This document shows positions 1 through 64,000 of a stretch of 64,000 nt of DNA, one piece after another (within the stretch, counting starts at the first letter, position 1; each line of letters starts with the position of its first letter). The notes under the pieces were generated by a model that saw only the letters and a list, made by a program, of their open reading frames with translations, made no database searches and was not told the origin of the DNA. Both the position numbers and the translations under genes were made by a program. This DNA is from Planctomycetaceae bacterium (GTDB lineage Bacteria; Planctomycetota; Planctomycetia; Planctomycetales; Planctomycetaceae), in NCBI GenBank assembly GCA_018699955.1, contig JABISG010000154.1, positions 1 through 64,000 on the forward strand. The letters run 5' to 3'.

Positions 1-2844
1 AGTGCAGCGCGCAAGGCACTGGCGGCACGCCAGTGGCACCCAGCCCGTCGATCGATATTTGTCACAACGGCTCTTCTACTCGCCGTCATGGCAACGTCTC
101 TGCTTGCCGCCGACGACACCAAGAAACCATCGGTCGCATCCCACCCGATCATCCCAGCCTTTGAGCGATTCTACAGTGACGAGGATTCCGATGCGTACGA
201 TGGCGGTCAGTTGCTGTTCGGCGAATTGAACTGCACGTCGTGCCACGCGATCGACAAATCGTTCAGCGGTGAGATCATCCCCAAGCAGGCCCCCATTCTC
301 GATGATGTCGGCAAACGCATCCGTGTAGAATACCTGCGGAAGTTCATCGCCAATCCGCAAGCCGTCAAACCGGGCAGCACCATGCCAACGCTGCTCACCG
401 GTCGCCCGGCCGATCAGGCGAAACAACAGGTCGAAGCGCTCGTGCATTTTCTGGCCGCCTCGGGAACCATTGTGGAAGAACGCGTTGATCCGCAGGCCGT
501 CGGCCGTGGCGGTTCACTGTTTCATCGTGTCGGCTGCGTCGCATGTCACGCGCCGCGGCAGGGCGATCAAAAAACGCTTCCACCGCATTCCGTGCCACTG
601 GGCGATTTGGCAGCCAAGTACACCATCCCCTCACTCACGCAGTTCCTACAAAACCCGCATCAGGTTCGCCCTGCCGGCCGCATGCCGAGTCTCAACCTCA
701 AAGGGAATGAGGCGAAAGACATCGCCAGTTTTCTGGCGCAGGGAATCGTTTTCCAATCGAAGAAACCCAACGTTCGCTTTGCCGCCTTTGATGGAAGTTG
801 GGACGATCTTCCTGACTACGGCAAGATCAAACCCTACCGGACCGGCACAACCGCCGCGTTCGATTTAACGCCAGCCGGAAAGACGTCGAACTTCGGCATG
901 CGGTTTGATGGTTTTCTACATGTGCCGCGCGACGGCAGCTACACTTTTCATCTCGGTTCGGACGACGCCAGCCAAATGTTCCTCGACGGCAAACGCGTCA
1001 TCGACAACAACGGCATCCACGCCCACACCGTAAAAACAGCGGCAACCAAACTCACTGCCGGCGCACATGCCATTCGCGTCGATTACGCGCAAGGCGGCGG
1101 CGAGTGGACGCTCGAATTGCACTTTGAAGGGCCGGGCGTCCCGAAGCAGGAAGCCTACGCATCCATCTCGCCCGACAGGAACACGCTACCGCCATCAAAA
1201 GCCGTTAAGGATAAGAAAGACAAAAACGTTTTCGTCCTTGATCCCGAACTGGTCAAACAGGGCCGGCAACTGTTTGCCAAGATTGGCTGCGCCTCATGCC
1301 ACGAGAAAAAAGAAAATGGCAAACGCATCGCCTCGTCCCTGTCCTCCCCACCGTTTGCGAAACTGTCCGGTGGGAAACTGGTTGCGTCGGGTGGATGCCT
1401 CGCCGAAAACTCCAATGGACGGACTCCACACTTCAGTCTCTCGCCGAGACAACGCGAATCGCTGGTAAACACAATTTCCACCCTGAAAATGAAGCCCCTC
1501 GAAGACGAAGAACGCATTGCCCGCACGCTTGCCGCCTTCAATTGCTACGCCTGCCATCAACGTAACGAAATCGGTGGAGTTGAAAGACGCCGCAACGCAC
1601 TCTTCCTGGGGACGATTCCCGAGATGGGCGATGAGGGCCGCATTCCGCCGCATCTGAACGGTGTCGGCGACAAACTTCGACTCGATTGGATGAAGCAGGT
1701 TCTCGACAACGGAGCGGACAACCGTCCCTACATGCACACGCGGATGCCCAAGTTCGGCGGCGCGAATGTCGGCGTGCTGGCCACAGCGTTCACTAAACTC
1801 GATGTCAAAACGGAAGTCGAAATCCCCAAACCCACACTGCCAAAACTGCGCACCATCGCGACCGGCCGATTCATCGTCGGCGAAAAGGCGCTCTCCTGTA
1901 TCAAGTGCCACAACTTCGGCCAGTACAAGGCAACCGGCATTCAATCGATCGATCTGCAAACCATGACCAGCCGCCTGCGACGCGATTGGTTTCACCGCTA
2001 TATGCTCAAGCCGTTCCGCTATCGGCCCGGCACCCGCATGCCGACCGGATGGCCCAGCGGCCGCAGCGTTATTCCCGCAGTACTCGACGGCGACACGCAA
2101 CAGCAATTGGTTGCAATCTGGGATTACCTGGCCGAAGGCAACAGAGCGCCGATTCCGCTCGGCCTGCTCAAACAGGCGATTGTGTTAACGCCCGAGAAGG
2201 AACCGATCATCTATCGCAACTTCCTGGAAGGATTGAGTGCTCGCGGAATTGCGGTCGGCTATCCCGAAAAGACGCACCTTGCATTCGACGCCCGCAATCT
2301 CGATTTGGCGTTGATCTGGCGGGGTGCGTTCATCGATGCCTCGATGCATTGGAACGGTCGCGGTCAGGGTCGGCAGCGACCCTTGGGCGATCTTGTTGTG
2401 CCGCTGGTGCGCGGTCTGCCGTTGGCCGTGCTTGAATCAGGTGACACTCCCTGGCCGAACGATTCCGCCGAGCAGCTCGGTTTCCGTTTTCGTGGTTACC
2501 GGTTCGACAAACAACGTCGTCCCATCTTCCGCTATGGTTCAAGAATCGTCCAAGTCGAAGACAATCCACAACCCGTGCAGGACGACACCGACACCGGCTT
2601 CAAACGTACGTTGACCATCGAAACAAGAGCACCGGGTGACAACCTTTGGTATCGCGGCGCCGCCAATGCGAAGATCGAGAGACTCGATGACGATTGGTTC
2701 CTGATCGACGACGTCCTGAAAATCCGTGTCCGTTCCGGGACGGCAAAACCAATCATTCGCAAAGTTGGCAACCAACAGGAAATGATCATCCCGATTTCAC
2801 TCAACAGAAGACCGGCAATCATCGTTCACGAATACGCCTGGTAA
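1..2844 (+). CDS. Secreted multi-haem cytochrome c protein with PA14 domain (5' end uncertain)
   Basis: Five CxxCH haem c motifs are visible. Numbered from the first ATG at 88, they are CTSCH (~49), CVACH (~150), CASCH (~401), CYACH (~486) and CIKCH (~604). A PA14-like beta domain at ~230-350 contains the typical DGSYTFHLGSDD stretch. It is probably a periplasmic or surface electron carrier that also binds carbohydrate; planctomycetes often carry such fusions. The ATG at 88 gives a poor signal peptide, but the frame is open to position 1. The residues just before the ATG (RRSIFVTTALLLAV) complete a good export signal, so the true start lies upstream, possibly outside the window. That reading runs through a dispersed palindrome at 16-42. 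The C-terminal ~250 residues were not recognised. The dehydrogenase-like gene 100 bp downstream is a plausible redox partner (inference). Confidence 0.85.
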   Translation, partial: SAARKALAARQWHPARRSIFVTTALLLAVMATSLLAADDTKKPSVASHPIIPAFERFYSDEDSDAYDGGQLLFGELNCTSCHAIDKSFSGEIIPKQAPILDDVGKRIRVEYLRKFIANPQAVKPGSTMPTLLTGRPADQAKQQVEALVHFLAASGTIVEERVDPQAVGRGGSLFHRVGCVACHAPRQGDQKTLPPHSVPLGDLAAKYTIPSLTQFLQNPHQVRPAGRMPSLNLKGNEAKDIASFLAQGIVFQSKKPNVRFAAFDGSWDDLPDYGKIKPYRTGTTAAFDLTPAGKTSNFGMRFDGFLHVPRDGSYTFHLGSDDASQMFLDGKRVIDNNGIHAHTVKTAATKLTAGAHAIRVDYAQGGGEWTLELHFEGPGVPKQEAYASISPDRNTLPPSKAVKDKKDKNVFVLDPELVKQGRQLFAKIGCASCHEKKENGKRIASSLSSPPFAKLSGGKLVASGGCLAENSNGRTPHFSLSPRQRESLVNTISTLKMKPLEDEERIARTLAAFNCYACHQRNEIGGVERRRNALFLGTIPEMGDEGRIPPHLNGVGDKLRLDWMKQVLDNGADNRPYMHTRMPKFGGANVGVLATAFTKLDVKTEVEIPKPTLPKLRTIATGRFIVGEKALSCIKCHNFGQYKATGIQSIDLQTMTSRLRRDWFHRYMLKPFRYRPGTRMPTGWPSGRSVIPAVLDGDTQQQLVAIWDYLAEGNRAPIPLGLLKQAIVLTPEKEPIIYRNFLEGLSARGIAVGYPEKTHLAFDARNLDLALIWRGAFIDASMHWNGRGQGRQRPLGDLVVPLVRGLPLAVLESGDTPWPNDSAEQLGFRFRGYRFDKQRRPIFRYGSRIVQVEDNPQPVQDDTDTGFKRTLTIETRAPGDNLWYRGAANAKIERLDDDWFLIDDVLKIRVRSGTAKPIIRKVGNQQEMIIPISLNRRPAIIVHEYAW
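16..42. repeat. Dispersed palindrome, CACTGGCG family (copy 1)
   Basis: Imperfect CACTGGCG-rCA-CGCCAGTG stem followed by GCACCC. Other copies lie at 14941-14969, 15567-15590 (opposite orientation) and 46207-46233. It is REP-like in size and asymmetry. Confidence 0.7.
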
Positions 2845-2848
2845 CCCC

Positions 2849-2912
2849 GCAACCACGCTTGCGGTTTCGCGGCCGTAGAGTGGTGAAGGATCGCTAAACC
2901 GCAAGCGATGGT
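2849..2912. repeat. Large inverted repeat downstream of the haem protein; contains a CTTGCGGTTTCGCG-family copy
   Basis: The left arm (CAACCACGCTTGCGGTTT) and right arm (AAACCGCAAGCGATGGTTG) pair almost perfectly across a ~25-nt loop. The left arm recurs at 42896-42920 and 52731-52755. It may act as a terminator or mRNA-end hairpin between the two plus-strand genes. Confidence 0.65.
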
Positions 2913-2943
2913 TGTTTGGTTCTTGAATCATAGGAATATCGAA

Positions 2944-4425
2944 ATGTTACGAATTGGTATCCTCGCGTCGGTTGTTCTCTTCAGCGCCGCGACTCTTCTT
3001 CCCGCGCAGGAAAAACCGGCGACCGAAGACGACTATTATCGACTGCTGACCTTTACCGTTCCCAAGGGCGTCGTCCTCGAAGCGGGCGCGTTTGCCTTCC
3101 TGCCGGAGAACAAGGTTGTCGTCTCTTCAAGGCGCGGTGAAATCTACCTCATCGAAAACGCCTACTCTAAGAATCCGGCCAAGGTCACGTTCAAACGCTA
3201 CGCGCATGGTCTGCACGAAGTGCTTGGTCTCGACTACCGCGACGGTTGGTTGTACGTCACCCAACGGCCGGAGGTCTCGCGGATCAAAGACACCACGGGC
3301 GACGGCAAGGCCGATCTGTTTGAAACTGTGAACGCCGGCTGGGATATCAACGGCGATTATCACGAGTACGCCTTCGGCTCGAAGTTTGACCGCGACGGAA
3401 ATATCTGGGTCACGCTTTGTCTCACCGGATCGTTCAACAGCAACGGCAAGTACCGGGGCTGGTGCGTGCGAATTACGCCCGACGGCGAATTGATTCCAAC
3501 CTGCAGCGGCATCCGTTCGCCCGGCGGAATGGGTCTTAACGCAGCGGGCGACGTGTTCTACACCGACAACCAAGGGCCGTGGAACGGCACCTGCAGCCTC
3601 AAACACCTCAAGCCCGGCTCATTTCAAGGCCACCCCGGTGGCAACAAATGGTTTGACCTGCCCGAAGTCAAACGGGTACTGAAAACCCGCCCGCAAGACC
3701 CCCAAAGCGGCAGCCGGATTATGATCGAAGCCGACAAGATTCCCGAATATGTCCCGCCTGCCGTCCTCTTTCCCTACACCAAAATGGGCAAGTCGGCCAG
3801 CGGTATCGCCTGCGATGTAAGTGGTGGAAAATTCGGACCATTCCAAAAGCAAATGTTCGTCGGCGACCAGAGCGCCAGTACCGTCATGCGGTGTTTTCTT
3901 GAAAAAGTTGACGGACGATTTCAGGGAGCCTGCTTCCCCTTTCGACAGGGCTTTGCCTCCGGAACGTTGCCCATCGAATTCGGGCCGGACGGTTCGATGT
4001 TCGCAGGCGGAACAAATCGTGGTTGGGGATCGCGCGGCACCAAACCGTTTGCGGTCGAACGCATGGTCTGGACCGGAACAGTTCCGTTTGAAGTTCACGA
4101 GATGCGTGCCAAACCCGATGGCTTCGAGCTGACGTTCACGCATCCGGTGGATCGCAAAACCGCACAGAGCATCGAATCGTACAAACTGACGACCTACACC
4201 TATATCTACCAGGCATCCTACGGCAGTCCGGAAGTCGATCACACGACGCCGACGATTACCAAGGTCACCGTTGCCGACGACGGAAAGTCGGCCCGCCTGT
4301 ACATCGACGGCCTGCAGCGCGGCCACGTTCACGAACTGCACCTGAACGGTGTTCGTTCAGCCAAGAAGCAACCGTTGTTGCATCAGCAGGCATACTACAC
4401 GCTCAACAACATTCCCAAGAAGTAA
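2944..4425 (+). CDS. Secreted PQQ/sorbosone-dehydrogenase-like beta-propeller protein
   Basis: About 493 residues, starting with a clear signal peptide ([23 protein letters not shown]). The body has glucose/sorbosone-dehydrogenase-like propeller features: [19 protein letters not shown], a calcium-loop-like [12 protein letters not shown], and [13 protein letters not shown]. These resemble the membrane-bound dehydrogenase propellers commonly encoded next to cytochromes c in planctomycetes. The ATG at 2944 is preferred over an in-frame ATG at 2908, because the latter sits inside the preceding inverted repeat and spoils the signal peptide; AGGAA precedes 2944. A probable role is periplasmic oxidation of a sugar or alcohol with electrons passed to the upstream haem protein. 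Neither substrate nor cofactor can be told from the sequence. Confidence 0.75.
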
Positions 4426-4435
4426 GAGAACGATC

Positions 4436-4945
4436 ATGTCCGGCCAACTCTTTCTCGATGCCAGCATCGAGACGTTCCAGAGTCAGAAGGAACTTGCAGA
4501 GGGGGCCGTCGCGCAGCTCGACTTCAAGCGGCTGCGCGAGCCGCTTGATCCCAATACCAATTCCATCGCCGTCATCATGAAACACGTGGCGGGGAATCTC
4601 ATATCGCGGTGGACCGACTTTCTCACCACCGACGGCGAAAAACCCAATCGCAATCGCGAGGGTGAGTTCATCGACGAGTTTGCGTCGCGCGAACTATTGC
4701 TCGAACACTGGGAGCGCGGCTGGTCCGTCCTCTTTCAAGCGCTCGACGAACTCACGCCTGCCGACTTGCCAAAAATCATCACCATCCGCGATGAGCCGCA
4801 CACCGTCGTACTTGCCACTCAGCGGGCCTTGAGCCACACCGGTTACCACACCGGGCAGATTGTGCAAACGGCCCGTGTACTCGCCAGCGATAACTGGACC
4901 GTGCTCACAATTCCTCGAAAGGGTGACTCAGACGGCGAGCGATGA
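4436..4945 (+). CDS. DinB-superfamily (DUF1572-like) protein
   Basis: 169 residues, starting 11 nt after the previous stop, so probably in the same transcript. The sequence matches the DinB/YfiT four-helix bundle pattern. It has one His in the second helix (MKHVAGN) and two in the last (SHTGYHTGQIV), which form the usual three-His metal site. Other family features are the DELT loop and the aromatic DNWTVLTIPRKGDS tail of the DUF1572 group. Family members include thiol-dependent S-transferases and many proteins of unknown substrate. An in-frame start at 4349 overlaps the previous gene and lacks family support; the ATG at 4436 is preferred. Confidence 0.75.
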   Translation: MSGQLFLDASIETFQSQKELAEGAVAQLDFKRLREPLDPNTNSIAVIMKHVAGNLISRWTDFLTTDGEKPNRNREGEFIDEFASRELLLEHWERGWSVLFQALDELTPADLPKIITIRDEPHTVVLATQRALSHTGYHTGQIVQTARVLASDNWTVLTIPRKGDSDGER

Positions 4946-5127
4946 ACGACGGCTGCTGGCGCACGGCTGAATCCGCGTCCTGTTGTTTACCACGTTATCC
5001 TATTTTGCTAACCTTCGCCCAACCGTTTTGGCCATCGACAAATGAAACGAGATGGCCACATCCCGCGAATGGCTGATGATGGTTATCCGCGTGATCGATG
5101 CCAGCTGCAGCAGCAGGACGCCCTTCG

Positions 5128-7287
5128 ATGAAACAGCTCGAAAATGCAGTTCGCGATGGTGCCTGTTTGCTGAATCTCAAGGCCGACGACCTGCCGGCTA
5201 TTTTTCAGAGCGCAATCTCACAGCTCGTTGGTCAGGGAAAACTGCCGGCCGAGCACCGCGATGACATCACCGCCGCATTGCTCGAACGCGAAGCCAGTAT
5301 GTCGACGGCCATCGGCCATGCGGTAGCCGTTCCCCATGCCTATCTCGATGTCTTAGCCGCCCCCGTTGTTGTTTTCATCCAGTTGGCCCGCCCGCTGAAC
5401 ATGGGCGCTCCCGACGGTATACCAACCCGCTTTCTCATCATTTTGTTGGGGCCGACAGGTGCGGCGGTCGAACATCTCGACGCGCTGACCAACATCGCCC
5501 GGCTGATGTCGGACGACGAGTTCCGCTACGAAGCGGGCGAGGTGCGTACTCAGCAGGAATTGCTCGAAGCGTTCAAGCGATTTCATATTCGCACCGCGCC
5601 GATTCCCGAGATCGACGCGGAAGAAACAATTCCGGAATCGCTGCGTTACTCCGGGCGGCTGTTCGGCGGGCTCATCAACGACCTGCGCCGGCGGCTGCCG
5701 AATTACGCCAGCGACTTTCGCGACGGACTGCACCCCAAGGTCCTCGCATCGACGCTGTTCCTGTTCTTCGCCTGTCTGGCACCGGCGGTCACGTTCGGCG
5801 GCATTCTGGGAGTTGCATCCGATGGCTATATCGGCGCTGTCGAAATGATCGCCGCCTCCGCGATGTGCGGCGTCTTGTACGCACTATTTTCCGGACAGCC
5901 GCTGGTTATTCTGGGTGGCACCGGGCCGCTGTTGATTTTCACCATCATTCTGTATCAGCTTTGCCGCGATTACCTTGGATTGGGTGATCTGTTCCTCGAA
6001 GTGCGCGTGTGGGTGGGGCTGTGGACGGCGTTGTTTCTCGTCATCCTAGCGGTCACCGATGCCAGTTGTCTGATGCGGTATTTCACCCGGTTCACTGACG
6101 AAATCTTTGCTGCGCTCATCTCGCTCATCTTCATCTTTGAAGCCGGCAGGGGGATTCTCCATATCTTCAGCGATCTGGAGATCCACAAGCACCACGACAC
6201 GGCGTTGTTGTCGCTGCTATTGGCGATGGGAACGTTGTACGTCGCGACAGCGCTTTCGCGGTTTCGCCGCAGCCGTTTTCTCAATCACTGGTTTCGGGAA
6301 TTCCTGACCGATTTTGGCCCCACGATCGCAATCGTAATCATGTCGTTGTTCGCGTTGTCTCCCATGTTGGAAAGTGTCTCGCTACCCGCGCTGCCGGCAC
6401 CATCTTCCTTCCAACCGACGTATTCGCCGCCGGTCGAGGGAGCAGTCGCCGCGACGACACCGGAGAATGAGGCCACTGGAGAGAATGCGGCGACCGGCGA
6501 AACTGATGTTGTCAAGCAGAGCAATCCACCCCGCGCGTGGTTCGTCAACCCGTTGCGCGCCCCAATGTGGGTTTGGTTCGCTTCGGCCGGTCCGGCATTG
6601 CTGCTAACCGTATTGGTGTTTGTCGATCAGAACATTACCGCGCGGCTCGTCAACAGCCCCGATCACAAATTGCAAAAGGGGGAAGCATATCACCTCGATC
6701 TCGCCGTTGGCGGTGTGTTAGTCGGGTTGACTCCATTCTTTGGATTTCCGTGGCTTATTGCGGCGACCGTGCGTTCGGTCAATCACGTTCGCAGTCTGGC
6801 GACGGTTGAGGAAGTGGTGACGCCCGGCGGCGAAACGCGCGAGCGAATAATTCACGTACGTGAAAACCGTGTGAGTGCGCTGGCTATTCATGTGCTCATG
6901 GGATTGTCGTTGTTTTTGTTGTCCTACCTCAAGATGATTCCCATGGCCGTGCTGTATGGCTTGTTTCTGTTTATGGGAATCGTCTCGATGGCGGGCAACC
7001 AGTTCTTCGAGCGACTCAGCCTGTGGCTGATGGATTCCAAACTCTATCCGGCGACGCACTACATTCGCCGCGTTCCACTTTCGACAATTCACCGGTTCAC
7101 GCTGCTGCAACTTGCCTGTCTGGTGGTGTTGTGGATTGTGAAAGGCAGCCCGCGGCTGGGAATTTTGTTCCCGCTGTTCATCGTGCTGCTGGTCCCCGTG
7201 CGGATGTTGGCCAACCGGTTCTTCTCACCCAAGAACCTCAGCATTCTCGATGCAGAAGAGGAACCGGGCGAGGAAGAATGGGGCTGA
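5128..7287 (+). CDS. PTS EIIA domain fused to an SLC4/band 3-type anion (bicarbonate) transporter
   Basis: 719 residues. Residues 1-~145 form a PTS EIIA type-2 (mannitol/fructose-like) domain with the phospho-accepting His in AVAVPHA (~70). From ~180 on the protein reads as an SLC4 anion exchanger, with GGLINDLRRRLPNY, SPAITFGG-like APAVTFGGILG, QPLVILGGTGPLL, RVWVGLW, DEIFAALISLIFIFEA, FPWLIAATVRSVNH and IPMAVLYGLFLFMGI. About 12-14 hydrophobic segments are visible. A low-complexity Ala/Thr/Glu-rich loop at ~430-470 replaces the exofacial loop of animal proteins. Likely role: sodium- or anion-coupled bicarbonate transport, possibly gated by phosphorylation of the EIIA domain. The ATG at 5128 begins the EIIA fold; 5098 is an alternative. 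No carbonic anhydrase or PTS gene is adjacent. Confidence 0.88.
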   Translation: MKQLENAVRDGACLLNLKADDLPAIFQSAISQLVGQGKLPAEHRDDITAALLEREASMSTAIGHAVAVPHAYLDVLAAPVVVFIQLARPLNMGAPDGIPTRFLIILLGPTGAAVEHLDALTNIARLMSDDEFRYEAGEVRTQQELLEAFKRFHIRTAPIPEIDAEETIPESLRYSGRLFGGLINDLRRRLPNYASDFRDGLHPKVLASTLFLFFACLAPAVTFGGILGVASDGYIGAVEMIAASAMCGVLYALFSGQPLVILGGTGPLLIFTIILYQLCRDYLGLGDLFLEVRVWVGLWTALFLVILAVTDASCLMRYFTRFTDEIFAALISLIFIFEAGRGILHIFSDLEIHKHHDTALLSLLLAMGTLYVATALSRFRRSRFLNHWFREFLTDFGPTIAIVIMSLFALSPMLESVSLPALPAPSSFQPTYSPPVEGAVAATTPENEATGENAATGETDVVKQSNPPRAWFVNPLRAPMWVWFASAGPALLLTVLVFVDQNITARLVNSPDHKLQKGEAYHLDLAVGGVLVGLTPFFGFPWLIAATVRSVNHVRSLATVEEVVTPGGETRERIIHVRENRVSALAIHVLMGLSLFLLSYLKMIPMAVLYGLFLFMGIVSMAGNQFFERLSLWLMDSKLYPATHYIRRVPLSTIHRFTLLQLACLVVLWIVKGSPRLGILFPLFIVLLVPVRMLANRFFSPKNLSILDAEEEPGEEEWG

Positions 7288-7791
7288 GCGTGGAACGCAC
7301 AATAGCTGCGGTGCAACGCACCGCTGAACCGGCGAGTCGTTGACTCGCGGCTGTTTTCGATTTGCCCCCCCAACTTGAGTCGAATTGTCTCTGCGTGCGC
7401 CGATTTCCAAAAACTTTTCCAGTTCTCCGGAAAATGAGCGCCGCCCCGTTCATTCTGACCTAGGCTTGTAGTATCGGTAGAAAAGTTGGAACGGGTTTTC
7501 GTGAAGAGATGCTTCTCTTCAACCGCCGACCAACTCAGTTCTGCTGATTGGTTTTCGCGAGCATTCCCCGCTCGCAAATTGATGAGGCATCCCCTCGTTC
7601 CCCGGTAGTTTGAAGCAATCGATCAACCTGGTTTCGTAATGATTCCGGGATCGACATAACAGTGGCTGCTCCACTTGGGGGTATCCACGATAATGGCAAA
7701 CCGGTCGCGAGATCGGGACGCAAAGTCATGGGTCTTCCACCCGGGAGATCGCCAGGCTACCGAATGGTACTTTTTTGAGGGGGGCACAGAC
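7288..7791. other. Gene-free stretch with three small hairpins
   Basis: No convincing gene is seen. Hairpins: 7305-7325 (GCGGTGC-AAC-GCACCGC, same family as 37816-37836), 7503-7520 (GAAGAG/CTCTTC) and 7557-7575 (GCGAGC/GCTCGC). The first may end the transporter transcript. The rest probably holds the promoter of the 7792 gene, but no clear -35/-10 pair was found. Confidence 0.5.
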
Positions 7792-8466
7792 ATGCACGCA
7801 TCGAATCGTCTTTTCAACACTGTCAGCGGTTTCACATTTTGGAAACAAATCGCTGCCGCTGCCTGCCTGCTCGGCTTGGTTGCCGCACCCGCTCTCGCCG
7901 ACGATGACGATATCGTGCGCGTCGAAGAAGACTGGGTGCTCGAAGTCATCAATCCCAATGCAGAAGAGAGCGCCCCGCAGCTCATCACCGCTATGTCCTC
8001 CACCGACGAGTTGGCCGACGTCCATGCGCTTTTTGAGATCAATCACCGCACCCTTCCCGAATACCGAAGAGGCGGACTCGGCATGCAACTTTGGAGCGGT
8101 GACACCAACCTCGACGTCCGTCCGGCGCCACGTTACTCCGAACTCGACACGTCCGGTGAGACCATCAACTTCAAAATGTGCGTCGAACTCAAGAACGGAA
8201 ACGTACAGTTCGAAGTCCGTGACGGCACATCGACCACGTGGGGATCGTTCGGCGGGCAGGGCTACCTGAAGACAGGCGCATCAACAACACAGACAAGCCT
8301 GACGCGATATAGCCCGGCCGTCTCGGTCAAGAACTCGCGGATCGGATTTGCAAAGCACCGTGTGAATCGCTACGGCATCCTGCGGGTTCGCTATTACACG
8401 TACGATAATGTGCTGCTATCGACCGATGAGACGGACCGTATGGTTCACGAACCGGCTGCCGAATAA
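7792..8466 (+). CDS. Secreted protein of unknown function upstream of Tad-like genes
   Basis: 224 residues with a signal peptide (hydrophobic FWKQIAAAACLLGLVAAPALA, cleavage before DDDD). The ATG at 7792 has a strong GAGGGG RBS nearby and is chosen over the in-frame start at 7675. The mature part is hydrophilic, with beta-rich stretches such as LRVRYYTYDN and NFKMCVELKNGNVQFEV, and no recognised domain. It lies 59 bp before a TadG-like gene, so a role in the same cell-surface or pilus assembly is possible. That is context only. Confidence 0.65.
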   Translation: MHASNRLFNTVSGFTFWKQIAAAACLLGLVAAPALADDDDIVRVEEDWVLEVINPNAEESAPQLITAMSSTDELADVHALFEINHRTLPEYRRGGLGMQLWSGDTNLDVRPAPRYSELDTSGETINFKMCVELKNGNVQFEVRDGTSTTWGSFGGQGYLKTGASTTQTSLTRYSPAVSVKNSRIGFAKHRVNRYGILRVRYYTYDNVLLSTDETDRMVHEPAAE

Positions 8467-8525
8467 TTCGCCAGCCGCTCTATGTTCGCGCCGGTCTCCA
8501 GACACTCTGCTGAGGAATCAACATC

Positions 8526-9740
8526 ATGAAGACGTCAACAAGAACCCACAAGAAAAAGAAGATGTCGCGATCAAAGCTTCTGCGTCGCGGCAGCATTCTC
8601 GTGCTGTCGGCCGCAATGCTGGTGGCAATCTTCGCCTTCACGTCGTTCACTGTCGATGTCGGACTGATCACGGTGACCAAGGCTCAGTTGGAGTCGGCTG
8701 CCGATGCCGGCTCTTTGGCAGCCAGCCTCGAACTTTCCCAGGGACTGGGACCGGCTCCTGAAAAGACCACCGCCGAAGTTGAATTGTTGGGACGACAGGC
8801 CGCCGTCGATGTCGCCGCACTGCATCGCTCCGGCGATTTGTCATCAGCCCACGTCGATTCCAACCGCGATGTCCGCTTCGGACAGGTCTATTGGGATACG
8901 AATGCCAACGATTGGGTAAAAAGCTGGGGAGTTCCCCCCTACAACATGGTTGAAGTCAGCCTGCTCCGTCACGAAGCCGGCGGAAGCGAGGACGGACCGC
9001 TTCCATTATTCTTCGGTCCAGTCATCGGTCATGATACGGCAAACGTTTCGGCAAGTACCATTTCGGCCATCATTCCCGGCTCGGGCTTTCGGGTTGAACC
9101 GGGCAGCGGACGTACCGTCGGCGTGCTGCCAATCACGCTCGATGTACCCACCTGGGACCGCCTCGTCGCGGACAATCTGGCTGGTTCAAGCCTCGAATTC
9201 AGCGACGACTATACGGTCGATCCCGCAACCAATGCCGTTTCCAGCGGAGGCGATGGCGTATTCGAGGTGAACTTCTATCCGAACGGTAGCGTCACGCTGC
9301 CGCCGGGAAACCGGGGTACCGTCGATTTTGGCTCGGCGGGTAACAGCACCGCCGACATCAAACGGCAGATCCTCGACGGACTCAATGAAACCGACCTTTC
9401 CTTTTTCGGTGGCGAGCTAAGCCCATCGGTAGCCGACCCCCTTTCGGTCAATGGCGACACCGGACTCAGTGCCGGCATTAAAGCACAGCTTGAAGCTATC
9501 AAAGGACAGCCGCGGGCAATTCCGTTGTTCATCGACATTCCCACCGGCAACGGTAACAACGCCTACTACACCATCGTCAAATTCGTCGGCATTCGCATCA
9601 TGGAGGTCAGCCTGACCGGGAATCCCAAAGAATTAATTATCCAACCGGCTCCCTACGTCGATTCGGGCGTGACCTACCATGGCGAAACGACCACCGTCAA
9701 CGATGCTTTCATCTTCACCAAGCCGCGCAGTATTCGTTAA
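8526..9740 (+). CDS. TadG-like Flp pilus-assembly protein
   Basis: 404 residues. A basic N-terminus is followed by one hydrophobic segment (SILVLSAAMLVAIFAFTSFTVDVG) and TKAQLESAADAGSLAASLELS, the hallmark of Tad/TadG-like putative pilus proteins (DUF2134/TadG N-terminal type). The large remainder should be extracytoplasmic. TadG proteins are envelope-anchored accessory pseudopilin-like factors of tight-adherence machines. No tadA ATPase, prepilin peptidase or flp gene is seen here, so partners must be elsewhere. The ATG at 8526 begins a typical lysine-rich leader. Confidence 0.75.
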   Translation: MKTSTRTHKKKKMSRSKLLRRGSILVLSAAMLVAIFAFTSFTVDVGLITVTKAQLESAADAGSLAASLELSQGLGPAPEKTTAEVELLGRQAAVDVAALHRSGDLSSAHVDSNRDVRFGQVYWDTNANDWVKSWGVPPYNMVEVSLLRHEAGGSEDGPLPLFFGPVIGHDTANVSASTISAIIPGSGFRVEPGSGRTVGVLPITLDVPTWDRLVADNLAGSSLEFSDDYTVDPATNAVSSGGDGVFEVNFYPNGSVTLPPGNRGTVDFGSAGNSTADIKRQILDGLNETDLSFFGGELSPSVADPLSVNGDTGLSAGIKAQLEAIKGQPRAIPLFIDIPTGNGNNAYYTIVKFVGIRIMEVSLTGNPKELIIQPAPYVDSGVTYHGETTTVNDAFIFTKPRSIR

Positions 9741-9827
9741 ACACGTGTGGGTTAATCCCCGTTATCCGTCACCACAAAACACCAGCTGCCATCGGTTACA
9801 ACTCCGGCGGCATACGAGGCAAGAGAA

Positions 9828-10289
9828 ATGAAAATTCGCCGCCCCTTCCAAAAACGAACTGCAACAAACAAGCGTCGCCGCGCGGCGGCACTTGTCGAAA
9901 TGGCAATGGTGTTGCCGATCTTCGTCACCGTCACACTCGGTATTGTCGAGTTTGGCCGTGCGATGATGGTTGCCCAATTGGTCACCAACGCAGCACGCGA
10001 AGGCGCACGGCTCGGTTCGCTCGACGGCACGGTCAATTCCGAAGTCGAGCAGACGGTTCGCGATTTCCTGGTGACAGCAACCAGCGTCGCCCCCGGCGAC
10101 ATCAACGTCGTCATCACAGTCACACCGGCCGCCGGTAATCCGAATCCAAACAACCAAATCGTCAGCGCCCAGGTCCGCGACCAGGTGAACGTCAGAGTTG
10201 AAGTCCCATTCAACAAGGTCAGCTTTGTGAGCGGCAGCTATCTGACAGGATCGAACCTCGTCGGCGACGCTACGATGAGACACGAATAG
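9828..10289 (+). CDS. TadE-like pseudopilin protein
   Basis: 153 residues. RRRAAALVEMAMVLPIFVTVTLGIVEFGR is the classic TadE signature: a glutamate shortly after the prepilin-like junction, one hydrophobic helix, then GxxEFGR. It is followed by QLVTNAAREGARLGS, also conserved in TadE. It lies 87 bp after the TadG-like gene, consistent with a shared unit. The probable product is a processed minor pseudopilin in the inner membrane. The RBS (GAGAAATG context) supports the ATG at 9828. Confidence 0.82.
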   Translation: MKIRRPFQKRTATNKRRRAAALVEMAMVLPIFVTVTLGIVEFGRAMMVAQLVTNAAREGARLGSLDGTVNSEVEQTVRDFLVTATSVAPGDINVVITVTPAAGNPNPNNQIVSAQVRDQVNVRVEVPFNKVSFVSGSYLTGSNLVGDATMRHE

Positions 10290-10515
10290 TTCGAGAGAAC
10301 GCCGCACCGTCCCGTAGCAGTTTTGCCGCAAACGCCGGGACGACCAACGCCGCCGCGCCGCCAGCCGGGCGATCCCATTTTCACCCAGCCAGCGCTCGGC
10401 GGTGTTTTTTTTGAAGGTTTGTAGTGACCCATTCCTGCGGTCCGAACGCTCCCCCACCAAACAGTCCCGCCAAAGAACCCCACCACAATCCACCTCGCTT
10501 CCCACAGCACAACGA

Positions 10516-10544
10516 TTGACATCGACCGAATCGCGTGCTAAAGA
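10516..10544 (+). promoter_or_regulatory. Putative promoter of the NsrR-like gene
   Basis: TTGACA at 10516-10521 and TAAAGA at 10539-10544 with 17-bp spacing. The predicted transcription start falls inside the palindrome at 10550-10572. Confidence 0.5.
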
Positions 10545-10549
10545 TTGTA

Positions 10550-10572
10550 AAGACGTATATCTTATATATCTT
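10550..10572. promoter_or_regulatory. NsrR-like operator (23-bp palindrome)
   Basis: AAGA..TATA...TATA..TCTT arranged as two 11-bp halves around one base. This is the same length and ends as the known NsrR operator (AAGATG-type half sites). It is positioned to block the promoter at 10516-10544, suggesting autoregulation. Confidence 0.6.
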
Positions 10573-10592
10573 TTGGTGCAGGCTGCCCACGC

Positions 10593-11030
10593 ATGCGACT
10601 TTCGCTCCAAACCGACTACTCGTTGAGGACTCTAATCTATCTGGCACATAGCGGGAAACGCGCAAAAATCGATGAGATCGCACGCTTTTACAATATCTCG
10701 ACGGCACACGTTGCCAAGGTGGTCCACCAACTGGGAAGACTTGGATTCATTCGCAGTATTCGCGGAGTTGGCGGCGGCGTCGAAATGGGACGCAAACCGG
10801 CCGACATCTCCGTCGGTGAAGTCATTCGAGCCGTTGAAGGAAACGTCCATTTGCTGGAATGCGTCGGAACTGAAGACGTCTGCATCATCGAACGATTCTG
10901 CAAACTGAAAGGCGTGTTCCGAGAGGCGGAACGCATTCAGAATGAATACCTCGACAGCGTAACAATTGAAGACATTCTCCCCACGCGAAAACAGGTCAGG
11001 ACGATCGAACTGAAATCACTCGATGGATGA
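10593..11030 (+). CDS. Rrf2-family transcriptional regulator, NsrR-like (Fe-S, NO-sensing candidate)
   Basis: 145 residues, typical of the Rrf2 family. The N-terminus MRLSLQTDYSLRTLIYLA, the winged-helix segment with ISTAHVAKVVHQLGRLGFI, and the wing RGVGGGVEMGR closely follow NsrR. Three cysteines at 90, 97 and 103 (spacing 6 and 5) match the cluster-ligand region of NsrR, which uses C91, C96 and C102 in E. coli. NsrR-type proteins bind a [2Fe-2S] or [4Fe-4S] cluster and lose DNA binding on nitrosylation. The 23-bp operator-like palindrome just upstream supports autoregulation. The next gene, a haem c DUF3365 protein, is a possible target. IscR is less likely because of the cysteine spacing and the operator. 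Confidence 0.8.
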   Translation: MRLSLQTDYSLRTLIYLAHSGKRAKIDEIARFYNISTAHVAKVVHQLGRLGFIRSIRGVGGGVEMGRKPADISVGEVIRAVEGNVHLLECVGTEDVCIIERFCKLKGVFREAERIQNEYLDSVTIEDILPTRKQVRTIELKSLDG

Positions 11031-11216
11031 ACGACGCATCAAGCAGAAAGAAAAGTCGCGTCAGAGTGATTGATTGTGAGCTTTGTTGAAGAAGAGGCGG
11101 GGCTGGTTGCTTCGCCGTCAATTGTGTGTGGAAGGCAGGTTTGGTGTCAGCCTTATCAAACACCGAACCAATTTCTGCACCGTTCGATTTCCTTGATTTG
11201 TCAATAAGGTACTGAA

Positions 11217-11759
11217 ATGAAGAAATCCCGAGTTGCAGCTTTTGTCGGTACGCCCATCGTCGCCGTTCTCATCGGCCTGACGCTGATGCAAATGACGGCC
11301 TCGGCCGACAAGGCCAAGAAGCCAAACAAAAGAGCAGTCGCCCGGACCCGCAAGACGGTCAAAATGCTCGACGACGTTTACAAGACGGCCGTCGTCCTCA
11401 TCACCACGCATTACGTTAACGATGAAGAAGACCTGGCAGCCGGCGTCGCCGCCAAAGCGCTCTTTGCGGCCATCAAGGAAAAGGGTTGGCACGAAGTCAA
11501 ACTGCTCGACGTCAGCGGCCAACCGTACAACGATGAAAACGTCGCCGAAGATGCCTTCGACAAGAAAGCGGTCAAAGAGATCAAGGCGGGCAAAGCGTTC
11601 GTCGAAGAAGTCATCTCAAAAGATGGCAAGCCGTATCTCCGCGCGGCCACGTCGATTCCCGTCGTTCTCGACAAATGCATCATGTGCCACGAGAACTACA
11701 AGACCGCCAAAAAGGGCGAAGCGATCGGCCTGTTGAGCTACACGATTCCCATCGAATAG
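11217..11759 (+). CDS. DUF3365 (Tll0287-like) haem c protein
   Basis: 180 residues with an N-terminal hydrophobic segment (AAFVGTPIVAVLIGLTLMQ) serving as signal or anchor. The body has DUF3365 features: helix-rich RTRKTVKMLDDVYKTAVVLITTHY, then FVEEVISKDGKPYLRAATSIPV, and a single haem motif CIMCH at ~154 near the C-terminus. Proteins of this fold bind haem c in a PAS-like cage and are proposed redox or gas sensors. It lies 186 bp after the NsrR-like gene, so a role in NO or respiratory stress is possible (inference from context). The ATG at 11217 follows an AGGTACTGAA sequence. Confidence 0.75.
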   Translation: MKKSRVAAFVGTPIVAVLIGLTLMQMTASADKAKKPNKRAVARTRKTVKMLDDVYKTAVVLITTHYVNDEEDLAAGVAAKALFAAIKEKGWHEVKLLDVSGQPYNDENVAEDAFDKKAVKEIKAGKAFVEEVISKDGKPYLRAATSIPVVLDKCIMCHENYKTAKKGEAIGLLSYTIPIE

Positions 11760-11784
11760 GAATCGCGTAATTCGGTAACCGCAA

Positions 11785-11820
11785 GGTTCGTAGTGACTGC
11801 ATTCACGCGGTTCGATCGCT
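11785..11820. repeat. Dispersed TTCGTAGTGAC element (copy 2)
   Basis: GGTTCGTAGTGACtGC... also occurs at 21827-21859 and, diverged, at 10416-10450. The TCGTAGTG end can pair with CACTACGA near 11850, giving a hairpin between two convergent genes. Confidence 0.55.
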
Positions 11821-11856
11821 TCTTCTGCCGCGATCACAACCCGGGATAGCAGGCCA

Positions 11857-13821
11857 CTACGAGCCGGCGGTTTGTTTTTTTGTCATCAGGGAAACGGCGA
11901 TCAGCGTCGCGAAGCCCAGCGGGATCGTCACAATTCCCGGTTGGCTGAACGGCACCAGGGCGTCGCTGCCGGACAAGCCGTAGACCTTCTCGAAGGTGTC
12001 GGCGCTGAGCAGAATCCAGCCCAGCGAACTGAACATGCCCACCACAATTGCTACGATGATGCCCTGTTTGGTTGTCCCCTTCCAGAACAGCAACATCACC
12101 AGCGACGGCAGATTGGCCGAGGCCGCCACGCTGAATGCCCAGCCGACCAGATAGCTGACGTTCAACTCGCGGAACAGAATTCCCAGCACAATCGCAATCG
12201 CGCCGACCACCACTGACGCGAATTTCGCCACCCGCACCTTTTCGTGATCGTTCAGCTTCATACCGAACCCACTCGTCAGCAGGTCGTGTGTGACCGCGCC
12301 TGCCGAGGCGAGAATCAAACCGCTCACCGTTCCCAACACGGTTGTAAACGCAATTGCCGAGATGGCGGCGAACAACCATTCATTCATGCTGAACGCCAAC
12401 AACGGAGCCGCCATATTACTGTTGGTCACGTCCATCGCCCCGCTGGTCATCGCCCCCAAACCCAGATACAGCGTCAGCACGTAGAAAAATCCGATGCAGG
12501 CAATTCCCACAATCGTGCTCTTCCGCGCGGCCGCTGCGTCCTTCACGGTGTAGTAGCGAATGAGAATATGCGGCAGCGAAGCCGTCCCGCAAAACAGCGC
12601 CAACATCAGTGAAAGAAAATTCAATTTCGCCAACGGATCATCGCCGCGGATGCCCTTAAAGCGGGGATGTTCGCCCGGCCTCAACACACTGCTGCCCTTC
12701 GTCTGTCGCGCGTAATACGCCTTTGTCGCGCCGTGGGCGGGGTCTTCGATTGTCTCGGAACGCCACGTTTCCACTTTGCTGTTTTGCAGCGTCTTGAGGA
12801 ATTCGACTGGCCCCAGCGATCCGGTTTCCTTCTCGTTCTCCGGCAGTTCGAGGACTCGCCCCACCGGCGCAAGCGTCTGATCGCCAGCGTCTGGACCAAT
12901 CCGCTGTCCGTTTAATAGTTTCTCACCGTCGGAATTCTCCGCCATCAACAGCGCCGGCGAGAGACGCACCTTTCCGGTTTCGCCTTCCAGAGGATCGACC
13001 CGCCAAAAGTGGTCCAGCTTCGAGTTCGCCTCGGTGAATCCGACATACCAATGGTCACCTTCGGCAATCACTGACGAAGGCGCTTCGGTAAGGTAGAAGC
13101 CGACGTCACCAAGTTCGGTTCCCCATTGGGCGTCTTCAATCTTCCCGCCGTCCGGCAGAGACAACACGTCGTGAAACTCCATATCGACGGTCTTGTCGGC
13201 CACTTCAAATCCGCGCATCAGAATCATGACTGTCAGAATCGCACTGAACACAACCAGCAGCGAACCCTTGATGAACTGCACCCAGGTCGTCGATACCATG
13301 CCGGCTGTGACGACGATCAGGATGACGGTCACGCCGACGATGACAACTCCCACCCAATGTTCGAATCCCAACAACGGCTGCACCAGAACGCCCGCGCCCA
13401 CCATTTGCGGAATCAGATAAAACACGCTCACCGCCAGCGTGCTGATACCCGCCGCCAGCTTGATGCCCCGCGACTGAAACGTCGAATCGAGCGCGTCGGC
13501 AAACGTGAACTTGCCCAACCGCTTCATCGGTTCTGCAATCACAAACAGCGCGACAATCCAGCCGGCCAGATAGCCAATCGAGTACAGAAACCCGTCGTAG
13601 CCGTAAAAGGCAATCATCCCGCAGATGCCCAGAAACGACGCCGCCGACAGATAATCGCCGGCAAAGGCCACGCCGTTCACAAACCACGGAATCTGACCGT
13701 GCGCAGCGAAGTACCCTTCCGACGACTTCGCCTTGCCGCCCAAATAGAAACTCAGCCCGAGCGTAATTCCCACGAACACGAAGAAGAAAACAACGGCAAT
13801 GGTGGAGGCTTCGTAAATCAC
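11857..13821 (-). CDS. ActP-like sodium:solute symporter (SSS family)
   Basis: 654 residues. The N-terminal half matches acetate permease ActP: GLSFYLGGKAKSSEGYFAAHGQIPWFVNG, AGDYLSAASFLGICGMIAFYGYDG, AEPMKRLGKFTFADAL, and VSTTWVQFIKG. The C-terminal half has LMLALFCGTASLPHILIRYYTV. Between ~215 and ~395 lies a hydrophilic ~180-residue insertion, longer than the usual loop, which presumably faces the periplasm. It probably imports acetate or a similar short monocarboxylate with sodium or protons. The GTG start overlaps the stop of the DUF485 gene by four bases, showing translational coupling. Confidence 0.85.
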   Translation of the reverse strand: MIYEASTIAVVFFFVFVGITLGLSFYLGGKAKSSEGYFAAHGQIPWFVNGVAFAGDYLSAASFLGICGMIAFYGYDGFLYSIGYLAGWIVALFVIAEPMKRLGKFTFADALDSTFQSRGIKLAAGISTLAVSVFYLIPQMVGAGVLVQPLLGFEHWVGVVIVGVTVILIVVTAGMVSTTWVQFIKGSLLVVFSAILTVMILMRGFEVADKTVDMEFHDVLSLPDGGKIEDAQWGTELGDVGFYLTEAPSSVIAEGDHWYVGFTEANSKLDHFWRVDPLEGETGKVRLSPALLMAENSDGEKLLNGQRIGPDAGDQTLAPVGRVLELPENEKETGSLGPVEFLKTLQNSKVETWRSETIEDPAHGATKAYYARQTKGSSVLRPGEHPRFKGIRGDDPLAKLNFLSLMLALFCGTASLPHILIRYYTVKDAAAARKSTIVGIACIGFFYVLTLYLGLGAMTSGAMDVTNSNMAAPLLAFSMNEWLFAAISAIAFTTVLGTVSGLILASAGAVTHDLLTSGFGMKLNDHEKVRVAKFASVVVGAIAIVLGILFRELNVSYLVGWAFSVAASANLPSLVMLLFWKGTTKQGIIVAIVVGMFSSLGWILLSADTFEKVYGLSGSDALVPFSQPGIVTIPLGFATLIAVSLMTKKQTAGS

Positions 13822-14063
13822 TGGCCCGCCTCCTTGTCGTCGCTCGGTTCATCGCCGGTCTTACAGACGAATCCGTAAATCAACGCCAGCACCAACGCGG
13901 CAACAATCAGCCCGAAGCCGTAAATAATCGCCAGGTTCACGCCCTCAATCGGCGTCGCCTCCATCGTCTCCGGAGCAAACGCATTCAACAGCACAAACCC
14001 GCCATAAAGCAGCAGATAAACGCCGAACAACATAAAACCAATGCGCGCATTACGAGCTTGCAT
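13818..14063 (-). CDS. DUF485 small membrane protein, ActP partner
   Basis: 81 residues with two hydrophobic helices (FMLFGVYLLLYGGFVLLNAF and LAIIYGFGLIVAALVLALIYGFVC), as in DUF485/YjcH proteins that almost always precede actP. The start at 14063 has a GTGAGGACACT RBS and is preferred to the longer frame from 14144. The gene overlaps the symporter by four bases. Its role with the permease is inferred from conserved synteny; a direct function is not known. Confidence 0.82.
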   Translation of the reverse strand: MQARNARIGFMLFGVYLLLYGGFVLLNAFAPETMEATPIEGVNLAIIYGFGLIVAALVLALIYGFVCKTGDEPSDDKEAGQ

Positions 14064-14171
14064 AGTGTCCTCACGAGACGGAATGATTTGGAGAAGGAAC
14101 CAGAGTACCGTCTCGGGAGGCAATTTGCGAACCCGCCGATTCACAGCAACCGCCCGCCCGCAGCATTCGCC

Positions 14172-14205
14172 CGGTTAGCCGCGACCCGAAAGGGGAGCGC
14201 GTCAC
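14172..14205. repeat. Dispersed GGTTAGCCGCGACCC element
   Basis: GGTTAGCCGCGACCCGAAAGGGGAGCG. Closely related copies lie at 25600-25635 and 27039-27070, with a shorter one at 50187-50209. All are at gene 3' ends or between genes. Confidence 0.65.
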
Positions 14206-14244
14206 AGAATTGCGACTGTCGCGACGGCGGAAACGTCGAATTGT

Positions 14245-14787
14245 CTATTCGATTTCCTTGGCCATCTCGACGATCTTCTGGATCGACCGCCAGTTTCGAC
14301 CGGTCATGGGCACGCCAATAAACTTCTCAGCCTTGGCCGTCAACTTCGAGCGACCGATGCCCTTGGGAGCGTGAAGGTAGAACACCCCCTTCTGCAACTC
14401 GAATCGCTCAGAGTCGGCACGAGCATCCTCAAGGCCGTTCAGATCGGGGTCATCCGGTCGGGCGGCCAGGAAAAACAGGTGTAACGTCTTCGGTTCGTCT
14501 AATGCTTCAGGAAACGGATTGGCAGCAATCGCTTTCTCTAGGTCCGCCAACGTCAAGAGAATGATCTGTGGATGGAATTCGAATTTCGATTGAATCTCAC
14601 CGCTGATTGTGTCCGCCAGACACGTCGCATCATTCTCGCCAGACCAAAACACGGCATTGCCACTCTGAATGTACGTTTTCACATCGCGGCATCCCAGTTC
14701 TTCGAGAAGTGCAACCAACTGCTTCATCGGCAGAAGATTCTTACCGCCAACATTGATCCCACGCAACAAAGCAATCCACGCTTGCAT
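14245..14787 (-). CDS. DUF1697 family protein
   Basis: 180 residues, full length for the family. The N-terminus MQAWIALLRGINVGGKNLLPM and GCRDVKTYIQSGNAVFWSG are diagnostic of DUF1697. So are HLFFLAARP and the C-terminal SKLTAKAEKFIGVPMTGRNW. The family is widespread in bacteria and has no established biochemical role. An in-frame start at 14856 precedes the conserved N-terminus and is not used. The gene stands alone. Confidence 0.88.
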   Translation of the reverse strand: MQAWIALLRGINVGGKNLLPMKQLVALLEELGCRDVKTYIQSGNAVFWSGENDATCLADTISGEIQSKFEFHPQIILLTLADLEKAIAANPFPEALDEPKTLHLFFLAARPDDPDLNGLEDARADSERFELQKGVFYLHAPKGIGRSKLTAKAEKFIGVPMTGRNWRSIQKIVEMAKEIE

Positions 14788-14872
14788 GATGTTGGCCTTG
14801 TTTGTGACTGGGAAAGGTAGACCCGCCTCCCGCCGGTTGCCGGTTTCGAAGATCATAACATCCTTATCATTT

Positions 14873-14897
14873 CGGCCGGCACAGCACGGCCCTACAC
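14873..14897 (-). repeat. Fragment of the GTGTAGGGCCG module
   Basis: Reverse complement of the first 25 bp of the ~86-bp module found near 28.8, 29.0, 30.7 and 31.7 kb. Only this end is present. Confidence 0.7.
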
Positions 14898-14940
14898 ATC
14901 GCCGTTCCTACCCGACTCTGAATTGACAATCAATGAGCAA

Positions 14941-14969
14941 TGCACTGGCGACACGCCGGTGGCACCCGG
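14941..14969. repeat. Dispersed palindrome, CACTGGCG family (copy 2)
   Basis: GCACTGGCGACACGCC-type stem followed by GGTGGCACCC. Together with the oppositely oriented copy at 15567-15590 it brackets the 14985-15482 gene. Confidence 0.75.
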
Positions 14970-14984
14970 GAGCGAATGTCCGAA

Positions 14985-15482
14985 TTATGTCCAATTCCAT
15001 GACGTTCCGAGAAAGTCCATGTGGATGTGCTTTAACTCCTGATCGTCTGAATGCAGTTCCCTGTGTTTTGGCCCCATTTTCCAGTCATCAATCGCTCGGT
15101 TGGCATTCCCCCTGTATCTCTCATCGTAGTGTTCGAGGCTGAGCAGAAAGAGGTCAGCAAATTCGGTCGACTCGACATAGATTCCGATCCACGGCTCGCA
15201 TGCAAATGCCTTACATGCGTCGACAACCTTGTCCCGGTCACTCTTCTCTTTTTGATTCGACATGAGGTTTACTGAAGAGTGCTCCCTCCCCTTGCGCCGT
15301 GTTCGCGATTTCACCGAAATGCCGAGCCGCTGATCAGTCAGCGGATTGTAGCCAACAACATCGATACCAGTATGGTCAACCAACGTAACCTCAAAGCCAG
15401 AACGCGATAACCAATTACAAACGAGAGCCTCGCCAAAATCACCGACGATCTTCTGGTGTCGAGTTCCTTTATCTATTTCCAT
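14985..15482 (-). CDS. PD-(D/E)xK-nuclease-like protein of unknown function
   Basis: 165 residues. GDFGEALVCNWLSRSGFEV, then GIDVVGYN and ISVKSR, give a Glu...Asp...(x)xK arrangement. This is the usual order of the PD-(D/E)xK restriction-endonuclease-like core (E ~20, D ~43, K ~60). The rest, rich in charged residues, is not recognised. Similar stand-alone proteins are annotated as hypothetical or DUF. Inverted copies of a dispersed palindrome lie on both sides, and base composition looks lower in GC than its neighbours, which hints at acquisition. The first ATG (15482) is used; a TTG at 15500 is possible. Confidence 0.6.
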   Translation of the reverse strand: MEIDKGTRHQKIVGDFGEALVCNWLSRSGFEVTLVDHTGIDVVGYNPLTDQRLGISVKSRTRRKGREHSSVNLMSNQKEKSDRDKVVDACKAFACEPWIGIYVESTEFADLFLLSLEHYDERYRGNANRAIDDWKMGPKHRELHSDDQELKHIHMDFLGTSWNWT

Positions 15483-15566
15483 TGCGATTCGTTCCAACAA
15501 CTTGGGATACGGCTGCCCCTTTGGCTGGACGAGGAATCACCCAACCTCGAACTCGCTCGACAAAAG

Positions 15567-15590
15567 GGTGCCACTGGCGTGTCGCCAGTG
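15567..15590. repeat. Dispersed palindrome, CACTGGCG family (copy 3, inverted)
   Basis: GGTGCCACTGGCGTGTCGCCAGTG is the reverse complement orientation of the other copies. Confidence 0.75.
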
Positions 15591-15644
15591 TCGAGGCCGG
15601 ATCGGCGTTCGGCAAAGAGGCAATTCCCAACAGAACCACCGGCG

Positions 15645-16955
15645 TCAAACCACCTCAAACCCACTGCGTTGCTCCCGTCGCAACAACTTGTCCGCCGCGG
15701 GGTCGTTCACAAACCGTTCGGTTTTGGGGTTCCATTTCAGTGGGCGGCCGAGTTCCATTGAGATGTTGCCGAGGTGGCAGGTTGTTGCGCTTTGGTGTTG
15801 GCTGACGACGTCGGAGATGGGTTTCTTGCGCGAACGGACGCAGTCGAAGAAGTTGCCCATGTGGTTGACGATGGCATCGAGCTTGCCCATGCGCGCGGGG
15901 CGGCTGAGATTGTCGTTGCCGTACTGACGGAACTTCTCGCGCGGCAGCGGATTCTTCTCCAACGCCGCCACCGCACGGCCGGCGACGGTGCCGCGATTGA
16001 CGAAGATTCGCCCCTTCGAGCCGGTAAACATTACGCCGTTGCGGCCTTCATCGGCCACCGTCATCACCACGCCGTTGGCATATTTGTAGGTTGCGAAATA
16101 TTCCAGCGGCACGTTGTAACCGTCTTTGATGTTGGCGTACTTCGCCCGGCCATCAACTTCAATCGGCAACGCGCCGATGCCCCATTGGGCGATATCCAGA
16201 TGATGCGCACCCCAGTCGGTCATCTTCCCACCGGAGTATTCCTTCCACCAACGGAACGTGTAGTGACAGCGTTCGGGAATGTACGGCACGTCGGCCGTTT
16301 GTCCCTGCCAAAGGTCCCAGTTGATATTCGCCGGCGGCTTGCGATGCTCGAACGGTCCACCTGTCGGCGGTCGATCGATAACCACGTCAACGCGTTCCAA
16401 TTTGCCGACATGCCCTTGATGCACCATTTCGACCGCCAGACGAAATCGGTGATCGCTGCGCTGCCACGAGCCGACCTGAATCACACGGCCGGTTTCTTTG
16501 GCGACCTTCGTCAGCAGTTTGCCCTCGTCGATAGTTAATGTGAGCGGTTTTTCGACGTAAACATCTTTGCCCGCGCGACAGGCATCAACGGCCATTTTGA
16601 CATGCCAATGATCGGGCGTGCCGATCATCACGACATCGACGTCTTTGCGACTCAGCAGATCGCGATAGTCTTCAAAGATTTTCGGCGTGCTGCCGAAGCT
16701 GGCGCGGGCCTGTTCGCGAACGTGCCGATCCACGTCGGCAATTGCGACGACGTTTCCGTAGTTCTGCGCTTTGTGCGTGATGACCGATCCTTGGTACCGC
16801 ATGCCGATGGCACCAATGCCCGGTGTCTCGTTCGCCGAACGCGGTTTCTGTTGTGCCGTCGCCGTGGAACCAAACAGCAACGGCCCACAACTCCCGGCCA
16901 CGAGCGAAGCGGTTGAGACGGCAAGGAAATCACGACGGCTGTGCTGGAAACTCAT
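15645..16955 (-). CDS. Tat-exported Gfo/Idh/MocA family oxidoreductase
   Basis: 436 residues. The N-terminus SRRDFLAVSTASLVAG is a twin-arginine signal. It is followed by a Rossmann fold (GIGAIGMRYQG) and the conserved EKPLT motif. The C-terminal half carries the WGAHHLDIAQWGIG segment typical of the large planctomycete/verrucomicrobial group, including the PLKWNPKTERFVND tail common there. It is expected to be a periplasmic NAD(P)-dependent or cofactor-retaining sugar oxidoreductase; the substrate is unknown. It is divergent from the kinase gene, with about 225 bp between them. Confidence 0.88.
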   Translation of the reverse strand: MSFQHSRRDFLAVSTASLVAGSCGPLLFGSTATAQQKPRSANETPGIGAIGMRYQGSVITHKAQNYGNVVAIADVDRHVREQARASFGSTPKIFEDYRDLLSRKDVDVVMIGTPDHWHVKMAVDACRAGKDVYVEKPLTLTIDEGKLLTKVAKETGRVIQVGSWQRSDHRFRLAVEMVHQGHVGKLERVDVVIDRPPTGGPFEHRKPPANINWDLWQGQTADVPYIPERCHYTFRWWKEYSGGKMTDWGAHHLDIAQWGIGALPIEVDGRAKYANIKDGYNVPLEYFATYKYANGVVMTVADEGRNGVMFTGSKGRIFVNRGTVAGRAVAALEKNPLPREKFRQYGNDNLSRPARMGKLDAIVNHMGNFFDCVRSRKKPISDVVSQHQSATTCHLGNISMELGRPLKWNPKTERFVNDPAADKLLRREQRSGFEVV

Positions 16956-17002
16956 TTCGGGCCTCGCATGAAACGGCGGCTACAAATTAAACGACCTAAT
17001 CT

Positions 17003-17028
17003 GGTTCCCAAGCTCCGGCTTGGGAACC
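17003..17028. repeat. Perfect palindrome GGTTCCCAAGCTCCGGCTTGGGAACC
   Basis: An 11-bp stem (GGTTCCCAAGC) with a four-base TCCG loop between the divergent oxidoreductase and kinase genes. It is REP-like; no second copy was seen in this window. Confidence 0.7.
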
Positions 17029-17180
17029 AGCGTCCGCAAAGCTCTGCCTCGCTCAACGGCAAACAGGGCTTACGGCCGATCTTCGATATGCTTGATCGGT
17101 GTTCCGAGATTGTACCATGTGGCAAGTTGCAGAAGAAACCGGATCGACTGTCCGCTTGGCCCCGCCGTCCGGTATCCTGT

Positions 17181-19913
17181 ATGCTGAAGGCCACAATTGC
17201 AGTGACAATCTGGTGCGTGGGGAGTCCAGTTCGCGTGGGTTCCGACTCGAAGTCCAAACCGAACGCCGACAGTTCATCCGAACGATCGGAAAGTCGGGGT
17301 ACCGCCTCTGACGGCGATTCCGTTGCCGACGGTGCTGCAAGGCGTACTGCGCAGCCGTTGCCCGAGCAGTTTGGACGCTACCGCATTGTGCGGATGCTGG
17401 GCGAAGGGGCGATGGGACAAGTGTTTCTTGCCCACGACGATCAACTCGACCGCGACGTCGCGTTGAAGGTTCCCCGCTTCTCCGCCAAGGGCGATGAAGA
17501 ACGCATCGAGCGTTTTTACCGGGAAGCCCGTGCGGCGGCCACGCTGCGGCATCCGAACGTTTGCCCCATCCACGATGTGGGCGAGTTTGAAGGACGGCCG
17601 TTTCTGACGATGGCCTATATCGAAGGCCGGCCGCTGTCGGACTATGTGTGGGAGGGCAAGCCGCTTCCGCAACGACAGGCGGCCATCATCGTCCGCAAGT
17701 TGGCACGTGGATTGGCAGCCGCGCACGAGGAAGAGGTCACGCATCGCGATCTGAAACCGGCCAACGTGATGATCGACGAGCGCAACGAGCCGATCGTGAT
17801 GGACTTCGGCCTGGCCCAACGCGAACGCGACAACGAAGCGCAATTGACCAAAGACGGCACGCTGCTGGGAACGCCCGCTTATATGCCACCCGAACAGGTG
17901 ATCGGCGACGCCAAACTGATCGGTCCGCCTGCCGACATCTACAGCTTGGGTGTTGTGTTGTACGAACTGTTGACCGGCGAATTGCCGTTCCAGGGTCCGG
18001 TGAACGTGGTACTCGCGCAGGTGCTGAACGTCGAACCGCCGCCGCCATCGGAACTTCGCCCCGGTCTCGATCCCGATCTCGATCCCGATCTCGAAGCGAT
18101 CTGCCAACGGGCGATGGCGAAGAGTATTGAAGATCGCTTTTCGTCGATGGACGAACTGGATAAGGCATTAACCGCACACCTGCGACAAGGCCGTTCGAGC
18201 ACCGGAAAAATGACGGTGGTCGGAACCGCCGCCAATAAGCCAACACAGGCTGGCACGCAGCTGGATCTCAAACCGGAGCAACCGGACGCGGTTGACGCGA
18301 CCACTTCCTCGAACGGGGAATGGTTCCGTCAGCGCTGGCAATGGATCGTTGCTATTTCGGCGGCTGTTTTCGTATCTGCATTTGCCATCTACACAGTCGT
18401 CGGACCAAACAACAACAGCGGGCAAGCCGGTGCCAACGGAAATCACGTTTGGAAAGATGTGACGGTTTACCCAGTCGCGAAAACACAATTCCTCTCCTCG
18501 AGGTTCCGGTGGACGTGGTTTTCAGTCAACTCGACCCCCAATGTCGATCCCAAGCACCACGCCAGTATCAGCACACACAGTTCACAACATAGCCGTAACG
18601 GCAAGTGGTTCGTCATTCACCCGTCCAGCAATCAGCCGGCGGAAATTGTCTTTCGCTTTAACCGGCCAATTTTCGGTTTTCGCGCGGTCGCAAAAATGAT
18701 ACATCCGAAGGGACACGTTGGCATCAGCATTTTTGCCGATGATGTGTTGATGCACGAAACGAAAGACGTATTGGGGACATCGGAAGCACAACAGATCACT
18801 GAGAAGGTGGACGGGTTCACCGAACTACGAATTGAAATCGATTGCAGAGGAATGGCAAAGGACGACCAATTGTTGATTGCCGATCCGGAGATTCTCACTG
18901 ATCCGCAAGCTGTTCCCGATCCCACTTCTGATTCAACTCAAACTGGTCAATTCCTGCAGATTTGGCAGAATACGTCCGCGGTCGTTGATTGTTTGTTTTC
19001 TCCAGACAGCCGATCACTCGTCACCGGACATAAGTCCGGTGCAGTCTGGGCGTGGGATCTCGAAACGGGAAAGCGCCTGCGTGGTTTTTCCGGTTTGAAG
19101 GCGTACCCGCAGTTTGCCATCTCCCGCGATGGCAAACGGTTGCTCGCCGCGGACAAATTCGGCGCTCGCATCTGGAATTTCGAGGACGGGAAAGAACTTT
19201 CCGCCGTCACTTTCAATCCGTCGGCCGGTTTCGTCCGTGTCGCCGCAACACCCACCGGTTTTCAGGCTCTGATCGAGCGGAAGAAGCACTATCAGTTGTG
19301 GGATCTCGAAACCGACCAGCCGATCTTCAGGGAATTCGCACACCTGCGATCACCGGTTGCCGGACTGGAATTGTCACCAGATGGAAATCGCGCCTTTTAT
19401 ATCGGAACTAGCGGTCTTTGTGCTGTCTGGGATTTGCAATCTCGTCTCGCAATACGAAGAAGGCAAGCCAATACGATAAAACCGATTCCGGACGACGATT
19501 GGCCGGAACATGTCCACGGAGATATGGGCTTCGCTTCAACAATTTCTGAAGACGGTCAGCTCGGCCTGGCAGTCGGGGTTGAAGGGTTTGCCATACTTTG
19601 CGATCTCATTGAATTCAAGGAAATCCGATGGCTGAAGGGACACACCAGCGCGGTTCGCTCGGCTGCAATCTCGGCCGATAACCGCTTCGCAATCACGGGC
19701 GGAGGGCTGCGCCGAGTCATAACACGTCGAAGCGAACAACCCGACTTTTCCGTTCGGATGTGGGATCTCGAAACGGGGAAGGAACTGCGGCGATTCGAAG
19801 GGCACACAGACAGTGTCACCCACCTCGCCATTTCTCCCGATGGCCGTTTCGCCGCTTCCCGTGCCGCCGACCTCACGATTCGCCTCTGGCGACTGCCTGA
19901 AGTCGAGAAGTGA
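17181..19913 (+). CDS. Membrane-anchored Ser/Thr protein kinase with C-terminal WD40 propeller
   Basis: ~910 residues. The Hanks-type kinase domain at ~65-330 is complete, with glycine loop GEGAMG (~74), VALK Lys (~96), HRDLKPAN (Asp ~190), DFG (~208) and PPEQ. A transmembrane helix (WIVAISAAVFVSAFAIYTVV, ~387-408) separates it from an extracytoplasmic part. That part has a beta-sandwich-like stretch at ~420-570 (carbohydrate-module-like FRFNRPIFGFRAVAKM) and about seven WD40-type repeats to the C-terminus. It is a planctomycete-style sensor kinase in which the propeller probably binds a ligand. The start is uncertain: the frame is open back to 16941 through a palindromic repeat. The ATG at 17181 was chosen, with GTG 17217 or 17235 possible. 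Confidence 0.85.
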   Translation: MLKATIAVTIWCVGSPVRVGSDSKSKPNADSSSERSESRGTASDGDSVADGAARRTAQPLPEQFGRYRIVRMLGEGAMGQVFLAHDDQLDRDVALKVPRFSAKGDEERIERFYREARAAATLRHPNVCPIHDVGEFEGRPFLTMAYIEGRPLSDYVWEGKPLPQRQAAIIVRKLARGLAAAHEEEVTHRDLKPANVMIDERNEPIVMDFGLAQRERDNEAQLTKDGTLLGTPAYMPPEQVIGDAKLIGPPADIYSLGVVLYELLTGELPFQGPVNVVLAQVLNVEPPPPSELRPGLDPDLDPDLEAICQRAMAKSIEDRFSSMDELDKALTAHLRQGRSSTGKMTVVGTAANKPTQAGTQLDLKPEQPDAVDATTSSNGEWFRQRWQWIVAISAAVFVSAFAIYTVVGPNNNSGQAGANGNHVWKDVTVYPVAKTQFLSSRFRWTWFSVNSTPNVDPKHHASISTHSSQHSRNGKWFVIHPSSNQPAEIVFRFNRPIFGFRAVAKMIHPKGHVGISIFADDVLMHETKDVLGTSEAQQITEKVDGFTELRIEIDCRGMAKDDQLLIADPEILTDPQAVPDPTSDSTQTGQFLQIWQNTSAVVDCLFSPDSRSLVTGHKSGAVWAWDLETGKRLRGFSGLKAYPQFAISRDGKRLLAADKFGARIWNFEDGKELSAVTFNPSAGFVRVAATPTGFQALIERKKHYQLWDLETDQPIFREFAHLRSPVAGLELSPDGNRAFYIGTSGLCAVWDLQSRLAIRRRQANTIKPIPDDDWPEHVHGDMGFASTISEDGQLGLAVGVEGFAILCDLIEFKEIRWLKGHTSAVRSAAISADNRFAITGGGLRRVITRRSEQPDFSVRMWDLETGKELRRFEGHTDSVTHLAISPDGRFAASRAADLTIRLWRLPEVEK

Positions 19914-20023
19914 AGGAATGAGAAGAAGAAGTAACTCAATCGGTTGATCCCAAACCACAGAGCGGCGCTCCCTATTCTCGTTCCATCGACTAGAATAGCA
20001 CGTACCTCTTCGGGGAGATTGAC

Positions 20024-21814
20024 GTGCGATTGCGACCAACAAGTTCTCTGCTTGCCGTCTGTGCGTTGCTCATCACATCGAGCAACATCACCGTGGCAGC
20101 GGATTCCACATTCAAGCCAACCGCCCAATTGCGGCGGCCCGGTGCGCTCGTCGTTGGCAATGACCACGCGTTCGTTGCCAACCGCAAGAGCGGCACCGTC
20201 TCGGTCATCAATCTCAAAACGAAATCCGTCGAAAGCGAAACGCTCGTCGGCCGGCGTCTGTCCGATCTGGTCGGATTGCCGACGACAAATCTCCTGGTGG
20301 CACTCGATGATGATCGGCATCAACTCATCCTGCTGCAAACAACAGGTTCCAAACTGCGTGTCGTGCAGCGTCTGGATGTCCCGCATTCTCCCGTTCGTTT
20401 GCAACTCTCGACCGACGGCAAACTGTGCGCGGTCACTTCGCTGTGGTCGCGACGGGTCACGCTGATCGACCTGCAAGAATCCAATTTTGAATCGCAAGCG
20501 AAGGAGCTGATACTTCCCAAACTCACCGTGCGCAAGACTCTCGATATGCCTTTCGCCCCTCGGCTATCGAAATTCCTTGCCGACGACAAACGGCTCATCG
20601 TCACCGATGCCTTTGGCGGAAACATGGCTGTCATCGATGTGGCAAATCGCAAACTGCTCTCGCGACCGACCCTCGCCGGCCACAACATTCGGGGGCTGGC
20701 GATTGGTCACGGCGGGCGCGAACTGCACGTCACGCACCAATCGCTCAACGGCAACAGCACGACGACACACGAAAACGTTTTCTGGGGCGGAGTGATGAAA
20801 AACTTCGTGCGATCGATTCCGCTCGATCAACTTCTCACTTCAATCAACGTCGGCAATCCACCCGACGGCAGCCTCTATCCGCTCGGACATCCCAGTGGCG
20901 CAACCGCCGACCCCGGCGCAATGCTCGTCACCCCGCGCGGCGAAGCTGCCCTGTTACTTACCGGTGTGAATGAAATTGCGCTTCGCCGCCGTCCGCGTGA
21001 ACCATTTGTCCGCCGCAAAGTCGGACAGCGTCCCACGGCCATTTGTCTCTCGACCGACGAACAAACAATCTACGTCGCCAACACGTTCGACGATTCCATC
21101 TCGCAAATTGATCTGGATACATTGAAAGTTACCGCAACGATTTCGCTCGGCCCTCAGCCAAAACTCACGTCGGCCGAGCGCGGCGAACGGTTGTTCTTCG
21201 ACGCTCGCCTGTCGCTCGATGGCTGGTACAGTTGTCACAGTTGTCACACCGACGGCCACACCAATGGCCTGCTGAACGACAACTTCGGCGATAACTACTT
21301 CGGCGATCCGAAACTCGTCCCGTCGTTGCTGGGAGTCGGACAAACACATCCCTGGGCCTGGAACGGCAAGGCCGTTTCGCTCGACAAGCAAATCGTGAAG
21401 TCCATCACCGTCACCATGCAGGGAGAGAAACCAAGCGAGCAAACGGTTCACGACTTGACCGCCTACATCAAAACGCTCGAACCGCCACCGGGCCTCGCGG
21501 TCGCACGGGGAAATGTCGATCAGAAACAAATCACCGCCGGGCGGCTTGTCTTTCAGAAACGCGGCTGCGTTGATTGTCACGCGGCTCCCAAATACACCAC
21601 CGGGGCAGTCTACGATGTCGGCTTGGCCGACAAATCGGGCAATAAGGAATTCAATCCGCCATCGCTGTTGGGCGTCAGCCAACGTGGCCCGTTCTTCCAC
21701 GATGGTCGCGCAACAACCCTCCGCGATGTACTCACCCGCTTCAAGCACAGTCTCGAACAACCACTCGACGCCGCTGAATTGCAAGCAATTCTGGCATTCC
21801 TCAAGAGCCTGTGA
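20024..21814 (+). CDS. Secreted YncE-like propeller protein with two c-type haems
   Basis: 596 residues with a signal peptide (LLAVCALLITSSNITVAA). The first ~370 residues form a YncE/surface-layer-type beta-propeller (VANRKSGTVSVINLKTKSVES, YVANTFDDSISQIDLDTLKV). The C-terminal part has CHSCH (~404) and CVDCH (~515), with HDGRATTLRDVLTRF as in MauG/cytochrome c peroxidase-type domains. Likely a periplasmic diheme redox protein; the substrate is unknown. The GTG start has a GGGGAG RBS 7 nt upstream and is well placed for the signal peptide. It precedes the PSD1-DUF1501 pair on the same strand. Confidence 0.78.
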   Translation: MRLRPTSSLLAVCALLITSSNITVAADSTFKPTAQLRRPGALVVGNDHAFVANRKSGTVSVINLKTKSVESETLVGRRLSDLVGLPTTNLLVALDDDRHQLILLQTTGSKLRVVQRLDVPHSPVRLQLSTDGKLCAVTSLWSRRVTLIDLQESNFESQAKELILPKLTVRKTLDMPFAPRLSKFLADDKRLIVTDAFGGNMAVIDVANRKLLSRPTLAGHNIRGLAIGHGGRELHVTHQSLNGNSTTTHENVFWGGVMKNFVRSIPLDQLLTSINVGNPPDGSLYPLGHPSGATADPGAMLVTPRGEAALLLTGVNEIALRRRPREPFVRRKVGQRPTAICLSTDEQTIYVANTFDDSISQIDLDTLKVTATISLGPQPKLTSAERGERLFFDARLSLDGWYSCHSCHTDGHTNGLLNDNFGDNYFGDPKLVPSLLGVGQTHPWAWNGKAVSLDKQIVKSITVTMQGEKPSEQTVHDLTAYIKTLEPPPGLAVARGNVDQKQITAGRLVFQKRGCVDCHAAPKYTTGAVYDVGLADKSGNKEFNPPSLLGVSQRGPFFHDGRATTLRDVLTRFKHSLEQPLDAAELQAILAFLKSL

Positions 21815-21826
21815 GGAACCTTGGGA

Positions 21827-21859
21827 GGTTCGTAGTGACCGCGTTCATGCGGTTCGATC
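21827..21859. repeat. Dispersed TTCGTAGTGAC element (copy 3)
   Basis: GGTTCGTAGTGACCGCgTTCAtGCGGTTCGATC, nearly the same as 11785-11820, starting 12 bp after a stop codon. Confidence 0.7.
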
Positions 21860-21983
21860 ACCTCACAAAGCGTCGAATCACGGCGCGGCAAGCGATCTGC
21901 AATTGAAAGCGCCCTATAGATTTGCGATGATTGATACATCGCCCGCCGACAGATTTCCCGCCTCCGACGGATACCCGCCCGAT

Positions 21984-24900
21984 ATGCTGCATCCGGCTCG
22001 ATTTGTACCCATTACCGGCCTGCTGCTCTGCGTGCTCTCGGCAGTTGCCGTCGCAGCACCAGCTGCCGCCAGTCCGGAAGCCGTCGAATTCTTCGAGAAG
22101 AAGATTCGCCCGGTGTTGGTTAAGCACTGTTACGAGTGCCATTCGGCCAATTCGAAAAGCGTGAAAGGCAACTTATTGCTCGACACGCGGGCCGGCATTC
22201 GCCGCGGTGGTGATTCCGGAGCGTCGGTTGTCCCCGACAAAGTGGACGACAGTTTGCTGCTCGACGCCATTCGCTACGACGGCCTGGAAATGCCTCCCAA
22301 AGGCAAACTGCCGGCCACCGTCATCGCCGACTTTGAGCGCTGGATCAAATCCGGCGCAATCGATCCGCGCGAAGGCGATGCGGCTCCCCAAAAGAGCAGC
22401 ATCGATCTGAAAAAGGGCCTCAAATTCTGGGCGTTTCAGCCGCCCACCATGCCGAAAACTCCGCACGTTCGCCAGAACGATTGGCCGCGCACCGACGTTG
22501 ATCATTTTGTGCTGGCGAAACTCGAACAGGCGGATTTGAAACCGTCCGCCGTGGCCGATCGCCGCACGCTGATTCGCCGCGCCACGTTCGGTCTCATCGG
22601 TCTGCCCCCCACACCGGAAGAAGTCGAAGCGTTCCTCGCCGACAGGTCGCCGAAGGCGTTTGAGAAAGTTGTCGACCGTTTACTCGCCTCGCCAAACTAT
22701 GGCGAACGTTGGGGCCGACATTGGCTGGATGTTGCTCGTTACGCCGAGGATCAGGCACACACTTTCAAAGCCCGCCGCTATCCGCAAGGATTCCGTTATC
22801 GCGACTGGGTCGTCGCCGCGCTGAACAACGATATGCCATACGATCAATTTCTGCGATCACAAATCGCCGGCGACCTATTGCCCGAACCGAACCGGCACGA
22901 CCGTGTTGCCGCGCTTGGGCTGTTCGCATTGGGGCCGGTGTATTACCAGGACAACGGCGAGAAGGCCAAGGCGTTGGCCGATGAATGGGACGACCGGCTC
23001 GACACGCTGGCCCGCGGCGTTCTTGGTTTGACCGTCGCCTGCGCCCGCTGTCACGACCACAAGTTCGACCCGATCAGCATGGAAGACTATTACGGTCTGG
23101 CCGGAATTTTCGCCGCCAGCAACTATCAGGAACGACCGGTCGTCTCGCCGGAAGTCGTTACGAAGAAACAACAGGCCGACGCCAAAGCGAAAGAACAGCA
23201 GTTGGCCATCGACCGCTTCCTGGCTGGCGAATCCCGCAAGCTGCGGCCCGCGCTTGCGGCCGACATCCCCAAATACATGTTGGTTGCCTGGAAAACGCAG
23301 AACGAACGCAAGACAAAACCCAAAGACAAGAAGCTGACGGAACGCATCGCCAAGCGGGAACAAGTCAGCAAGTTTCTGCTCGACCGTTGGGTGAAATACC
23401 TCTTCGCCAAACCGAACCCCAAGAAACGTCCCTGGCTCAATCGTTGGCACACACTGATTGCTTCGCAGGATGCCAAGCAGGATTTGTCGAAAGACGAAAA
23501 GTCGATTGCCGACGTCAGGCAGGCTGCAAACCAATTCCAGGTACATATCAACTCCCTTCTGCCGAAGCGCCAAGAACTGTTCGCCCAATTTGGAGAAGAC
23601 GTCGCCTTTGTCAATCAGGCCGACCGCGCGCCGGTCGTTTCGGGCATCACTCCGCTGGGCAATCTGTTCGACGATTCCACCGGCACGTCGCTCGCATCGG
23701 CCGTCGCGTCCGATCGCTTCAAGGCGGCTGCCAACAACAACAGCCTCGGTGTTGATCGCGTGACGTTCGGCTGGGGAACCACCACCGAAATCGCCTCCGG
23801 CATCCGCTTCAACTGCACACAACTGGGCAGCGACAGCAGCAAGTACGGACAGATTACCAACGACGGCTGGAATAACATCGGCGGCATTCGCACCACCGGC
23901 AAATCCGTTGCCGCAAACGCCGGCCGCATGGAACAGGGTATCGGCATGCACGCCAACGCCCTCATCACTTTCGATCTGGATGAAATCCGCAAAGCGGGAC
24001 TGCTGCCCGTCGATCAAAAGTTTACGTTTCGCGTCGATCGTGCCGGACTGAACGACGACGTCGCCGGTTCCGGCGCACCGAGCGTCCACCTCGCGGCCAT
24101 CGTCTCGGCACCGCACAAGAAAACCGACGTCTACGATGCCGTCATTGCCGGTTACATCAACGGCCAGTCCGTGAATGTTTCCGAAAACGATCGCGTCTAT
24201 TATTTCAGCGGTGAAATTCCCAAACCGCTCAAAGCCGACGGCCGGTTTGTTGCCTTCGATATTCCGATTCCAGCAAACGCAAAGTATCTGACATTGATTA
24301 GCGCCGGAGCGGCCAAGGACGGCGACGACAATACAATCAACAGCGATCACGCCGTCTTCTCTGGCGCAAGGCTCGAACAGAATCCACTGCCGAAGCCGGC
24401 CACAAAATCGGCCGCGAATATCGCGGCGAAGAGTACAAACGAAGACGACAGGCCCGATGCAATCCTGCTTTCCGAATTGCTGCACGACAACGGGCTGCTG
24501 GCGATTCCAGCAGCCGAAGCGGCAACGCATCTCACCGGCGAGCCGCAAGAAGAACTGACCACACTCAAGCAGGAGTTGGACGCCCGCAAGAAAGCGGCGG
24601 CCGCCATCGCAGTCCCCATCGCCCACTCACTGACCGAAGGCCAGGGCCGCGACATCAAAGTCTACAAACAGGGTGACCCCACAAAACAGGGGGAGGTGGC
24701 TCCGCGAAGTCTGTTAGCAATTCTCACGGGCGGCAAACGAATCCCCTTCGACACAAAAGGTAGCGGACGTCTGGAATTGGCCCAAGCCATCGCCAGCCGC
24801 AACAATCCGCTGACGGCACGGGTGATGGTCAATCGCGTCTGGCAACGCCACTTTGGTTTCGGGCTGGTTCGCACGCCCAGTAACTTCGGCGAACTGGGCG

Positions 24901-25589
24901 AGCGGCCCACGCATCCCCAACTGCTCGACTATCTCGCGCTGCAATTCATCGAGTCCGGCTGGTCGCTGAAGACGCTGCACAAGCAGATCATGCTCACCGC
25001 AACCTACCGACAAAGCAGCGGCTACAACGAAAACAATTTCCAGGTCGATGCAGAAAACCGGCTGCTGTGGCGAATGAATCGCCAACGGCTCGAAGTCGAA
25101 CCGTGGCGCGATGCAATGCTTGCCGTCTCCGGCCAACTCGACCGCACGCTGGGTGGACCGTCGGCCAATCTTGCATCGGCCAACAACCGCCGCCGCACAC
25201 TGTACGGTTTCATCAGCCGTCACAAACTGGACGAACTGCTCAGGCTGTTCGATTTTCCCGACCCGAACATCACCAGCGACATGCGCAGTGTGACGACGGT
25301 GCCACTGCAACAGTTGTTCGTACTCAACAGCGAATTCACCATTGCCAGGGCAAAAGCGCTCGCCGTCCGTCTGATGAGTGAAACGTCCGCAGACGATGCT
25401 GAAGGCGTCCGCATCGGCCACGCTTACCAATTACTCTACGGCCGAAAGGCAACCGACCTTGAGTTGGCGGTCGGCCTGAAGTTTCTTGCAGCGACGTCCG
25501 AAGAAAAACTAGAGGGCGACAATCTATCGCCCTGGGAGCAATACGCCCTCGCATTATTGGGCGCAAACGAGTTTACTTACATCGATTGA
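21984..25589 (+). CDS. PSD1 protein: cytochrome c + DUF1549 + NPCBM-like insert + DUF1553
   Basis: 1201 residues. A signal peptide (ITGLLLCVLSAVAVAAPAAA) is followed by a planctomycete-type cytochrome c domain with CYECH at ~49. DUF1549 (PSCyt2) spans ~160-380 and includes RRATFGLIGLPPTPEEV and RYAEDQAHT. An NPCBM-like carbohydrate module at ~570-790 carries GIGMHANALITFDL. DUF1553 (PSD1) makes up the last ~300 residues (NPLTARVMVNRVWQRHFG, TATYRQSS). Such proteins occur almost always beside a DUF1501 gene, as here 69 bp downstream. They are suspected to act on sulfated or complex polysaccharides. The start at 21984 gives the signal peptide; 21927 and 21513 are in-frame alternatives. Confidence 0.9.
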   Translation: MLHPARFVPITGLLLCVLSAVAVAAPAAASPEAVEFFEKKIRPVLVKHCYECHSANSKSVKGNLLLDTRAGIRRGGDSGASVVPDKVDDSLLLDAIRYDGLEMPPKGKLPATVIADFERWIKSGAIDPREGDAAPQKSSIDLKKGLKFWAFQPPTMPKTPHVRQNDWPRTDVDHFVLAKLEQADLKPSAVADRRTLIRRATFGLIGLPPTPEEVEAFLADRSPKAFEKVVDRLLASPNYGERWGRHWLDVARYAEDQAHTFKARRYPQGFRYRDWVVAALNNDMPYDQFLRSQIAGDLLPEPNRHDRVAALGLFALGPVYYQDNGEKAKALADEWDDRLDTLARGVLGLTVACARCHDHKFDPISMEDYYGLAGIFAASNYQERPVVSPEVVTKKQQADAKAKEQQLAIDRFLAGESRKLRPALAADIPKYMLVAWKTQNERKTKPKDKKLTERIAKREQVSKFLLDRWVKYLFAKPNPKKRPWLNRWHTLIASQDAKQDLSKDEKSIADVRQAANQFQVHINSLLPKRQELFAQFGEDVAFVNQADRAPVVSGITPLGNLFDDSTGTSLASAVASDRFKAAANNNSLGVDRVTFGWGTTTEIASGIRFNCTQLGSDSSKYGQITNDGWNNIGGIRTTGKSVAANAGRMEQGIGMHANALITFDLDEIRKAGLLPVDQKFTFRVDRAGLNDDVAGSGAPSVHLAAIVSAPHKKTDVYDAVIAGYINGQSVNVSENDRVYYFSGEIPKPLKADGRFVAFDIPIPANAKYLTLISAGAAKDGDDNTINSDHAVFSGARLEQNPLPKPATKSAANIAAKSTNEDDRPDAILLSELLHDNGLLAIPAAEAATHLTGEPQEELTTLKQELDARKKAAAAIAVPIAHSLTEGQGRDIKVYKQGDPTKQGEVAPRSLLAILTGGKRIPFDTKGSGRLELAQAIASRNNPLTARVMVNRVWQRHFGFGLVRTPSNFGELGERPTHPQLLDYLALQFIESGWSLKTLHKQIMLTATYRQSSGYNENNFQVDAENRLLWRMNRQRLEVEPWRDAMLAVSGQLDRTLGGPSANLASANNRRRTLYGFISRHKLDELLRLFDFPDPNITSDMRSVTTVPLQQLFVLNSEFTIARAKALAVRLMSETSADDAEGVRIGHAYQLLYGRKATDLELAVGLKFLAATSEEKLEGDNLSPWEQYALALLGANEFTYID

Positions 25590-25599
25590 ACCTCGCAGT

Positions 25600-25635
25600 G
25601 GTTAGCCGCGACGCGGAAGCGGAGCGTTCTGTGAG
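25600..25635. repeat. Dispersed GGTTAGCCGCGACGC element
   Basis: Sits in the 69 bp between the PSD1 and DUF1501 genes. See also 14172-14205, 27039-27070 and 50187-50209. Confidence 0.65.
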
Positions 25636-25658
25636 TCAGGCAAACAACGGACCCCATC

Positions 25659-27032
25659 ATGCAACAATCCAACCCCATCGGACCACTCGCTCTCAGCCGT
25701 CGGCAAATGCTCGCCCGCACCGGTGCCGGTTTCGGCACGTTGGGGTTAGCCTCGATGCTCTCGGCCGCCGATGGAGCACCGAAATCGACGAATCCGCTTG
25801 CGCCCAAATTGCCGCACTTCGCCGCCAAAGCCAAGCACGTCATTTTCCTGTTCATGAACGGCGGCCCCTCGCACGTCGATACCTTCGACCCCAAACCCAA
25901 ACTCAAAAAGTTTGAAGGCAAACCGGGGAAAGGGGGCAAGTACATGCCCTCGCCGTTCAAGTTTCAAAAGCAGGGCGAAAGCGGTATCGAAGTTTCCGAA
26001 ATCTTTCCGCACATCGGCAAATGTATCGACGACATCTGCGTACTCCGCTCGATGCACACCACGACACCCAACCACGAGCCGGGCCTGTTCATGATGAACT
26101 CCGGTTCGCAACAGCCCATTCGTCCCTGCATGGGATCATGGCTAACTTACGGACTGGGCAGTGAAAACCAAAACCTGCCCGGTTATGTCGTCCTCTGTCC
26201 CGGAAAACCGGTTGTTGGCCCGCAACTGTGGGGCAGCAGTTTTCTGCCGGGAATCTTTCAGGGAACCCACATCAATAACTCCAAAATCGATCCGAAGAAC
26301 GTCATCGGCAATATCAACAACCGCCACCTCTCGCAAAGTTCGCAGCGGCGGATGCTCGATCTGCTACAGAGCATGAACCGCGATCACCTCGAAGAGCGCG
26401 GCCGTGACAATGCGCTGAATTCTCGCATCGAATCGCTGGAGATGGCGTTCCGCATGCAGTTTGAAGCGCAGGAAGCGTTCGATGTCAGCCGCGAAACAAA
26501 GACGACGCGAGAAGAATACGGCAGCGGTCAATTCGCCGACGGTTGCCTCATCGCCCGCCGCATGGTGGAACGCGGCGTGCGAATGGTGCAGGTGTATTAC
26601 GGCAGCGGCCAGCCGTGGGATGCCCACGGCAACATCATGGACCACAAACGCGATGCCCTCAAAAGCGACCAACCGATCGCCGCGTTAGTCAAAGACCTCA
26701 AAGCCCGCGGAATGCTCAACGAAACTTTGATTCTTTGGGGCGGCGAGTTCGGCCGCACACCCACCGCGCAGGGTGCCAAGGGCCGCAACCATCACAACAC
26801 CGGCTTCTCGATGTGGCTAGCCGGCGGCGGAGTGAAAGGCGGAATGACCTACGGCGCGACCGATGATTTGGGTGTGCATGCAGTCGAAAACCGCATGGAC
26901 CCGCACGACTTGCACGCCACCATGCTGCACCTGATGGGCCTCGACCACAAACGGTTGACCTACCGCTACAGCGGCCGCGACTTCCGCCTGACCGATATCG
27001 CCGGCAACGTCATGCACGACATCATCGCGTAA
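25659..27032 (+). CDS. DUF1501 family protein (Tat-exported, sulfatase-like)
   Basis: 457 residues. LSRRQMLARTGAGFGTLGLASML is a Tat-type signal. AKHVIFLFMNGGPSHVDTFDPKP, GLFMMNSG, GVRMVQVYYGSG, LILWGGEFGRTP, RNHHNTGFSMWLAGGG and HATMLHLMGLDH are the conserved blocks of DUF1501, which has an alkaline-phosphatase/sulfatase-like fold. It has the expected full length. It is the standard partner of PSD1 proteins in planctomycetes. Function is unproven; a hydrolytic or esterase role on polysaccharide decorations is the common proposal. Confidence 0.93.
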   Translation: MQQSNPIGPLALSRRQMLARTGAGFGTLGLASMLSAADGAPKSTNPLAPKLPHFAAKAKHVIFLFMNGGPSHVDTFDPKPKLKKFEGKPGKGGKYMPSPFKFQKQGESGIEVSEIFPHIGKCIDDICVLRSMHTTTPNHEPGLFMMNSGSQQPIRPCMGSWLTYGLGSENQNLPGYVVLCPGKPVVGPQLWGSSFLPGIFQGTHINNSKIDPKNVIGNINNRHLSQSSQRRMLDLLQSMNRDHLEERGRDNALNSRIESLEMAFRMQFEAQEAFDVSRETKTTREEYGSGQFADGCLIARRMVERGVRMVQVYYGSGQPWDAHGNIMDHKRDALKSDQPIAALVKDLKARGMLNETLILWGGEFGRTPTAQGAKGRNHHNTGFSMWLAGGGVKGGMTYGATDDLGVHAVENRMDPHDLHATMLHLMGLDHKRLTYRYSGRDFRLTDIAGNVMHDIIA

Positions 27033-27038
27033 CGACCC

Positions 27039-27070
27039 CGGTTAGCCGCGACCCGTAAGGGGAGCGCGCC
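27039..27070. repeat. Dispersed GGTTAGCCGCGACCC element
   Basis: Lies between the convergent DUF1501 and bestrophin-like genes; nearly identical to 14172-14205. Confidence 0.65.
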
Positions 27071-27080
27071 GATGACCTCA

Positions 27081-28157
27081 TCACGAAATGTACGTGTCGG
27101 TCGGGCTCGACCCGGCCAGCGCTTTGACGACATCGGACGGCAAGTCGGTCGATTGCAATTCCGGTGCGTGTTGGCCCGCCACGGTGTCTTCGCGCAGCAA
27201 CTCCATCACGTTGCGTTCAATCGTTCGACACAAATTATCGAGCGGAAGATGATCGAGGCGGCGCGTATCGAACGGATTCTGTAATTCCATTCCAATGCGG
27301 TCAAGCGACAGCAACGGGTACGCCATCAGCATCACAAACAGCGGAACGAACAGCAGCCGTGCACTGATGGCGACACCGAGAATCGTTGTACCCGCGAATA
27401 ATTCGTAGTCGAACTGCCCCAGCAATGCGAATGGCAGCGAGACCAGAAACATGAGAATGAAACGGCGAACCTGAATGGCCGACGAGCGGGCTAACGGTGT
27501 ATTGCGGATGCGCTCACAACCGCCCAGATAATCAATGAGTTGACCGCGTTGCTGCTCGGCCTGGAAGAAGGCCATGTGGCTCATTCCGTGGTCGGCCGCA
27601 TGATGCAGCATCCGCGAGAGTTCTCCGCTAACAACGCCCGGCATGTGTTCCGCCTTGGCGATTCGCGCGGTATCGGCTGGTCCCAACAATCGCGACACTT
27701 CCGGCAGTTCACGTTCTTCACGCAAGCTGCGTCGAATCACATGCGGAAATGCCGCCGTCCACAAGACGAATCGCTTTCGCCAATTGGCATCGTCCGGTCC
27801 GTAGTTGAGGGCGGCCACTGCCAGATTGCGACTTTGATTGACGATTCCGCCCCAGAGTTTGCGAGCTTCCCACCAACGGTCGTAGCCGGCATTGGTTCGC
27901 AAGACCAACAGCAAACCCAGCACAGCACCAGCGGCCGAGAACGGCCCCACCGGAACCGAAAGATTGATGTTCCAGAAATGCTGCGTCGCCAGCGCGACAA
28001 TGGCGATGGCCTCGGCAACCAAGCCGAACTTCAGCACGTTCGGCAACACGCGCGGCGTGACCGATCCCTGCAGCATCATCGCCCCGGTCCAGAACGAATA
28101 ACGCAGCGGCCGGACTTCCGGGGTCAATTCCGGTTGAGGTTCATCCATAGAACGCAT
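27081..28157 (-). CDS. Bestrophin-like anion channel
   Basis: 358 residues. RTNAGYDRWWEARKLWGGIVNQSRNLA is the diagnostic bestrophin/UPF0187 segment, with hydrophobic helices before it (FGLVAEAIAIVALAT, LGLLLVL) and at ~235-290. The C-terminal DRIGMELQNPFDTRRLDHLPLDNLC is also conserved. Bacterial homologues such as KpBest form pentameric, mainly cation-conducting channels; selectivity here cannot be read from the sequence. Start at 28157 or six residues earlier/later is uncertain. It is probably a monocistronic gene. Confidence 0.88.
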   Translation of the reverse strand: MRSMDEPQPELTPEVRPLRYSFWTGAMMLQGSVTPRVLPNVLKFGLVAEAIAIVALATQHFWNINLSVPVGPFSAAGAVLGLLLVLRTNAGYDRWWEARKLWGGIVNQSRNLAVAALNYGPDDANWRKRFVLWTAAFPHVIRRSLREERELPEVSRLLGPADTARIAKAEHMPGVVSGELSRMLHHAADHGMSHMAFFQAEQQRGQLIDYLGGCERIRNTPLARSSAIQVRRFILMFLVSLPFALLGQFDYELFAGTTILGVAISARLLFVPLFVMLMAYPLLSLDRIGMELQNPFDTRRLDHLPLDNLCRTIERNVMELLREDTVAGQHAPELQSTDLPSDVVKALAGSSPTDTYIS

Positions 28158-28280
28158 TCCGCTCGAATTTTTGATGAGGCAAAAGGGCCATGGGGATTGG
28201 AAGAAACTCCCAGCCCGGCGCGGGCAGATTGTAGGACATCACGCCGAATCATCCAAGCGTGTTCTCAGTCTCCCGCCGCT

Positions 28281-28664
28281 CTACTCTTCGCGTTCTTCAT
28301 GCCGCACAACTTGCCCGGCTTCGTCGTAGAAGTACCGCACGTCGTGGATTTCGCAAAGATGGCGGGGGAGATCGGCCAGCATTACCGGGACGACAACGAA
28401 TTCGGAGAGGCCAAGCGTAAAAGCGCCAACCATACCCGCACCCTGGGCCGATCCGTGATCTCGGACTTTTCCCCGGAAGCGGAAGTCTTCGTGGACGTGC
28501 TCGGCGTCCTGTCCGCTGGCAATGGGAATTCCCAAGGCTGCATGCACGTCGGCTCGGCGTTCGTAACCGCTGAGATTTCGCCCCGAACTGGCAATGGCGG
28601 CTGAAACACAGCCAGCCGAAGAAACAGCCACGCAGGCCGCGCTCATCAGAATAATGGTCCTCAT
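28281..28664 (-). CDS. Small lipoprotein of unknown function
   Basis: 127 residues with a lipoprotein signal ending in SSAGC (Cys ~19). The ATG at 28664 has a near-perfect GGAGGAG RBS, better than the longer frame from 28715. The mature protein has a hydrophobic stretch (GAGMVGAFTLGLSEFVVVPVML) and a C-terminal HDVRYFYDEAGQVVRHEE. No family was recognised. It has no clear operon partner. Confidence 0.7.
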   Translation of the reverse strand: MRTIILMSAACVAVSSAGCVSAAIASSGRNLSGYERRADVHAALGIPIASGQDAEHVHEDFRFRGKVRDHGSAQGAGMVGAFTLGLSEFVVVPVMLADLPRHLCEIHDVRYFYDEAGQVVRHEEREE

Positions 28665-28783
28665 CACGAGATTCTCCTCCTTGAGAGTCTTGAAAACCGA
28701 GCAACGGAGAAACAAGGCGAATTCGTCAGGAGGATATCACGCGATATCGGGCGGCTTTCTTGGACCGCATTAGCAGTCGCAGG

Positions 28784-28870
28784 GTGTGTAGGGCCGTGCT
28801 GTGCCGGCCGCAATTTATTTATGACGTCGCTCGTTGATCGGCGTCCAGGACACCTGGACCTACCGTCACT
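28784..28870 (+). repeat. GTGTAGGGCCG module (A1) of the mosaic repeat
   Basis: ~86-bp module containing GGCCG/CGGCC and GTCCAGG-ACA-CCTGGAC palindromes. It is followed directly by the core element at 28878-29014. Confidence 0.85.
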
Positions 28871-28877
28871 TGGGAAA

Positions 28878-29014
28878 CGTCATTCCCGCGCAGGCGGGAA
28901 TCCAGTCGGTCCGCGGACAACCGTGCGGCGCGTGTTGGGGGGGGCGTAGGTATGTCGATGATTGTTTTGTGTTATTTGCCGGCTTGCTGGATTCCCGCCT
29001 GCGCGGGAATGACG
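28878..29014. repeat. dRS3-like bounded core element, copy A
   Basis: CGTC + ATTCCC-N8-GGGAAT at 28882-28901, an inner ~89 bp, then the inverted arm ATTCCC-N8-GGGAAT at 28991-29010 + GACG. Copies B and C are at 30497-30632 and 31551-31686. Confidence 0.88.
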
Positions 29015-29098
29015 GTGGGTGGCGGTGCTGTACCGGCCGCAATTTATTTATGGCGTCGCGCGTTGACCGGCGTCCGGGACACCCGGACCTACGCCACT
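29015..29098 (+). repeat. GTGTAGGGCCG module (A2)
   Basis: Diverged second copy flanking core A on the right. It overlaps the last ~17 codons of the minus-strand gene ending at 29048. Confidence 0.8.
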
Positions 29099-30388
29099 CC
29101 GTCGGCAGAACCACCCCAGAATGAACGTCAGCAAGCAGGCCAACCCACCGTACCACCACCACCAATGAGGGGCAGTGGATAAATTGTCGTTTGTGTGCTG
29201 AGACAAATTGCCTTTTGTATGCTGAATGAACGAATTATCCAAAGTATTGCTATGCAGAATGATGGGTTTCCCATCCTCGTACGAATCGTTGACTTCTATG
29301 TTTGTATTCTTCAATGTGTTGCCAACGAACGTTGTGTTCCCACCGCCGATTTGAATCCGCGTTGGTTGTTCAGGATCTTTGGCCTCCACGGTGTTTCCGA
29401 TGACGGTCTGCATCTGGCCACGCAAGTCCATGGCAAGGGCACACTCTCCTCCGAAATCTACGATCAGCACGTTTCCGTTGATTACGTGCCGTTGAGAATC
29501 GGACCACGTTCGGAAGCCAATTCCGAGTTTCCCTCCCTCCCCAACGTGAACGATGTTGCCCAACATCTGAATGGAATCTCCGATGTCGGACCCGATGGCC
29601 ACGTGAGTTTGTTCGGTGATCTTCACATAGTTCCCACGAATGATGCCGGGGCCTACCAGCAATTCGACGGAGTCAGCACCAACGTTACCCAGTACATTGT
29701 CAAGAACGCGGATATCTGAGCCGACCAACATGATGCCAAGCTGATGCGCATTGTGGACTTCACAGTTCTGAACTGTGATGTGCTGTAAGACTTCAGCAGT
29801 CGCCCCGCGAGGGTCACGACAATACGCTTTGATGCCACAGAATTCGAAACGGTCGTGAGCGATTTTGGGGTCGCCTTTACCTTCGCTGTTTTCTCGACGG
29901 TTGGCATCGACGAAGAGATCTCGGACGGTCACATGTTGTACACCCGACCCGATAATGCGAATGACATTCGTATTTTGGTGCAGTGCGAGAATCAACTTCG
30001 TGGCCGGTCCCTGGCCAGCAAGAATCACATTACTGCGTTCTATCAACACCCCCCCCCGCTTGCCGTCAATTTTGCGGATATCGTACGTTCCCTCCGCAAG
30101 CCGAACGGTGCCGCCCGGCTGTGGCAAGGCGGCGATCGCGGCGTTGATTTCTTCCTGGTCCCCAGTGCCATCGCCGACAAAATCTGCCGAGTCCTTCGCG
30201 CGCTGGCTGGAATTCTTGGTCGCTACCGTAATCGTGGCCTTGTGGTGAACTTCGCTTGATTGCGATTCGATTTGGGCCGCTTGAACGTGTGGATGGCAGA
30301 CCAGAGCAAGAGACAACATCGATAGCCAGATCCGCGATCTGAACCGACGTCCAAATCCCAACGCATCAAGCCTAAAAAGCACGACCAT
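29048..30388 (-). CDS. Secreted right-handed beta-helix (pectate-lyase-superfamily-like) protein
   Basis: 446 residues. A long N-terminal export signal (RIWLSMLSLALVCHPHVQA) is followed by FVGDGTGDQEEINAAIAALPQPGG and VRLAEGTYDI, the opening of pectate-lyase-superfamily beta-helices. Repeated coils follow (HITVQNCEVHNAHQLGI, VLDNVLGN, MLGNIVHVGEGG, VIGNTVEAKD, FVGNTLKNTNIEV). A C-terminal hydrophobic segment after WWWWYGG with following arginines suggests a membrane anchor. The final ~17 residues and the stop come from repeat module A2, so the gene end was altered by insertion. The ATG at 30388 is preferred to a TTG at 30427. Enzyme activity is not certain. Confidence 0.75.
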   Translation of the reverse strand: MVVLFRLDALGFGRRFRSRIWLSMLSLALVCHPHVQAAQIESQSSEVHHKATITVATKNSSQRAKDSADFVGDGTGDQEEINAAIAALPQPGGTVRLAEGTYDIRKIDGKRGGVLIERSNVILAGQGPATKLILALHQNTNVIRIIGSGVQHVTVRDLFVDANRRENSEGKGDPKIAHDRFEFCGIKAYCRDPRGATAEVLQHITVQNCEVHNAHQLGIMLVGSDIRVLDNVLGNVGADSVELLVGPGIIRGNYVKITEQTHVAIGSDIGDSIQMLGNIVHVGEGGKLGIGFRTWSDSQRHVINGNVLIVDFGGECALAMDLRGQMQTVIGNTVEAKDPEQPTRIQIGGGNTTFVGNTLKNTNIEVNDSYEDGKPIILHSNTLDNSFIQHTKGNLSQHTNDNLSTAPHWWWWYGGLACLLTFILGWFCRRSGVGPGVPDAGQRATP

Positions 30389-30496
30389 TTCGATCAATCC
30401 GCGCAAGAGAAATTCGACGCCCACCAAACCGTCGTGATACTCTTACATCCCGAATTTTTATGCAACAGCAAGTCAGTAACGTAGCCACTTGGAAAA

Positions 30497-30632
30497 CGTC
30501 ATTCCCGCGCAGGCGGGAATCCAGTCGGTTCGCGGACAACTGTGCGGCGCGTGTTGGGGTGGCGTAGGTATGTCGATCGTTGTCTTGCGTTATTTGCCGG
30601 CTCGCTGGATTCCCGCCTGCGCGGGAAAGACG
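30497..30632. repeat. dRS3-like bounded core element, copy B
   Basis: Arms at 30501-30520 (ATTCCC-N8-GGGAAT) and 30609-30628 (last base changed, GGGAAA). The inner sequence is nearly the same as copy A. Confidence 0.88.
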
Positions 30633-30645
30633 AGTAGGACCGGTG

Positions 30646-30731
30646 GTGTGTAGGGCCGTGCTGTGCCGGCCGCAATCTATTTATGACGTCGCTCGTTAAT
30701 CGGCGTCCGGGACACCCGGACCCACGTCACT
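30646..30731 (+). repeat. GTGTAGGGCCG module (B)
   Basis: Follows core B after 13 bp and ends 25 bp before the stop of the minus-strand LRR gene. Confidence 0.85.
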
Positions 30732-30755
30732 GTATTGCATGAAGGTGCAAGAACA

Positions 30756-31427
30756 TCAATTGGATTTGCGGCGAATCAGGCAATCGGGTAACGCGGCCTG
30801 CAATTTTGCCACGCCCTCGTCGCTGACTTTGGCACCCGAGAGGTAGAGTTTTTCCAAGTTAGACAGCCCTTCGAGATGCTCCAGTCCGGCGTCGGTGACA
30901 TTCGTGTTTTCGAGACCGAGACTCTTCACATTGTCCAAATGTTTGAGATGCACCAGCCCCGCGTCAGTGACTGCGGTTTGGGAGAAGTCCAATTTCTGCA
31001 GCTTCGTGAACCCTTTGAGATGTTCCAGGCCGGCATCGGTGACATTGGTACTGCCGAGATACAGAAGCGTCAAATTGACCAGACCTTTCAGATGCGGCAG
31101 CCCGGCGTCGCTAACCTCGGTTTCGGTGAGGTCCAACTCCTGCATTTCCGTCAGTCCTTTAATATGCACCAGCCCGTCATCGGTGATACCTGTTCTGGAG
31201 AGACCCAGATCGCTCAACTTGGGAAACTCCTTGAGATAGACCAGTTCGGCATCGGTGACTTCGGTCTCGGAAAAGTCTACGCGGAACACATGACCTTCAT
31301 CGCGCTCAATGAAGCCACCCGATTCCTCGATTTCCGCAACCGCCACATCCGTTGGATCGCCCGAACCACACCCCATGACGGCCAACAGCAACACAACGAA
31401 GGAAAAAAATCTCACACCAGCGTTCAT
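30756..31427 (-). CDS. Leucine-rich-repeat lipoprotein
   Basis: 223 residues. The lipoprotein signal ends in LLAVMGC. About seven LRRs of ~24 residues follow the pattern VTDAGLxHLKGLxxLxxLxLSxT, a type common in planctomycete proteins. The C-terminal cap VSDEGVAKLQAALPDCLI is conserved in these proteins. Probably anchored to the outer or cytoplasmic membrane as a binding scaffold; no ligand is known. It is a close relative of the 33.2-kb gene and separated from it only by mosaic repeats. Confidence 0.85.
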   Translation of the reverse strand: MNAGVRFFSFVVLLLAVMGCGSGDPTDVAVAEIEESGGFIERDEGHVFRVDFSETEVTDAELVYLKEFPKLSDLGLSRTGITDDGLVHIKGLTEMQELDLTETEVSDAGLPHLKGLVNLTLLYLGSTNVTDAGLEHLKGFTKLQKLDFSQTAVTDAGLVHLKHLDNVKSLGLENTNVTDAGLEHLEGLSNLEKLYLSGAKVSDEGVAKLQAALPDCLIRRKSN

Positions 31428-31550
31428 TGGGTTTCCTTGGGGCAGAAGAATAAGGCGTCCCGGGAAGGAACATCGGGAAGGGAAAGGTATCAGCAGGTGC
31501 AGGGGGTGTCAAAGCGCAGCGCCGAAGCACGTCCATTCCCGCGCACCTTA

Positions 31551-31686
31551 CGTCATTCCCGCGCAGGCGGGAATCCAGGCGGCTCGCGGACAACCGTGCG
31601 GCGCGTGTTGGGGGGGCGTAGGTAGGTCGATGGTTGTTTTGTGTTATTTGCCGGCTCGCTGGATTCCCGCCTGCGCGGGAAAGACG
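31551..31686. repeat. dRS3-like bounded core element, copy C
   Basis: Arms at 31555-31574 and 31663-31682. A truncated extra left arm (CATTCCCGCGCACC) sits just upstream at ~31533-31546. Confidence 0.88.
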
Positions 31687-31772
31687 GTGTGTAGGGCCGT
31701 GCTGTGCCGGCCGCAATTCATTTATGACGTCGCTCGTTGATCGTCGTCCGGGACACCCGGACCTACGTCACT
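31687..31772 (+). repeat. GTGTAGGGCCG module (C)
   Basis: Directly follows core C. Its CTACGTCACT end contains the reverse-strand TAG stop of the LRR gene ending at 31763. Confidence 0.85.
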
Positions 31773-33247
31773 GGCTCATTGGGTTGATTTGGTCGGAATT
31801 CGCGACTTGGTATGGGGATGCGCGTGGCCCAAATTGTTCTGCCACGAAAGTAGTGATTTGGCAGGGCTGCCTTTAGTTCGTCCATCCCTTTGTCCGTAAT
31901 CAGGGTGTCTGACAGATCGAGATCGACGTCCATCGCCAGACGCTTGAGATGGGGCAGTCCGGCATCTGTAACTTGTGTCTTCGACAATACCAGGCCACAA
32001 AACTCGTTCAACATGTCAGGTTCCACCGGTCCGAATTCAATGTCAGTGATTGGCCATTCGGCGAGGATTGCTAATCCGGCGTCAGTGATCCGTGTGTTAT
32101 GAAGATTAAGACATGGCAGCCCTTGGATGTTAATAAGTCCGGCGTCACTGATTTCAGTTCCGGCAAGACTCAGGTCTACCAGATTCGTCATCTCTTTGAG
32201 ATGCAACAAGCCGGCGTCAGTAATTTGAGTGTCGGCGACATCGAGCCGACGCAAATCAGCCAGTGCACCGAGATATACCAGTCCGTCATTTGTAAGTTGT
32301 GTCCCGGAGAGGTTCAACTCGGAAATCATGGCGAGGTCTTGTAGATGTACCAAGCCGGCATCCGTAATCCGGGTTGCGGAGAGATCGAGAAGGCCCAAGT
32401 CCGTCAGTGCCTTTAGGTGCGCTATTCCGCTATCAGTGAGCTGTGTACCCGAGAGGTTTAGGTTGAATATCTTGCCGAGGCTTTGGAGGTGCATCAGCCC
32501 GGCATCGGTGAACTGTGTATTGGATACGTTCAATGTGTCCAACCAGATCAGCTTTTTGAGATGCACGAGCCCAACACCAGTGACCTGAGTGTCTGCTAAA
32601 TCCAGCCTTTCCAAAAAAGCCAGCTCTTTGAGATTCTCAAGTCCGGTGTCGGTGATGCTTGTGCCAGAGAGATCGAGCGTGTCTAGATATGTCAGCCACT
32701 CAATATGCCCCAGCCCAGCGTCTGTGATTTCTGTGCAGGAGAGATCCAGTAAACGCAACTTAAACAAGCGGCTGAGAGACGCCATGTCGGCATCAGTGGT
32801 CTTGGTATTGAAGACACTTAGACTTTCCAAATAGATCAGCCCTTTGAGATGCGCAAGCCCACTCCCAGTGACGTTGGTGTCAGAGATGTCCAGGCTCCTC
32901 AAACTGATCAACTCATCGAGATGCTCCAGACCGGCGTCTGTGATTTCTGTCTTGTGCAGATTGAGCCGTTTTAGATTCGTGAATTCTGTAAGATGTGCCA
33001 GTTCTTCATCTGTCACTCGCGTACCGGCGAGGCTGACATAGTCGACAGCACGATCGTGGCGTCTCCGAACAATCCCCCCCAGCGCCTTGATTGCAACAAC
33101 GGCTTCGCTCTCTATTTGAATTGGCTTCTTCGATTTGTTCACTCGTTCTTGCGTTGTGCGTGTCGCGGCCTCATCAGACTGTTCGCCACCCGAGCCGCAA
33201 CCGACCAGGATTACCACAATCGCAAAGCATCTAATGTCAACGCTCAT
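31763..33247 (-). CDS. Large leucine-rich-repeat lipoprotein
   Basis: 494 residues with a lipoprotein signal (FAIVVILVGC). About 16 LRRs carry the repeated pattern ITDAGLxHLxxLxxLxxLxLSxTxL. The tail PITDIEFGPVEPDM and KGMDELKAALPNHYF forms a cap like that of the 30.8-kb gene. The ATG at 33247 follows GAGGG, so it is chosen over a start ten residues earlier. The stop codon lies in the mosaic-repeat module at 31687-31772. Role unknown; a surface protein-protein interaction scaffold is likely. Confidence 0.85.
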   Translation of the reverse strand: MSVDIRCFAIVVILVGCGSGGEQSDEAATRTTQERVNKSKKPIQIESEAVVAIKALGGIVRRRHDRAVDYVSLAGTRVTDEELAHLTEFTNLKRLNLHKTEITDAGLEHLDELISLRSLDISDTNVTGSGLAHLKGLIYLESLSVFNTKTTDADMASLSRLFKLRLLDLSCTEITDAGLGHIEWLTYLDTLDLSGTSITDTGLENLKELAFLERLDLADTQVTGVGLVHLKKLIWLDTLNVSNTQFTDAGLMHLQSLGKIFNLNLSGTQLTDSGIAHLKALTDLGLLDLSATRITDAGLVHLQDLAMISELNLSGTQLTNDGLVYLGALADLRRLDVADTQITDAGLLHLKEMTNLVDLSLAGTEISDAGLINIQGLPCLNLHNTRITDAGLAILAEWPITDIEFGPVEPDMLNEFCGLVLSKTQVTDAGLPHLKRLAMDVDLDLSDTLITDKGMDELKAALPNHYFRGRTIWATRIPIPSREFRPNQPNEPVT

Positions 33248-33313
33248 CAGTTGCCCTCGTGGTAAGAAGAATTGCAATCGACGGGATGCCGACAGTGCAT
33301 GACGTCCCGTAAC

Positions 33314-35752
33314 TCACCGCACCATCTCGGAATACCTCGCCACGTCCTGCAGCAGGGCGTACAGGATAATGTTGATCGCGATCTTCTCGGCGTCTTCGGG
33401 GATGTAGCCGGCGCAGGCGACGGAGGCTTGGCGTTCGAGGGCGCAGCTGATGTCGTATTTGCTGTAGATGACTGCGTAGCGGCCGTCGATTTCGATGCCC
33501 TCCAGCACCGGTTCGCCGGGGCGGACTTGCGTGTCGAGCGCGGCGTTTCCGCCGCCGCGGGTGGGAATGCGGCGGCGGACGCGCTTGATGGGATACATCA
33601 CCTTTTCGGTAAACAGGTCGTGCTCGATAGGGATCTGCTTGAATTCCTTGTCGGGAAACATCTCGGCCATCACGTCGCGGAAACTGCGATCGAATTTGCG
33701 ATCGGCACAACAGGCGTCGGCAAACAGCACGCCGCCGCGTTCCAGGTATTTTTTCAGTTGGCCGCGTTCCTTTTTCGCAAAGCCAAAACTGCCGCGGCCG
33801 TGCATGAACAACAGCGGATAACGGTAGATGTTCGGATCGCTGATGGGCAGGTTGCGTTGTTTGGTTGATGCCGCCAGACCGACTTCGCGATTGAGTGCGC
33901 CGAGCAGGTTGCGCAGTGCTTTCGGCGCGACATCCCAACGGCCCGTGTGCCGGATTTTGGCAACTTGCAGGAAACCGCGTTCGACTTTGTCCTGCGTGCC
34001 TCCCTTGATGTCCTGTTCCTGCTGGTCGATTTTGTTTTTCAGTTCGCGCCCGGTCGCATAGGCGACGACGTTCACGCCGATGCGGGTGGCGCGGGTGATC
34101 ATCGTTTTCGCTTCGATGGTGCGCTTGGGCGGGTCCTGCAGCGCCCACTTGTCCCACAGGCAGGCGATGTCGTCGGGCGAATAGACGATGGCCGTTCGGC
34201 AGCCGAAATCAACCCCCTCCAACCGAACGTCGGCTCCTTTCAACGGGAATTGCGAGATGAAAATGGGGTGATCGGGTGATAGAGGTTTGAGTTTGGTGAC
34301 ACCATCGGGAAACATGTCGGCCACCAGTTTGCGAAACGCCGCGTCGAATTCGCCGTTGCAACAATTGACCGCGAAAATGAATCCGCCCTGATCGATGTAC
34401 TCACGAAGCATGATGATCTGTTCTTCGGTGAATGTCGGCGGCAATTCTCCCGAAAGGAACAACACCGGAGCCTGCATCAAATCGCTGACCCCGCCGCCAC
34501 GAGCCGCCTTGTTCATATCGACCACTTGCCAGGTGAGCAGCTTGGGCCACTTGGGTAGGCCGGTGATGAACTGTGTGAGATGCCGGGCGTCGCGGGGATG
34601 GCGATTCCAGTTCTCGCTTTCGATTTTGTCCGCATCGCCACGGTCGGTGGGGAATTTCAACTTGTTGATGAGAACCGGGGCGAGTCCTTTCGAGAGAAAC
34701 AGCAGCGCGAAACTCGTCCCCACAATGGGATCGCTGCCCAAGCCGTTGCCCCGATGCCAATCGCCCGCACCAGGCGATTGGTTGGCGATGAGAAACTCGG
34801 TGCCTTCGCGGTACCAGTCGTGATCGCCAAAGAACCTGCGGCCGGAAAGCCGCCCCGCGCGTTCGAGACCGTAGAGATAATACAACAGCCAACCGCCGCC
34901 CCCACGTCCCGGGGGATTGTGAGTGACGGAGAAATGCCGGGGATGTCCCATCCAGCGAATGCCCAGGTCGAGGTTTTTATCCAGCGGCGTGTCGCCACAG
35001 CAATTTGCGCTGCCGTCGCGATTGAGGTCGTCGGCCTTACGGAGCATGGAGTTGGTGATGCTCAGTGTCGAAATGCCGGCGACGGTCATACTGCCGGTGC
35101 TGGGCGATTGGTTCGCCTTGCCGGTGTATCCCCATCCGCCATCGGAATTTTGCACGTTGCGCCAATGGCGGTCGGTTCGTTCCCACGTGGGGCGATCGAC
35201 CGGGTAGCCCGCTTCGACGGCATCGCGAAGCGCAAGAATGGCATACTGCCCGTTGCTGCGATCCCCGCTGGTGTCGATCAGCGCCTGTGTGACGTGATAC
35301 GACCAGATGCCGGCGTTCGCGCCGGTTTTGATTTGCCCGTTCTCCAGTTTTTGAGCCCAGCTTGCGATCTTCGCCTGATCGCGATTTCCATCCTTGGCGG
35401 CGGCCAACGCCATAATCAGCAGCGAGATATCGTAGGTTTGCGACTCGGAATCCAGGGCGAGCGACCGCAGGAATTTCAACCCTTTGCGCACGGGTGGGTC
35501 ATCGACGGTCTTGCCGGCGTTGATCAGCGCCAGCAACGAGAGGCTGCTGACTCCAACTTTGTGGCTGTCGCCTTGGCGCGATGACCAACTGCCGTCGGCA
35601 TTCTGTTTCCCACTGAGAAATCGCGCCCCGCGATTGATCGACAGGATGACTTTCTTGGCAGAAAGATCGGCGGCGCGTGCCGTCCCGTTCGCCAGGAACA
35701 CGGCTGCCAGCGCGGCAACAACAACGATTCTGCGAATCAACGAACGTTTCAT
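33314..35752 (-). CDS. DUF4159 protein with prenyltransferase/squalene-cyclase-like N-terminal domain
   Basis: 812 residues with a signal peptide (VVVAALAAVFLANGTARA). Residues ~30-400 show alpha/alpha-barrel repeats typical of squalene-hopene cyclase or prenyltransferase-like domains (LSGKQNADGSWSS, NVQNSDGGWGYTG). There is no DxDD cyclase motif in view, so catalysis is doubtful. Two DUF4159-like halves follow, each with an F-x-(N/D)-x-C-C-x-x-x-FD pattern (FAVNCCNGEFDAAFRKL ~450; FADACCADRKFDRSF ~690). This architecture is common and uncharacterised in planctomycetes. It is exported, and probably cell-envelope located. Confidence 0.82.
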   Translation of the reverse strand: MKRSLIRRIVVVAALAAVFLANGTARAADLSAKKVILSINRGARFLSGKQNADGSWSSRQGDSHKVGVSSLSLLALINAGKTVDDPPVRKGLKFLRSLALDSESQTYDISLLIMALAAAKDGNRDQAKIASWAQKLENGQIKTGANAGIWSYHVTQALIDTSGDRSNGQYAILALRDAVEAGYPVDRPTWERTDRHWRNVQNSDGGWGYTGKANQSPSTGSMTVAGISTLSITNSMLRKADDLNRDGSANCCGDTPLDKNLDLGIRWMGHPRHFSVTHNPPGRGGGGWLLYYLYGLERAGRLSGRRFFGDHDWYREGTEFLIANQSPGAGDWHRGNGLGSDPIVGTSFALLFLSKGLAPVLINKLKFPTDRGDADKIESENWNRHPRDARHLTQFITGLPKWPKLLTWQVVDMNKAARGGGVSDLMQAPVLFLSGELPPTFTEEQIIMLREYIDQGGFIFAVNCCNGEFDAAFRKLVADMFPDGVTKLKPLSPDHPIFISQFPLKGADVRLEGVDFGCRTAIVYSPDDIACLWDKWALQDPPKRTIEAKTMITRATRIGVNVVAYATGRELKNKIDQQEQDIKGGTQDKVERGFLQVAKIRHTGRWDVAPKALRNLLGALNREVGLAASTKQRNLPISDPNIYRYPLLFMHGRGSFGFAKKERGQLKKYLERGGVLFADACCADRKFDRSFRDVMAEMFPDKEFKQIPIEHDLFTEKVMYPIKRVRRRIPTRGGGNAALDTQVRPGEPVLEGIEIDGRYAVIYSKYDISCALERQASVACAGYIPEDAEKIAINIILYALLQDVARYSEMVR

Positions 35753-35874
35753 CTGCAGACCCCTACTTGAAGGAAATGACGGACGTTGATTCTATTCGAT
35801 TCCTGTCACATACGACAGTTTATTCTACGGGCGAGGTTTTGCCCCGGCGTGGTCGCGTTCCTCAACCTGCGACA

Positions 35875-36594
35875 TCACGCCTCAACCGATTTCGAGTCGA
35901 TAACACCATCGCCGTTCAAATCGTCTGCCGTATCGCCAACCGGCGGAGCTTGCAGGTCGAACGGATCCACTTGACCGTCGTGTACGAAGAATGCGCGACT
36001 CCCCAATCGCCGGGCTTCTGATCGGCTGTGTGTGATGTGCAGCGCGGTGACGCCGGTGACTTTGCGAATCGATTCCAGCAAAGCGTACATCTCCTCGCGG
36101 CTGGCATCGTCCAGCGCGCTCAATGGCTCATCGAGACATAACACGCTGGGACGGGCAGCTAATGCGCGCCCCAATGCAATTCGCTGCCGTTCGCCTCCGC
36201 TAAGCCCTTGGGGAAATCGGTCCAACAGCCGCACAATGCCTAACAGTTCGGCTAACTCATCCACGCGCTGTTTGATTTCGGCACGTGGGCGACGACGAAT
36301 GCTGAGCGCAAAACCGATTTGGTCGCGCACTTTCATTGTGGGGAATAAGGCGCCTTCCTGGGGAACGAAACCAATGCCGCGTTCGGCCGGTTTCAAACCG
36401 GTCACGTCGCGGCCGGCGAGCAATATCTTCCCGCCGAAAGTCCGTTTCAGGCCGCAGACGGCTTCCAGAATTGTCGTTTTGCCGCTGCCCGTTCGGCCCA
36501 TCAGAATGCCGTATTCGCCACCGCCAATCTCGAATGAGACGTTTTTCAGCTCGAAGGTGCCGGCGCGAACGCAGAGGTCTTTAACTGTAATCAC
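35875..36594 (-). CDS. ABC transporter ATP-binding protein (molybdate/tungstate-type), orphan
   Basis: 239 residues with complete nucleotide-binding motifs: Walker A GRTGSGKTT, Q-loop FVPQEGALFP, signature LSGGERQRIALGRAL, Walker B SVLCLDEPLSALD, and switch His in ALHITHS. The overall look (GLKPAERGIGFVPQ) resembles WtpC/ModC or CysA-type import ATPases. No permease or binding-protein gene adjoins it. The C-terminal ~20 residues carry DLNGDGVID, an EF-hand/dockerin-like calcium loop unusual for this family. The start is GTG. Substrate is not assigned. Confidence 0.82.
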   Translation of the reverse strand: MITVKDLCVRAGTFELKNVSFEIGGGEYGILMGRTGSGKTTILEAVCGLKRTFGGKILLAGRDVTGLKPAERGIGFVPQEGALFPTMKVRDQIGFALSIRRRPRAEIKQRVDELAELLGIVRLLDRFPQGLSGGERQRIALGRALAARPSVLCLDEPLSALDDASREEMYALLESIRKVTGVTALHITHSRSEARRLGSRAFFVHDGQVDPFDLQAPPVGDTADDLNGDGVIDSKSVEA

Positions 36595-36967
36595 GAGAAA
36601 ATACCGCGGGCGTCAGAAATTGGGAAGAAACCGCTTTGATGTCCATTCACCATATCGTCAGCGTAGACCGCGAAGCAACCGACCGGTCCGCAGTGCAAGT
36701 AAGGGCTTCACATTCCCCCCAACCCGAAGCCCCGACTTCCATCGTATGTGGCAAATTCGATTCGTTCCCACAGCCAGCGGAAAAATGGGCGCACTCTCTC
36801 CAGTTTATCGAACCGACGCGAACCGCGCGGTCACCGCAAGACAATCCGGGCAGAACAGGTTTCGCCGACCCGCACTATGACGACCGGCTCGTGTGCAGCC
36901 GTCGCCCGCCGCGCTCCGATACGAAACCTATTAGTCCCCCTTACGTAGAAATACCCAGCCGCCACGG
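36595..36967. other. Intergenic region between divergent genes
   Basis: About 370 bp between the ABC ATPase and histidine kinase genes. It presumably holds both promoters. No gene or repeat is supported. Confidence 0.4.
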
Positions 36968-37798
36968 ATGAGCGGGAGTCAAAAGATGGATGCTTCGCAG
37001 ACACAGCTGCCCGAGCAGCAGATCGTGCAGTTGAAAGCCGAAATGGCCGAACTGCGAAAGCAGCTCGTCCAAGCGCAGAAGATGAGTTCGGTCGGTGCGC
37101 TGGCCTCGTCGATCACTCACGAATTCAACAATATTCTCACCACGACCATCAACTACGCCAAAATGGGCCTACGGCACAAAGACGCCGCCACACGAGAAAA
37201 AGCGTTCAACAAGATTCTGAACGCGGGGCAGCGCGCCTCGAAAATCACCACCGGCATGCTCTCGTACGCCCGCAACGGATCGAATCGGATGGAACCGGCC
37301 GATCTGGTGGTGCTGGTTGAAGATGTGCTTGTGTTGATCGAGAAGGACCTGCAAATGCACCGTGTGCAACTGCAGACCGATTTTTCTGACCGCCCGCAGG
37401 CCAGCGTCAACGCCAGCCAGATTCAACAGGTGCTGTTGAATCTCATCGTCAACGCGCGGCAGGCAATGGGAACCGGCGGGCAACTGTTTATCAGCGTGAA
37501 GACGAACGCCGAGGCCGGCATGGGCGAGATTTCCGTTCGCGACACCGGTGGCGGAATTCCCGCCGACAAACTGCGGAACATCTTCCAGCCGTTCTACTCC
37601 ACCAAAGAGGCCGACGAACGCGGACAGGGCGGAACAGGACTCGGGCTGTCGCTTTGCAAGGACATCATTGAAACGCACAAAGGGCGCATCCGCGTCGAGA
37701 GCACGCCCGGTCGCGGTACAACGTTCATGTTGCGATTACCGCTGGTGCAGAATGCGGCGATTGTTTCAACGACCAACGTTGCCGCCAAGGCAGGGTGA
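36968..37798 (+). CDS. Soluble sensor histidine kinase (NtrB-like core)
   Basis: 276 residues. It starts with a short coiled coil (VQLKAEMAELRKQLVQAQ), then MSSVGALASSITHEFNNILT with the phospho-accepting His in the H-box. The catalytic part has N-box LLNLIVNARQAM, G1 DTGGGIP, F-box FQPFYSTK, and G2 GGTGLGLSLC. It lacks transmembrane and PAS domains, so the input is cytosolic or through a partner. No response regulator lies next to it. The ATG at 36968 is GAGCGG-context; M7 is a possible alternative. Confidence 0.88.
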   Translation: MSGSQKMDASQTQLPEQQIVQLKAEMAELRKQLVQAQKMSSVGALASSITHEFNNILTTTINYAKMGLRHKDAATREKAFNKILNAGQRASKITTGMLSYARNGSNRMEPADLVVLVEDVLVLIEKDLQMHRVQLQTDFSDRPQASVNASQIQQVLLNLIVNARQAMGTGGQLFISVKTNAEAGMGEISVRDTGGGIPADKLRNIFQPFYSTKEADERGQGGTGLGLSLCKDIIETHKGRIRVESTPGRGTTFMLRLPLVQNAAIVSTTNVAAKAG

Positions 37799-37815
37799 GC
37801 GGCGATCTCACTTAG

Positions 37816-37836
37816 CTGCGGTGTGTTGCACCGCAG
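37816..37836. terminator. Bidirectional hairpin between convergent genes
   Basis: CTGCGGTG-TGTTG-CACCGCAG, perfect 8-bp stem, lying between the convergent kinase and creatininase-like genes. Related to 7305-7325. No T-run follows, so it may be a REP-like element rather than a true rho-independent terminator. Confidence 0.5.
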
Positions 37837-37851
37837 CGATTCGGGTACCTG

Positions 37852-38574
37852 TTACGGATTGAACGGTGGGATCTCTGCGACGTTTGTGCCGTCGATCATG
37901 CCGGCGACGAACTTCGATACGCCGTCGATGATTCCGTCGATCATGACCTGCCCCGCCTCGGCCGTTGCTTCCAGCGGCTCTTTGTCTTCTTGATCCTGCA
38001 TGGCGTCGGTTCGCACATTCTCGGGGAAGGCCGCCATCGCGAAGGCCGTCTCAAATTCCTGCGCATGTCCCGGCCAGCGTTTCGTCGTCAAATTTGCCTC
38101 GGCAATTTCCGGCGAGAGGTGGTCCCAGTACGATTCGAAGTGCAGGTTGATCTCCAACCGTTGCAGGAACTGTCCCCACATTCCCTGACAGGGGGCAATA
38201 TTTCCGCCGTGTCCGTTCAACACCAGAATATTGGTGAAGCCGGCACTGTGCATGCTGCGAATCGCGTCGAACAATACCGACAGCCAACTGCCCGGCAGTG
38301 CGCTGAGCGTGCCGATGTGCCGCATGTGATGTTCGCTGATCCCCAGATTCATCGCCGGCGCGACGAGAACCCCAGGCCGCAAGCGTTCGGCCACTCCGGT
38401 GGCGATGTGCATCACGCTGCGCCAGTCGTGTTCCATGCAGAGGTGTTCCAAATGCTGCTCGGTTGCGGCCACTGGAATAATGCACGCCTTCAATTCGCCG
38501 CCCTGCATGCGCTCGCGGAATTCCCGCCGCGTGTGTCGATGAAGTAGTAGTTTGTCGTTCTCAGGCTGACTCAC
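37852..38574 (-). CDS. Creatininase family amidohydrolase
   Basis: 240 residues. Creatininase-fold motifs are seen: IIPVAATEQHLEHL (metal-binding Glu/His), MEHDWRS, GISEHHM, NILVLNGHGGN and GHAQEFETAFAM. These ligate two metal ions in the family. Members include creatininase, MftE-type peptidases and FAPy deformylase; the substrate here is unassigned. The GTG start at 38574 is chosen because AGGAGA lies 5 nt upstream; a TTG ten codons earlier is less likely. Confidence 0.85.
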   Translation of the reverse strand: MSQPENDKLLLHRHTRREFRERMQGGELKACIIPVAATEQHLEHLCMEHDWRSVMHIATGVAERLRPGVLVAPAMNLGISEHHMRHIGTLSALPGSWLSVLFDAIRSMHSAGFTNILVLNGHGGNIAPCQGMWGQFLQRLEINLHFESYWDHLSPEIAEANLTTKRWPGHAQEFETAFAMAAFPENVRTDAMQDQEDKEPLEATAEAGQVMIDGIIDGVSKFVAGMIDGTNVAEIPPFNP

Positions 38575-38627
38575 GTCAATTCTCCTCAAATGTTGAATAC
38601 GCAAACATCATACAGCGCGACCAAAGC

Positions 38628-38650
38628 CCACGGGTCGCGTCCCGTGGGAC
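38628..38650. repeat. Palindrome of the AAAGCCCACGGG family
   Basis: CCCACGGG-TCGCGT-CCCGTGGG, in the 5' region of the creatininase-like gene. Related copies begin near 47767 and 57760. Confidence 0.6.
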
Positions 38651-38659
38651 TCATCCCGA

Positions 38660-39121
38660 TCACCGCGACAACATCCGTTGCATCACAAAATACCCCGGCC
38701 GTTTCATTCCCAAAGTTTCATACGTCTCGTGGGCATGCTCGTTCTCTCGTTCGACGTACAAACGTAGCCCGATCACATCGGGATCTCTTTCGGCTTCGTT
38801 TTGCAGGTGCTCGTAGAGCGACCGGAACACGCCCTTACGACGGAAATCCGGATGCACATAAACGCTCTGTAGCCACCAGATGTCGCCGTTGCGCCAGTCG
38901 CTCCATTCATAGGTGTGCATCAACTGCCCGATGATTTGGTTGCTACGACATGCAACGAAATATCGCCCTTTGCGTGGATCAGCCAACACTCTCTGAACAC
39001 CCGGTTCGATGGCAGCCGGATCGAGCGTCGTCGATTCCGTTTCTTCGGACAGCCGGCAATTGAAGTCGGCAATCGTCCGCCAATCGTCGGCAACCGCGGC
39101 TCGAATCACGATCTCACTCAT
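38660..39121 (-). CDS. GNAT family N-acetyltransferase
   Basis: 153 residues. Starts MSEIVIRAA, typical of GNAT proteins. WWLQSVYVHPDFRRKGVFRSLYEHL is the acetyl-CoA-binding motif A (R/QxxGxG/A variant RRKGVF). GLRLYVERENEHAHETYETLGM gives motif B. The start at 39121 follows GGAAAGAG; the longer frame from 39196 adds unconserved residues. Substrate unknown. It may be in one transcript with the PhoD-like gene, which ends 76 bp upstream. Confidence 0.87.
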   Translation of the reverse strand: MSEIVIRAAVADDWRTIADFNCRLSEETESTTLDPAAIEPGVQRVLADPRKGRYFVACRSNQIIGQLMHTYEWSDWRNGDIWWLQSVYVHPDFRRKGVFRSLYEHLQNEAERDPDVIGLRLYVERENEHAHETYETLGMKRPGYFVMQRMLSR

Positions 39122-39196
39122 CCAACTCTTTCCCCATCCAGGCGAGCGGGGGGTGTAAACCCCCTGGTTCGATTTCTTGTATCCAGCATTCAACAA

Positions 39197-41716
39197 CTAA
39201 AATGCCACCTTCAGCACACCGTCCTTATCCGGTTTCACATTCTTGAATGTCTGCATCTTCAACGGCTGCTGTTCGCCCACCTTCACTGTGTACGATCCGT
39301 CCGCGCGAAATACTTTCGGCTGAAACGAATCGCCGCGGATTCGCAGTGTGTACACAGTCTCGCCATTCACTTCGTCGATCACCTGCACCACTGGGTTCGT
39401 CATGCCAATCACCTGCAGCGTCGGCAACAAATCGACCGCTTTGCGGCCGTAGTTTTCCATTACGTTGACGGTTTTCGGCCAGCCGCGAAACTGGTCCGTC
39501 GCTTGCGGTTTTTCAACATCGACCAGCAGCTTCCAGCATTCGATGGTGATGTCGCGTTTCTGTTTGTCGAACCGCACGATTCCGTATCCCGATGACTTAT
39601 CGTGCAACGTTTTCAATGTGCCGGGGCGATTTTTTCGCTCGGGGTTGCCGATTGCGTAGACCGACATTCGGTTGGCTAAGCCATCGAAGTAATCGCCCGT
39701 GTTGGCAAGTTTCGGATTCATGCGGTTCTTGACCGGCCGGCCTTCTTCGTCGGCCCGCCACGAGCGCGGATAGCCGGCAGCGATGGAGGGAACGCAGAAC
39801 GAGAAACCGCAATCGCCATGGGCATCGAGGCCGTGATGTACGATCGACGGCAAGTGCTGATCGCCGGCAATGTGAAATGCAAACCCTTTACGAATCGTCT
39901 GCAGCGCCCGCACTCGGCCCGCTTGCGGCCAACCGTTGGCATCGAGATCGGCGACGAGAAACTCCCGGTTCCCACCATGATAATTGGCCAGATTGCAGAA
40001 AATCGTCTGCGAAACGAGCGACTTCATGTCGGCCCCGCGCCAATCCTTCGTCCATTCATCCAGGAATTTCAATTGCCGCTTGCCCAACAACGTTAGACCT
40101 TTGCGATCGACGGACTGGGGGTCAAAATTACGGTCCTTCACATGATCGGGCCGGCCCTTCCAATAGTTCACTTTCCCCTGCGGCCCCGATTTGAATTTGC
40201 GGTCTTCGACGATCGCAAAGCTGACGCGGCCGTACAGCATGTCTCCGTAGTAGACCGAGATATTTTGATCGATTGGTGTCGGATCGAACGGTTTGGGGTG
40301 ATGACTGGTCTGCGTCCGCTGGATCATGTTTACCCACTCGGCGGGCATGGCGTATCCACCTTTGGCGTGATCCTTCATCGTCGTCGGGTTGCCGCCGTTG
40401 CCCCAGATGTTGCCCTGATAGACATCGTGATCATCCGGCAAACACAACGTCACGCGGTCACGCATCAAGTCGCCGAACGCCCAACCCAGCATGTACCACT
40501 TGCGGAGGTAATTCAGCGTCGCCAATTTGACCGGGCCGCGATGAATTCCGTAACCGCCGACCTGCTCGTAAATCTGATCGCCGGTGAAAATCATCACATC
40601 GGGATTGTGTTTCTTCACGTTTTGCACAATGTTGGCATTCGGGAAGCCACGATCGGTGTTCCCGGTGAACGCAGCCACCACCAGATCGCGATCCACCGGA
40701 TCGCGCCGCACGGTTCCCGTGTAAAACTGTTCCTCGATCTTCTCACCCGCCGTCTTCAACGCGTAGCGAATCCGATAGGGAACGTCATTCGACGCGTCCC
40801 AGTTGTCGATCCGGAACGTGGCTGTACACGCGAGGTCATCAATCCGGTCGCTGGCAATCGTTTTCCATTTGCCATCCTTCATCGTCTCCAGCCGCACGGT
40901 TCGCGTGTCCGTTTTGGCCAGCGGCGGCATCTGCGCGGTCATTCTCAATGCACCGCGACTCAGCGTGTGCATTGCCCACAGAATCGGACCGAATGTTCGC
41001 TCCTCGTTCGTCACCACTTTGGTCCCCGAGATTCTCCAGTCGCGGAACCAGTGTCGCGGCCCTTTGCCGGCTGCTCGCGGTGTCGCCGCCGGTGCCTTCG
41101 GCGTGTACTGATTCACCAACGCCAGACTGCCGACAAGTTGCATGCCGGCGACTTGTCGTTTGACTTCGGCAATCTTCGTGTCCTTGCCCGGCTCGAACGC
41201 GGTCAGCGTCACGTTGTACTTGTCGCCTGCCGGCTCGGCGGCTAGATGCAATTCCACCTGTTCCGCATCGCCGACGTTCGCCTTGTTCGCCCGTTTCGAT
41301 GGCGTGCCGATAAACAGCGAGCCATCGGCGGCAATGCCCGCATCGAGTCCCCGCCCGAAGAACAGCGCGCTGCGATAGTCGCCCAATTCACTTTTGATGC
41401 CGACACGAAACCCGACCGATCGCGGCGACTTCCCACCATCAACGCGGCCCAGCACGACACTCATCGAGAGCGTCCCCTGCTCTGTTCCCACGTGTCGCGT
41501 CAGTACGTGGACATTGCGGTTGCCGCCACTGCGAATCACTTCCAACCGTCCGCCCGAGATCTGCCAATCCTCCATCGGATTGGTCCAAAACTCCGGCCCC
41601 GCCCACGGCCGCTCGACATCTTTGGGAAACGCACTGACAAACTCGTCGGCCTTTGCTGAACTTATCGCAAGAACGGTCAGCAATGTTGTTATGACGAAAC
41701 CGTGTCGCGCTCGCAT
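39197..41716 (-). CDS. PhoD-like metallophosphatase with N-terminal beta-sandwich
   Basis: 839 residues with a signal peptide (GFVITTLLTVLAISSAKA). Residues ~30-300 are beta-rich, with concanavalin/FN3-like character. From ~330 a calcineurin-like PhoD domain is visible: VVAAFTGNTDRG, DVMIFTGDQIYE, CLPDDHDVYQGN, and FHIAGDQHLPSIVHHG, which supply the metal-ligating Asp, His and Asn. Likely an exported phosphodiesterase or phosphatase. The ATG at 41716 has GGAGGAA 8 nt upstream and gives the best signal peptide. It overlaps nothing, and begins 37 bp after the next gene on the same strand. Confidence 0.83.
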   Translation of the reverse strand: MRARHGFVITTLLTVLAISSAKADEFVSAFPKDVERPWAGPEFWTNPMEDWQISGGRLEVIRSGGNRNVHVLTRHVGTEQGTLSMSVVLGRVDGGKSPRSVGFRVGIKSELGDYRSALFFGRGLDAGIAADGSLFIGTPSKRANKANVGDAEQVELHLAAEPAGDKYNVTLTAFEPGKDTKIAEVKRQVAGMQLVGSLALVNQYTPKAPAATPRAAGKGPRHWFRDWRISGTKVVTNEERTFGPILWAMHTLSRGALRMTAQMPPLAKTDTRTVRLETMKDGKWKTIASDRIDDLACTATFRIDNWDASNDVPYRIRYALKTAGEKIEEQFYTGTVRRDPVDRDLVVAAFTGNTDRGFPNANIVQNVKKHNPDVMIFTGDQIYEQVGGYGIHRGPVKLATLNYLRKWYMLGWAFGDLMRDRVTLCLPDDHDVYQGNIWGNGGNPTTMKDHAKGGYAMPAEWVNMIQRTQTSHHPKPFDPTPIDQNISVYYGDMLYGRVSFAIVEDRKFKSGPQGKVNYWKGRPDHVKDRNFDPQSVDRKGLTLLGKRQLKFLDEWTKDWRGADMKSLVSQTIFCNLANYHGGNREFLVADLDANGWPQAGRVRALQTIRKGFAFHIAGDQHLPSIVHHGLDAHGDCGFSFCVPSIAAGYPRSWRADEEGRPVKNRMNPKLANTGDYFDGLANRMSVYAIGNPERKNRPGTLKTLHDKSSGYGIVRFDKQKRDITIECWKLLVDVEKPQATDQFRGWPKTVNVMENYGRKAVDLLPTLQVIGMTNPVVQVIDEVNGETVYTLRIRGDSFQPKVFRADGSYTVKVGEQQPLKMQTFKNVKPDKDGVLKVAF

Positions 41717-41753
41717 GAAATGTTCCTCCATGTGCCTACGCTTGATTGAGTCC

Positions 41754-42854
41754 CTACTGCAACTTGCCACGGCCTTGGATCGGCCAGACGACTTCCAAGC
41801 GTTCGCCGCGGAAACCGTAAAACTGGTCGTGTAGCACCGTTGTGAAGTCGGCGTATCCCGGGATCAGTTCGAGCTTGTCGCCGATTTTGAGGTTTTGCGA
41901 TTCCCCCGACAGATTCAATTCGCAATGCTCGGCACTCACGCGGACGACTTCGGCACCCGGGTGGCCTTTGACCAGCGGCGTTTCATGATCGGGGTTTTGC
42001 GTCTTGCGGCCCGAATCGAGAACCGCGCGATCTTTCGCCGGGCGGCTGACGACTGTTGCGAGCACCGACAGCGAGTAATCGAGATCCTGCAGGTCGCAAT
42101 GGTTCTGATACATGGGACAGGCGAAGATACCGCCGCCCGATTGCAGTTCAGTCACGCCGTCGCAGTCCGATGTGATCTGATAGGAACCGGTCCCGCCCGC
42201 GCTCACAATGTCGCAATTCAAACCGTCGTTACGAATCAAGTCGCGACATGTCACCAGGATGTTGACCGCGTCGGCAATCCGCTCGCGTTTTTCGGCCGGG
42301 TTGGGAATCTGGAGCAAATGCCCTTCGTAACCCATAATGCCCGCCAGTTCGACTCCTTCCAGTTTGTCGATGCCCTGCGCCAAGGCCAGCGTGTCGATTC
42401 CCGGTCGAACGCCGACGCGGTCGAGACCGAGATTGACCTCCGGGATGACGCGGCAGGTGACACCGGCCGCTTTGCAGGCGGCGGCCAACGGCTCCACCTG
42501 CGCATAATGATCACAGGCGACAATCGGATCGGCCCAGCGACACAGCGAAGCAACGCGCTCGACCTTCCGCTTTCCGACGATCATGTTGGCGATGAGAATA
42601 TCGCGCACGCCGCCGGCCGCCATCACTTCGGCTTCGGACACCTTCGCGCAAGTCACGCCAATGGCGCCCGCCTCAATCTGCTTCATGGCGATCGCGGGCG
42701 TCTTGTGGCATTTCTGGTGCGGCCGCCATTGTTTTCCCCGCTCGCCAATGAACGCGGCCATCGTGTTGATATTCGATTCCATCACATCGAGATCAATGCA
42801 CAGAATTGGTGTGTCGAGCGAAAACTTGTCTGCCCCAACGAGCGATTGCGTCAC
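41754..42854 (-). CDS. D-threonine aldolase / D-serine dehydratase-like PLP enzyme
   Basis: 366 residues, fold III (alanine-racemase-like) PLP enzyme. TPILCIDLDVMESNI at the N-terminus, RPHQKCHKTP with the likely PLP-binding Lys (~48), and VSAGGTGSYQ for phosphate binding fit the D-TA/DSD1 family. In known members a His-x-Cys or His-x-Asp pair near the C-terminus binds a metal ion. At the comparable place this protein has PGYADFTTV, with Tyr at the His position, so a different or absent metal site is possible (my alignment, by eye). It is probably cotranscribed with the PhoD-like gene 37 bp downstream. Confidence 0.8.
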   Translation of the reverse strand: MTQSLVGADKFSLDTPILCIDLDVMESNINTMAAFIGERGKQWRPHQKCHKTPAIAMKQIEAGAIGVTCAKVSEAEVMAAGGVRDILIANMIVGKRKVERVASLCRWADPIVACDHYAQVEPLAAACKAAGVTCRVIPEVNLGLDRVGVRPGIDTLALAQGIDKLEGVELAGIMGYEGHLLQIPNPAEKRERIADAVNILVTCRDLIRNDGLNCDIVSAGGTGSYQITSDCDGVTELQSGGGIFACPMYQNHCDLQDLDYSLSVLATVVSRPAKDRAVLDSGRKTQNPDHETPLVKGHPGAEVVRVSAEHCELNLSGESQNLKIGDKLELIPGYADFTTVLHDQFYGFRGERLEVVWPIQGRGKLQ

Positions 42855-42895
42855 GAGGTATTTCCTTACTTGATGTCAATAAACGAGGGACTCTC

Positions 42896-42920
42896 CAACC
42901 CGCTTGCGGTTTCGCGACCG
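42896..42920. repeat. Dispersed CGCTTGCGGTTTCGCG element
   Basis: Same family as 2849-2872 and 52731-52755; located between divergent genes. Confidence 0.55.
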
Positions 42921-43112
42921 GGTAGTCGCCCAGTGTAATCCCGAGAACAAACGTTCGCGAGCGCACCGTGTGGTTTGCGTGCAGTCGGCCAGCTAACTAA
43001 AGTTTATGCAGGCCGTTCACAAGACGCGCAAAATGACAATCTGAGTGACGTGAAACCAGCCGGTCACGCAGGTGACGGTTCCTACGGTTTCGTTCTTCCG
43101 GAGAAAGATGAG

Positions 43113-44471
43113 ATGAAATACTGGACGACCTCGCTGCTTCTGTTGACACTGCTTCCGGTTGGTTGCATGAACGCGGGTTCCGCCGCCCAACTCAAGGCGG
43201 CGTTGGCGAAAGCCCAGGCCGCGCAGGCCGAAGCGGAAATGTTGAAAGCGCAGCTGGCGGAGTTGGAATCTGCACAGCAGACTCTGATCAAGAAAATTCA
43301 GCAACCGGCAATTGCCGCACTGGAAAGTGCTGGCGGTAAGGTTGAAGCGAACGATAGCGGAGTGGTCACCAGCGTCGATCTGACCGACTCGTCGGCTGAC
43401 GACAGTTCGCTGATTTACGTGCAAAGCTTGCCCCACCTCGAACGGCTGACGCTGTTTGGGCCGAATTTCAGCGATGCCGGCTTGAAGCATCTGGAAGGCA
43501 TGACTTCGCTCAAACGGCTCAGCCTGCAGCGAACGCTGACGACCGGTGACGGCCTCGCCTCGGTGGGCCAGCTGCCCAATCTCGAAGTGCTCAACCTGTT
43601 TCAAACCGATATCGACGACGACGGGATGGCTCACCTGAAAGGTCTCAAACTCCTCGAACTCGATGTGCGGCGAACGAATCTCGGCGACGATGGACTGGAA
43701 CATCTCAAAGACATGACCAGTCTCACCGCGCTGAAACTTCAGGAAGCCAGTAGCGTCTCCGAAGCCGGCTTGGTCCACTTGGCCAAACTCGAAAATCTCA
43801 CGCTGCTCGATTTGTGGGGCGTCAATTTCGGCGACACCACAATCGACAAGATTAAGCACCTGAAAAAACTCCGCGTGCTGGAACTGGACGACACGTTGAT
43901 TTCCGACTCAGGACTCAAGGAGGTCAAGGTCTTCGAGAACCTGCAAGTCCTCTCGCTTCGCCGGACGGTTGTCGGCAACGACGGAATCGCCGAATTGACC
44001 GGGTTGACCGAACTCCGCACGCTGATGCTCCGCGACACCATCGTCAACAACGACGGACTGGTTCACATTGCCAAATTGCCCAAGCTGGAAACGCTCGAAC
44101 TGAGCGAATTAGTCAACCGCGTTGATGACGCCGGCCTCGAACATCTTAAGAGTCTCACAAATCTGAAACGGCTGATCCTCTTCACCACGCCCATTCACGA
44201 TGCCGGGCTGGAGCATCTTTCCGTTTTGACAAACCTTGACGATCTCGACCTGGAAGGCACTGAAGTCACCGACGAAGGAATGCAGCACCTCAAAGGGTTG
44301 GAGAAGCTCGAAAAGTTGAACCTCAAAGGAACACAGGTCACCGATGTCACCATCGACACGCTGATCGGCATGAAATCGCTCAAGATTCTCATACTCTCGA
44401 ATTCCGCTGTGACCGAAGCGGGTGTGAAGACATTACGTGAGGCAAGGCCCGAACTGGATGTCACCCCCTGA
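43113..44471 (+). CDS. Leucine-rich-repeat lipoprotein with coiled-coil stalk
   Basis: 452 residues. Lipoprotein signal LLLLTLLPVGC, followed by an Ala/Glu-rich coiled coil (~25-65: LKAALAKAQAAQAEAEMLKAQLAELESAQ region). Then ~14 LRRs of the FSDAGLKHLEGMTSLKRLSL type follow, ending in VTEAGVKTLREARPELDV. The stalk would hold the LRR domain away from the membrane. The ATG at 43113 is preceded by GGAGAAAG; the frame is open further up, but without a signal peptide. Function unknown. Confidence 0.85.
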   Translation: MKYWTTSLLLLTLLPVGCMNAGSAAQLKAALAKAQAAQAEAEMLKAQLAELESAQQTLIKKIQQPAIAALESAGGKVEANDSGVVTSVDLTDSSADDSSLIYVQSLPHLERLTLFGPNFSDAGLKHLEGMTSLKRLSLQRTLTTGDGLASVGQLPNLEVLNLFQTDIDDDGMAHLKGLKLLELDVRRTNLGDDGLEHLKDMTSLTALKLQEASSVSEAGLVHLAKLENLTLLDLWGVNFGDTTIDKIKHLKKLRVLELDDTLISDSGLKEVKVFENLQVLSLRRTVVGNDGIAELTGLTELRTLMLRDTIVNNDGLVHIAKLPKLETLELSELVNRVDDAGLEHLKSLTNLKRLILFTTPIHDAGLEHLSVLTNLDDLDLEGTEVTDEGMQHLKGLEKLEKLNLKGTQVTDVTIDTLIGMKSLKILILSNSAVTEAGVKTLREARPELDVTP

Positions 44472-44485
44472 TTGGCAAATCCAAG

Positions 44486-45004
44486 CTAACACGCACTCAA
44501 TCGAACGTCCGCCCGCGCAATCAAACTGCTGTCCCCCAATCCCTCCGCAATCGTGCGCATCGTCCGCCCGTTGGTTGGATGAACGTACTCGGGATCAAGC
44601 TCGGCCAATGGCACTGCCAGGAATGGACGTGTGAGGATTTCCGGATCGGGTATCCGGTTCTCACCGACGCTTAAGACGTCCTGATTGAACAGCGCGATAT
44701 CGATGTCGATTGTGCGGGCCGCGTTCTTGTTTTGTGGATCGCGCACGCGGCCCAAATTCTGTTCAATTTCCGCAATCGCAACCCCTTTCAATTCTTCGGC
44801 CGATAACGGCGTCTCCAACAACATAGCTGCGTTCAGAAAATTCGCCTGATTGGTATCACCAACCGGCCGCGACTCCCAAACAGTGGAGACGCGAATCACA
44901 CTTCCATAATCGGCGAGCCGTTCCGCAGCAGCAGGCAAGTTGGTTTCCGGGGAGATATTCGAGCCGAGCGCCAAATAGGCTCGGTTGCTCGTCGCCTCAG
45001 ACAT
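44486..45004 (-). CDS. folK: 2-amino-4-hydroxy-6-hydroxymethyldihydropteridine pyrophosphokinase
   Basis: 172 residues. LALGSNISPETNL at the N-terminus, ADYGSVIRVSTVWESRPV, NFLNAAMLLET, and the catalytic metal-binding ARTIDIDIALFN with IPDPEILTRPFLAVPLAEL are the conserved HPPK blocks. It transfers pyrophosphate from ATP to 6-hydroxymethyl-dihydropterin in folate synthesis. The start at 45004 overlaps the end of folB by 8 bp, giving translational coupling. The longer frame from 45127 lies inside folB. Confidence 0.95.
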   Translation of the reverse strand: MSEATSNRAYLALGSNISPETNLPAAAERLADYGSVIRVSTVWESRPVGDTNQANFLNAAMLLETPLSAEELKGVAIAEIEQNLGRVRDPQNKNAARTIDIDIALFNQDVLSVGENRIPDPEILTRPFLAVPLAELDPEYVHPTNGRTMRTIAEGLGDSSLIARADVRLSAC

Positions 45005-45359
45005 CGTCGCGGGTCCGCACAATCGAGACGCCAACCGACTTGGCAAACCGTAGCGCTGCCGGCTTCTCGACGCTGACCTGAACCTGCCCGACACGTTGAT
45101 CGGACAGACAGACGCGCGCGATTTCATCGGCCAGTTTCTCCACCAGGAAGAACTTTGATCCTTCCACCAATTCGATCACCTGCTTGGCGATATCGCGGTA
45201 GTTCACCGTATCGTTCATGTCATCGGAACGACCGGCGGCCCGCGTATCGACATCCAGTACCAGATTGATCAGAACGTCCTGACGATTGGAACGCTCGTCA
45301 TCGTTCACGCCGATGATCGTCCGCAGGAATAAGTCTTTAACGAGAATTTGGTCAGCCAT
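44997..45359 (-). CDS. folB: Dihydroneopterin aldolase
   Basis: 120 residues, full length. DQILVKDLFLRTIIGVNDDERSN has the conserved Glu/Arg region, with NLVLDVDTRAAGRSDDMNDTVNYRDI and FFLVEKLADEIARVCL containing the catalytic Lys, and VSVEKPAALRFAKSVGVSIVR. It converts 7,8-dihydroneopterin to 6-hydroxymethyl-dihydropterin and glycolaldehyde, feeding FolK encoded directly downstream. ATG start at 45359, about 77 bp downstream of the SDR gene. Confidence 0.95.
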   Translation of the reverse strand: MADQILVKDLFLRTIIGVNDDERSNRQDVLINLVLDVDTRAAGRSDDMNDTVNYRDIAKQVIELVEGSKFFLVEKLADEIARVCLSDQRVGQVQVSVEKPAALRFAKSVGVSIVRTRDDV

Positions 45360-45436
45360 CGATTCGTGTGTCCTGAATGCACGTTGAAGAAAACACTCTC
45401 ACTCCGCGCTCCTCTTCGAGTCGCGGCTCACCTTAC

Positions 45437-46177
45437 TCAAATCTCCTGCCCGCCGGCAACATTCAACACCTCGCCGGTGACGAAATCTGATCGTAGCAAG
45501 TACAACACCGCGTCGGTTACATCGGCCGGCGATCCGGGACGCTGCAGTGGAATGTTCTGCGCCAATTTGTCGAGATAACTTTCCTCTTCGCCCGGTGGTG
45601 GCAGTATTGCACCGGGGGCGACTGCGTTCACCTGAATCTGCGGGGCGAGTTCGACTGCCAGATTGCGGGTCAGTGAAACCAAACCACTCTTGCTCAGCGT
45701 GTAGACCAAATGCTCGGGATCGGTCCGCATCGCCCGCCAATCAACAATGTTGACAATGTGAGCCTGCTGCTTGGGACCCGCCTGTGCTGAGAATTCTTGA
45801 CACAGAAATGTCGGAGCCTGCAGGTTAATCGCCATCGTTCGCTGCCAGCTTTCGGCAGTCATCGCCTGCAGTGTTTCCGCATCGAAGACCGCGGCGCTGT
45901 TAATCAGAATATCGACCCCACCCAGAGCAGCGGCAGTTTCTGCAACGATGTGCTGCGCAGAGTTCGCGGCGTCGCTCAAGTCGGCCTGAATGCTGAACGC
46001 CCGGGTTCCACGCGCACGAATCTCCTCGCAGGTTTTGTTGGCCGCGTCGCGCGAGTGAAAGTAGTGCAGGCCGATATCAACACCGGCGTCGGCCAACGCC
46101 AGCGCGATGGCACGACCGAGGCGAATCGCCCCACCGGTTACGATGGCTCTTTTCCCGCGCAATTCCACAATAAACAC
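45437..46177 (-). CDS. SDR oxidoreductase, pteridine-reductase-like (FolM/PTR1-type)
   Basis: 246 residues. TGGAIRLGRAIALALA is the TGxxxRxG variant of the SDR cofactor motif seen in pteridine reductases, with NSAAVF in place of NNAG. A Tyr-x3-Lys catalytic pair (YTLSKSG) and NAVAPGAILPP follow. Because folB and folK follow on the same strand, reduction of dihydrobiopterin/dihydrofolate is the most attractive role; a generic SDR remains possible. Starts at GTG 46177, or GTG 46168. Confidence 0.78.
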   Translation of the reverse strand: MFIVELRGKRAIVTGGAIRLGRAIALALADAGVDIGLHYFHSRDAANKTCEEIRARGTRAFSIQADLSDAANSAQHIVAETAAALGGVDILINSAAVFDAETLQAMTAESWQRTMAINLQAPTFLCQEFSAQAGPKQQAHIVNIVDWRAMRTDPEHLVYTLSKSGLVSLTRNLAVELAPQIQVNAVAPGAILPPPGEEESYLDKLAQNIPLQRPGSPADVTDAVLYLLRSDFVTGEVLNVAGGQEI

Positions 46178-46206
46178 GTCACACTGCTAAGCCGTACTCC
46201 GCGTGT

Positions 46207-46233
46207 TGCACTGGCGACACGCCAGTGGCACCC
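46207..46233. repeat. Dispersed palindrome, CACTGGCG family (copy 4)
   Basis: GCACTGGCG-ACA-CGCCAGTGGCACCC, the cleanest copy; 30 bp upstream of the SDR start. Confidence 0.8.
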
Positions 46234-46287
46234 GATGATTTCCAACCACTACCCACCAATTTCCATCCACTTTCGCATCATAAACAC

Positions 46288-46321
46288 AAACGGCTGCTGA
46301 TGCAGGCACCAGCAGCCGTTT
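46288..46321 (-). terminator. Hairpin terminator after the flagellar operon
   Basis: On the minus strand CGGCTGCTG-N10-CAGCAGCCG is a 9-bp stem followed by TTTGTGTTT, 34 bp after the sigma-factor stop. Confidence 0.7.
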
Positions 46322-46354
46322 GGAAAGAATCTTAATGGGTATCAATGCGATCGA

Positions 46355-47131
<777 letters not shown>

Positions 47132-47308
47132 TCAACCCTCCGTGGTCGTTTTGCAGTCGCGATTGTTGTCTCTTGGTTTGTTCCGCTATTTGAAGTTCTG
47201 TCAAAACCCTCTGTTGGCTCACAACACCCCTTGTGTTCTAAGTGCCGAGTTCGCCCACAACCGGGTTTTGACGGGGCCTCATGTCGCTTGCCGTCCGTTA
47301 GGCCGGCT

Positions 47309-47533
47309 TTATCTTTGCTCTTCCGCGATGATGCGATTCACTTCGACTCGGGCGTCCTCTTCAACCAGGCGACGCGCTAAGTCGCCGCACATCAGGCCGA
47401 TCACATAAAACGCCGCTGCCGCTGCCAATGCCGTTCTTAAAGTTCCGTCGAACTGTCCGCTGGTCATCACCCCGCGAAGCGACACCGTCGCAAACGCGAT
47501 AAGTGAAAGTCGGCCCGCAAACAGTTTGGCCAC
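47309..47533 (-). CDS. Small membrane protein in the flagellar operon
   Basis: 74 residues from a GTG at 47533, or 107 from 47632. TALAAAAAFYVIGLMCGDLARRLV forms a clear transmembrane helix, with a weaker hydrophobic segment before it (RLSLIAFATVS) and a charged tail ending in EDARVEVNRIIAEEQR. Not recognised. It lies between flhG and fliA on the same strand, so a flagellum-related role is possible from context. The N-terminus is uncertain because the upstream residues look unconserved. Confidence 0.6.
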   Translation of the reverse strand: MAKLFAGRLSLIAFATVSLRGVMTSGQFDGTLRTALAAAAAFYVIGLMCGDLARRLVEEDARVEVNRIIAEEQR

Positions 47534-47901
47534 TGTCGATTGCCTGCAAAAAGTTGCGAACAGATACCCTTGGCCGCTATGTCCCAACACCGTGATTCGG
47601 CACCGTGAAACGAAGCCGAAATTGAGACACAACGCCCGCTAAAGCTATCTATCGGCATCAGCAGCCGTTTGAATCAGTTTCTTTTGCTTAACAGGCAAAC
47701 TTTCTAAAATCGCTAGAGTCGCTACAAATTGCGCAAACCAACATCGGTCCGCGCGCCATCGCTCTCAAAGCCCACGGGCTGATTCCCCTGGGATTAAGAT
47801 CGATGTGGTTAATCCGGGTTTGAATTTCGCTGAGTGGAGAAATGTCGTGTGCGGGAGGGAGAGTGAGGAAGGAGAGAGTTGGAGAGGAGAGAGTCGGAGG
47901 G
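47534..47901. other. Intergenic stretch within the flagellar cluster
   Basis: Holds an AAAGCCCACGGG-family element at 47767-47795. No gene is supported apart from possible N-terminal extension of the small membrane protein. Confidence 0.45.
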
Positions 47902-48798
47902 TCAAGCGGCTCTGGTGACTGTGAGTGATTCGCCGACGCGCGGAAAAAACGATCCGCGCGAAGGCTGTGACTGGGCGAGATTGGTCATGCGACGCGCCAG
48001 TTGCCGAACGGCGGCCGACGCGGCACAGTGAGGGCTGTTGATAAGAAATGGTTGACGCCGGGAGACGGCAACCGGAACATTGTCGTCGTCTGGAATCGTG
48101 CCGGCGGTGGCGATTGAAGTCCGCAGGAAGAGTCGCACCGTGTTTTGCAACCCTTCCATAATTGCCCGCGCTTGCCGCGATGATTCTGCGCGATTCACCA
48201 CCACTTCCATAATCGGCACATCGTTACCAGAAAGAGCTTTGATGCCAGCGTAGGCATCGGCAATCGAAGTCGGTTCGGGTGTTGTCACCACCAGCGCCAC
48301 GTCGGCCGCGGTTACCAATTGCCGCACCGCGCGATGAATTCCTGCGCCCGTATCGACGACGATGTAGTCGTGGTTCTGTTCCATTTCTGCCAACTGGTGC
48401 AGGAGTTCCCGCCGATCACCTTCCGAGCAGTCGGCCAGGTCACAAAGCCCACTGGCTCCGGGAATGACGCTGATTCCCTCCGGTCCTTCGAGCACGACGT
48501 CCTGCAACTTTCGCGCACCAATGATGACGTGCGACAGATTCCAATACCCGTTCAGTCCGCACAAGAGTTCGACGTTGCCCAATCCCAGATTGGCATCGAG
48601 CAGGCAGACACGTTGATCCATTTGCCCGAGCGCAATCGCCAGATTGAGGGCAATGTTGGTCTTGCCGACGCCACCCTTTGCGCCGGCGATGGCAATCGTC
48701 TTCGCACGATGCGACCCCGATGGGGATTCATCGACGCCGTTCTGCATCGCCTTCTGGCGTTCCACGAGCCCGCGGAGTGTTTTCGCCTGGTCAGTCAT
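47902..48798 (-). CDS. flhG: FlhG (MinD-like flagellar number regulator)
   Basis: 298 residues. Deviant Walker A KGGVGKTNIALNLA, DANLGLGNVELLCGLN, VVDTGAGI, and TTPEPTSIADAYAGIK identify the MinD/ParA group, FlhG subtype. The N-terminus AKTLRGLVERQK resembles the DQA.xLR region of FlhG, which contacts FlhF and the ATPase partner. It sets flagellar number and placement with FlhF. The ATG at 48798 is used; the frame runs on to 48870, which touches flhF. Confidence 0.9.
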   Translation of the reverse strand: MTDQAKTLRGLVERQKAMQNGVDESPSGSHRAKTIAIAGAKGGVGKTNIALNLAIALGQMDQRVCLLDANLGLGNVELLCGLNGYWNLSHVIIGARKLQDVVLEGPEGISVIPGASGLCDLADCSEGDRRELLHQLAEMEQNHDYIVVDTGAGIHRAVRQLVTAADVALVVTTPEPTSIADAYAGIKALSGNDVPIMEVVVNRAESSRQARAIMEGLQNTVRLFLRTSIATAGTIPDDDNVPVAVSRRQPFLINSPHCAASAAVRQLARRMTNLAQSQPSRGSFFPRVGESLTVTRAA

Positions 48799-48866
48799 TG
48801 TCGGCAATTTCCGGTAGTGAGTTTCTTCAAGTGCCTGGTTTCTTATTTGGCAGCCTGTCGCCTTCG

Positions 48867-50159
48867 TCAATCAAACAAACTGTCCTGTCCCAAGACCAGT
48901 CGGGCCAGTCGCGAGGCACGGGCCGGCTCGATATCGTCCGGAACATCCTGCCCGGTTGTGACGTAGCTGATGGGCAAATCGACGCGTTGCACCAGCGAAA
49001 GCAGCGATCCCAGTCCGGCCGCCTCGTCGAGCTTTGTGAGGATCAGCGATGTCGCGTTTGCTACGCCAAACTGTTCGGCCGTCGCCAACAGGCTGCGGAC
49101 GCTCGACGTCAAACTCAATACCAGATGCACTTCGTCCACGTTCGCTTCGGCCAGCAAACTTTTTAGTTCTTGAATCTGCAACTCGTCGCGCGGACTGCGT
49201 CCGGCCGTGTCGATCAAAATCAAATCGAGACCGGCCAACTCGTCGAGCGCTCGCCGCATTTCCGGCGGACTGGTGACGACCTTCATTGGCAAATCGATAA
49301 TTTCCGCATAGGTACGTAATTGTTCGACGGCTGCAATCCGGTACGTGTCGACCGTGACCAGCCCCATTTTTATTCCGTCACGGAGCCGAAAGTTTGCGGC
49401 CAACTTGGCAATCGTCGTCGTCTTGCCCACGCCGGTCGTGCCAACCAACGCCACCACTTTTTGCTTTCCCGGAGTCGGCATGATTGGATCAGAACAGCGA
49501 ATCTCGGATTCGACCAACGCGGTCAGCAGATTTCGGCCCGCTTTGACATCGTTCAATTGTTTGGGGGAAGCATGTTCCTTCAATTGTCCAATCAGGTTGC
49601 GGGCAACGTCATCTTCGACGTCGGCGTCGATTAATTCTGTATACAGGGAGAACAGTTCACCGGGAATCTCGTCGGCCTTCCGCAACGTGCTGCTGCGTCC
49701 CAACTCGTTCAGCATTTTCTGAATCGATTCCAACTTCTCGGCAAATTGCACCGTCGGATCGGGATTGCTTTCCGGCTGCAGCGCGCGAGTGACAGCACCG
49801 CCAGCTCGGCTGTCGAAGTGATCGTTCAACGGTGGATCAATTTCCCGCGACGCGCGGCTGAAATCGAGCGAGACACCATCGCCAGAAACTTTCGCCGGGG
49901 TGATCGATTGCGGTCGTACTCCCACCGTCGATGCGGCTGCGACACCATCGCCGACGGTTGTCTTCGTCGCCCGATGTTGTACATCGACCCCCAAGCCGGC
50001 TGTGATTTCGACAGTCTCAGCCGGTTTTCGCCACGGCAGTATTCGTCGCTTCGTTGTCTGGCGTGTATGCAGAATGACGGCCTCGCCGCCCATCTCCTCG
50101 CGCACCAGATCGAGGGCCGCCTGCATGTTGTCCGCACGGAACGTTCGCACGTCAGTCAT
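48867..50159 (-). CDS. flhF: FlhF, SRP-like GTPase of flagellar placement
   Basis: 430 residues. N-terminus DVRTFRADNMQAALDLVREEMGGEAVILHTR is the FlhF signature. After a variable linker (B domain) and alpha-helical N-part, the SRP-type NG GTPase shows VALVGTTGVGKTTTIAKLAAN, VDTYRIAAVEQLRTYA, LILIDTAGRSPRD and LILTKLDEAAGLG. FlhF targets the first flagellar components to the pole and is paired with FlhG next door. It is 69 bp upstream of the flhG start. Confidence 0.93.
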   Translation of the reverse strand: MTDVRTFRADNMQAALDLVREEMGGEAVILHTRQTTKRRILPWRKPAETVEITAGLGVDVQHRATKTTVGDGVAAASTVGVRPQSITPAKVSGDGVSLDFSRASREIDPPLNDHFDSRAGGAVTRALQPESNPDPTVQFAEKLESIQKMLNELGRSSTLRKADEIPGELFSLYTELIDADVEDDVARNLIGQLKEHASPKQLNDVKAGRNLLTALVESEIRCSDPIMPTPGKQKVVALVGTTGVGKTTTIAKLAANFRLRDGIKMGLVTVDTYRIAAVEQLRTYAEIIDLPMKVVTSPPEMRRALDELAGLDLILIDTAGRSPRDELQIQELKSLLAEANVDEVHLVLSLTSSVRSLLATAEQFGVANATSLILTKLDEAAGLGSLLSLVQRVDLPISYVTTGQDVPDDIEPARASRLARLVLGQDSLFD

Positions 50160-50181
50160 TTTTGAAAATCCCTTTTCGACT

Positions 50182-50439
50182 CTATTCGGTTAGCCGCGAC
50201 GCGCGAGTTCTTGCATAGCCAATTACAGCAAGGCAGATTCCAGCAAGTCCTAACAAGAACGAAGCGTTAGTCAATTGACGTGCAGACTCCAAGGCGCTGA
50301 AGACATTTGCAAGCGATGATTCAAGTGATTCCGGAGTCACTCCTTCGACCGCAATCATCGAATTGAACACGCTAAACACGAACAACCCGACTGCAATCAC
50401 GATAAGAATGATTCCTGTGTTTTTCATATGTTTCATCAT
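50182..50439 (-). CDS. Small two-TM membrane protein between flhA and flhF
   Basis: 85 residues with two hydrophobic helices (TGIILIVIAVGLFVFSVFNSM and FLLGLAGICLAVIGYA). Starts MMKHMKNTG 21 bp after flhA; its C-terminal tail (RASRLTE) is encoded by a GGTTAGCCGCGAC-family repeat at 50187-50209. Not recognised. Its place inside the flagellar operon could mean a role in export, or simply an inserted gene. Confidence 0.65.
   Translation of the reverse strand: MMKHMKNTGIILIVIAVGLFVFSVFNSMIAVEGVTPESLESSLANVFSALESARQLTNASFLLGLAGICLAVIGYARTRASRLTE
50187..50209. repeat. Short GGTTAGCCGCGAC-family copy
   Basis: Overlaps the last codons of the small membrane-protein gene; related to 14172-14205. Confidence 0.45.
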
Positions 50440-50460
50440 TCACCACCGCTTCCACTCAAA

Positions 50461-52578
50461 CTAGGCTGCCCCGGCACCAACTGCCTGCAGGGTGTCGGCT
50501 CCGACTTGACCGACCGATTCGACATCGGTGTCGCGTGTGATTTCGCTCAGGCTGAGGACTGCCAATTTCGGTAAGGCGGACGATGTGATTTGTTTCAATC
50601 CGGCCCGCACTGCCGGACTGCAGAGCACCACAGGAGGATGTCCGGCAGTGACCAGTTTTTCGAGTTCCGTCATCAAGCCGCGCGTGACTGTTTCAGCAAT
50701 TTGCGGCGAGAGTTTGATCACCAAACCGCGTTCGCCGTAATCGAAGCCGCCGGCCAGAATGTCTTCCAAGGCCGGGTCGATTGTCACCGCACGCAACAGC
50801 CGATTCTGATCACGGTACTGTCGGCAGATTGTTCGCGAGAGGGAATGACGGACGTACTCGGTCAGAATTCCGAGGTCTTTTGTCCGGTCGGCATAATCGC
50901 CCAGCGTTTCCAGAATCGCTTCCAAATCGCGAACCGGCACGCGTTCGTTTAACAGGTTATTCAACACCTGATGAAGTTGGGGCGTTTTCAGCAGATCGGG
51001 AATCAGTTCGTCCACAACCTTCGGCGACGTATCGCGCAGATTGTCCAATAGTTGGTGTACTTGCTGACGTGTCAGCAACTCGGGACTGTGTTCCCTCACC
51101 ACTTCGGTGAGGTGTGTGATGATGACCGCCGACGGCTCGACGACATTGTATCCCTGCAGTTCGGCTCGCTCTTTGTGCTGTGCTTCGATCCACTTGGCGG
51201 GCCGCCCGAAGGCCGGTTCAACTGTACTCAACCCCGGAATGTCGCCGCTGGTCGTTCCCGAATCGATCGCAAGATACCCATCCAGATACGCCTCGCCCCA
51301 GGCGATGGCAACGTCGCGGATTTTGATTTGGTACTGACGTTGGCCGAGCCGAATGTTGTCACGCACGCGAACCTTCGGCAGAATGATGCCGAGTTCTTGC
51401 GCAATTTTGTGCCGCACGCGCGAAATTCGATCGAGCAAATCACCACCCGATGCCGGATCGGCGAGCCGAATCAGGCCCACGCCCAGTTCGAGTTCCATCG
51501 GATCGATAAACAGATTGTCTTCCGGTTTTGGTTCCGGTCTCTCTTCAGTTTGCTGCTCAACTGCTTGTTGTTCGGCCACAGCGAGCTTCACTTTTGCACC
51601 GCGCCGCAGCACGATTCCGATCGTCCCGCAAGCGAGTCCCAATACCAGCATCGGCCCTGTCGGCAGGCCAGTCATCGACAGGCACGCCAGAAACGCAGCT
51701 GCCAGAAACATCGCTTCGGGGTAGCGAAACATCTGCGTGACAACCTCGCGTGGCAGATTGCTCTTTTCCGACGTTCGCGTTGCAATCAAACCGGCTGCCA
51801 ATGAAATCAGGAAGGCCGGAATTTGAGTTACCAGTCCATCACCAATCGTTAACGCGGTGAAGACTTCCACCGCCTTGCCGAATTGCATGTTGTTCTGGAT
51901 CATGCCCACGAACAGCCCGCCGGCGATGTTGATGAGAGTGATCACAATGCCGGCAATCGCGTCGCCGCGGACGAATTTACTGGCACCGTCCATCGATCCG
52001 TAGAAGTCGGCCTGCTCGGTAATCTCGGTTCGCCGCTGCTTTGCCTGCTCTTGCGTGATCAGGCCGGCGTTCAAGTCGGCATCAACGGCCATCTGTTTTC
52101 CGGGCATACCATCCAAGGCAAATCGTGCCGCCACTTCGCTGATTCGCGTCGCACCTTTGGTAATGACCAGGAACTGAATCGCAACCAGAATGATGAAGAG
52201 GATCAGCCCGACAACAATACTGTCGCCGGAAACGAAATTGCCGAACGCCTCAATCACCCCGCCCGCTGCGCCGGTTCCATGCGTTGCACCGCGTGTCAGA
52301 ATCAGCCGCGTGGAAGCGACGTTGAGCACGAGCCGGGCCAATGTCGTCCCCAGCAGAATCGCCGGGAAGGCACTGAACTCGAGCGGCCGACTGACGTAAA
52401 TCGTTGTCAGCAATATCACAACGGCCACGGTCACGTTGGTCGCCAGCAGCATATCGAGCAGCAACGGTGGCAGCGGGGCAACGATGACAAGCACCGACGT
52501 CACGATCAGCATCGGGAACATCAGTCCCCTGCTGCGCGTCAGGAATCCGCGCAATCCGCTCTCTGCCTCGGGTGGCAT
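50461..52578 (-). CDS. flhA: Flagellar export apparatus protein FlhA
   Basis: 705 residues. Seven to eight transmembrane helices at ~20-325, with the FHIPEP signature region DMLLATNVTVAVVILLTTIYV, RPLEFSAFPAILLGTTLARLVLNVASTRLIL, and GMPGKQMAVDADLNAGLITQEQAK containing the conserved cytoplasmic loop. The C-terminal cytoplasmic domain (~360-690) has SHLTEV-like ITHLTEVVREHSPELLTRQ. It is the core export-gate subunit of the flagellar type III secretion apparatus. First gene of the flagellar operon here. Confidence 0.96.
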   Translation of the reverse strand: MPPEAESGLRGFLTRSRGLMFPMLIVTSVLVIVAPLPPLLLDMLLATNVTVAVVILLTTIYVSRPLEFSAFPAILLGTTLARLVLNVASTRLILTRGATHGTGAAGGVIEAFGNFVSGDSIVVGLILFIILVAIQFLVITKGATRISEVAARFALDGMPGKQMAVDADLNAGLITQEQAKQRRTEITEQADFYGSMDGASKFVRGDAIAGIVITLINIAGGLFVGMIQNNMQFGKAVEVFTALTIGDGLVTQIPAFLISLAAGLIATRTSEKSNLPREVVTQMFRYPEAMFLAAAFLACLSMTGLPTGPMLVLGLACGTIGIVLRRGAKVKLAVAEQQAVEQQTEERPEPKPEDNLFIDPMELELGVGLIRLADPASGGDLLDRISRVRHKIAQELGIILPKVRVRDNIRLGQRQYQIKIRDVAIAWGEAYLDGYLAIDSGTTSGDIPGLSTVEPAFGRPAKWIEAQHKERAELQGYNVVEPSAVIITHLTEVVREHSPELLTRQQVHQLLDNLRDTSPKVVDELIPDLLKTPQLHQVLNNLLNERVPVRDLEAILETLGDYADRTKDLGILTEYVRHSLSRTICRQYRDQNRLLRAVTIDPALEDILAGGFDYGERGLVIKLSPQIAETVTRGLMTELEKLVTAGHPPVVLCSPAVRAGLKQITSSALPKLAVLSLSEITRDTDVESVGQVGADTLQAVGAGAA

Positions 52579-53008
52579 CCATGCCTCCGACGACCGTGGT
52601 GAGTGATTATTGTGACAAACAAAATATGAAGAGATGAGATGAGAGGGGCGAGTGATATCGGAATCCGTAATCGCTGTCCAGAGAAATTATCGACGATCCG
52701 CAGCGCACGACTCACGACGACGTGAATCCCATCCACGCTTGCGGTTTCGCGTCCTCTTTTTATGCGGCGATGTCCGAGTATCGCCGTCGCGCCCCGCAAG
52801 CGGGGCGGCTAAATCGGCTGTGATCGACCATCACAAACGCATCAACGTTCGTCGAACTGTTGACTATTCCCCGGCCCCTTGTGAAACTGAAGTTGACAAT
52901 TGCCCGGTTGGCGGCATTTAGGGCAATTCGGCAATTTGCGATTTCATGCGAGACTTCTCTGCTCGCAATCCAACATCAGGCGACCTCATTAATCTCCCGA
53001 GGACCGGC
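52579..53008. other. Intergenic region between divergent flhA and WD40 genes
   Basis: Contains a CGCTTGCGGTTTCGCG element at 52731-52755 and a GC-rich hairpin at 52790-52807 (CGCCCCGC-AA-GCGGGGCG). Both flanking promoters should lie here; no clear -10/-35 pair was fixed. Confidence 0.5.
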
Positions 53009-55810
53009 ATGACGCAACACACGAAAAACGTAAGCAGTGACCGACAATCACCGTTCGGCAGCCTGCATGTCTTCAACATCACCGCAATAACCGCGTGCTG
53101 TCTGGCCGTCGTTGTCGGTCAATCGATGGCCCAGGAAACCAAAGTCTTCACTGGTCACAGCGATCCCGTCTATGCCGTCGGCTTCACGCCCGACGGAAAG
53201 TCGATCGTTACAGGCAGCTTCGATAAATCGTTGCGGCTGTGGGATATCGCCACCCAGAAGACCATCCGCACCATGACCGGACACACCGGGATTGTGCTTT
53301 CCATTGCCGTCTCGCCCGACGGAAAACGGATCGCCTCCGGTGCGCTCGACAACACCATCAAGCTGTGGGACGTCCCCGTCAATACGCCCATCGCCAATCT
53401 GGCAGGACACAAGGGAGCCGTTTTCTCGGCCGCCGTCAATGTCGATGGAACGCTGTACGCAACAGCCGGTGCCGACAAACTCATCAAGCTTTGGAATGCG
53501 GCCGACGGTAAACCGGCCCGCGACATCGCCGGCAACACGGCAGAAATTCGCCAGCTCGACATTCGCCGCGATGGCAAACAGATCGCCTCGGCCGATGCCG
53601 CCGGTCTCGTGCGGCTCTTCAAAGCCGATGACGGCACGCCTCAGGGAATCATCGGTGCGCACACCGGAGAAATCACAGGCCTCGTTTTCGCACCCAACAA
53701 TACCTTCATTCTCACATCCGGAGCCGACGGACTCGTCAAACGCTGGCCGGTCACTCTCCCGCCATCACGGGCGGTCGCCGGCCATACCGCCGCCATCCAT
53801 GCAATGCGGCTCAGTCCCAACGGTGCGCGAATCGCCACGGCGTCGGCCGACAAGTCGGCCCGCATCTGGAACTTCGCCGACGGCAAACAGCTCTTCAATC
53901 TCGAAGGACACGGCGGCGAAGTGACCGCAATCACCTTCAGCAACAACAGCGCACAGGTCGCGACCGGTTCTGCCGACAAGATTCCGCGACTGTTCGATGC
54001 CAACAGCGGCAAACTCGTCAAGGACTTCCCCACACAAGCCGCATCGGTCACGGCTGTCGCAATCAGCCCGAACAACCAGTTACTGGTCGTCGGCGATGCC
54101 AGCGGTGCGATCAAACTCTACAAGACGGCCGACGCCACCGAAGCCGCCGCACTTGCCGGCTCGCAGGGCGCGATCAACGGCATGGCATTCATTCCCAACG
54201 GACAACAAGTATTCTCAACGTCGGCAGGAGACAAAGCCGTTCGCATCTGGAACGCCGCCGATGGTAAGGCAATCAAAACGATCGAAACCGCCAACGTGGT
54301 GACCGCGTTCGGCTTGCGGCCCGACGGACAACAACTTGCCGTTGCCGGCAACGACAAGCTCATTCGCGTTTACAACGTCGCCGACGGCAAGCTCGTAACC
54401 ACACTGACCGGACACACGGGCAAAGTGACCGCCGTCGATTTCAGCCGCGACAACAAACGGGTCGTCTCATCCGGCGACGAAGGCATCGTCCGCGTTTGGG
54501 ACTTGGCGACGGGACTCGGGCAACAGCACTTTGTGAATCATCAGGGCGCTGTCACAGCCGCCGTCTTCGCCACCGACAACAAAACCGTGCTGTCGGCCGG
54601 CATCGACAAGACGGTTCAGATCGATGTCGTCTCGGTATTGTTCGCAAATGCGGCCGACGAAAAACGCGTGAATGATCTTGCCATTTCCGCGAACAGCGCG
54701 CAATACGCCACCGCCGGCGAAAATGGTGAAGTCAAAACGTGGAACACAAGCAACGGCTCGGCCGTCCGCACTTTCGCCGGACACGAAGGGCCGGCACTCA
54801 GTGTGACTCTCTCGCCCAACAACCAACAGATTGCAGCCGGCGGAAAAGACAAAACGCTAATGATCTGGAACGCGGGCAACGCGGCAATCGAACAGCGAAT
54901 TATCACACCGGCCGAAGTCACACGCGTCGCCTACAGTGCCGACAGTACAAAGTTGGCAGCCGTTGGCAGCGACAACACCATCCGCAGCTACAATCCGACG
55001 CGACCGAATCCGCAGCCGATAAAACCACCCACACAGGAACCGGCGCAAATCATGACCGGTCACACGGCCGTGGTTCATTCGCTCCGCTTCGCACCCGATA
55101 ACAGCACGGCGATCACTGCATCGGCCGATGGCACCGCGAAAACATGGTCGGTTGCCGCTGCCGGATTCACCGCCAGCATGACCGGACACAGCTCGCAGGT
55201 GTACGGGATCGTCTTCAGCCCCGATGGAAAAGTGTTGGCATCCGCCTCGAACGACAAGACGGTTCGCCTCTGGGACGTCGCAGGAAAGAAGGCGTTGAAG
55301 ACGCTTTCGACTCAGCCCTCGGGAGTTTACGGCGTTGCATTCAGTCCCGATGGCAAACTGCTCGTCACCGCCGGCGCCGACAAAACGGTGCGATTATTCA
55401 ACGTCGAAACCGGCACGCAGACGCGGGAATTCAAAGGCTCGCAGTATGCCGTCTACAGTGTCGCATTCAGTCCCGATGGCAAATCGGTTGCTGCTGGCGG
55501 CGTTGGACTCGGCGAAAACCGTCAGGTGCTATTGTGGAACATCGACAACGACCAGCCAGCCAAAATCTTCGCCGGCCACAAAGACGACGTCTATCGCGTT
55601 CAGTTCAGCCCCAAGGGAAACCGGCTATTGACCGCCGGTTACGCTGGCACCATCAACGTCTGGGACGTCAATTCCGCGAAGCCGCTCTTCACACAAGACA
55701 TGCCCATCGTCTTGTATTCGGCGACGTACTCCGTCGATGGCAAACAGATCGCGGTGACGGCGAACGATGGCAAAGCCTATCTGCTCGCAGTACCGGTCGC
55801 AGCGCAATAG
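53009..55810 (+). CDS. Secreted WD40 protein with about 21 repeats (three propellers)
   Basis: 933 residues. A signal peptide (ITACCLAVVVGQSMAQ) leads directly to WD40 repeats of the FTGHSDPVYAVGFTPDGKSI...LRLWDIATQK type, which fill the protein. I count about 21 repeats by the GH...V and following DGK/S turns, which would make three 7-bladed propellers. No other domain is seen. It is probably a periplasmic scaffold or ligand-binding protein. The ATG at 53009 follows GAGGACCGGC and begins a good signal peptide; 52946 is an alternative. Confidence 0.85.
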   Translation: MTQHTKNVSSDRQSPFGSLHVFNITAITACCLAVVVGQSMAQETKVFTGHSDPVYAVGFTPDGKSIVTGSFDKSLRLWDIATQKTIRTMTGHTGIVLSIAVSPDGKRIASGALDNTIKLWDVPVNTPIANLAGHKGAVFSAAVNVDGTLYATAGADKLIKLWNAADGKPARDIAGNTAEIRQLDIRRDGKQIASADAAGLVRLFKADDGTPQGIIGAHTGEITGLVFAPNNTFILTSGADGLVKRWPVTLPPSRAVAGHTAAIHAMRLSPNGARIATASADKSARIWNFADGKQLFNLEGHGGEVTAITFSNNSAQVATGSADKIPRLFDANSGKLVKDFPTQAASVTAVAISPNNQLLVVGDASGAIKLYKTADATEAAALAGSQGAINGMAFIPNGQQVFSTSAGDKAVRIWNAADGKAIKTIETANVVTAFGLRPDGQQLAVAGNDKLIRVYNVADGKLVTTLTGHTGKVTAVDFSRDNKRVVSSGDEGIVRVWDLATGLGQQHFVNHQGAVTAAVFATDNKTVLSAGIDKTVQIDVVSVLFANAADEKRVNDLAISANSAQYATAGENGEVKTWNTSNGSAVRTFAGHEGPALSVTLSPNNQQIAAGGKDKTLMIWNAGNAAIEQRIITPAEVTRVAYSADSTKLAAVGSDNTIRSYNPTRPNPQPIKPPTQEPAQIMTGHTAVVHSLRFAPDNSTAITASADGTAKTWSVAAAGFTASMTGHSSQVYGIVFSPDGKVLASASNDKTVRLWDVAGKKALKTLSTQPSGVYGVAFSPDGKLLVTAGADKTVRLFNVETGTQTREFKGSQYAVYSVAFSPDGKSVAAGGVGLGENRQVLLWNIDNDQPAKIFAGHKDDVYRVQFSPKGNRLLTAGYAGTINVWDVNSAKPLFTQDMPIVLYSATYSVDGKQIAVTANDGKAYLLAVPVAAQ

Positions 55811-55828
55811 TCTGCAGCAAGAGATGAC

Positions 55829-55993
55829 TTAGATTCGTTTTGTGCTGCTGCGCATCATGATGAAACCAATGACGGCAACCGTCATCAGGATAAACACAAA
55901 TTTGCCCGGCGTCATGTGGTGCCACTGCTTCATCAGGTAGGTGTAGTAGAACTCCATGTATTCGCCGAAGGCCATCGCCAGTAGTGCAGACAT
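55829..55993 (-). CDS. Very small membrane protein
   Basis: 54 residues: MSALLAMAFGEYMEFYYTYLM..., then one transmembrane helix (GKFVFILMTVAVIGFIMM) and a basic tail RSSTKRI. The start at 55993 follows GGCGAGGCAAAC; the longer frame from 56110 lacks support. Its compact N-in or N-out single-helix form and spacing look like a real small gene. Function unknown. Confidence 0.6.
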   Translation of the reverse strand: MSALLAMAFGEYMEFYYTYLMKQWHHMTPGKFVFILMTVAVIGFIMMRSSTKRI

Positions 55994-56164
55994 TGTTTGC
56001 CTCGCCTTTTTTTGGCAGCGTTGTGGGGAAGGTTGATTCGGACAGCCGATCGCGCGGATCGGGCCTCTTACAAACCTACGCCACGATTTCGGCAGTTGAG
56101 AATTCTGCAATGCGGAACACAGAGTGCAGAGCGCGGATTCGACAGGTATTGCCGATTCTCCGGA

Positions 56165-57547
56165 TTAGCTATCGGGCGACGTCGCTTCGAATTCCGGCTC
56201 ATATTCGTCCCGGCGGGCGCGGCTGCGGAAATGGACACGCAGCGGAACCTCTTTGAAGGGCAATTTTTCGCGAAGTACACCCAACAAATACCGCTTCCAC
56301 GATTCGTCGATCAGTTTGGGATCGTTGCACTTGAAGACGATGGTCGGCGGGGCAGTTGAGACCTGTGTCGCGTAAAAAATCTTCGGACGGCGATTCTTGC
56401 GATACGGCGCCGGATGACTCTTGATGGCCGCTGCCACAATCCGATTCAACTCCCCTGTCCCCACGCGAATGCGCGCCTGCTTGAAGATCGTCTGCGCAAG
56501 ATTCACCAGTTGGCGAATGTTCCGCGAATCGTTGGCCGTGATAAACGCCAGTGGAACGTGCCGCATGCTGGCGAAGTTGTGCGTCAGGTATTCGTTCCAC
56601 TTCTCGGTGGTCATGCCTTCGGCCCGACCGAGATCCCATTTATTAATCACAAACACGCACGGCTTGTGGTGGTCCTGGATTTCCTCGACTAGCTGCTTAT
56701 CGACTTTGGAAATGGTGTCGTGCGCGTCGAAAAACATGAAGACGACATCGGCCCGGCGAATACTTTTTTGAGCACGCACCAGTCCATAAAATTCGATATC
56801 GTTGGCAATGCTCTTTTTGCGGCGGACACCGGGCGTATCGATGGCGACGAGCGAATGACCATCGACGTCGAATCGAATGTCGATGCTGTCGCGCGTTGTG
56901 CCGGCCACTTCGCTGACGATCACGCGTTCTTCTTCGGCCAATGAATTGATGAACGTGCTTTTGCCGACGTTACGACGGCCGACAATTGCCAGCTTGAGTT
57001 CCGGGTCGGCCGCCTGTGACTCCCCTTCGGCCTCCTCGGCCTCCTGTTCTTCCGGCAGATTATCGATGACTGCTTTCAGCAACCCATCGCGGTTCCGCTT
57101 ACCTTTCACGCTGGTCATTACGTGTGGTGCGTCGATGAGGCCGAAGAACGCCGGCGCCTCGGCTTCGAGCTTTTCGGAATCGCATTTGTTGACGACAAGC
57201 AGCTTGCGTTTGTCAATTTTCCACAACCGGGCCGCCACGTGCTTGTCGAGCGGGACGACGCTGGTCTGCGCATCGACAACGTACACAATCAGATCGGCCT
57301 CATCGATGGCGATGCTGATTTGCCGCTCGATGTCGTCGGTCAAGTCGTCGGCATCTTCGATACCCATACCACCGGTGTCGATCAGTTCAAAATACCGATC
57401 ATCGTCGTGCATCAAATAAACGACGCGGTCGCGGGTCACGCCGGGCGTGGGATCGACGACAGCGATGAGGCGGCCGGCAAGCCAGTTGAAGATGGAACTC
57501 TTGCCGACATTGGGACGGCCGACAATGGCAACTTTGGGGAGGGACAT
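56165..57547 (-). CDS. der: Ribosome-associated GTPase Der (EngA)
   Basis: 460 residues with two tandem G domains. Domain 1 has PKVAIVGRPNVGKSSIFNWLAG, DTGG and NKCD; domain 2 has KLAIVGRRNVGKSTFINSL, DTPGVRRKKS and NKWD. A KH-like C-terminal domain (VSTAPPTIVFKCNDPKLIDESWKRYL) completes the Der architecture. It is needed for assembly of the 50S subunit. The ATG at 57547 begins MSLPKVAIVG, as in homologues; the longer frame is not used. Confidence 0.95.
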   Translation of the reverse strand: MSLPKVAIVGRPNVGKSSIFNWLAGRLIAVVDPTPGVTRDRVVYLMHDDDRYFELIDTGGMGIEDADDLTDDIERQISIAIDEADLIVYVVDAQTSVVPLDKHVAARLWKIDKRKLLVVNKCDSEKLEAEAPAFFGLIDAPHVMTSVKGKRNRDGLLKAVIDNLPEEQEAEEAEGESQAADPELKLAIVGRRNVGKSTFINSLAEEERVIVSEVAGTTRDSIDIRFDVDGHSLVAIDTPGVRRKKSIANDIEFYGLVRAQKSIRRADVVFMFFDAHDTISKVDKQLVEEIQDHHKPCVFVINKWDLGRAEGMTTEKWNEYLTHNFASMRHVPLAFITANDSRNIRQLVNLAQTIFKQARIRVGTGELNRIVAAAIKSHPAPYRKNRRPKIFYATQVSTAPPTIVFKCNDPKLIDESWKRYLLGVLREKLPFKEVPLRVHFRSRARRDEYEPEFEATSPDS

Positions 57548-57930
57548 GGGTGGGCAAATCTGGCAGTTGTCTGCCTGAGGGCTGACTGTGGGAGAGACGT
57601 CGCGACTTCGAGTCGATCGAAGCGGCATGGCAACGGCAACGTCTGGAAGCGAACCAACAATCCATTGTTCTCTGCAAGCCGCTTCTGTTCAAGGGCCATG
57701 ACAGCCCGAAACGGTAAGGAAGGGACGATTCGTGAGACTTTGAGCGTTATTGTGGCATCTCAAAGCCCGCGGGCTGCGGACCGCGGGATCAAGCGACTCA
57801 AACGGGTCTTCTCCAGTCTGACGGTTTTCTGTAGAATCCCGCCGCGCCGGCCCGCGTCCCGTCCAATCAGGGTCACCGAGACGCATGCCATCCTACTATT
57901 TCCAGAGACCTTAGCGTCGAGGCAAGTCCT
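57548..57930. other. Intergenic region between divergent der and LRR genes
   Basis: Contains an AAAGCCCGCGGGC-family palindrome at 57760-57790. No gene is supported. Confidence 0.5.
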
Positions 57931-58479
57931 ATGGGTAGATTCTTCCAGATTTTTGGCGGCAGCATCTTCGGCCTGTTTCTGCTGTTCACTGCGGTCCTAC
58001 TCAATCAATTGATCGGATTCGCACCTGGGCCGGGTGGTGGAGACGACGACAACGGCGCTGCTGACTATCTTGAAGATCGAGGGGCACAGATCATCTACGA
58101 CGACTACGGTCAGGCCCGATCGATCGCACTGCCGGAAGATTTCCAAATCGAGGATATCGGCGCTGTCGCGGCACTTCATTCGCTTGTGGATGTAAGATTC
58201 GACGCCCCCCACAATATCACCGATTGGGAGGTCAGCCAATTGGCTTCTCTGCGCGAGTTGCAATCTTTGTATCTTGATGGTGCCGACATTACAGATGACT
58301 GCATAGACGACCTGATCAATTTGACAGACTTGCAGGAACTTTCGATCGAAGACACTCGAATTTCGTCCGACGGTGCGAACCACCTGAGAGACTTACTTCC
58401 CAATTGCAGTGTGTATTGGAACGCTCGCGGCGACGAAGTCGAAAAGATGACGGAGCGCGAGTTGTTTCCACCCAGGTGA
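57931..58479 (+). CDS. Short membrane-anchored leucine-rich-repeat protein
   Basis: 182 residues. N-terminal transmembrane helix (SIFGLFLLFTAVLLNQLIGF), a short Gly/Asp linker, then about four LRRs (ITDWEVSQLASLRELQSLYLDGADITDDCIDDL) and a cap (GANHLRDLLPNCSVYW) like those of the larger LRR proteins in this window. The repeats should be outside the cytoplasm. GAGG precedes the ATG. Function unknown. Confidence 0.75.
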   Translation: MGRFFQIFGGSIFGLFLLFTAVLLNQLIGFAPGPGGGDDDNGAADYLEDRGAQIIYDDYGQARSIALPEDFQIEDIGAVAALHSLVDVRFDAPHNITDWEVSQLASLRELQSLYLDGADITDDCIDDLINLTDLQELSIEDTRISSDGANHLRDLLPNCSVYWNARGDEVEKMTERELFPPR

Positions 58480-58571
58480 GCATTTCCTTTCGCGATCCAT
58501 GTAAAATCGCACTGCTATCGAGTGGCAACGGAACAGCCAGCCAAAATTCAAATGGAGTTGAATAACGCGCC

Positions 58572-59186
58572 ATGAAACGAGCAAATAGCACAAAAGACTT
58601 GAAGGCGTTGATTAAAGGGGCGGCACGCGGCGATGAGGACCAAATCCAACAGTTGATTGCGCCGTTCATTTCGGACGACGAAAAACTCATCGAATGCGCC
58701 GTCACTGCCAAATTGGGATTGATCACCACGTACGACTTCGCGTTTCTGACCGATCGCCGGATCGCCGATCTGGAAATTACGCCGCTGACCGGGAACCTCA
58801 ATGTCGAGAGTGCTTTTCTGCACAAGATCGATGCCTACGTTCTGTTGCAGCCCGCCATCCCAATCTTGCTGCGACTGTTCATGCTGGGCCTCTATCTCGT
58901 CGTCCCGCTGCTGGCAATTTCCATGGTGTTTAGCATCGGAGGATGGGTCGCTATCGCTCTGGCAGCGCTGGCGATCGTCATCTGCAACGTTTTGATTGGC
59001 ATTGCGATCAATCCGCTGATCAAACGCATTATTCTCCGCTTCAAGAAGTCCGGCCTGTGGTTGAAGCTCACCGGATCTGCAACGGGTGTGCTGATCTTTG
59101 CGGATCGCGATAAATTCTCGGTACTCACCAAGCTGGCGCGATCGCTCAGCGACCTGAAACGAACGTTGGACACGCAAGCAGCCTAA
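58572..59186 (+). CDS. PH-like protein with two central transmembrane helices
   Basis: 204 residues. A charged N-terminal part (KDLKALIKGAARGDEDQIQQLIAPFI) is followed by a strand-rich stretch with TYDFAFLTDRRIADLEI, reminiscent of bacterial PH-like domains (LTDRRI is typical). Two hydrophobic helices (~100-145) come next, then KLTGSATGVLIFADRDKFSVLTKLARSL. Probably membrane-bound with both ends in the cytosol. Only 3 bp separate it from the next gene, so it is the first gene of a three-gene operon. No function assigned. Confidence 0.68.
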   Translation: MKRANSTKDLKALIKGAARGDEDQIQQLIAPFISDDEKLIECAVTAKLGLITTYDFAFLTDRRIADLEITPLTGNLNVESAFLHKIDAYVLLQPAIPILLRLFMLGLYLVVPLLAISMVFSIGGWVAIALAALAIVICNVLIGIAINPLIKRIILRFKKSGLWLKLTGSATGVLIFADRDKFSVLTKLARSLSDLKRTLDTQAA

Positions 59187-59189
59187 ACG

Positions 59190-60176
59190 ATGAACAAACA
59201 GCTGCTCGATTCGCTGCCGGCCCCCGTCAGCCGGGCCTACCGGCTGATGTACGATCAGCCAGACGCCGAACAAGCCTATCAATCGATCGCCCTGTTCAGC
59301 GAGCCGTTGATTAAGTGGTACGGCACGATTGGCTTGGTGGCGTTGCGCGAAAAACGACCCGATCTACTGGTTGGCAACGGAATTCTCTCGAAGTTTCTCA
59401 GCCCATCTCTGGGAATCTGGGCGCAGATTAACCGTCTGGCGATGAAACATGCTCCGTTTGAGGGCGAAATGTCGCCGTTGTCTGGTTTGTTCGACGAATT
59501 GCTTGGACGGCAAACCGCGCCGATACAAAACTGCGTGAAACGAATTGAGGATTATCTGGGCGGGCAACTTCAAAAGAAGACGCTGCTCGACTTTCTGGAA
59601 TGCCTCGTAGCCTATCGCAACCGCTCGCGAGGGCACGGCGCACCGTCGGTTCAACATCAACGGGAGTTTTCACAAATACTGCTCGCCGCTTACGAGGAAC
59701 TCTTGCAACGATTGGCGGGCCTGTCGCGGTTTCAGTTGACCTACGTTGAACGAACCGAATTGCTTCGTTCCGGTGCCGTCCATGTGCTGCGCGTTTGCAA
59801 CGGGCTGAATTCGTTCATTCTGCCGGAACGCCTAACGCTGCAAACTGCCAATGCGCTGGCATCCGAATCGGTCCACTTGTTTACCGATTCCGAACGACCG
59901 GTTATCGAGCTGTCGCCAATTATCGTTCGCCCGTCGCACGCCGACAGTTTCTACTTCCTCAACGGCAACCGCAAGCACGTCGAATACCTTTGCTACGACG
60001 GTGTTGGCGATGAGTATTATCGCCCCGACGGTTATCGCGAAGCGATCGCCGATTTTCTGTCGGTCGATGAACAGACAGATGCCAACGTTGTCATCGACCA
60101 CAGCGAGCCGGAGGCACCTGCCGACGGGAAGACACGAAAAACCGATATCACCTTCGGAGACCTCGGCGGTTTTTGA
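59190..60176 (+). CDS. Unknown protein with RN-x4-H motif (HEPN-like candidate)
   Basis: 328 residues, no signal or transmembrane segment. A helical N-terminal half contains FLECLVAYRNRSRGHGAPS; the Arg-Asn...His (143-149) resembles the RNxxxxH motif of HEPN-type domains and of small helical domains seen beside planctomycete kinases and cyclases. The C-terminal half (ELSPIIVRPSHADSFYFLNGNRKHVEYLCYDG) looks beta-rich. It overlaps the cyclase gene frame at its stop, indicating coupling. Ribonuclease activity is only a suggestion; a protein-interaction domain is equally likely. Confidence 0.55.
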   Translation: MNKQLLDSLPAPVSRAYRLMYDQPDAEQAYQSIALFSEPLIKWYGTIGLVALREKRPDLLVGNGILSKFLSPSLGIWAQINRLAMKHAPFEGEMSPLSGLFDELLGRQTAPIQNCVKRIEDYLGGQLQKKTLLDFLECLVAYRNRSRGHGAPSVQHQREFSQILLAAYEELLQRLAGLSRFQLTYVERTELLRSGAVHVLRVCNGLNSFILPERLTLQTANALASESVHLFTDSERPVIELSPIIVRPSHADSFYFLNGNRKHVEYLCYDGVGDEYYRPDGYREAIADFLSVDEQTDANVVIDHSEPEAPADGKTRKTDITFGDLGGF

Positions 60177-60196
60177 CCAACTGTGCCGACGAATCT

Positions 60197-62104
60197 ATGT
60201 CCGAGAACGACTCCAAGTTGCTGCTGGATGACGCGCGAAAAGCGGCGCACGTGGGGGACTTCGACCGCGCGCGGTCTCAACTCCGCGAAGTACTCGATCG
60301 GTTCCCTGCGGTCGCGGCGATTGAAACTCGACTGCGGTTAGGACGGCTTTGCATTCTGGGTGGTGCGAAGTTCTTCGATGAAGCAGAACAGCGGCTTGGC
60401 GAAGCACGCCGCCTGGCAAGTGAATCGAGAGATCTCGAAAATGAAGCGGCCGCCATCCAGCAGTTGGCGCTGCTCTGCCGTGGACGAGGACAACTCATCA
60501 AAGCGGATGCACTGCTCGATGAAAGCCCGGCGAATTCGCAAGTCGCCACGCCGTCGCGTGAAGCCGGACAACTGTTTCATTACCGCGGCCTGCTCGCCGC
60601 CGACCGCGGTCAACTGGTCGAAGCCGAACGGCACGAGTTCATCGGGCTGCAACACTACACCGAAGTAGACGATGCTGCCGGAATGTCGGAGGTATGCGAC
60701 TCGCTGGCCGGGCTGCTGTTGCGCCGGGGAAAAGCAAAGAGCGCGTTGAGATTCTGCGAGAAGAGTCTGGCGATCAAGCGACAATGCGGCGACCGATTTG
60801 GTGAGGCGATTGCGCTGGGTACGCTGGGACGCATCTGCATGCTGCAGACCCGATACGAAGACGCACACGCCGCCTTTTCGGAAGACCTGGCAATTGCCGA
60901 AGAGTTGAACGACGTGCGCGGCATCGGAATCATGTTGAACGCGTTGGGCGATGTGAGCTACCTTCGCGGTCATTTTCGCGATACAGAGTCGTTTTGTCGG
61001 CAGAGTATCGAAGCCGACCCGACCGCGTTGAACTCCGCGTTTGCTTATCTGGGAATCGCCCGTTCTCGTTTGTCGCGCGGTCAAATCAACGAAACGGAGT
61101 CGGCTGCCGATGAATTGAAGGCAATACTTCAAAAGATCGACGGACACGAGGAATTGACAGCCGTTCTGGCAGGAATTCACGGGGCGATTGCCTGGCGGCG
61201 TGGCAATCGCGAGCGCGGCGAACAAATGCTGTTGAGCGCAATCGAAACACTCAACGACAAAGGACTGTCGCGAGAAACCATTCCACTGCGATACGAATTG
61301 CGAGATCTGTATCAGAAAGCCAACGACTTGGGTCAGGCGGTCAAAGTGATGGCCGACGCACTCGAAATACTCAGTCTCTGCGGCGCCGAACGCAGCGTGC
61401 ACGATGTCGAGCAGTGGCTACGCACGGTCGATCAACCCAACCTGACGCGATTCGCGTTACAAAGACATCTGCCCGAACATTTGATCGACCAGATTCTGAA
61501 CGGTGAGCTGAACGTTCCCAAGCCGCGAAATCAAAAGTTAGCGGTACTGTTTTGCGACGTCAGAGACTACACGCAAATTTCCGAAGGCATGCAGCCCGAT
61601 GAGATTTTTGAGTTGATCAACGAATGGTTTTCCGAGGCGACTCTCGCGATCCAAAAACACGGCGGCATCATCGACAAGTTCATTGGCGACGCGGTGATGG
61701 CGTTGTTCGGAGTCCCCGATGAACAACCCGAGGCCCCCGCGCGTGCCGTTCGCGCTGCGATGGAAATGCGCGAGGCACTGGCGGCGATGAATCGTCGTCA
61801 GCGAGCGCTGGGAGGCAAGGATTTTCGCATTGGGATCGGCATTCACTGCGGTTCGGCGACGGTCGGTTTCCTCGGTTCACACTTGCGGCAGTCGTTCACG
61901 GCAATTGGCGATGTGGTGAACACGGCCAGCCGACTCGAAACCTCGACAAAGAAATTTTCCGGCTGCGACATTCTGATCAGCCAGCAGGTCGAAAAGGTGC
62001 AACGCCAGTTCGGCGTTGCCGAAACCAGCTCGCTTGGCACCATCCCGCTCAAAGGCAAGCAAGAGCAGTTGACGGTCTACAGCGTGGAAAAACTCCGCGA
62101 GTAA
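60197..62104 (+). CDS. TPR-repeat class III adenylate/guanylate cyclase
   Basis: 635 residues. About 400 residues of TPR-type helical repeats (AAGMSEVCDSLAGLLLRRGKAKSALRFCEKSLAIKRQ, FGEAIALGTLGRICMLQTRYEDA) are followed by a class III nucleotidyl cyclase domain. It has both metal-binding aspartates (FCDVRDY D454; FIGDAVMALF D498), Lys494 for adenine choice, and the Asp572/Asn575/Arg579 transition-state set (AIGDVVNTASRLE). So it should be active, probably making cAMP. The ATG at 60197 is chosen; a TTG overlapping the previous stop at 60173 is possible. A cytosolic sensor is expected. Confidence 0.88.
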   Translation: MSENDSKLLLDDARKAAHVGDFDRARSQLREVLDRFPAVAAIETRLRLGRLCILGGAKFFDEAEQRLGEARRLASESRDLENEAAAIQQLALLCRGRGQLIKADALLDESPANSQVATPSREAGQLFHYRGLLAADRGQLVEAERHEFIGLQHYTEVDDAAGMSEVCDSLAGLLLRRGKAKSALRFCEKSLAIKRQCGDRFGEAIALGTLGRICMLQTRYEDAHAAFSEDLAIAEELNDVRGIGIMLNALGDVSYLRGHFRDTESFCRQSIEADPTALNSAFAYLGIARSRLSRGQINETESAADELKAILQKIDGHEELTAVLAGIHGAIAWRRGNRERGEQMLLSAIETLNDKGLSRETIPLRYELRDLYQKANDLGQAVKVMADALEILSLCGAERSVHDVEQWLRTVDQPNLTRFALQRHLPEHLIDQILNGELNVPKPRNQKLAVLFCDVRDYTQISEGMQPDEIFELINEWFSEATLAIQKHGGIIDKFIGDAVMALFGVPDEQPEAPARAVRAAMEMREALAAMNRRQRALGGKDFRIGIGIHCGSATVGFLGSHLRQSFTAIGDVVNTASRLETSTKKFSGCDILISQQVEKVQRQFGVAETSSLGTIPLKGKQEQLTVYSVEKLRE

Positions 62105-62176
62105 CCGATCGCCTTTCGATAGCCGGATCGGGTGCCACTGTGATCGCAAATGTCAGGTTGAGATCGTAAGCGTCTA

Positions 62177-62734
62177 CTACTTCGCCGCGGACTTCAGAGC
62201 CTTGCGAAATGCCTTTTCCACGTCGGGGAGGTCGGTCTCGTTGACCGACTGGTAGGCGAATGTCGCGGCGACTCTTCCCTTGTTCGTGACGACGGTGGTC
62301 ATGAACGCGTCGGCGTTGATCCCCCAACCCTCCGGACCGGTTTGGGAATCGGGGAAAAGTGCGAGTGCCGTCGATTCCATTTTCAGCGACATTTGAGCGC
62401 GCGGCAAATAGGTCCGCGTTTTTTCTTTGTCATCGGTCAACCAGACGGCGACAATGGCGGCCCCTTCGGTCTTGCCGATTGTTGTGTCCAGCTTGCGCAA
62501 ATACCGGGCCATCGGCCGCGACCATTCCGTCGCCTGAATGAAGATGTAGATCGTCGGCTTGACTTTTCGCTCGGCCGTATAATCGACATCCTTGTCTTCG
62601 ATCGGCCCGACCACCGCATGCACCTTAAGTGCCGGCACTTTTTCATCGACCGTCGGCCCCGATTCAACGTCGGCTCGGGCAATGGTGCCGGCCAGCGATA
62701 CGGCGAAGATGGCAGCAGCAACGAAAATACGCAT
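62177..62734 (-). CDS. Secreted protein, thioredoxin-fold-like, unknown function
   Basis: 185 residues with a signal peptide (IFVAAAIFAVSLAGTIARA). The ATG at 62734 follows GAGAGGG. KVKPTIYIFIQATEWSRPMARYLRKLDTTI and GRVAATFAYQSVNETDLPDVEKAF have a thioredoxin/peroxiredoxin-like flow, but no CxxC pair is present, so a redox function is doubtful. It is convergent with the cyclase gene. Family not identified. Confidence 0.68.
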   Translation of the reverse strand: MRIFVAAAIFAVSLAGTIARADVESGPTVDEKVPALKVHAVVGPIEDKDVDYTAERKVKPTIYIFIQATEWSRPMARYLRKLDTTIGKTEGAAIVAVWLTDDKEKTRTYLPRAQMSLKMESTALALFPDSQTGPEGWGINADAFMTTVVTNKGRVAATFAYQSVNETDLPDVEKAFRKALKSAAK

Positions 62735-62936
62735 GGCAGTCCCTCTCGTTGGAAATAAAACACGATGGCGGTTTCGGAAACAGTGAACAATCTTCAATCG
62801 AGTCTACCACTTAGCCACGACGCTCGCGAGGCTTGTCCCCTCTCGATCAACTCTTCAGTTGCAAGTCGTAATTCCGACAGCTTGCAAGCTCTGCAATCGT
62901 CGGCTATCGTAGCGACGTCGCAGAAAACTTTATGTG

Positions 62937-63010
62937 GTGGCTATAGCTCAGTTGGTTAGAGCGCCGGGTTGTGGTCCCGGAGGTCGCGGGTTCAAATCCC
63001 GTTAGTCACC
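62937..63010 (+). tRNA. tRNA-His (GTG)
   Basis: Complete cloverleaf. GTGGCTA acceptor pairs with TAGTCAC; anticodon loop TTGTGGT gives GTG between CCGGG and CCCGG; T arm GCGGG-TTCAAAT-CCCGT. A G at 62936 and C at the discriminator position fit tRNA-His, where G-1 pairs with C73. CCA is not encoded. Confidence 0.95.
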
Positions 63011-63073
63011 CTTTTCTTACCCGTTCTTGGCCCGTTCCACGTTTGGCGGCGGGGCAACTCCGGATGAAGACCC

Positions 63074-63985
63074 TCATCTTCCTGGAGGCCGACCTCTCGG
63101 TGGCCTCGGCGGAAAGCCGGGACGTCCGCCCGGCCTGGGACCGCGACGCCGAAACGTCTGATCGGGTGTCCCTTTGTAGCCACGCGGGATAAACGGGAAC
63201 TGCTCCGTAAGGACGTAGTAATAGACGCCGTCGGGGAACTCCCCCGTCACACCGAACCGCCCGTTGCATTCGTCCAAATCGCCCGCGCCAGCCACATATT
63301 CGTAATCTTCCACGAACGTGCCGTCATACTGGCCGCCCGGACCGTTGGGGCGTATTCCCCGCTTCACCCGGTAACTCGCGGTCAGCTTCACCGTGCCGCT
63401 CGCTGCATCCATCGGGTCGATGTAACCGTAGTTCGCATAAATCGGAAATCCGTCGGCCGCCCAGCCAATCAGCAGCACTGTCGTCCCGCCGCCGAGCCGT
63501 TTGATCAACCCGCCCGGCAACCCGTGATAGTGATACGCCCCGTTCGGTTGCACGTGGGCGTTGTTCGTATCGAGGCCGAGATCGAGTTTGCCCGAGAGCG
63601 CTTCGTAACGCCAGCCGCTGTTGCGGTTGAACCTCCAATACTCGGCCGTAAACGGATCGAAGGGAACGCCGTTGACGGCAACGCCAAATGAACCGTGCTC
63701 TAGCCAGGTGACTTTTTTGGCGTTCTTTGGTTTCGCTGGCACACGAAAGGCATACCGCTGCTCGCTCACCCGGTTTGGGTTTCGACGGTTTGGGAACCGG
63801 CCGATGGAATGCTTGGGAATTCCGTTGGCCGATATGTACCGGTAACCCTCTTTGGTGGTGATTTGCACGCGGTTCTTCAACGGCCCTCGGCTCGGGCGTG
63901 GCCTAAAACCGGGCGGTCTCTGAGCAATCGCCACAACCACGCCCAAAATCAGCGTGACCCCAACAACCACAGCAAATTGTTTCAT
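63074..63985 (-). CDS. Secreted YHYH-domain protein
   Basis: 303 residues with a signal peptide (VVGVTLILGVVVAIA). The body carries the diagnostic GAYHYHGLP motif, preceded by LDTNNAHVQPNG and followed by LLIGWAADGFPIYANYGY, as in YHYH proteins that occur widely in planctomycetes and marine bacteria. The C-terminal ~35 residues are Pro/Arg/Gly-rich and probably disordered. The starting ATG gives a good signal peptide. Function unproven; metal or small-molecule binding is suggested by the His pair. Confidence 0.88.
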   Translation of the reverse strand: MKQFAVVVGVTLILGVVVAIAQRPPGFRPRPSRGPLKNRVQITTKEGYRYISANGIPKHSIGRFPNRRNPNRVSEQRYAFRVPAKPKNAKKVTWLEHGSFGVAVNGVPFDPFTAEYWRFNRNSGWRYEALSGKLDLGLDTNNAHVQPNGAYHYHGLPGGLIKRLGGGTTVLLIGWAADGFPIYANYGYIDPMDAASGTVKLTASYRVKRGIRPNGPGGQYDGTFVEDYEYVAGAGDLDECNGRFGVTGEFPDGVYYYVLTEQFPFIPRGYKGTPDQTFRRRGPRPGGRPGFPPRPPRGRPPGR

Positions 63986-64000
63986 CCTGTTCCCTTCTCA

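Follow-up and report, generated by a model that had tools for sequence, protein, structure and literature searches.

A 2015 review described the SLC4-like proteins outside animals, in bacteria, fungi and plants, as lacking the N-terminal cytoplasmic domain, and found no separate gene homologous to that domain in any available genome (PMC4664831). Among bacterial EIIA proteins, EIIA-Ntr (PtsN) regulates a potassium transporter by binding (PMC4664831), and LacS of streptococci and lactobacilli is a non-PTS transporter whose fused EIIA is phosphorylated by HPr; according to a 2023 review, no other bacterial transporter is known to be phosphorylated directly (PMC10710835). The window analyzed here, a stretch of 64,000 nucleotides from a Planctomycetaceae bacterium (GCA_018699955.1, contig JABISG010000154.1), carries a gene in which a type-2 EIIA domain is fused to an SLC4 membrane domain.

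The fusion protein resembles the animal SLC4 proteins (AE1/band 3, AE2, AE3, NBCe1, NBCn1, NDCBE) in its two domains, their order, the membrane fold and a cytoplasmic domain that has the EIIA fold and shows specific kinship in sequence. It differs in that the bacterial EIIA keeps its Arg/His/His site, lacks the long insert and N-terminal extension of the animal domains, and is joined to a substrate site that combines an Asp, as in the NBCs, with an Arg, as in the AEs. With EIIA-Ntr and other type-2 EIIA the protein shares fold, Pfam family, phospho-His motif and second His, but it is fused to a transporter and falls in a group separate from PtsN and from antiporter-, SulP- and HTH-fused EIIA. 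LacS, in contrast, has an EIIA-Glc-like domain, belongs to the GPH transporter family and carries lactose. Plant and fungal BOR1 have the SLC4 membrane fold but no cytoplasmic EIIA-like domain, and plant BOR1 has Gln at the AE1 Arg730 position. Nitrococcus mobilis (by published description) and other plain bacterial SLC4-like proteins have the bacterial SLC4 membrane domain, but the N-terminal domain is absent there (PMC4664831), and the plain forms found in this work belong mostly to a clade with decayed EIIA forms. No description of an EIIA-SLC4 fusion was found in a literature search whose scope left subscription papers aside (e.g. Parker and Boron 2013), where an earlier mention is possible; the pairing is in principle visible to any Pfam scan of these proteins. 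The published view of bacterial SLC4s as proteins without an N-terminal domain (PMC4664831) needs revision.

The fusion gene and its predicted structure

The open reading frame at positions 5,098 to 7,287 (+ strand) is uninterrupted and encodes 729 aa from its first ATG. Homologues begin at the Met encoded by the ATG at 5,128, the start used in an earlier sequence-only reading of this DNA, which gives a gene at 5,128 to 7,287 (+) and a product of 719 aa; the ATG at 5,098 would add 10 aa. The N-terminal part (residues 11-168, 5,128 to 5,601, +) matched PTS_EIIA_2 (PF00359) at 8.6e-20, with 71.6 bits against a curated cut-off of 27, and the same residues matched Band_3_cyto (PF07565) at 4e-20, with 73.1 bits against a curated cut-off of 34.3. 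The remainder forms a complete SLC4 membrane domain (residues 186-720, 5,653 to 7,257, +), which matched HCO3_cotransp (PF00955) at 6.7e-180 (600 bits, cut-off 27). The sequence-only reading had proposed a type-2 EIIA fused to a full SLC4 membrane domain, and the profile searches that it had called for confirmed this, with PTS_EIIA_2 and HCO3_cotransp both above their curated cut-offs. The protein scored 585.6 against the NCBIfam model TIGR00834 ('anion exchange protein'), just below the cut-off of 599.45, and is therefore not filed as an animal-type AE.

Comparison with the PDB placed NBCn1, SLC4A10 and NDCBE (NBCn1, 1e-128) first among the solved relatives of the whole protein, ahead of AE2 (1.6e-117) and AE1 (4e-109), followed by plant BOR1 (3e-60) and PtsN (6e-15). 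The closest named relatives were proteins of Planctomycetota. Membrane-domain blocks that had been matched to AE1 by eye, such as APAVTFGG, do align with animal SLC4s. Residues 447-474 (6,436 to 6,519, +) form a disordered loop (pLDDT <50) that is absent from the aligned homologues, all other rows of alignment A1 having a gap there.

The full-length AlphaFold2 model, made with 30 homologues, had a pLDDT of 85.7. Foldseek matched both of its domains to AE2 (8gv9; 1.1e-43, 759 columns), and further two-domain matches were an AE3/AE2 chimera, AE1 from red-cell complexes and BTR1. The model aligned with AE2 and AE1 over 750-800 columns, and the comparison with AE1 that had been suggested earlier thus extended over both domains. 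Against AE2 (8jni) the TM score was 0.93 by target at 3.4 Å, and the SLC4 fold was also recovered in matches to AE1 and BOR1; the membrane domain matched those of AE2, AE3, AE1 and BOR1. The EIIA domain modeled alone reached a pLDDT of 95.8, and its best fold match was PtsN (3e-11), followed by the cytoplasmic domains of AE and NDCBE proteins and then by mannitol EIIA. An N-terminal domain that fails to match EIIA was ruled out by the PTS_EIIA_2 match (8.6e-20) and the PtsN fold match.

The EIIA active site and kinship with animal SLC4 proteins

The active site of the EIIA domain is complete. Arg64 (5,287 to 5,289, +) is Arg in nearly all intact copies and Lys in AE1 and NBCe1. The expected phospho-accepting His80 (5,335 to 5,337, +; His70 counted from the second ATG) lies in VPHAY, and its Pro-His is kept in intact bacterial SLC4-EIIA domains; the claim that the phospho-accepting His of AVAVPHA is intact held, with AVAVPHA at residues 75-81. 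The second His, His126 (5,473 to 5,475, +), is invariant in alignment A4 and is Tyr in AE1 and NBCe1. Alignment found the full Arg, Pro-His and His set in 74 N-terminal domains; in a few more, the Arg alone differs or part of the domain is missing. In AE1 and NBCe1, the Arg position is Lys, the second-His position is Tyr and the segment with the first His is missing. The animal state is a lost EIIA site with the insert present, whereas the fusion has an intact site and no insert.

Decay of the EIIA site was also observed in bacteria. Several Myxococcota proteins have a site in intermediate or full decay (AVVHD, ICVK, VLRV), and other Myxococcota SLC4s have no EIIA domain at all. The decayed and domain-less forms together make up one clade in the tree of membrane domains (TMDs) (17 rows, support 99/97), with intact forms around it. 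Decay of the EIIA site therefore occurred in bacteria as well as in animals. To judge from these Myxococcota sequences, the EIIA domain is apparently not essential for transport. In a Polyangiaceae genome, an SLC4 gene without EIIA adjoins a SulP gene with a C-terminal EIIA (L097, 1,659 to 5,496), as if the EIIA sat on the neighboring transporter instead. At another locus, in a metagenome-assembled genome, the EIIA-SLC4 gene is split into two pieces by an in-frame stop beside a carbonic anhydrase gene (L068, 5,449 to 7,524); the stop may be an assembly error or a sign of decay.

To relate these domains to those of animals, profiles were compared in both directions. A profile of intact bacterial SLC4-EIIA domains matched PtsN at 1.4e-28, then NBCe1 (2.4e-20), AE2 (1.1e-19) and AE1 (1.2e-16), and mannitol EIIA came far behind the animal cytoplasmic domains (3e-7). 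Scored with an HMM built from four human cytoplasmic domains, intact bacterial SLC4-EIIA domains reached 34-90 bits, whereas no other sampled EIIA exceeded 20.6 bits and E. coli PtsN stood at 14.9. Because the animal-domain HMM separates SLC4-EIIA (34-90) from other EIIA (20.6 or less), both domains look to be shared by descent between the bacterial fusion and animal SLC4. The proposal that the two-domain architecture mirrors that of animal band 3 was upheld in this fuller sense, with the same domains, in the same order, both apparently shared by descent.

Phylogenetic trees were consistent with this kinship. The rows included E. coli PtsN and mannitol EIIA, on which alone no conclusion rests; sequences of human AE1, NBCe1 and SLC4A11 and of plant BOR1 were verified against PDB chains, and the other eukaryotic rows came from PDB alignments. 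In the EIIA tree, PtsN and the antiporter-, SulP- and HTH-fused EIIA stood apart from a group of bacterial SLC4-EIIA and animal domains (92/94, just short of the mark for strong support). Within that group the AE/NBC domains fell inside the intact bacterial domains, and bacterial monophyly was not rejected (p = 0.24). The joint tree of EIIA and TMD likewise placed the animals inside the bacteria with moderate support, again without rejection of bacterial monophyly (p = 0.25), and the TMD-only tree was compatible with animals either nested among the bacterial fusions or outside them. Animals were represented by human paralogues only, deep nodes were weak, and SLC4A11, on a long branch, was placed unreliably in the TMD and EIIA trees. 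A single fused ancestor of the bacterial and animal proteins nevertheless appears well supported. The fusion may preserve the ancestral arrangement, as the sequence-only reading suggested; the trees are compatible with an origin of the animal genes from bacteria or with an older common fusion. The bacterial fusions supply the missing homologue of the SLC4 cytoplasmic domain by sequence, beyond fold alone; this homologue is found already joined to the transporter, with its active site intact, and has bacterial relatives that show animal-like decay.

Distribution, neighboring genes and the transported anion

In a scan that covered 84,980 species genomes, 186 related stretches were confirmed and 80 loci obtained, almost all of them planctomycete and almost all EIIA-fused. 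The family comprises about 80 loci, mostly from Planctomycetota with some from Myxococcota. SLC4 scored above the cut-off in 13 of 294 sampled genomes of the phylum of the window and in 22 of 284 of the phylum of the Myxococcota seed. The only genome above the cut-off was the seed genome itself in Gammaproteobacteria (1 of 369) and in Verrucomicrobiota (1 of 289), and a search of viral contigs found no relative. The source assembly of the window (7.1 Mb, 173 contigs) contains two more SLC4 genes on another contig (C165), one a complete EIIA-SLC4 gene and one cut by the contig end. A universal stress protein (Usp) gene lies between these two (L008, 9,348 to 10,175, -), and such a gene also adjoins SLC4 at three other loci (L038, L078, L082).

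Residues of the anion site were assigned by alignment. We take Glu681 and Arg730 of AE1 to name the anion-site positions. Asp510 (6,625 to 6,627, +) lies at the position of AE1 Glu681 and NBCe1 Asp754, which is mostly Asp in bacteria and sometimes Ser, Thr, Asn, Cys or Glu. Arg559 (6,772 to 6,774, +) lies at the AE1 Arg730 position and is Arg in all 30 rows of alignment A3 and in all EIIA-bearing rows. Arg at this position is common to the AEs; it is Ile or Leu in NBCe1 and NBCn1 and Gln in BOR1, and SLC4A11 has no Arg there. Both the acidic TM8 residue and the AE1-type Arg are therefore present at the anion site of the fusion.

The genes around the relatives point to bicarbonate as the probable substrate. 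A beta-carbonic anhydrase (CA) gene lies near 11 of the 80 loci, against 0.42 expected from the CA density of the window's genome (Poisson 1e-12, a guide only since the loci are related), and SulP genes lie near 9 of the 80. Gene runs such as CA-SulP-EIIA-SLC4-Usp occur at two loci (L038, L078). In the window's genome, contig C27 carries CA and SulP genes together with the beginning of an EIIA-SLC4 gene; comparison of the ends of C27 and C165 found no overlap between them, and from L038 and L078 we infer the order CA-SulP-EIIA-SLC4-Usp-EIIA-SLC4. No CA/SulP cluster surrounds the copy in the window. Elsewhere in this genome, a SulP transporter (L177, G000:C84, 7,036 to 9,084, -) carries a PII domain (PF00543, 1e-12) at its C terminus. 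Its neighbors are a pair of beta-CA-like genes and the gene of a DabB-like Proton_antipo_M protein, which makes this a second inorganic-carbon cluster, possibly under PII control.

A proposed phosphorylation switch and its alternatives

The window's genome contains the gene run hpf-EIIA-HPr-EI, in which EIIA, HPr and EI were confirmed by Pfam and HPr has its site. No match to PF02378, the EIIC family searched, was found in this genome. The hpf-EIIA-HPr-EI run together with the absence of a PTS_EIIC match indicates that the PTS looks regulatory, of PTS-Ntr type, and the fusion has no PF02378 partner in the genome of the kind that a PTS sugar permease (EIIABC) would have. The explanation that best fits the sequence comparisons, and one that we consider somewhat probable, is that the protein is an SLC4-family bicarbonate transporter controlled through its EIIA by a PTS-Ntr-type phosphorelay. 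Phosphate would pass from PEP through EI and HPr to His80, and the phosphorylation state would alter contacts between the EIIA and membrane domains, so that movement of bicarbonate (or bicarbonate/chloride) would follow PEP/pyruvate and the carbon-nitrogen state of the cell. LacS, a non-PTS transporter under the control of HPr through its fused domain, provides a precedent for the proposed switch. Animal band 3-type proteins would descend from the same fused ancestor; in them the domain would have lost both histidines and persisted as a scaffold that binds proteins but has no catalytic role. The fusion points to the source of the cytoplasmic half of band 3 and suggests that bicarbonate transport in bacteria is switched by phosphorylation; where the domain came from, and whether it first served as such a switch, become testable directly in bacteria. 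A bolder version is tentative: animal SLC4 would derive wholly from a bacterial EIIA-SLC4 gene, the band 3 hub would be a dead PTS phosphoprotein, and in planctomycetes PTS phosphorylation would act directly on bicarbonate transport, which would make the fusion the second bacterial transporter, LacS being the first, to be regulated by phosphorylation of the transporter itself.

Several other explanations were weighed. The EIIA could serve as a fold or dimerization scaffold only, with a conserved His whose phosphorylation plays no role in transport. Bacterial relatives with a decayed or absent EIIA, in which transport is likely possible without the domain, are in keeping with this, as is the large retention of transport by AE1 and AE2 after domain removal (PMC4664831). 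We nevertheless judge it unlikely: intact copies that have diverged very far still share the Arg, the Pro-His and the second His, and the genome encodes a complete EI/HPr relay, which together imply selection on catalysis. It is rather less probable that the transported anion is borate, chloride or hydroxide and not bicarbonate. SLC4A11 and BOR1 show that substrates change within the fold, and the Glu681 equivalent varies in bacteria, but the CA and SulP neighbors argue for bicarbonate, as does Arg559, which both BOR1 and SLC4A11 lack.

Shared ancestry of the fusion also has its alternatives. Several other transporters and regulators of planctomycetes also carry a fused EIIA, and the 92/94 support for the animal and bacterial group is just under the strong mark, both of which would allow two separate fusions, one in bacteria and the other on the lineage leading to animals. 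The wide separation of intact bacterial SLC4-EIIA from all other sampled EIIA by the animal-domain HMM, the identical order and partner, and the close relationship of the TMDs make this very improbable. Acquisition of the gene by bacteria from animals would agree with the high TMD similarity to animal SLC4s, but we find it barely credible: the bacterial proteins keep the catalytic residues and the segment with the His, both missing in animals, the active site would have to be regained, and the copies are widely diverse. A recent transfer in this direction, which the sequence-only reading had named as grounds for rejecting its proposal, is contradicted by the catalytic residues that bacteria keep and by their spread over several phyla.

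Other EIIA fusions were noted during the search. In the window's genome, an HTH_17 domain is fused to a type-2 EIIA (L118, G000:C44, 1,198 to 1,959, +) in what is likely a PTS-linked regulator, and similar EIIA proteins occur in relatives. Two further loci (L078, 8,485 to 9,921, and L209, reverse strand) encode a protein of about 475 aa in which an EIIA-like domain at the N terminus precedes a conserved C-terminal part of unknown function.

Follow-up and report, generated by a model that had tools for sequence, protein, structure and literature searches.

Introduction

CGTC-tagged REPs were described in 2013 by Di Nocera, De Gregorio and Rocco, who placed dRS3 among them as CGTC-1 and reported no associated transposase (PMC3733652). 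Under their definition a CGTC-1 unit has an unpaired 5' CGTC, TGTC or CCTC tag, an 8-bp stem with A or T at its first two positions, a 4-nt loop and a CCA tail, and REPs were found mainly downstream of genes; five phyla are given for the CGTC REPs, Planctomycetota not among them, while the abstract has both super-families reaching Planctomycetes (PMC3733652). Rickettsia palindromic elements belong to this class too, RPE-6 as a CGTC-1 member and RPE-4 as a CGTC-4 member (PMC3733652). In Neisseria, dRS3 is the target of the Nf1 prophage, and almost 700 units are present, often in arrays of 200-2700 bp, with RS-like cores of 30-160 bp between inverted units and with mosaic joins (NIMEs; PMC3898611). 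REPINs and BIMEs, which are known together with GTAG REPs and RAYTs, have two inverted hairpins, an outward tag, conserved ends and a variable middle (PMC3116915, PMC2817692).

Here we link a mosaic repeat from a planctomycete to dRS3 through exact sequence identity and extend CGTC-1 repeats across Planctomycetota, where they form bursts of more than 100 copies in some genomes and are absent from most. New are the planctomycete range, the contrast in identity between ends and cores, the compensation within stems and the lack of target-site duplication at 100 pairs. Also new is the finding that no Y1/RAYT or IS110 gene is flanked by units, together with the existence of CGTC-bearing genomes that have no detectable Y1 gene and, in some cases, no IS110 gene either.

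Three CGTC-1 hairpin pairs in the window

The window is a 64,000-nucleotide stretch of a Planctomycetaceae bacterium contig (GCA_018699955.1, JABISG010000154.1, positions 1 to 64,000). The initial annotation had described in it three core elements of about 136 bp with inverted ATTCCC-N8-GGGAAT ends. All three are present. Each measures 134-135 bp and consists of two CGTC-1 REP hairpins placed head to head, but only four units out of six fit the strict pattern, as B and C read ATTCCCGCCTGCGCGGGAAA at their right ends. The pairs and their units are as follows.

28879..29013, + strand: copy A, CGTC-1 head-to-head dimer, 135 bp, two perfect hairpins (RNA fold -86.4 kcal/mol, z -8.7)
28882..28901, + strand: dRS3/CGTC-1 palindrome ATTCCCGCGCAGGCGGGAAT, left unit of copy A (pattern match)
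28991..29010, - strand: dRS3/CGTC-1 palindrome, inverted partner in copy A (pattern match)
30498..30631, + strand: copy B, CGTC-1 head-to-head dimer, 134 bp, right unit GGGAAA (RNA fold z -7.2)
30501..30520, + strand: dRS3/CGTC-1 palindrome, left unit of copy B (pattern match)
30609..30628, - strand: inverted partner in copy B, imperfect, ATTCCCGCCTGCGCGGGAAA (read from sequence)
31552..31685, + strand: copy C, CGTC-1 head-to-head dimer, 134 bp, right unit GGGAAA (RNA fold z -6.5)
31555..31574, + strand: dRS3/CGTC-1 palindrome, left unit of copy C (pattern match)
31663..31682, - strand: inverted partner in copy C, imperfect, ATTCCCGCCTGCGCGGGAAA (read from sequence)

The ATTCCC-N8-GGGAAT pattern occurs exactly four times in the window, compared with zero times in 100 dinucleotide shuffles. 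Each pair is laid out as [C]GTC-ATTCCCGC-GCAG-GCGGGAAT-CCAG, a core of 80 nt and the inverted partner, the hairpin itself being CGTC-ATTCCCGC-GCAG-GCGGGAAT-CCA. The window units thus have the 8-bp stem (opening A-T, T-A), 4-nt loop and CCA tail of the CGTC-1 REP family, which they also resemble in being mostly head-to-head and in having no transposase (PMC3733652); they differ from it in that the planctomycete dimer has a fixed 80-nt core in 26 copies and is joined to a GTAG pair in the window. A match of the long hairpin to MIR8622 (Rfam) was sub-threshold (35 bits, where the gathering score is 197) and was set aside as chance.

The GTAG module

As the initial annotation had it, each core is joined to one or two modules of about 86 bp: copy A lies between two of them, and B and C are each joined to a single one. 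A fragment also lies elsewhere in the window.

28783..28870, + strand: GTAG-type inverted REP pair, left of copy A (sequence comparison)
29012..29099, + strand: GTAG-type module right of copy A, left head degraded (GTGGGTGG), overlapping the 3' end of the - strand ORF 29048-30427
30645..30732, + strand: GTAG-type module right of copy B, joined to the dimer by AGTAGGACCGGT (sequence comparison)
31686..31773, + strand: GTAG-type module right of copy C (RNA fold z -2.4)
14869..14917, - strand: lone GTAG-module fragment, one REP arm

The module is 86-88 bp long and consists of two inverted GTAG-tagged hairpins, GTAG-GTCCGGG-TGT-CCCGGAC in one arm and GTAG-GGCCG...CGGCC in the other, which is itself the REPIN/BIME form (PMC3116915, PMC2817692). 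About nine matches to one module arm were found in the genome; no CGTC pair lies beside the copies on contigs C104, C49, C172 and C66, and the module is therefore a separate repeat of the other (GTAG) REP super-family. The C172 copy is fully symmetrical, and the AGTAGGACCGGT junction also precedes the dimer-free copy on C104. Core and full module are joined only in the three window copies, and these composites follow three successive - strand ORFs: the ORF followed by copy A (29048-30427) has no Pfam hit, those followed by B and C are LRR genes, and B and C flank one of two neighbouring LRR genes. When the flanks of five Y1 genes were read by eye for a cognate RAYT, no GTAG module was noticed (assembly about 95% complete).

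Conserved ends around an unconserved core

In the genome surveyed (7.1 Mb, 173 contigs, 95% complete), exact ATTCCCGC-N4-GCGGGAAT palindromes number 45, while the reversed control pattern gave 0. Using copy B as the query, we recovered 26 pairs with the same core, so that the family extends well beyond the three window copies; the first refuting condition of the initial annotation, a genome with these three copies only, does not hold. The genome also contains pairs built on different cores, at least six in number (C134 carries three, C135 two and C76 one), which brings the total to at least 32 dimers; single units occur as well. An autonomous parent was sought between the closely spaced pairs on C134 and C76, where only ordinary reading frames were found. 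In contrast to the arrays of dRS3/NIME, the 45 exact palindromes here mostly form isolated pairs, with no prophage use shown.

Across the 25 of 26 copies that were aligned, the length from GTC to GAC is nearly always 134 bp (range 124-135), and similarity ends sharply at GTC/GAC, the flanks mostly diverging. Just outside GTC, 83 of 100 dimers have a C at one end and 84 at the other. At 117 loci in other genomes, neighbouring units form 103 pairs, of which 69 are tag-outward; the core of the planctomycete pair had no match in these 117 loci or in the loci compared from a relative in the same family (G050).

Identity over 300 copy pairs is 95.6% for the ends and 73.6% for the cores, and the stem pairs are nearly invariant in the 25 copies, the first pair excepted. 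Among the units at all loci collected, 279 agree with the stem consensus, 29 depart from it at one position and 58 at two. Of the doubly changed units, 47 are compensated where about 1.3 would be expected; these 47 are related copies spread over 38 loci, not 47 independent events. Structure is thus kept in CGTC-1 ends, besides letters. Template-switch repair of imperfect palindromes could add to the compensation, and end conservation and compensation together could also be explained by selection on an RNA hairpin, by recombination between units or by template-switch repair of quasi-palindromes.

Identity with dRS3 and distribution

The boundary that had been called dRS3-like turned out to be dRS3 itself, letter for letter. 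Two chromosome-sized N. gonorrhoeae records contain 100% matches to a 29-mer that includes the window unit, 16 in one and 15 in the other, and PMC3898611 quotes an Nf1-targeted dRS3 subtype, ATTCCCRCCTRCGCGGRAAK, which the unit fits. Besides this identical 28-29-nt unit, the RS-like core between inverted units and the mosaic joins are common to both. Judged by its sequence, the planctomycete element is a CGTC-1 member of the published class, and CGTC-1 is its correct family name. The wider class proposed by the initial annotation does exist, and the mosaic non-autonomous reading is supported, but the class is not new, the CGTC REPs having been named in 2013 (PMC3733652).

The exact 28-mer was found in at least 117 stretches among the matches listed, from Pseudomonadota, Planctomycetota, Chloroflexota (Dehalococcoidia), Desulfobacterota, Bdellovibrionota, Nitrospinota, Fibrobacterota and others; many of these records are metagenome bins, and single ones may be contaminants. 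Within Planctomycetota, 37 of 392 genomes have any unit, with 0-247 copies per genome; several have 118-247 strict units, among them a complete chromosome with 140, and such counts show that these are genuine families. Any unit was present in 6 of 99 sampled genomes among the nearest relatives of the window genome. The relative G050 has 71 exact palindromes, and those read are singletons of the same unit, not pairs.

Copy number also varies between species of one planctomycete genus: G110 (syqfu) has 140 strict units, and its congener G613 a single copy at a contig end. The pairs of G110 (L113, L327-L333) are about 82 bp long and combine one ATTCCC/GGGAAT unit with one compensated ACTCCC/GGGAGT unit. 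A genome titled Arthrobacter sp. TPD3018 (G106, L079/L102), with 98 units, groups with Sphingomonas, and its name is probably wrong.

Insertion sites and turnover

All 25 pairs examined with a simple, rough codon-usage gene caller are intergenic, unlike the Rickettsia RPE-6/RPE-4 repeats, some of which lie inside reading frames. The pairs often lie within 100 bp of a gene end. Where both neighbouring genes were called, 8 of 23 pairs lie between convergent genes and 5 between divergent genes; for comparison, 7 of the 45 pairs of adjacent genes in the window are convergent. The core element is a head-to-head pair of CGTC-1 (dRS3) hairpins around an unconserved 80-nt core, dispersed between genes and, in the window, mosaic with a GTAG pair.

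Direct repeats of 3-9 nt, as a target-site duplication would leave, are not enriched at the edges of 100 dimers from many genomes, and no flanking palindromes were found at 100 head-to-head pairs, as expected for single-strand, not DDE, transposition. The pairs differ in this from a MITE of a DDE transposon, whose target-site duplication they lack.

Short extra flanks are common to some copies. One of them, the 37-bp flank E1, is found to the left of the core three times and to its right four times, the same end of E1 always abutting the unit; no E1 copy without a pair was found. We infer from this arrangement that the core has probably been inverted between identical ends. A longer flank is common to seven copies, and at least half of the 25 copies have no long common flank. 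No empty site was found, the only same-genus comparison (planctomycetes G110 and G613) having given no alignable sites.

The interval downstream of dnaN (the gene named from its translated end) holds CGTC-1 pairs in four Sphingomonas species and a different CGTC-tagged pair (GTCATTGCGAGC...) in two others, one of which also has a third type. This pattern shows turnover between related species, without a clean empty site. At the Sphingomonas loci L267-L272 (relatives of G124; about 2110-2350), hairpin pairs of the ATTCCCGC, ATTGCGAGC and GCCCCGGACTTG types lie downstream of dnaN, differing from species to species.

Discussion

We favour, with a probability of about 0.55, the reading that the pair is a non-autonomous REPIN-like element whose folded single strand is recognised in trans by an enzyme that has been lost or is of an unrecognised type. 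The pair would then be a present or recent mobile element, with the folded hairpin and its unpaired CGTC tag recognised on single-stranded DNA; recognition of hairpin and tag only would leave the ends constrained and let the core drift. The enzyme would not be the product of a flanking Y1/RAYT gene and would either have been lost from these genomes or belong to an unrecognised type. Weighing against this reading, no insertion event was caught and no enzyme emerged from the searches. After insertion near the 3' ends of genes, copies would persist as very stable hairpins, and recombination between identical ends would give rise to inverted cores and mosaics. The core pair departs from the REPINs and BIMEs in its tag, which is CGTC where theirs is GTAG, and in having no REPtron; our searches found no RAYT with either repeat at its flanks.

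Tentatively, one widespread enzyme that is neither Y1 nor IS110, or a host pathway, may multiply the same 28-nt hairpin in trans in planctomycetes, Neisseria, Sphingomonas and Chloroflexota. We hold this broader proposal to be rather doubtful; if true, a single enzyme or pathway would explain the letter-perfect conservation across phyla without a linked gene. The question of what multiplies CGTC repeats is sharpened by these results, and the constrained hairpin, the free core, the lack of target duplication and the copy-rich genomes with neither Y1 nor IS110 detected make the missing enzyme testable.

It is also conceivable, if unlikely, that the pairs are kept for a host role, as stable 3'-UTR RNA hairpins that end transcription or protect mRNA ends. 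The RNA folds of the window pairs reach -80 to -86 kcal/mol (z about -6.5 to -8.7, + strand), and the compensatory stem changes, the intergenic sites close to gene ends with their convergent bias, and the position of REPs mostly downstream of genes (PMC3733652) all agree with such a role. However, no U-rich tail follows the pairs, a terminator scan of 28500-32000 has no CGTC hairpin, and the copies between divergent genes do not fit. An RNA role would also leave the 28-letter identity across phyla, loop and tail included, and the patchy distribution unexplained.

Mobilisation in trans by a Y1 (IS200/IS605-type) transposase, RAYT or other, encoded elsewhere in the genome seems distinctly unlikely. 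In its favour, the units have the REPIN architecture of 5' unpaired tetranucleotide tag, hairpin and inverted pairs, and a PF01797 search detected at least one Y1 gene in 21 of 28 CGTC-bearing genomes. Against it, no CGTC unit lies near the 5 Y1 genes of this genome or the 10 of a relative, and the tyrosine transposase that had been suggested to use the ends did not emerge from 61 Y1 loci (202 kb) of unit-bearing genomes, where 1 strict unit lies within about 1.5 kb and 3.45 would be expected. The remaining seven genomes had no PF01797 match, among them the isolate drafts of Sphingomonas endophytica, Silvimonas terrae and Pseudomonas ullengensis (45-55 units) and one genome with 98 units; these genomes weaken the Y1 reading, with the limits that a strongly diverged Y1 gene could escape PF01797 and that drafts may be incomplete. 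Sphingomonas endophytica and Silvimonas terrae are CGTC-rich isolates suited as test organisms.

The five Y1 genes of this genome (G000; contigs C103, C21, C135 and C110; L016-L020) each have their own, differing terminal repeats, and the one on C135 is enclosed by a GTAGCCCGGCC hairpin pair. At the one Y1 gene with a unit beside it (G130, C68), the unit lies beyond the terminal repeats of that gene; with a count below expectation, it was rejected as coincidence.

Still less probable is an origin without transposition, by segmental duplication and homologous recombination between intergenic regions. The window composites have core and full module in common, B and C sit around one LRR gene, and seven copies have the longer flank. 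A single tandem gene duplication, the second refuting condition of the initial annotation, may partly explain the local composites, core and full module being joined only there. For the family it is ruled out by 26 copies on many contigs with mostly unrelated flanks. The copies without a long common flank, the end of similarity at GTC/GAC, the different gene preceding copy A and the recurrence of the 28-mer in distant phyla likewise stand against duplication.

That IS110/Piv-type recombinases or filamentous-phage integrases target and spread the units is barely credible and mostly refuted as a general engine: the fit of the window unit to the Nf1 prophage target (PMC3898611) suggests it, but being a target does not multiply the target, no IS110-type (DEDD) match was found in this genome, the gene is absent from 11 of 20 unit-bearing genomes (this one and 10 of 19 others), no full unit lies within 1.5 kb of IS110 at 30 loci, and phage and plasmid records contain hardly any units, leaving no sign of the phage integrase that had also been suggested. 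Some genomes without a detectable Y1 gene also lack IS110.

Five plasmid records match the unit, two of them being chromosome-sized N. gonorrhoeae records, and one phage record has a near-full match. The phage is Microcystis phage MaAM05 (MW495066.1), in which 16 places match the CGTC unit and which possibly contains bacterial sequence. The two N. gonorrhoeae records filed as plasmids (NZ_CP119140.1 and NZ_CP119142.1), of 2.17 Mb, look like whole chromosomes.
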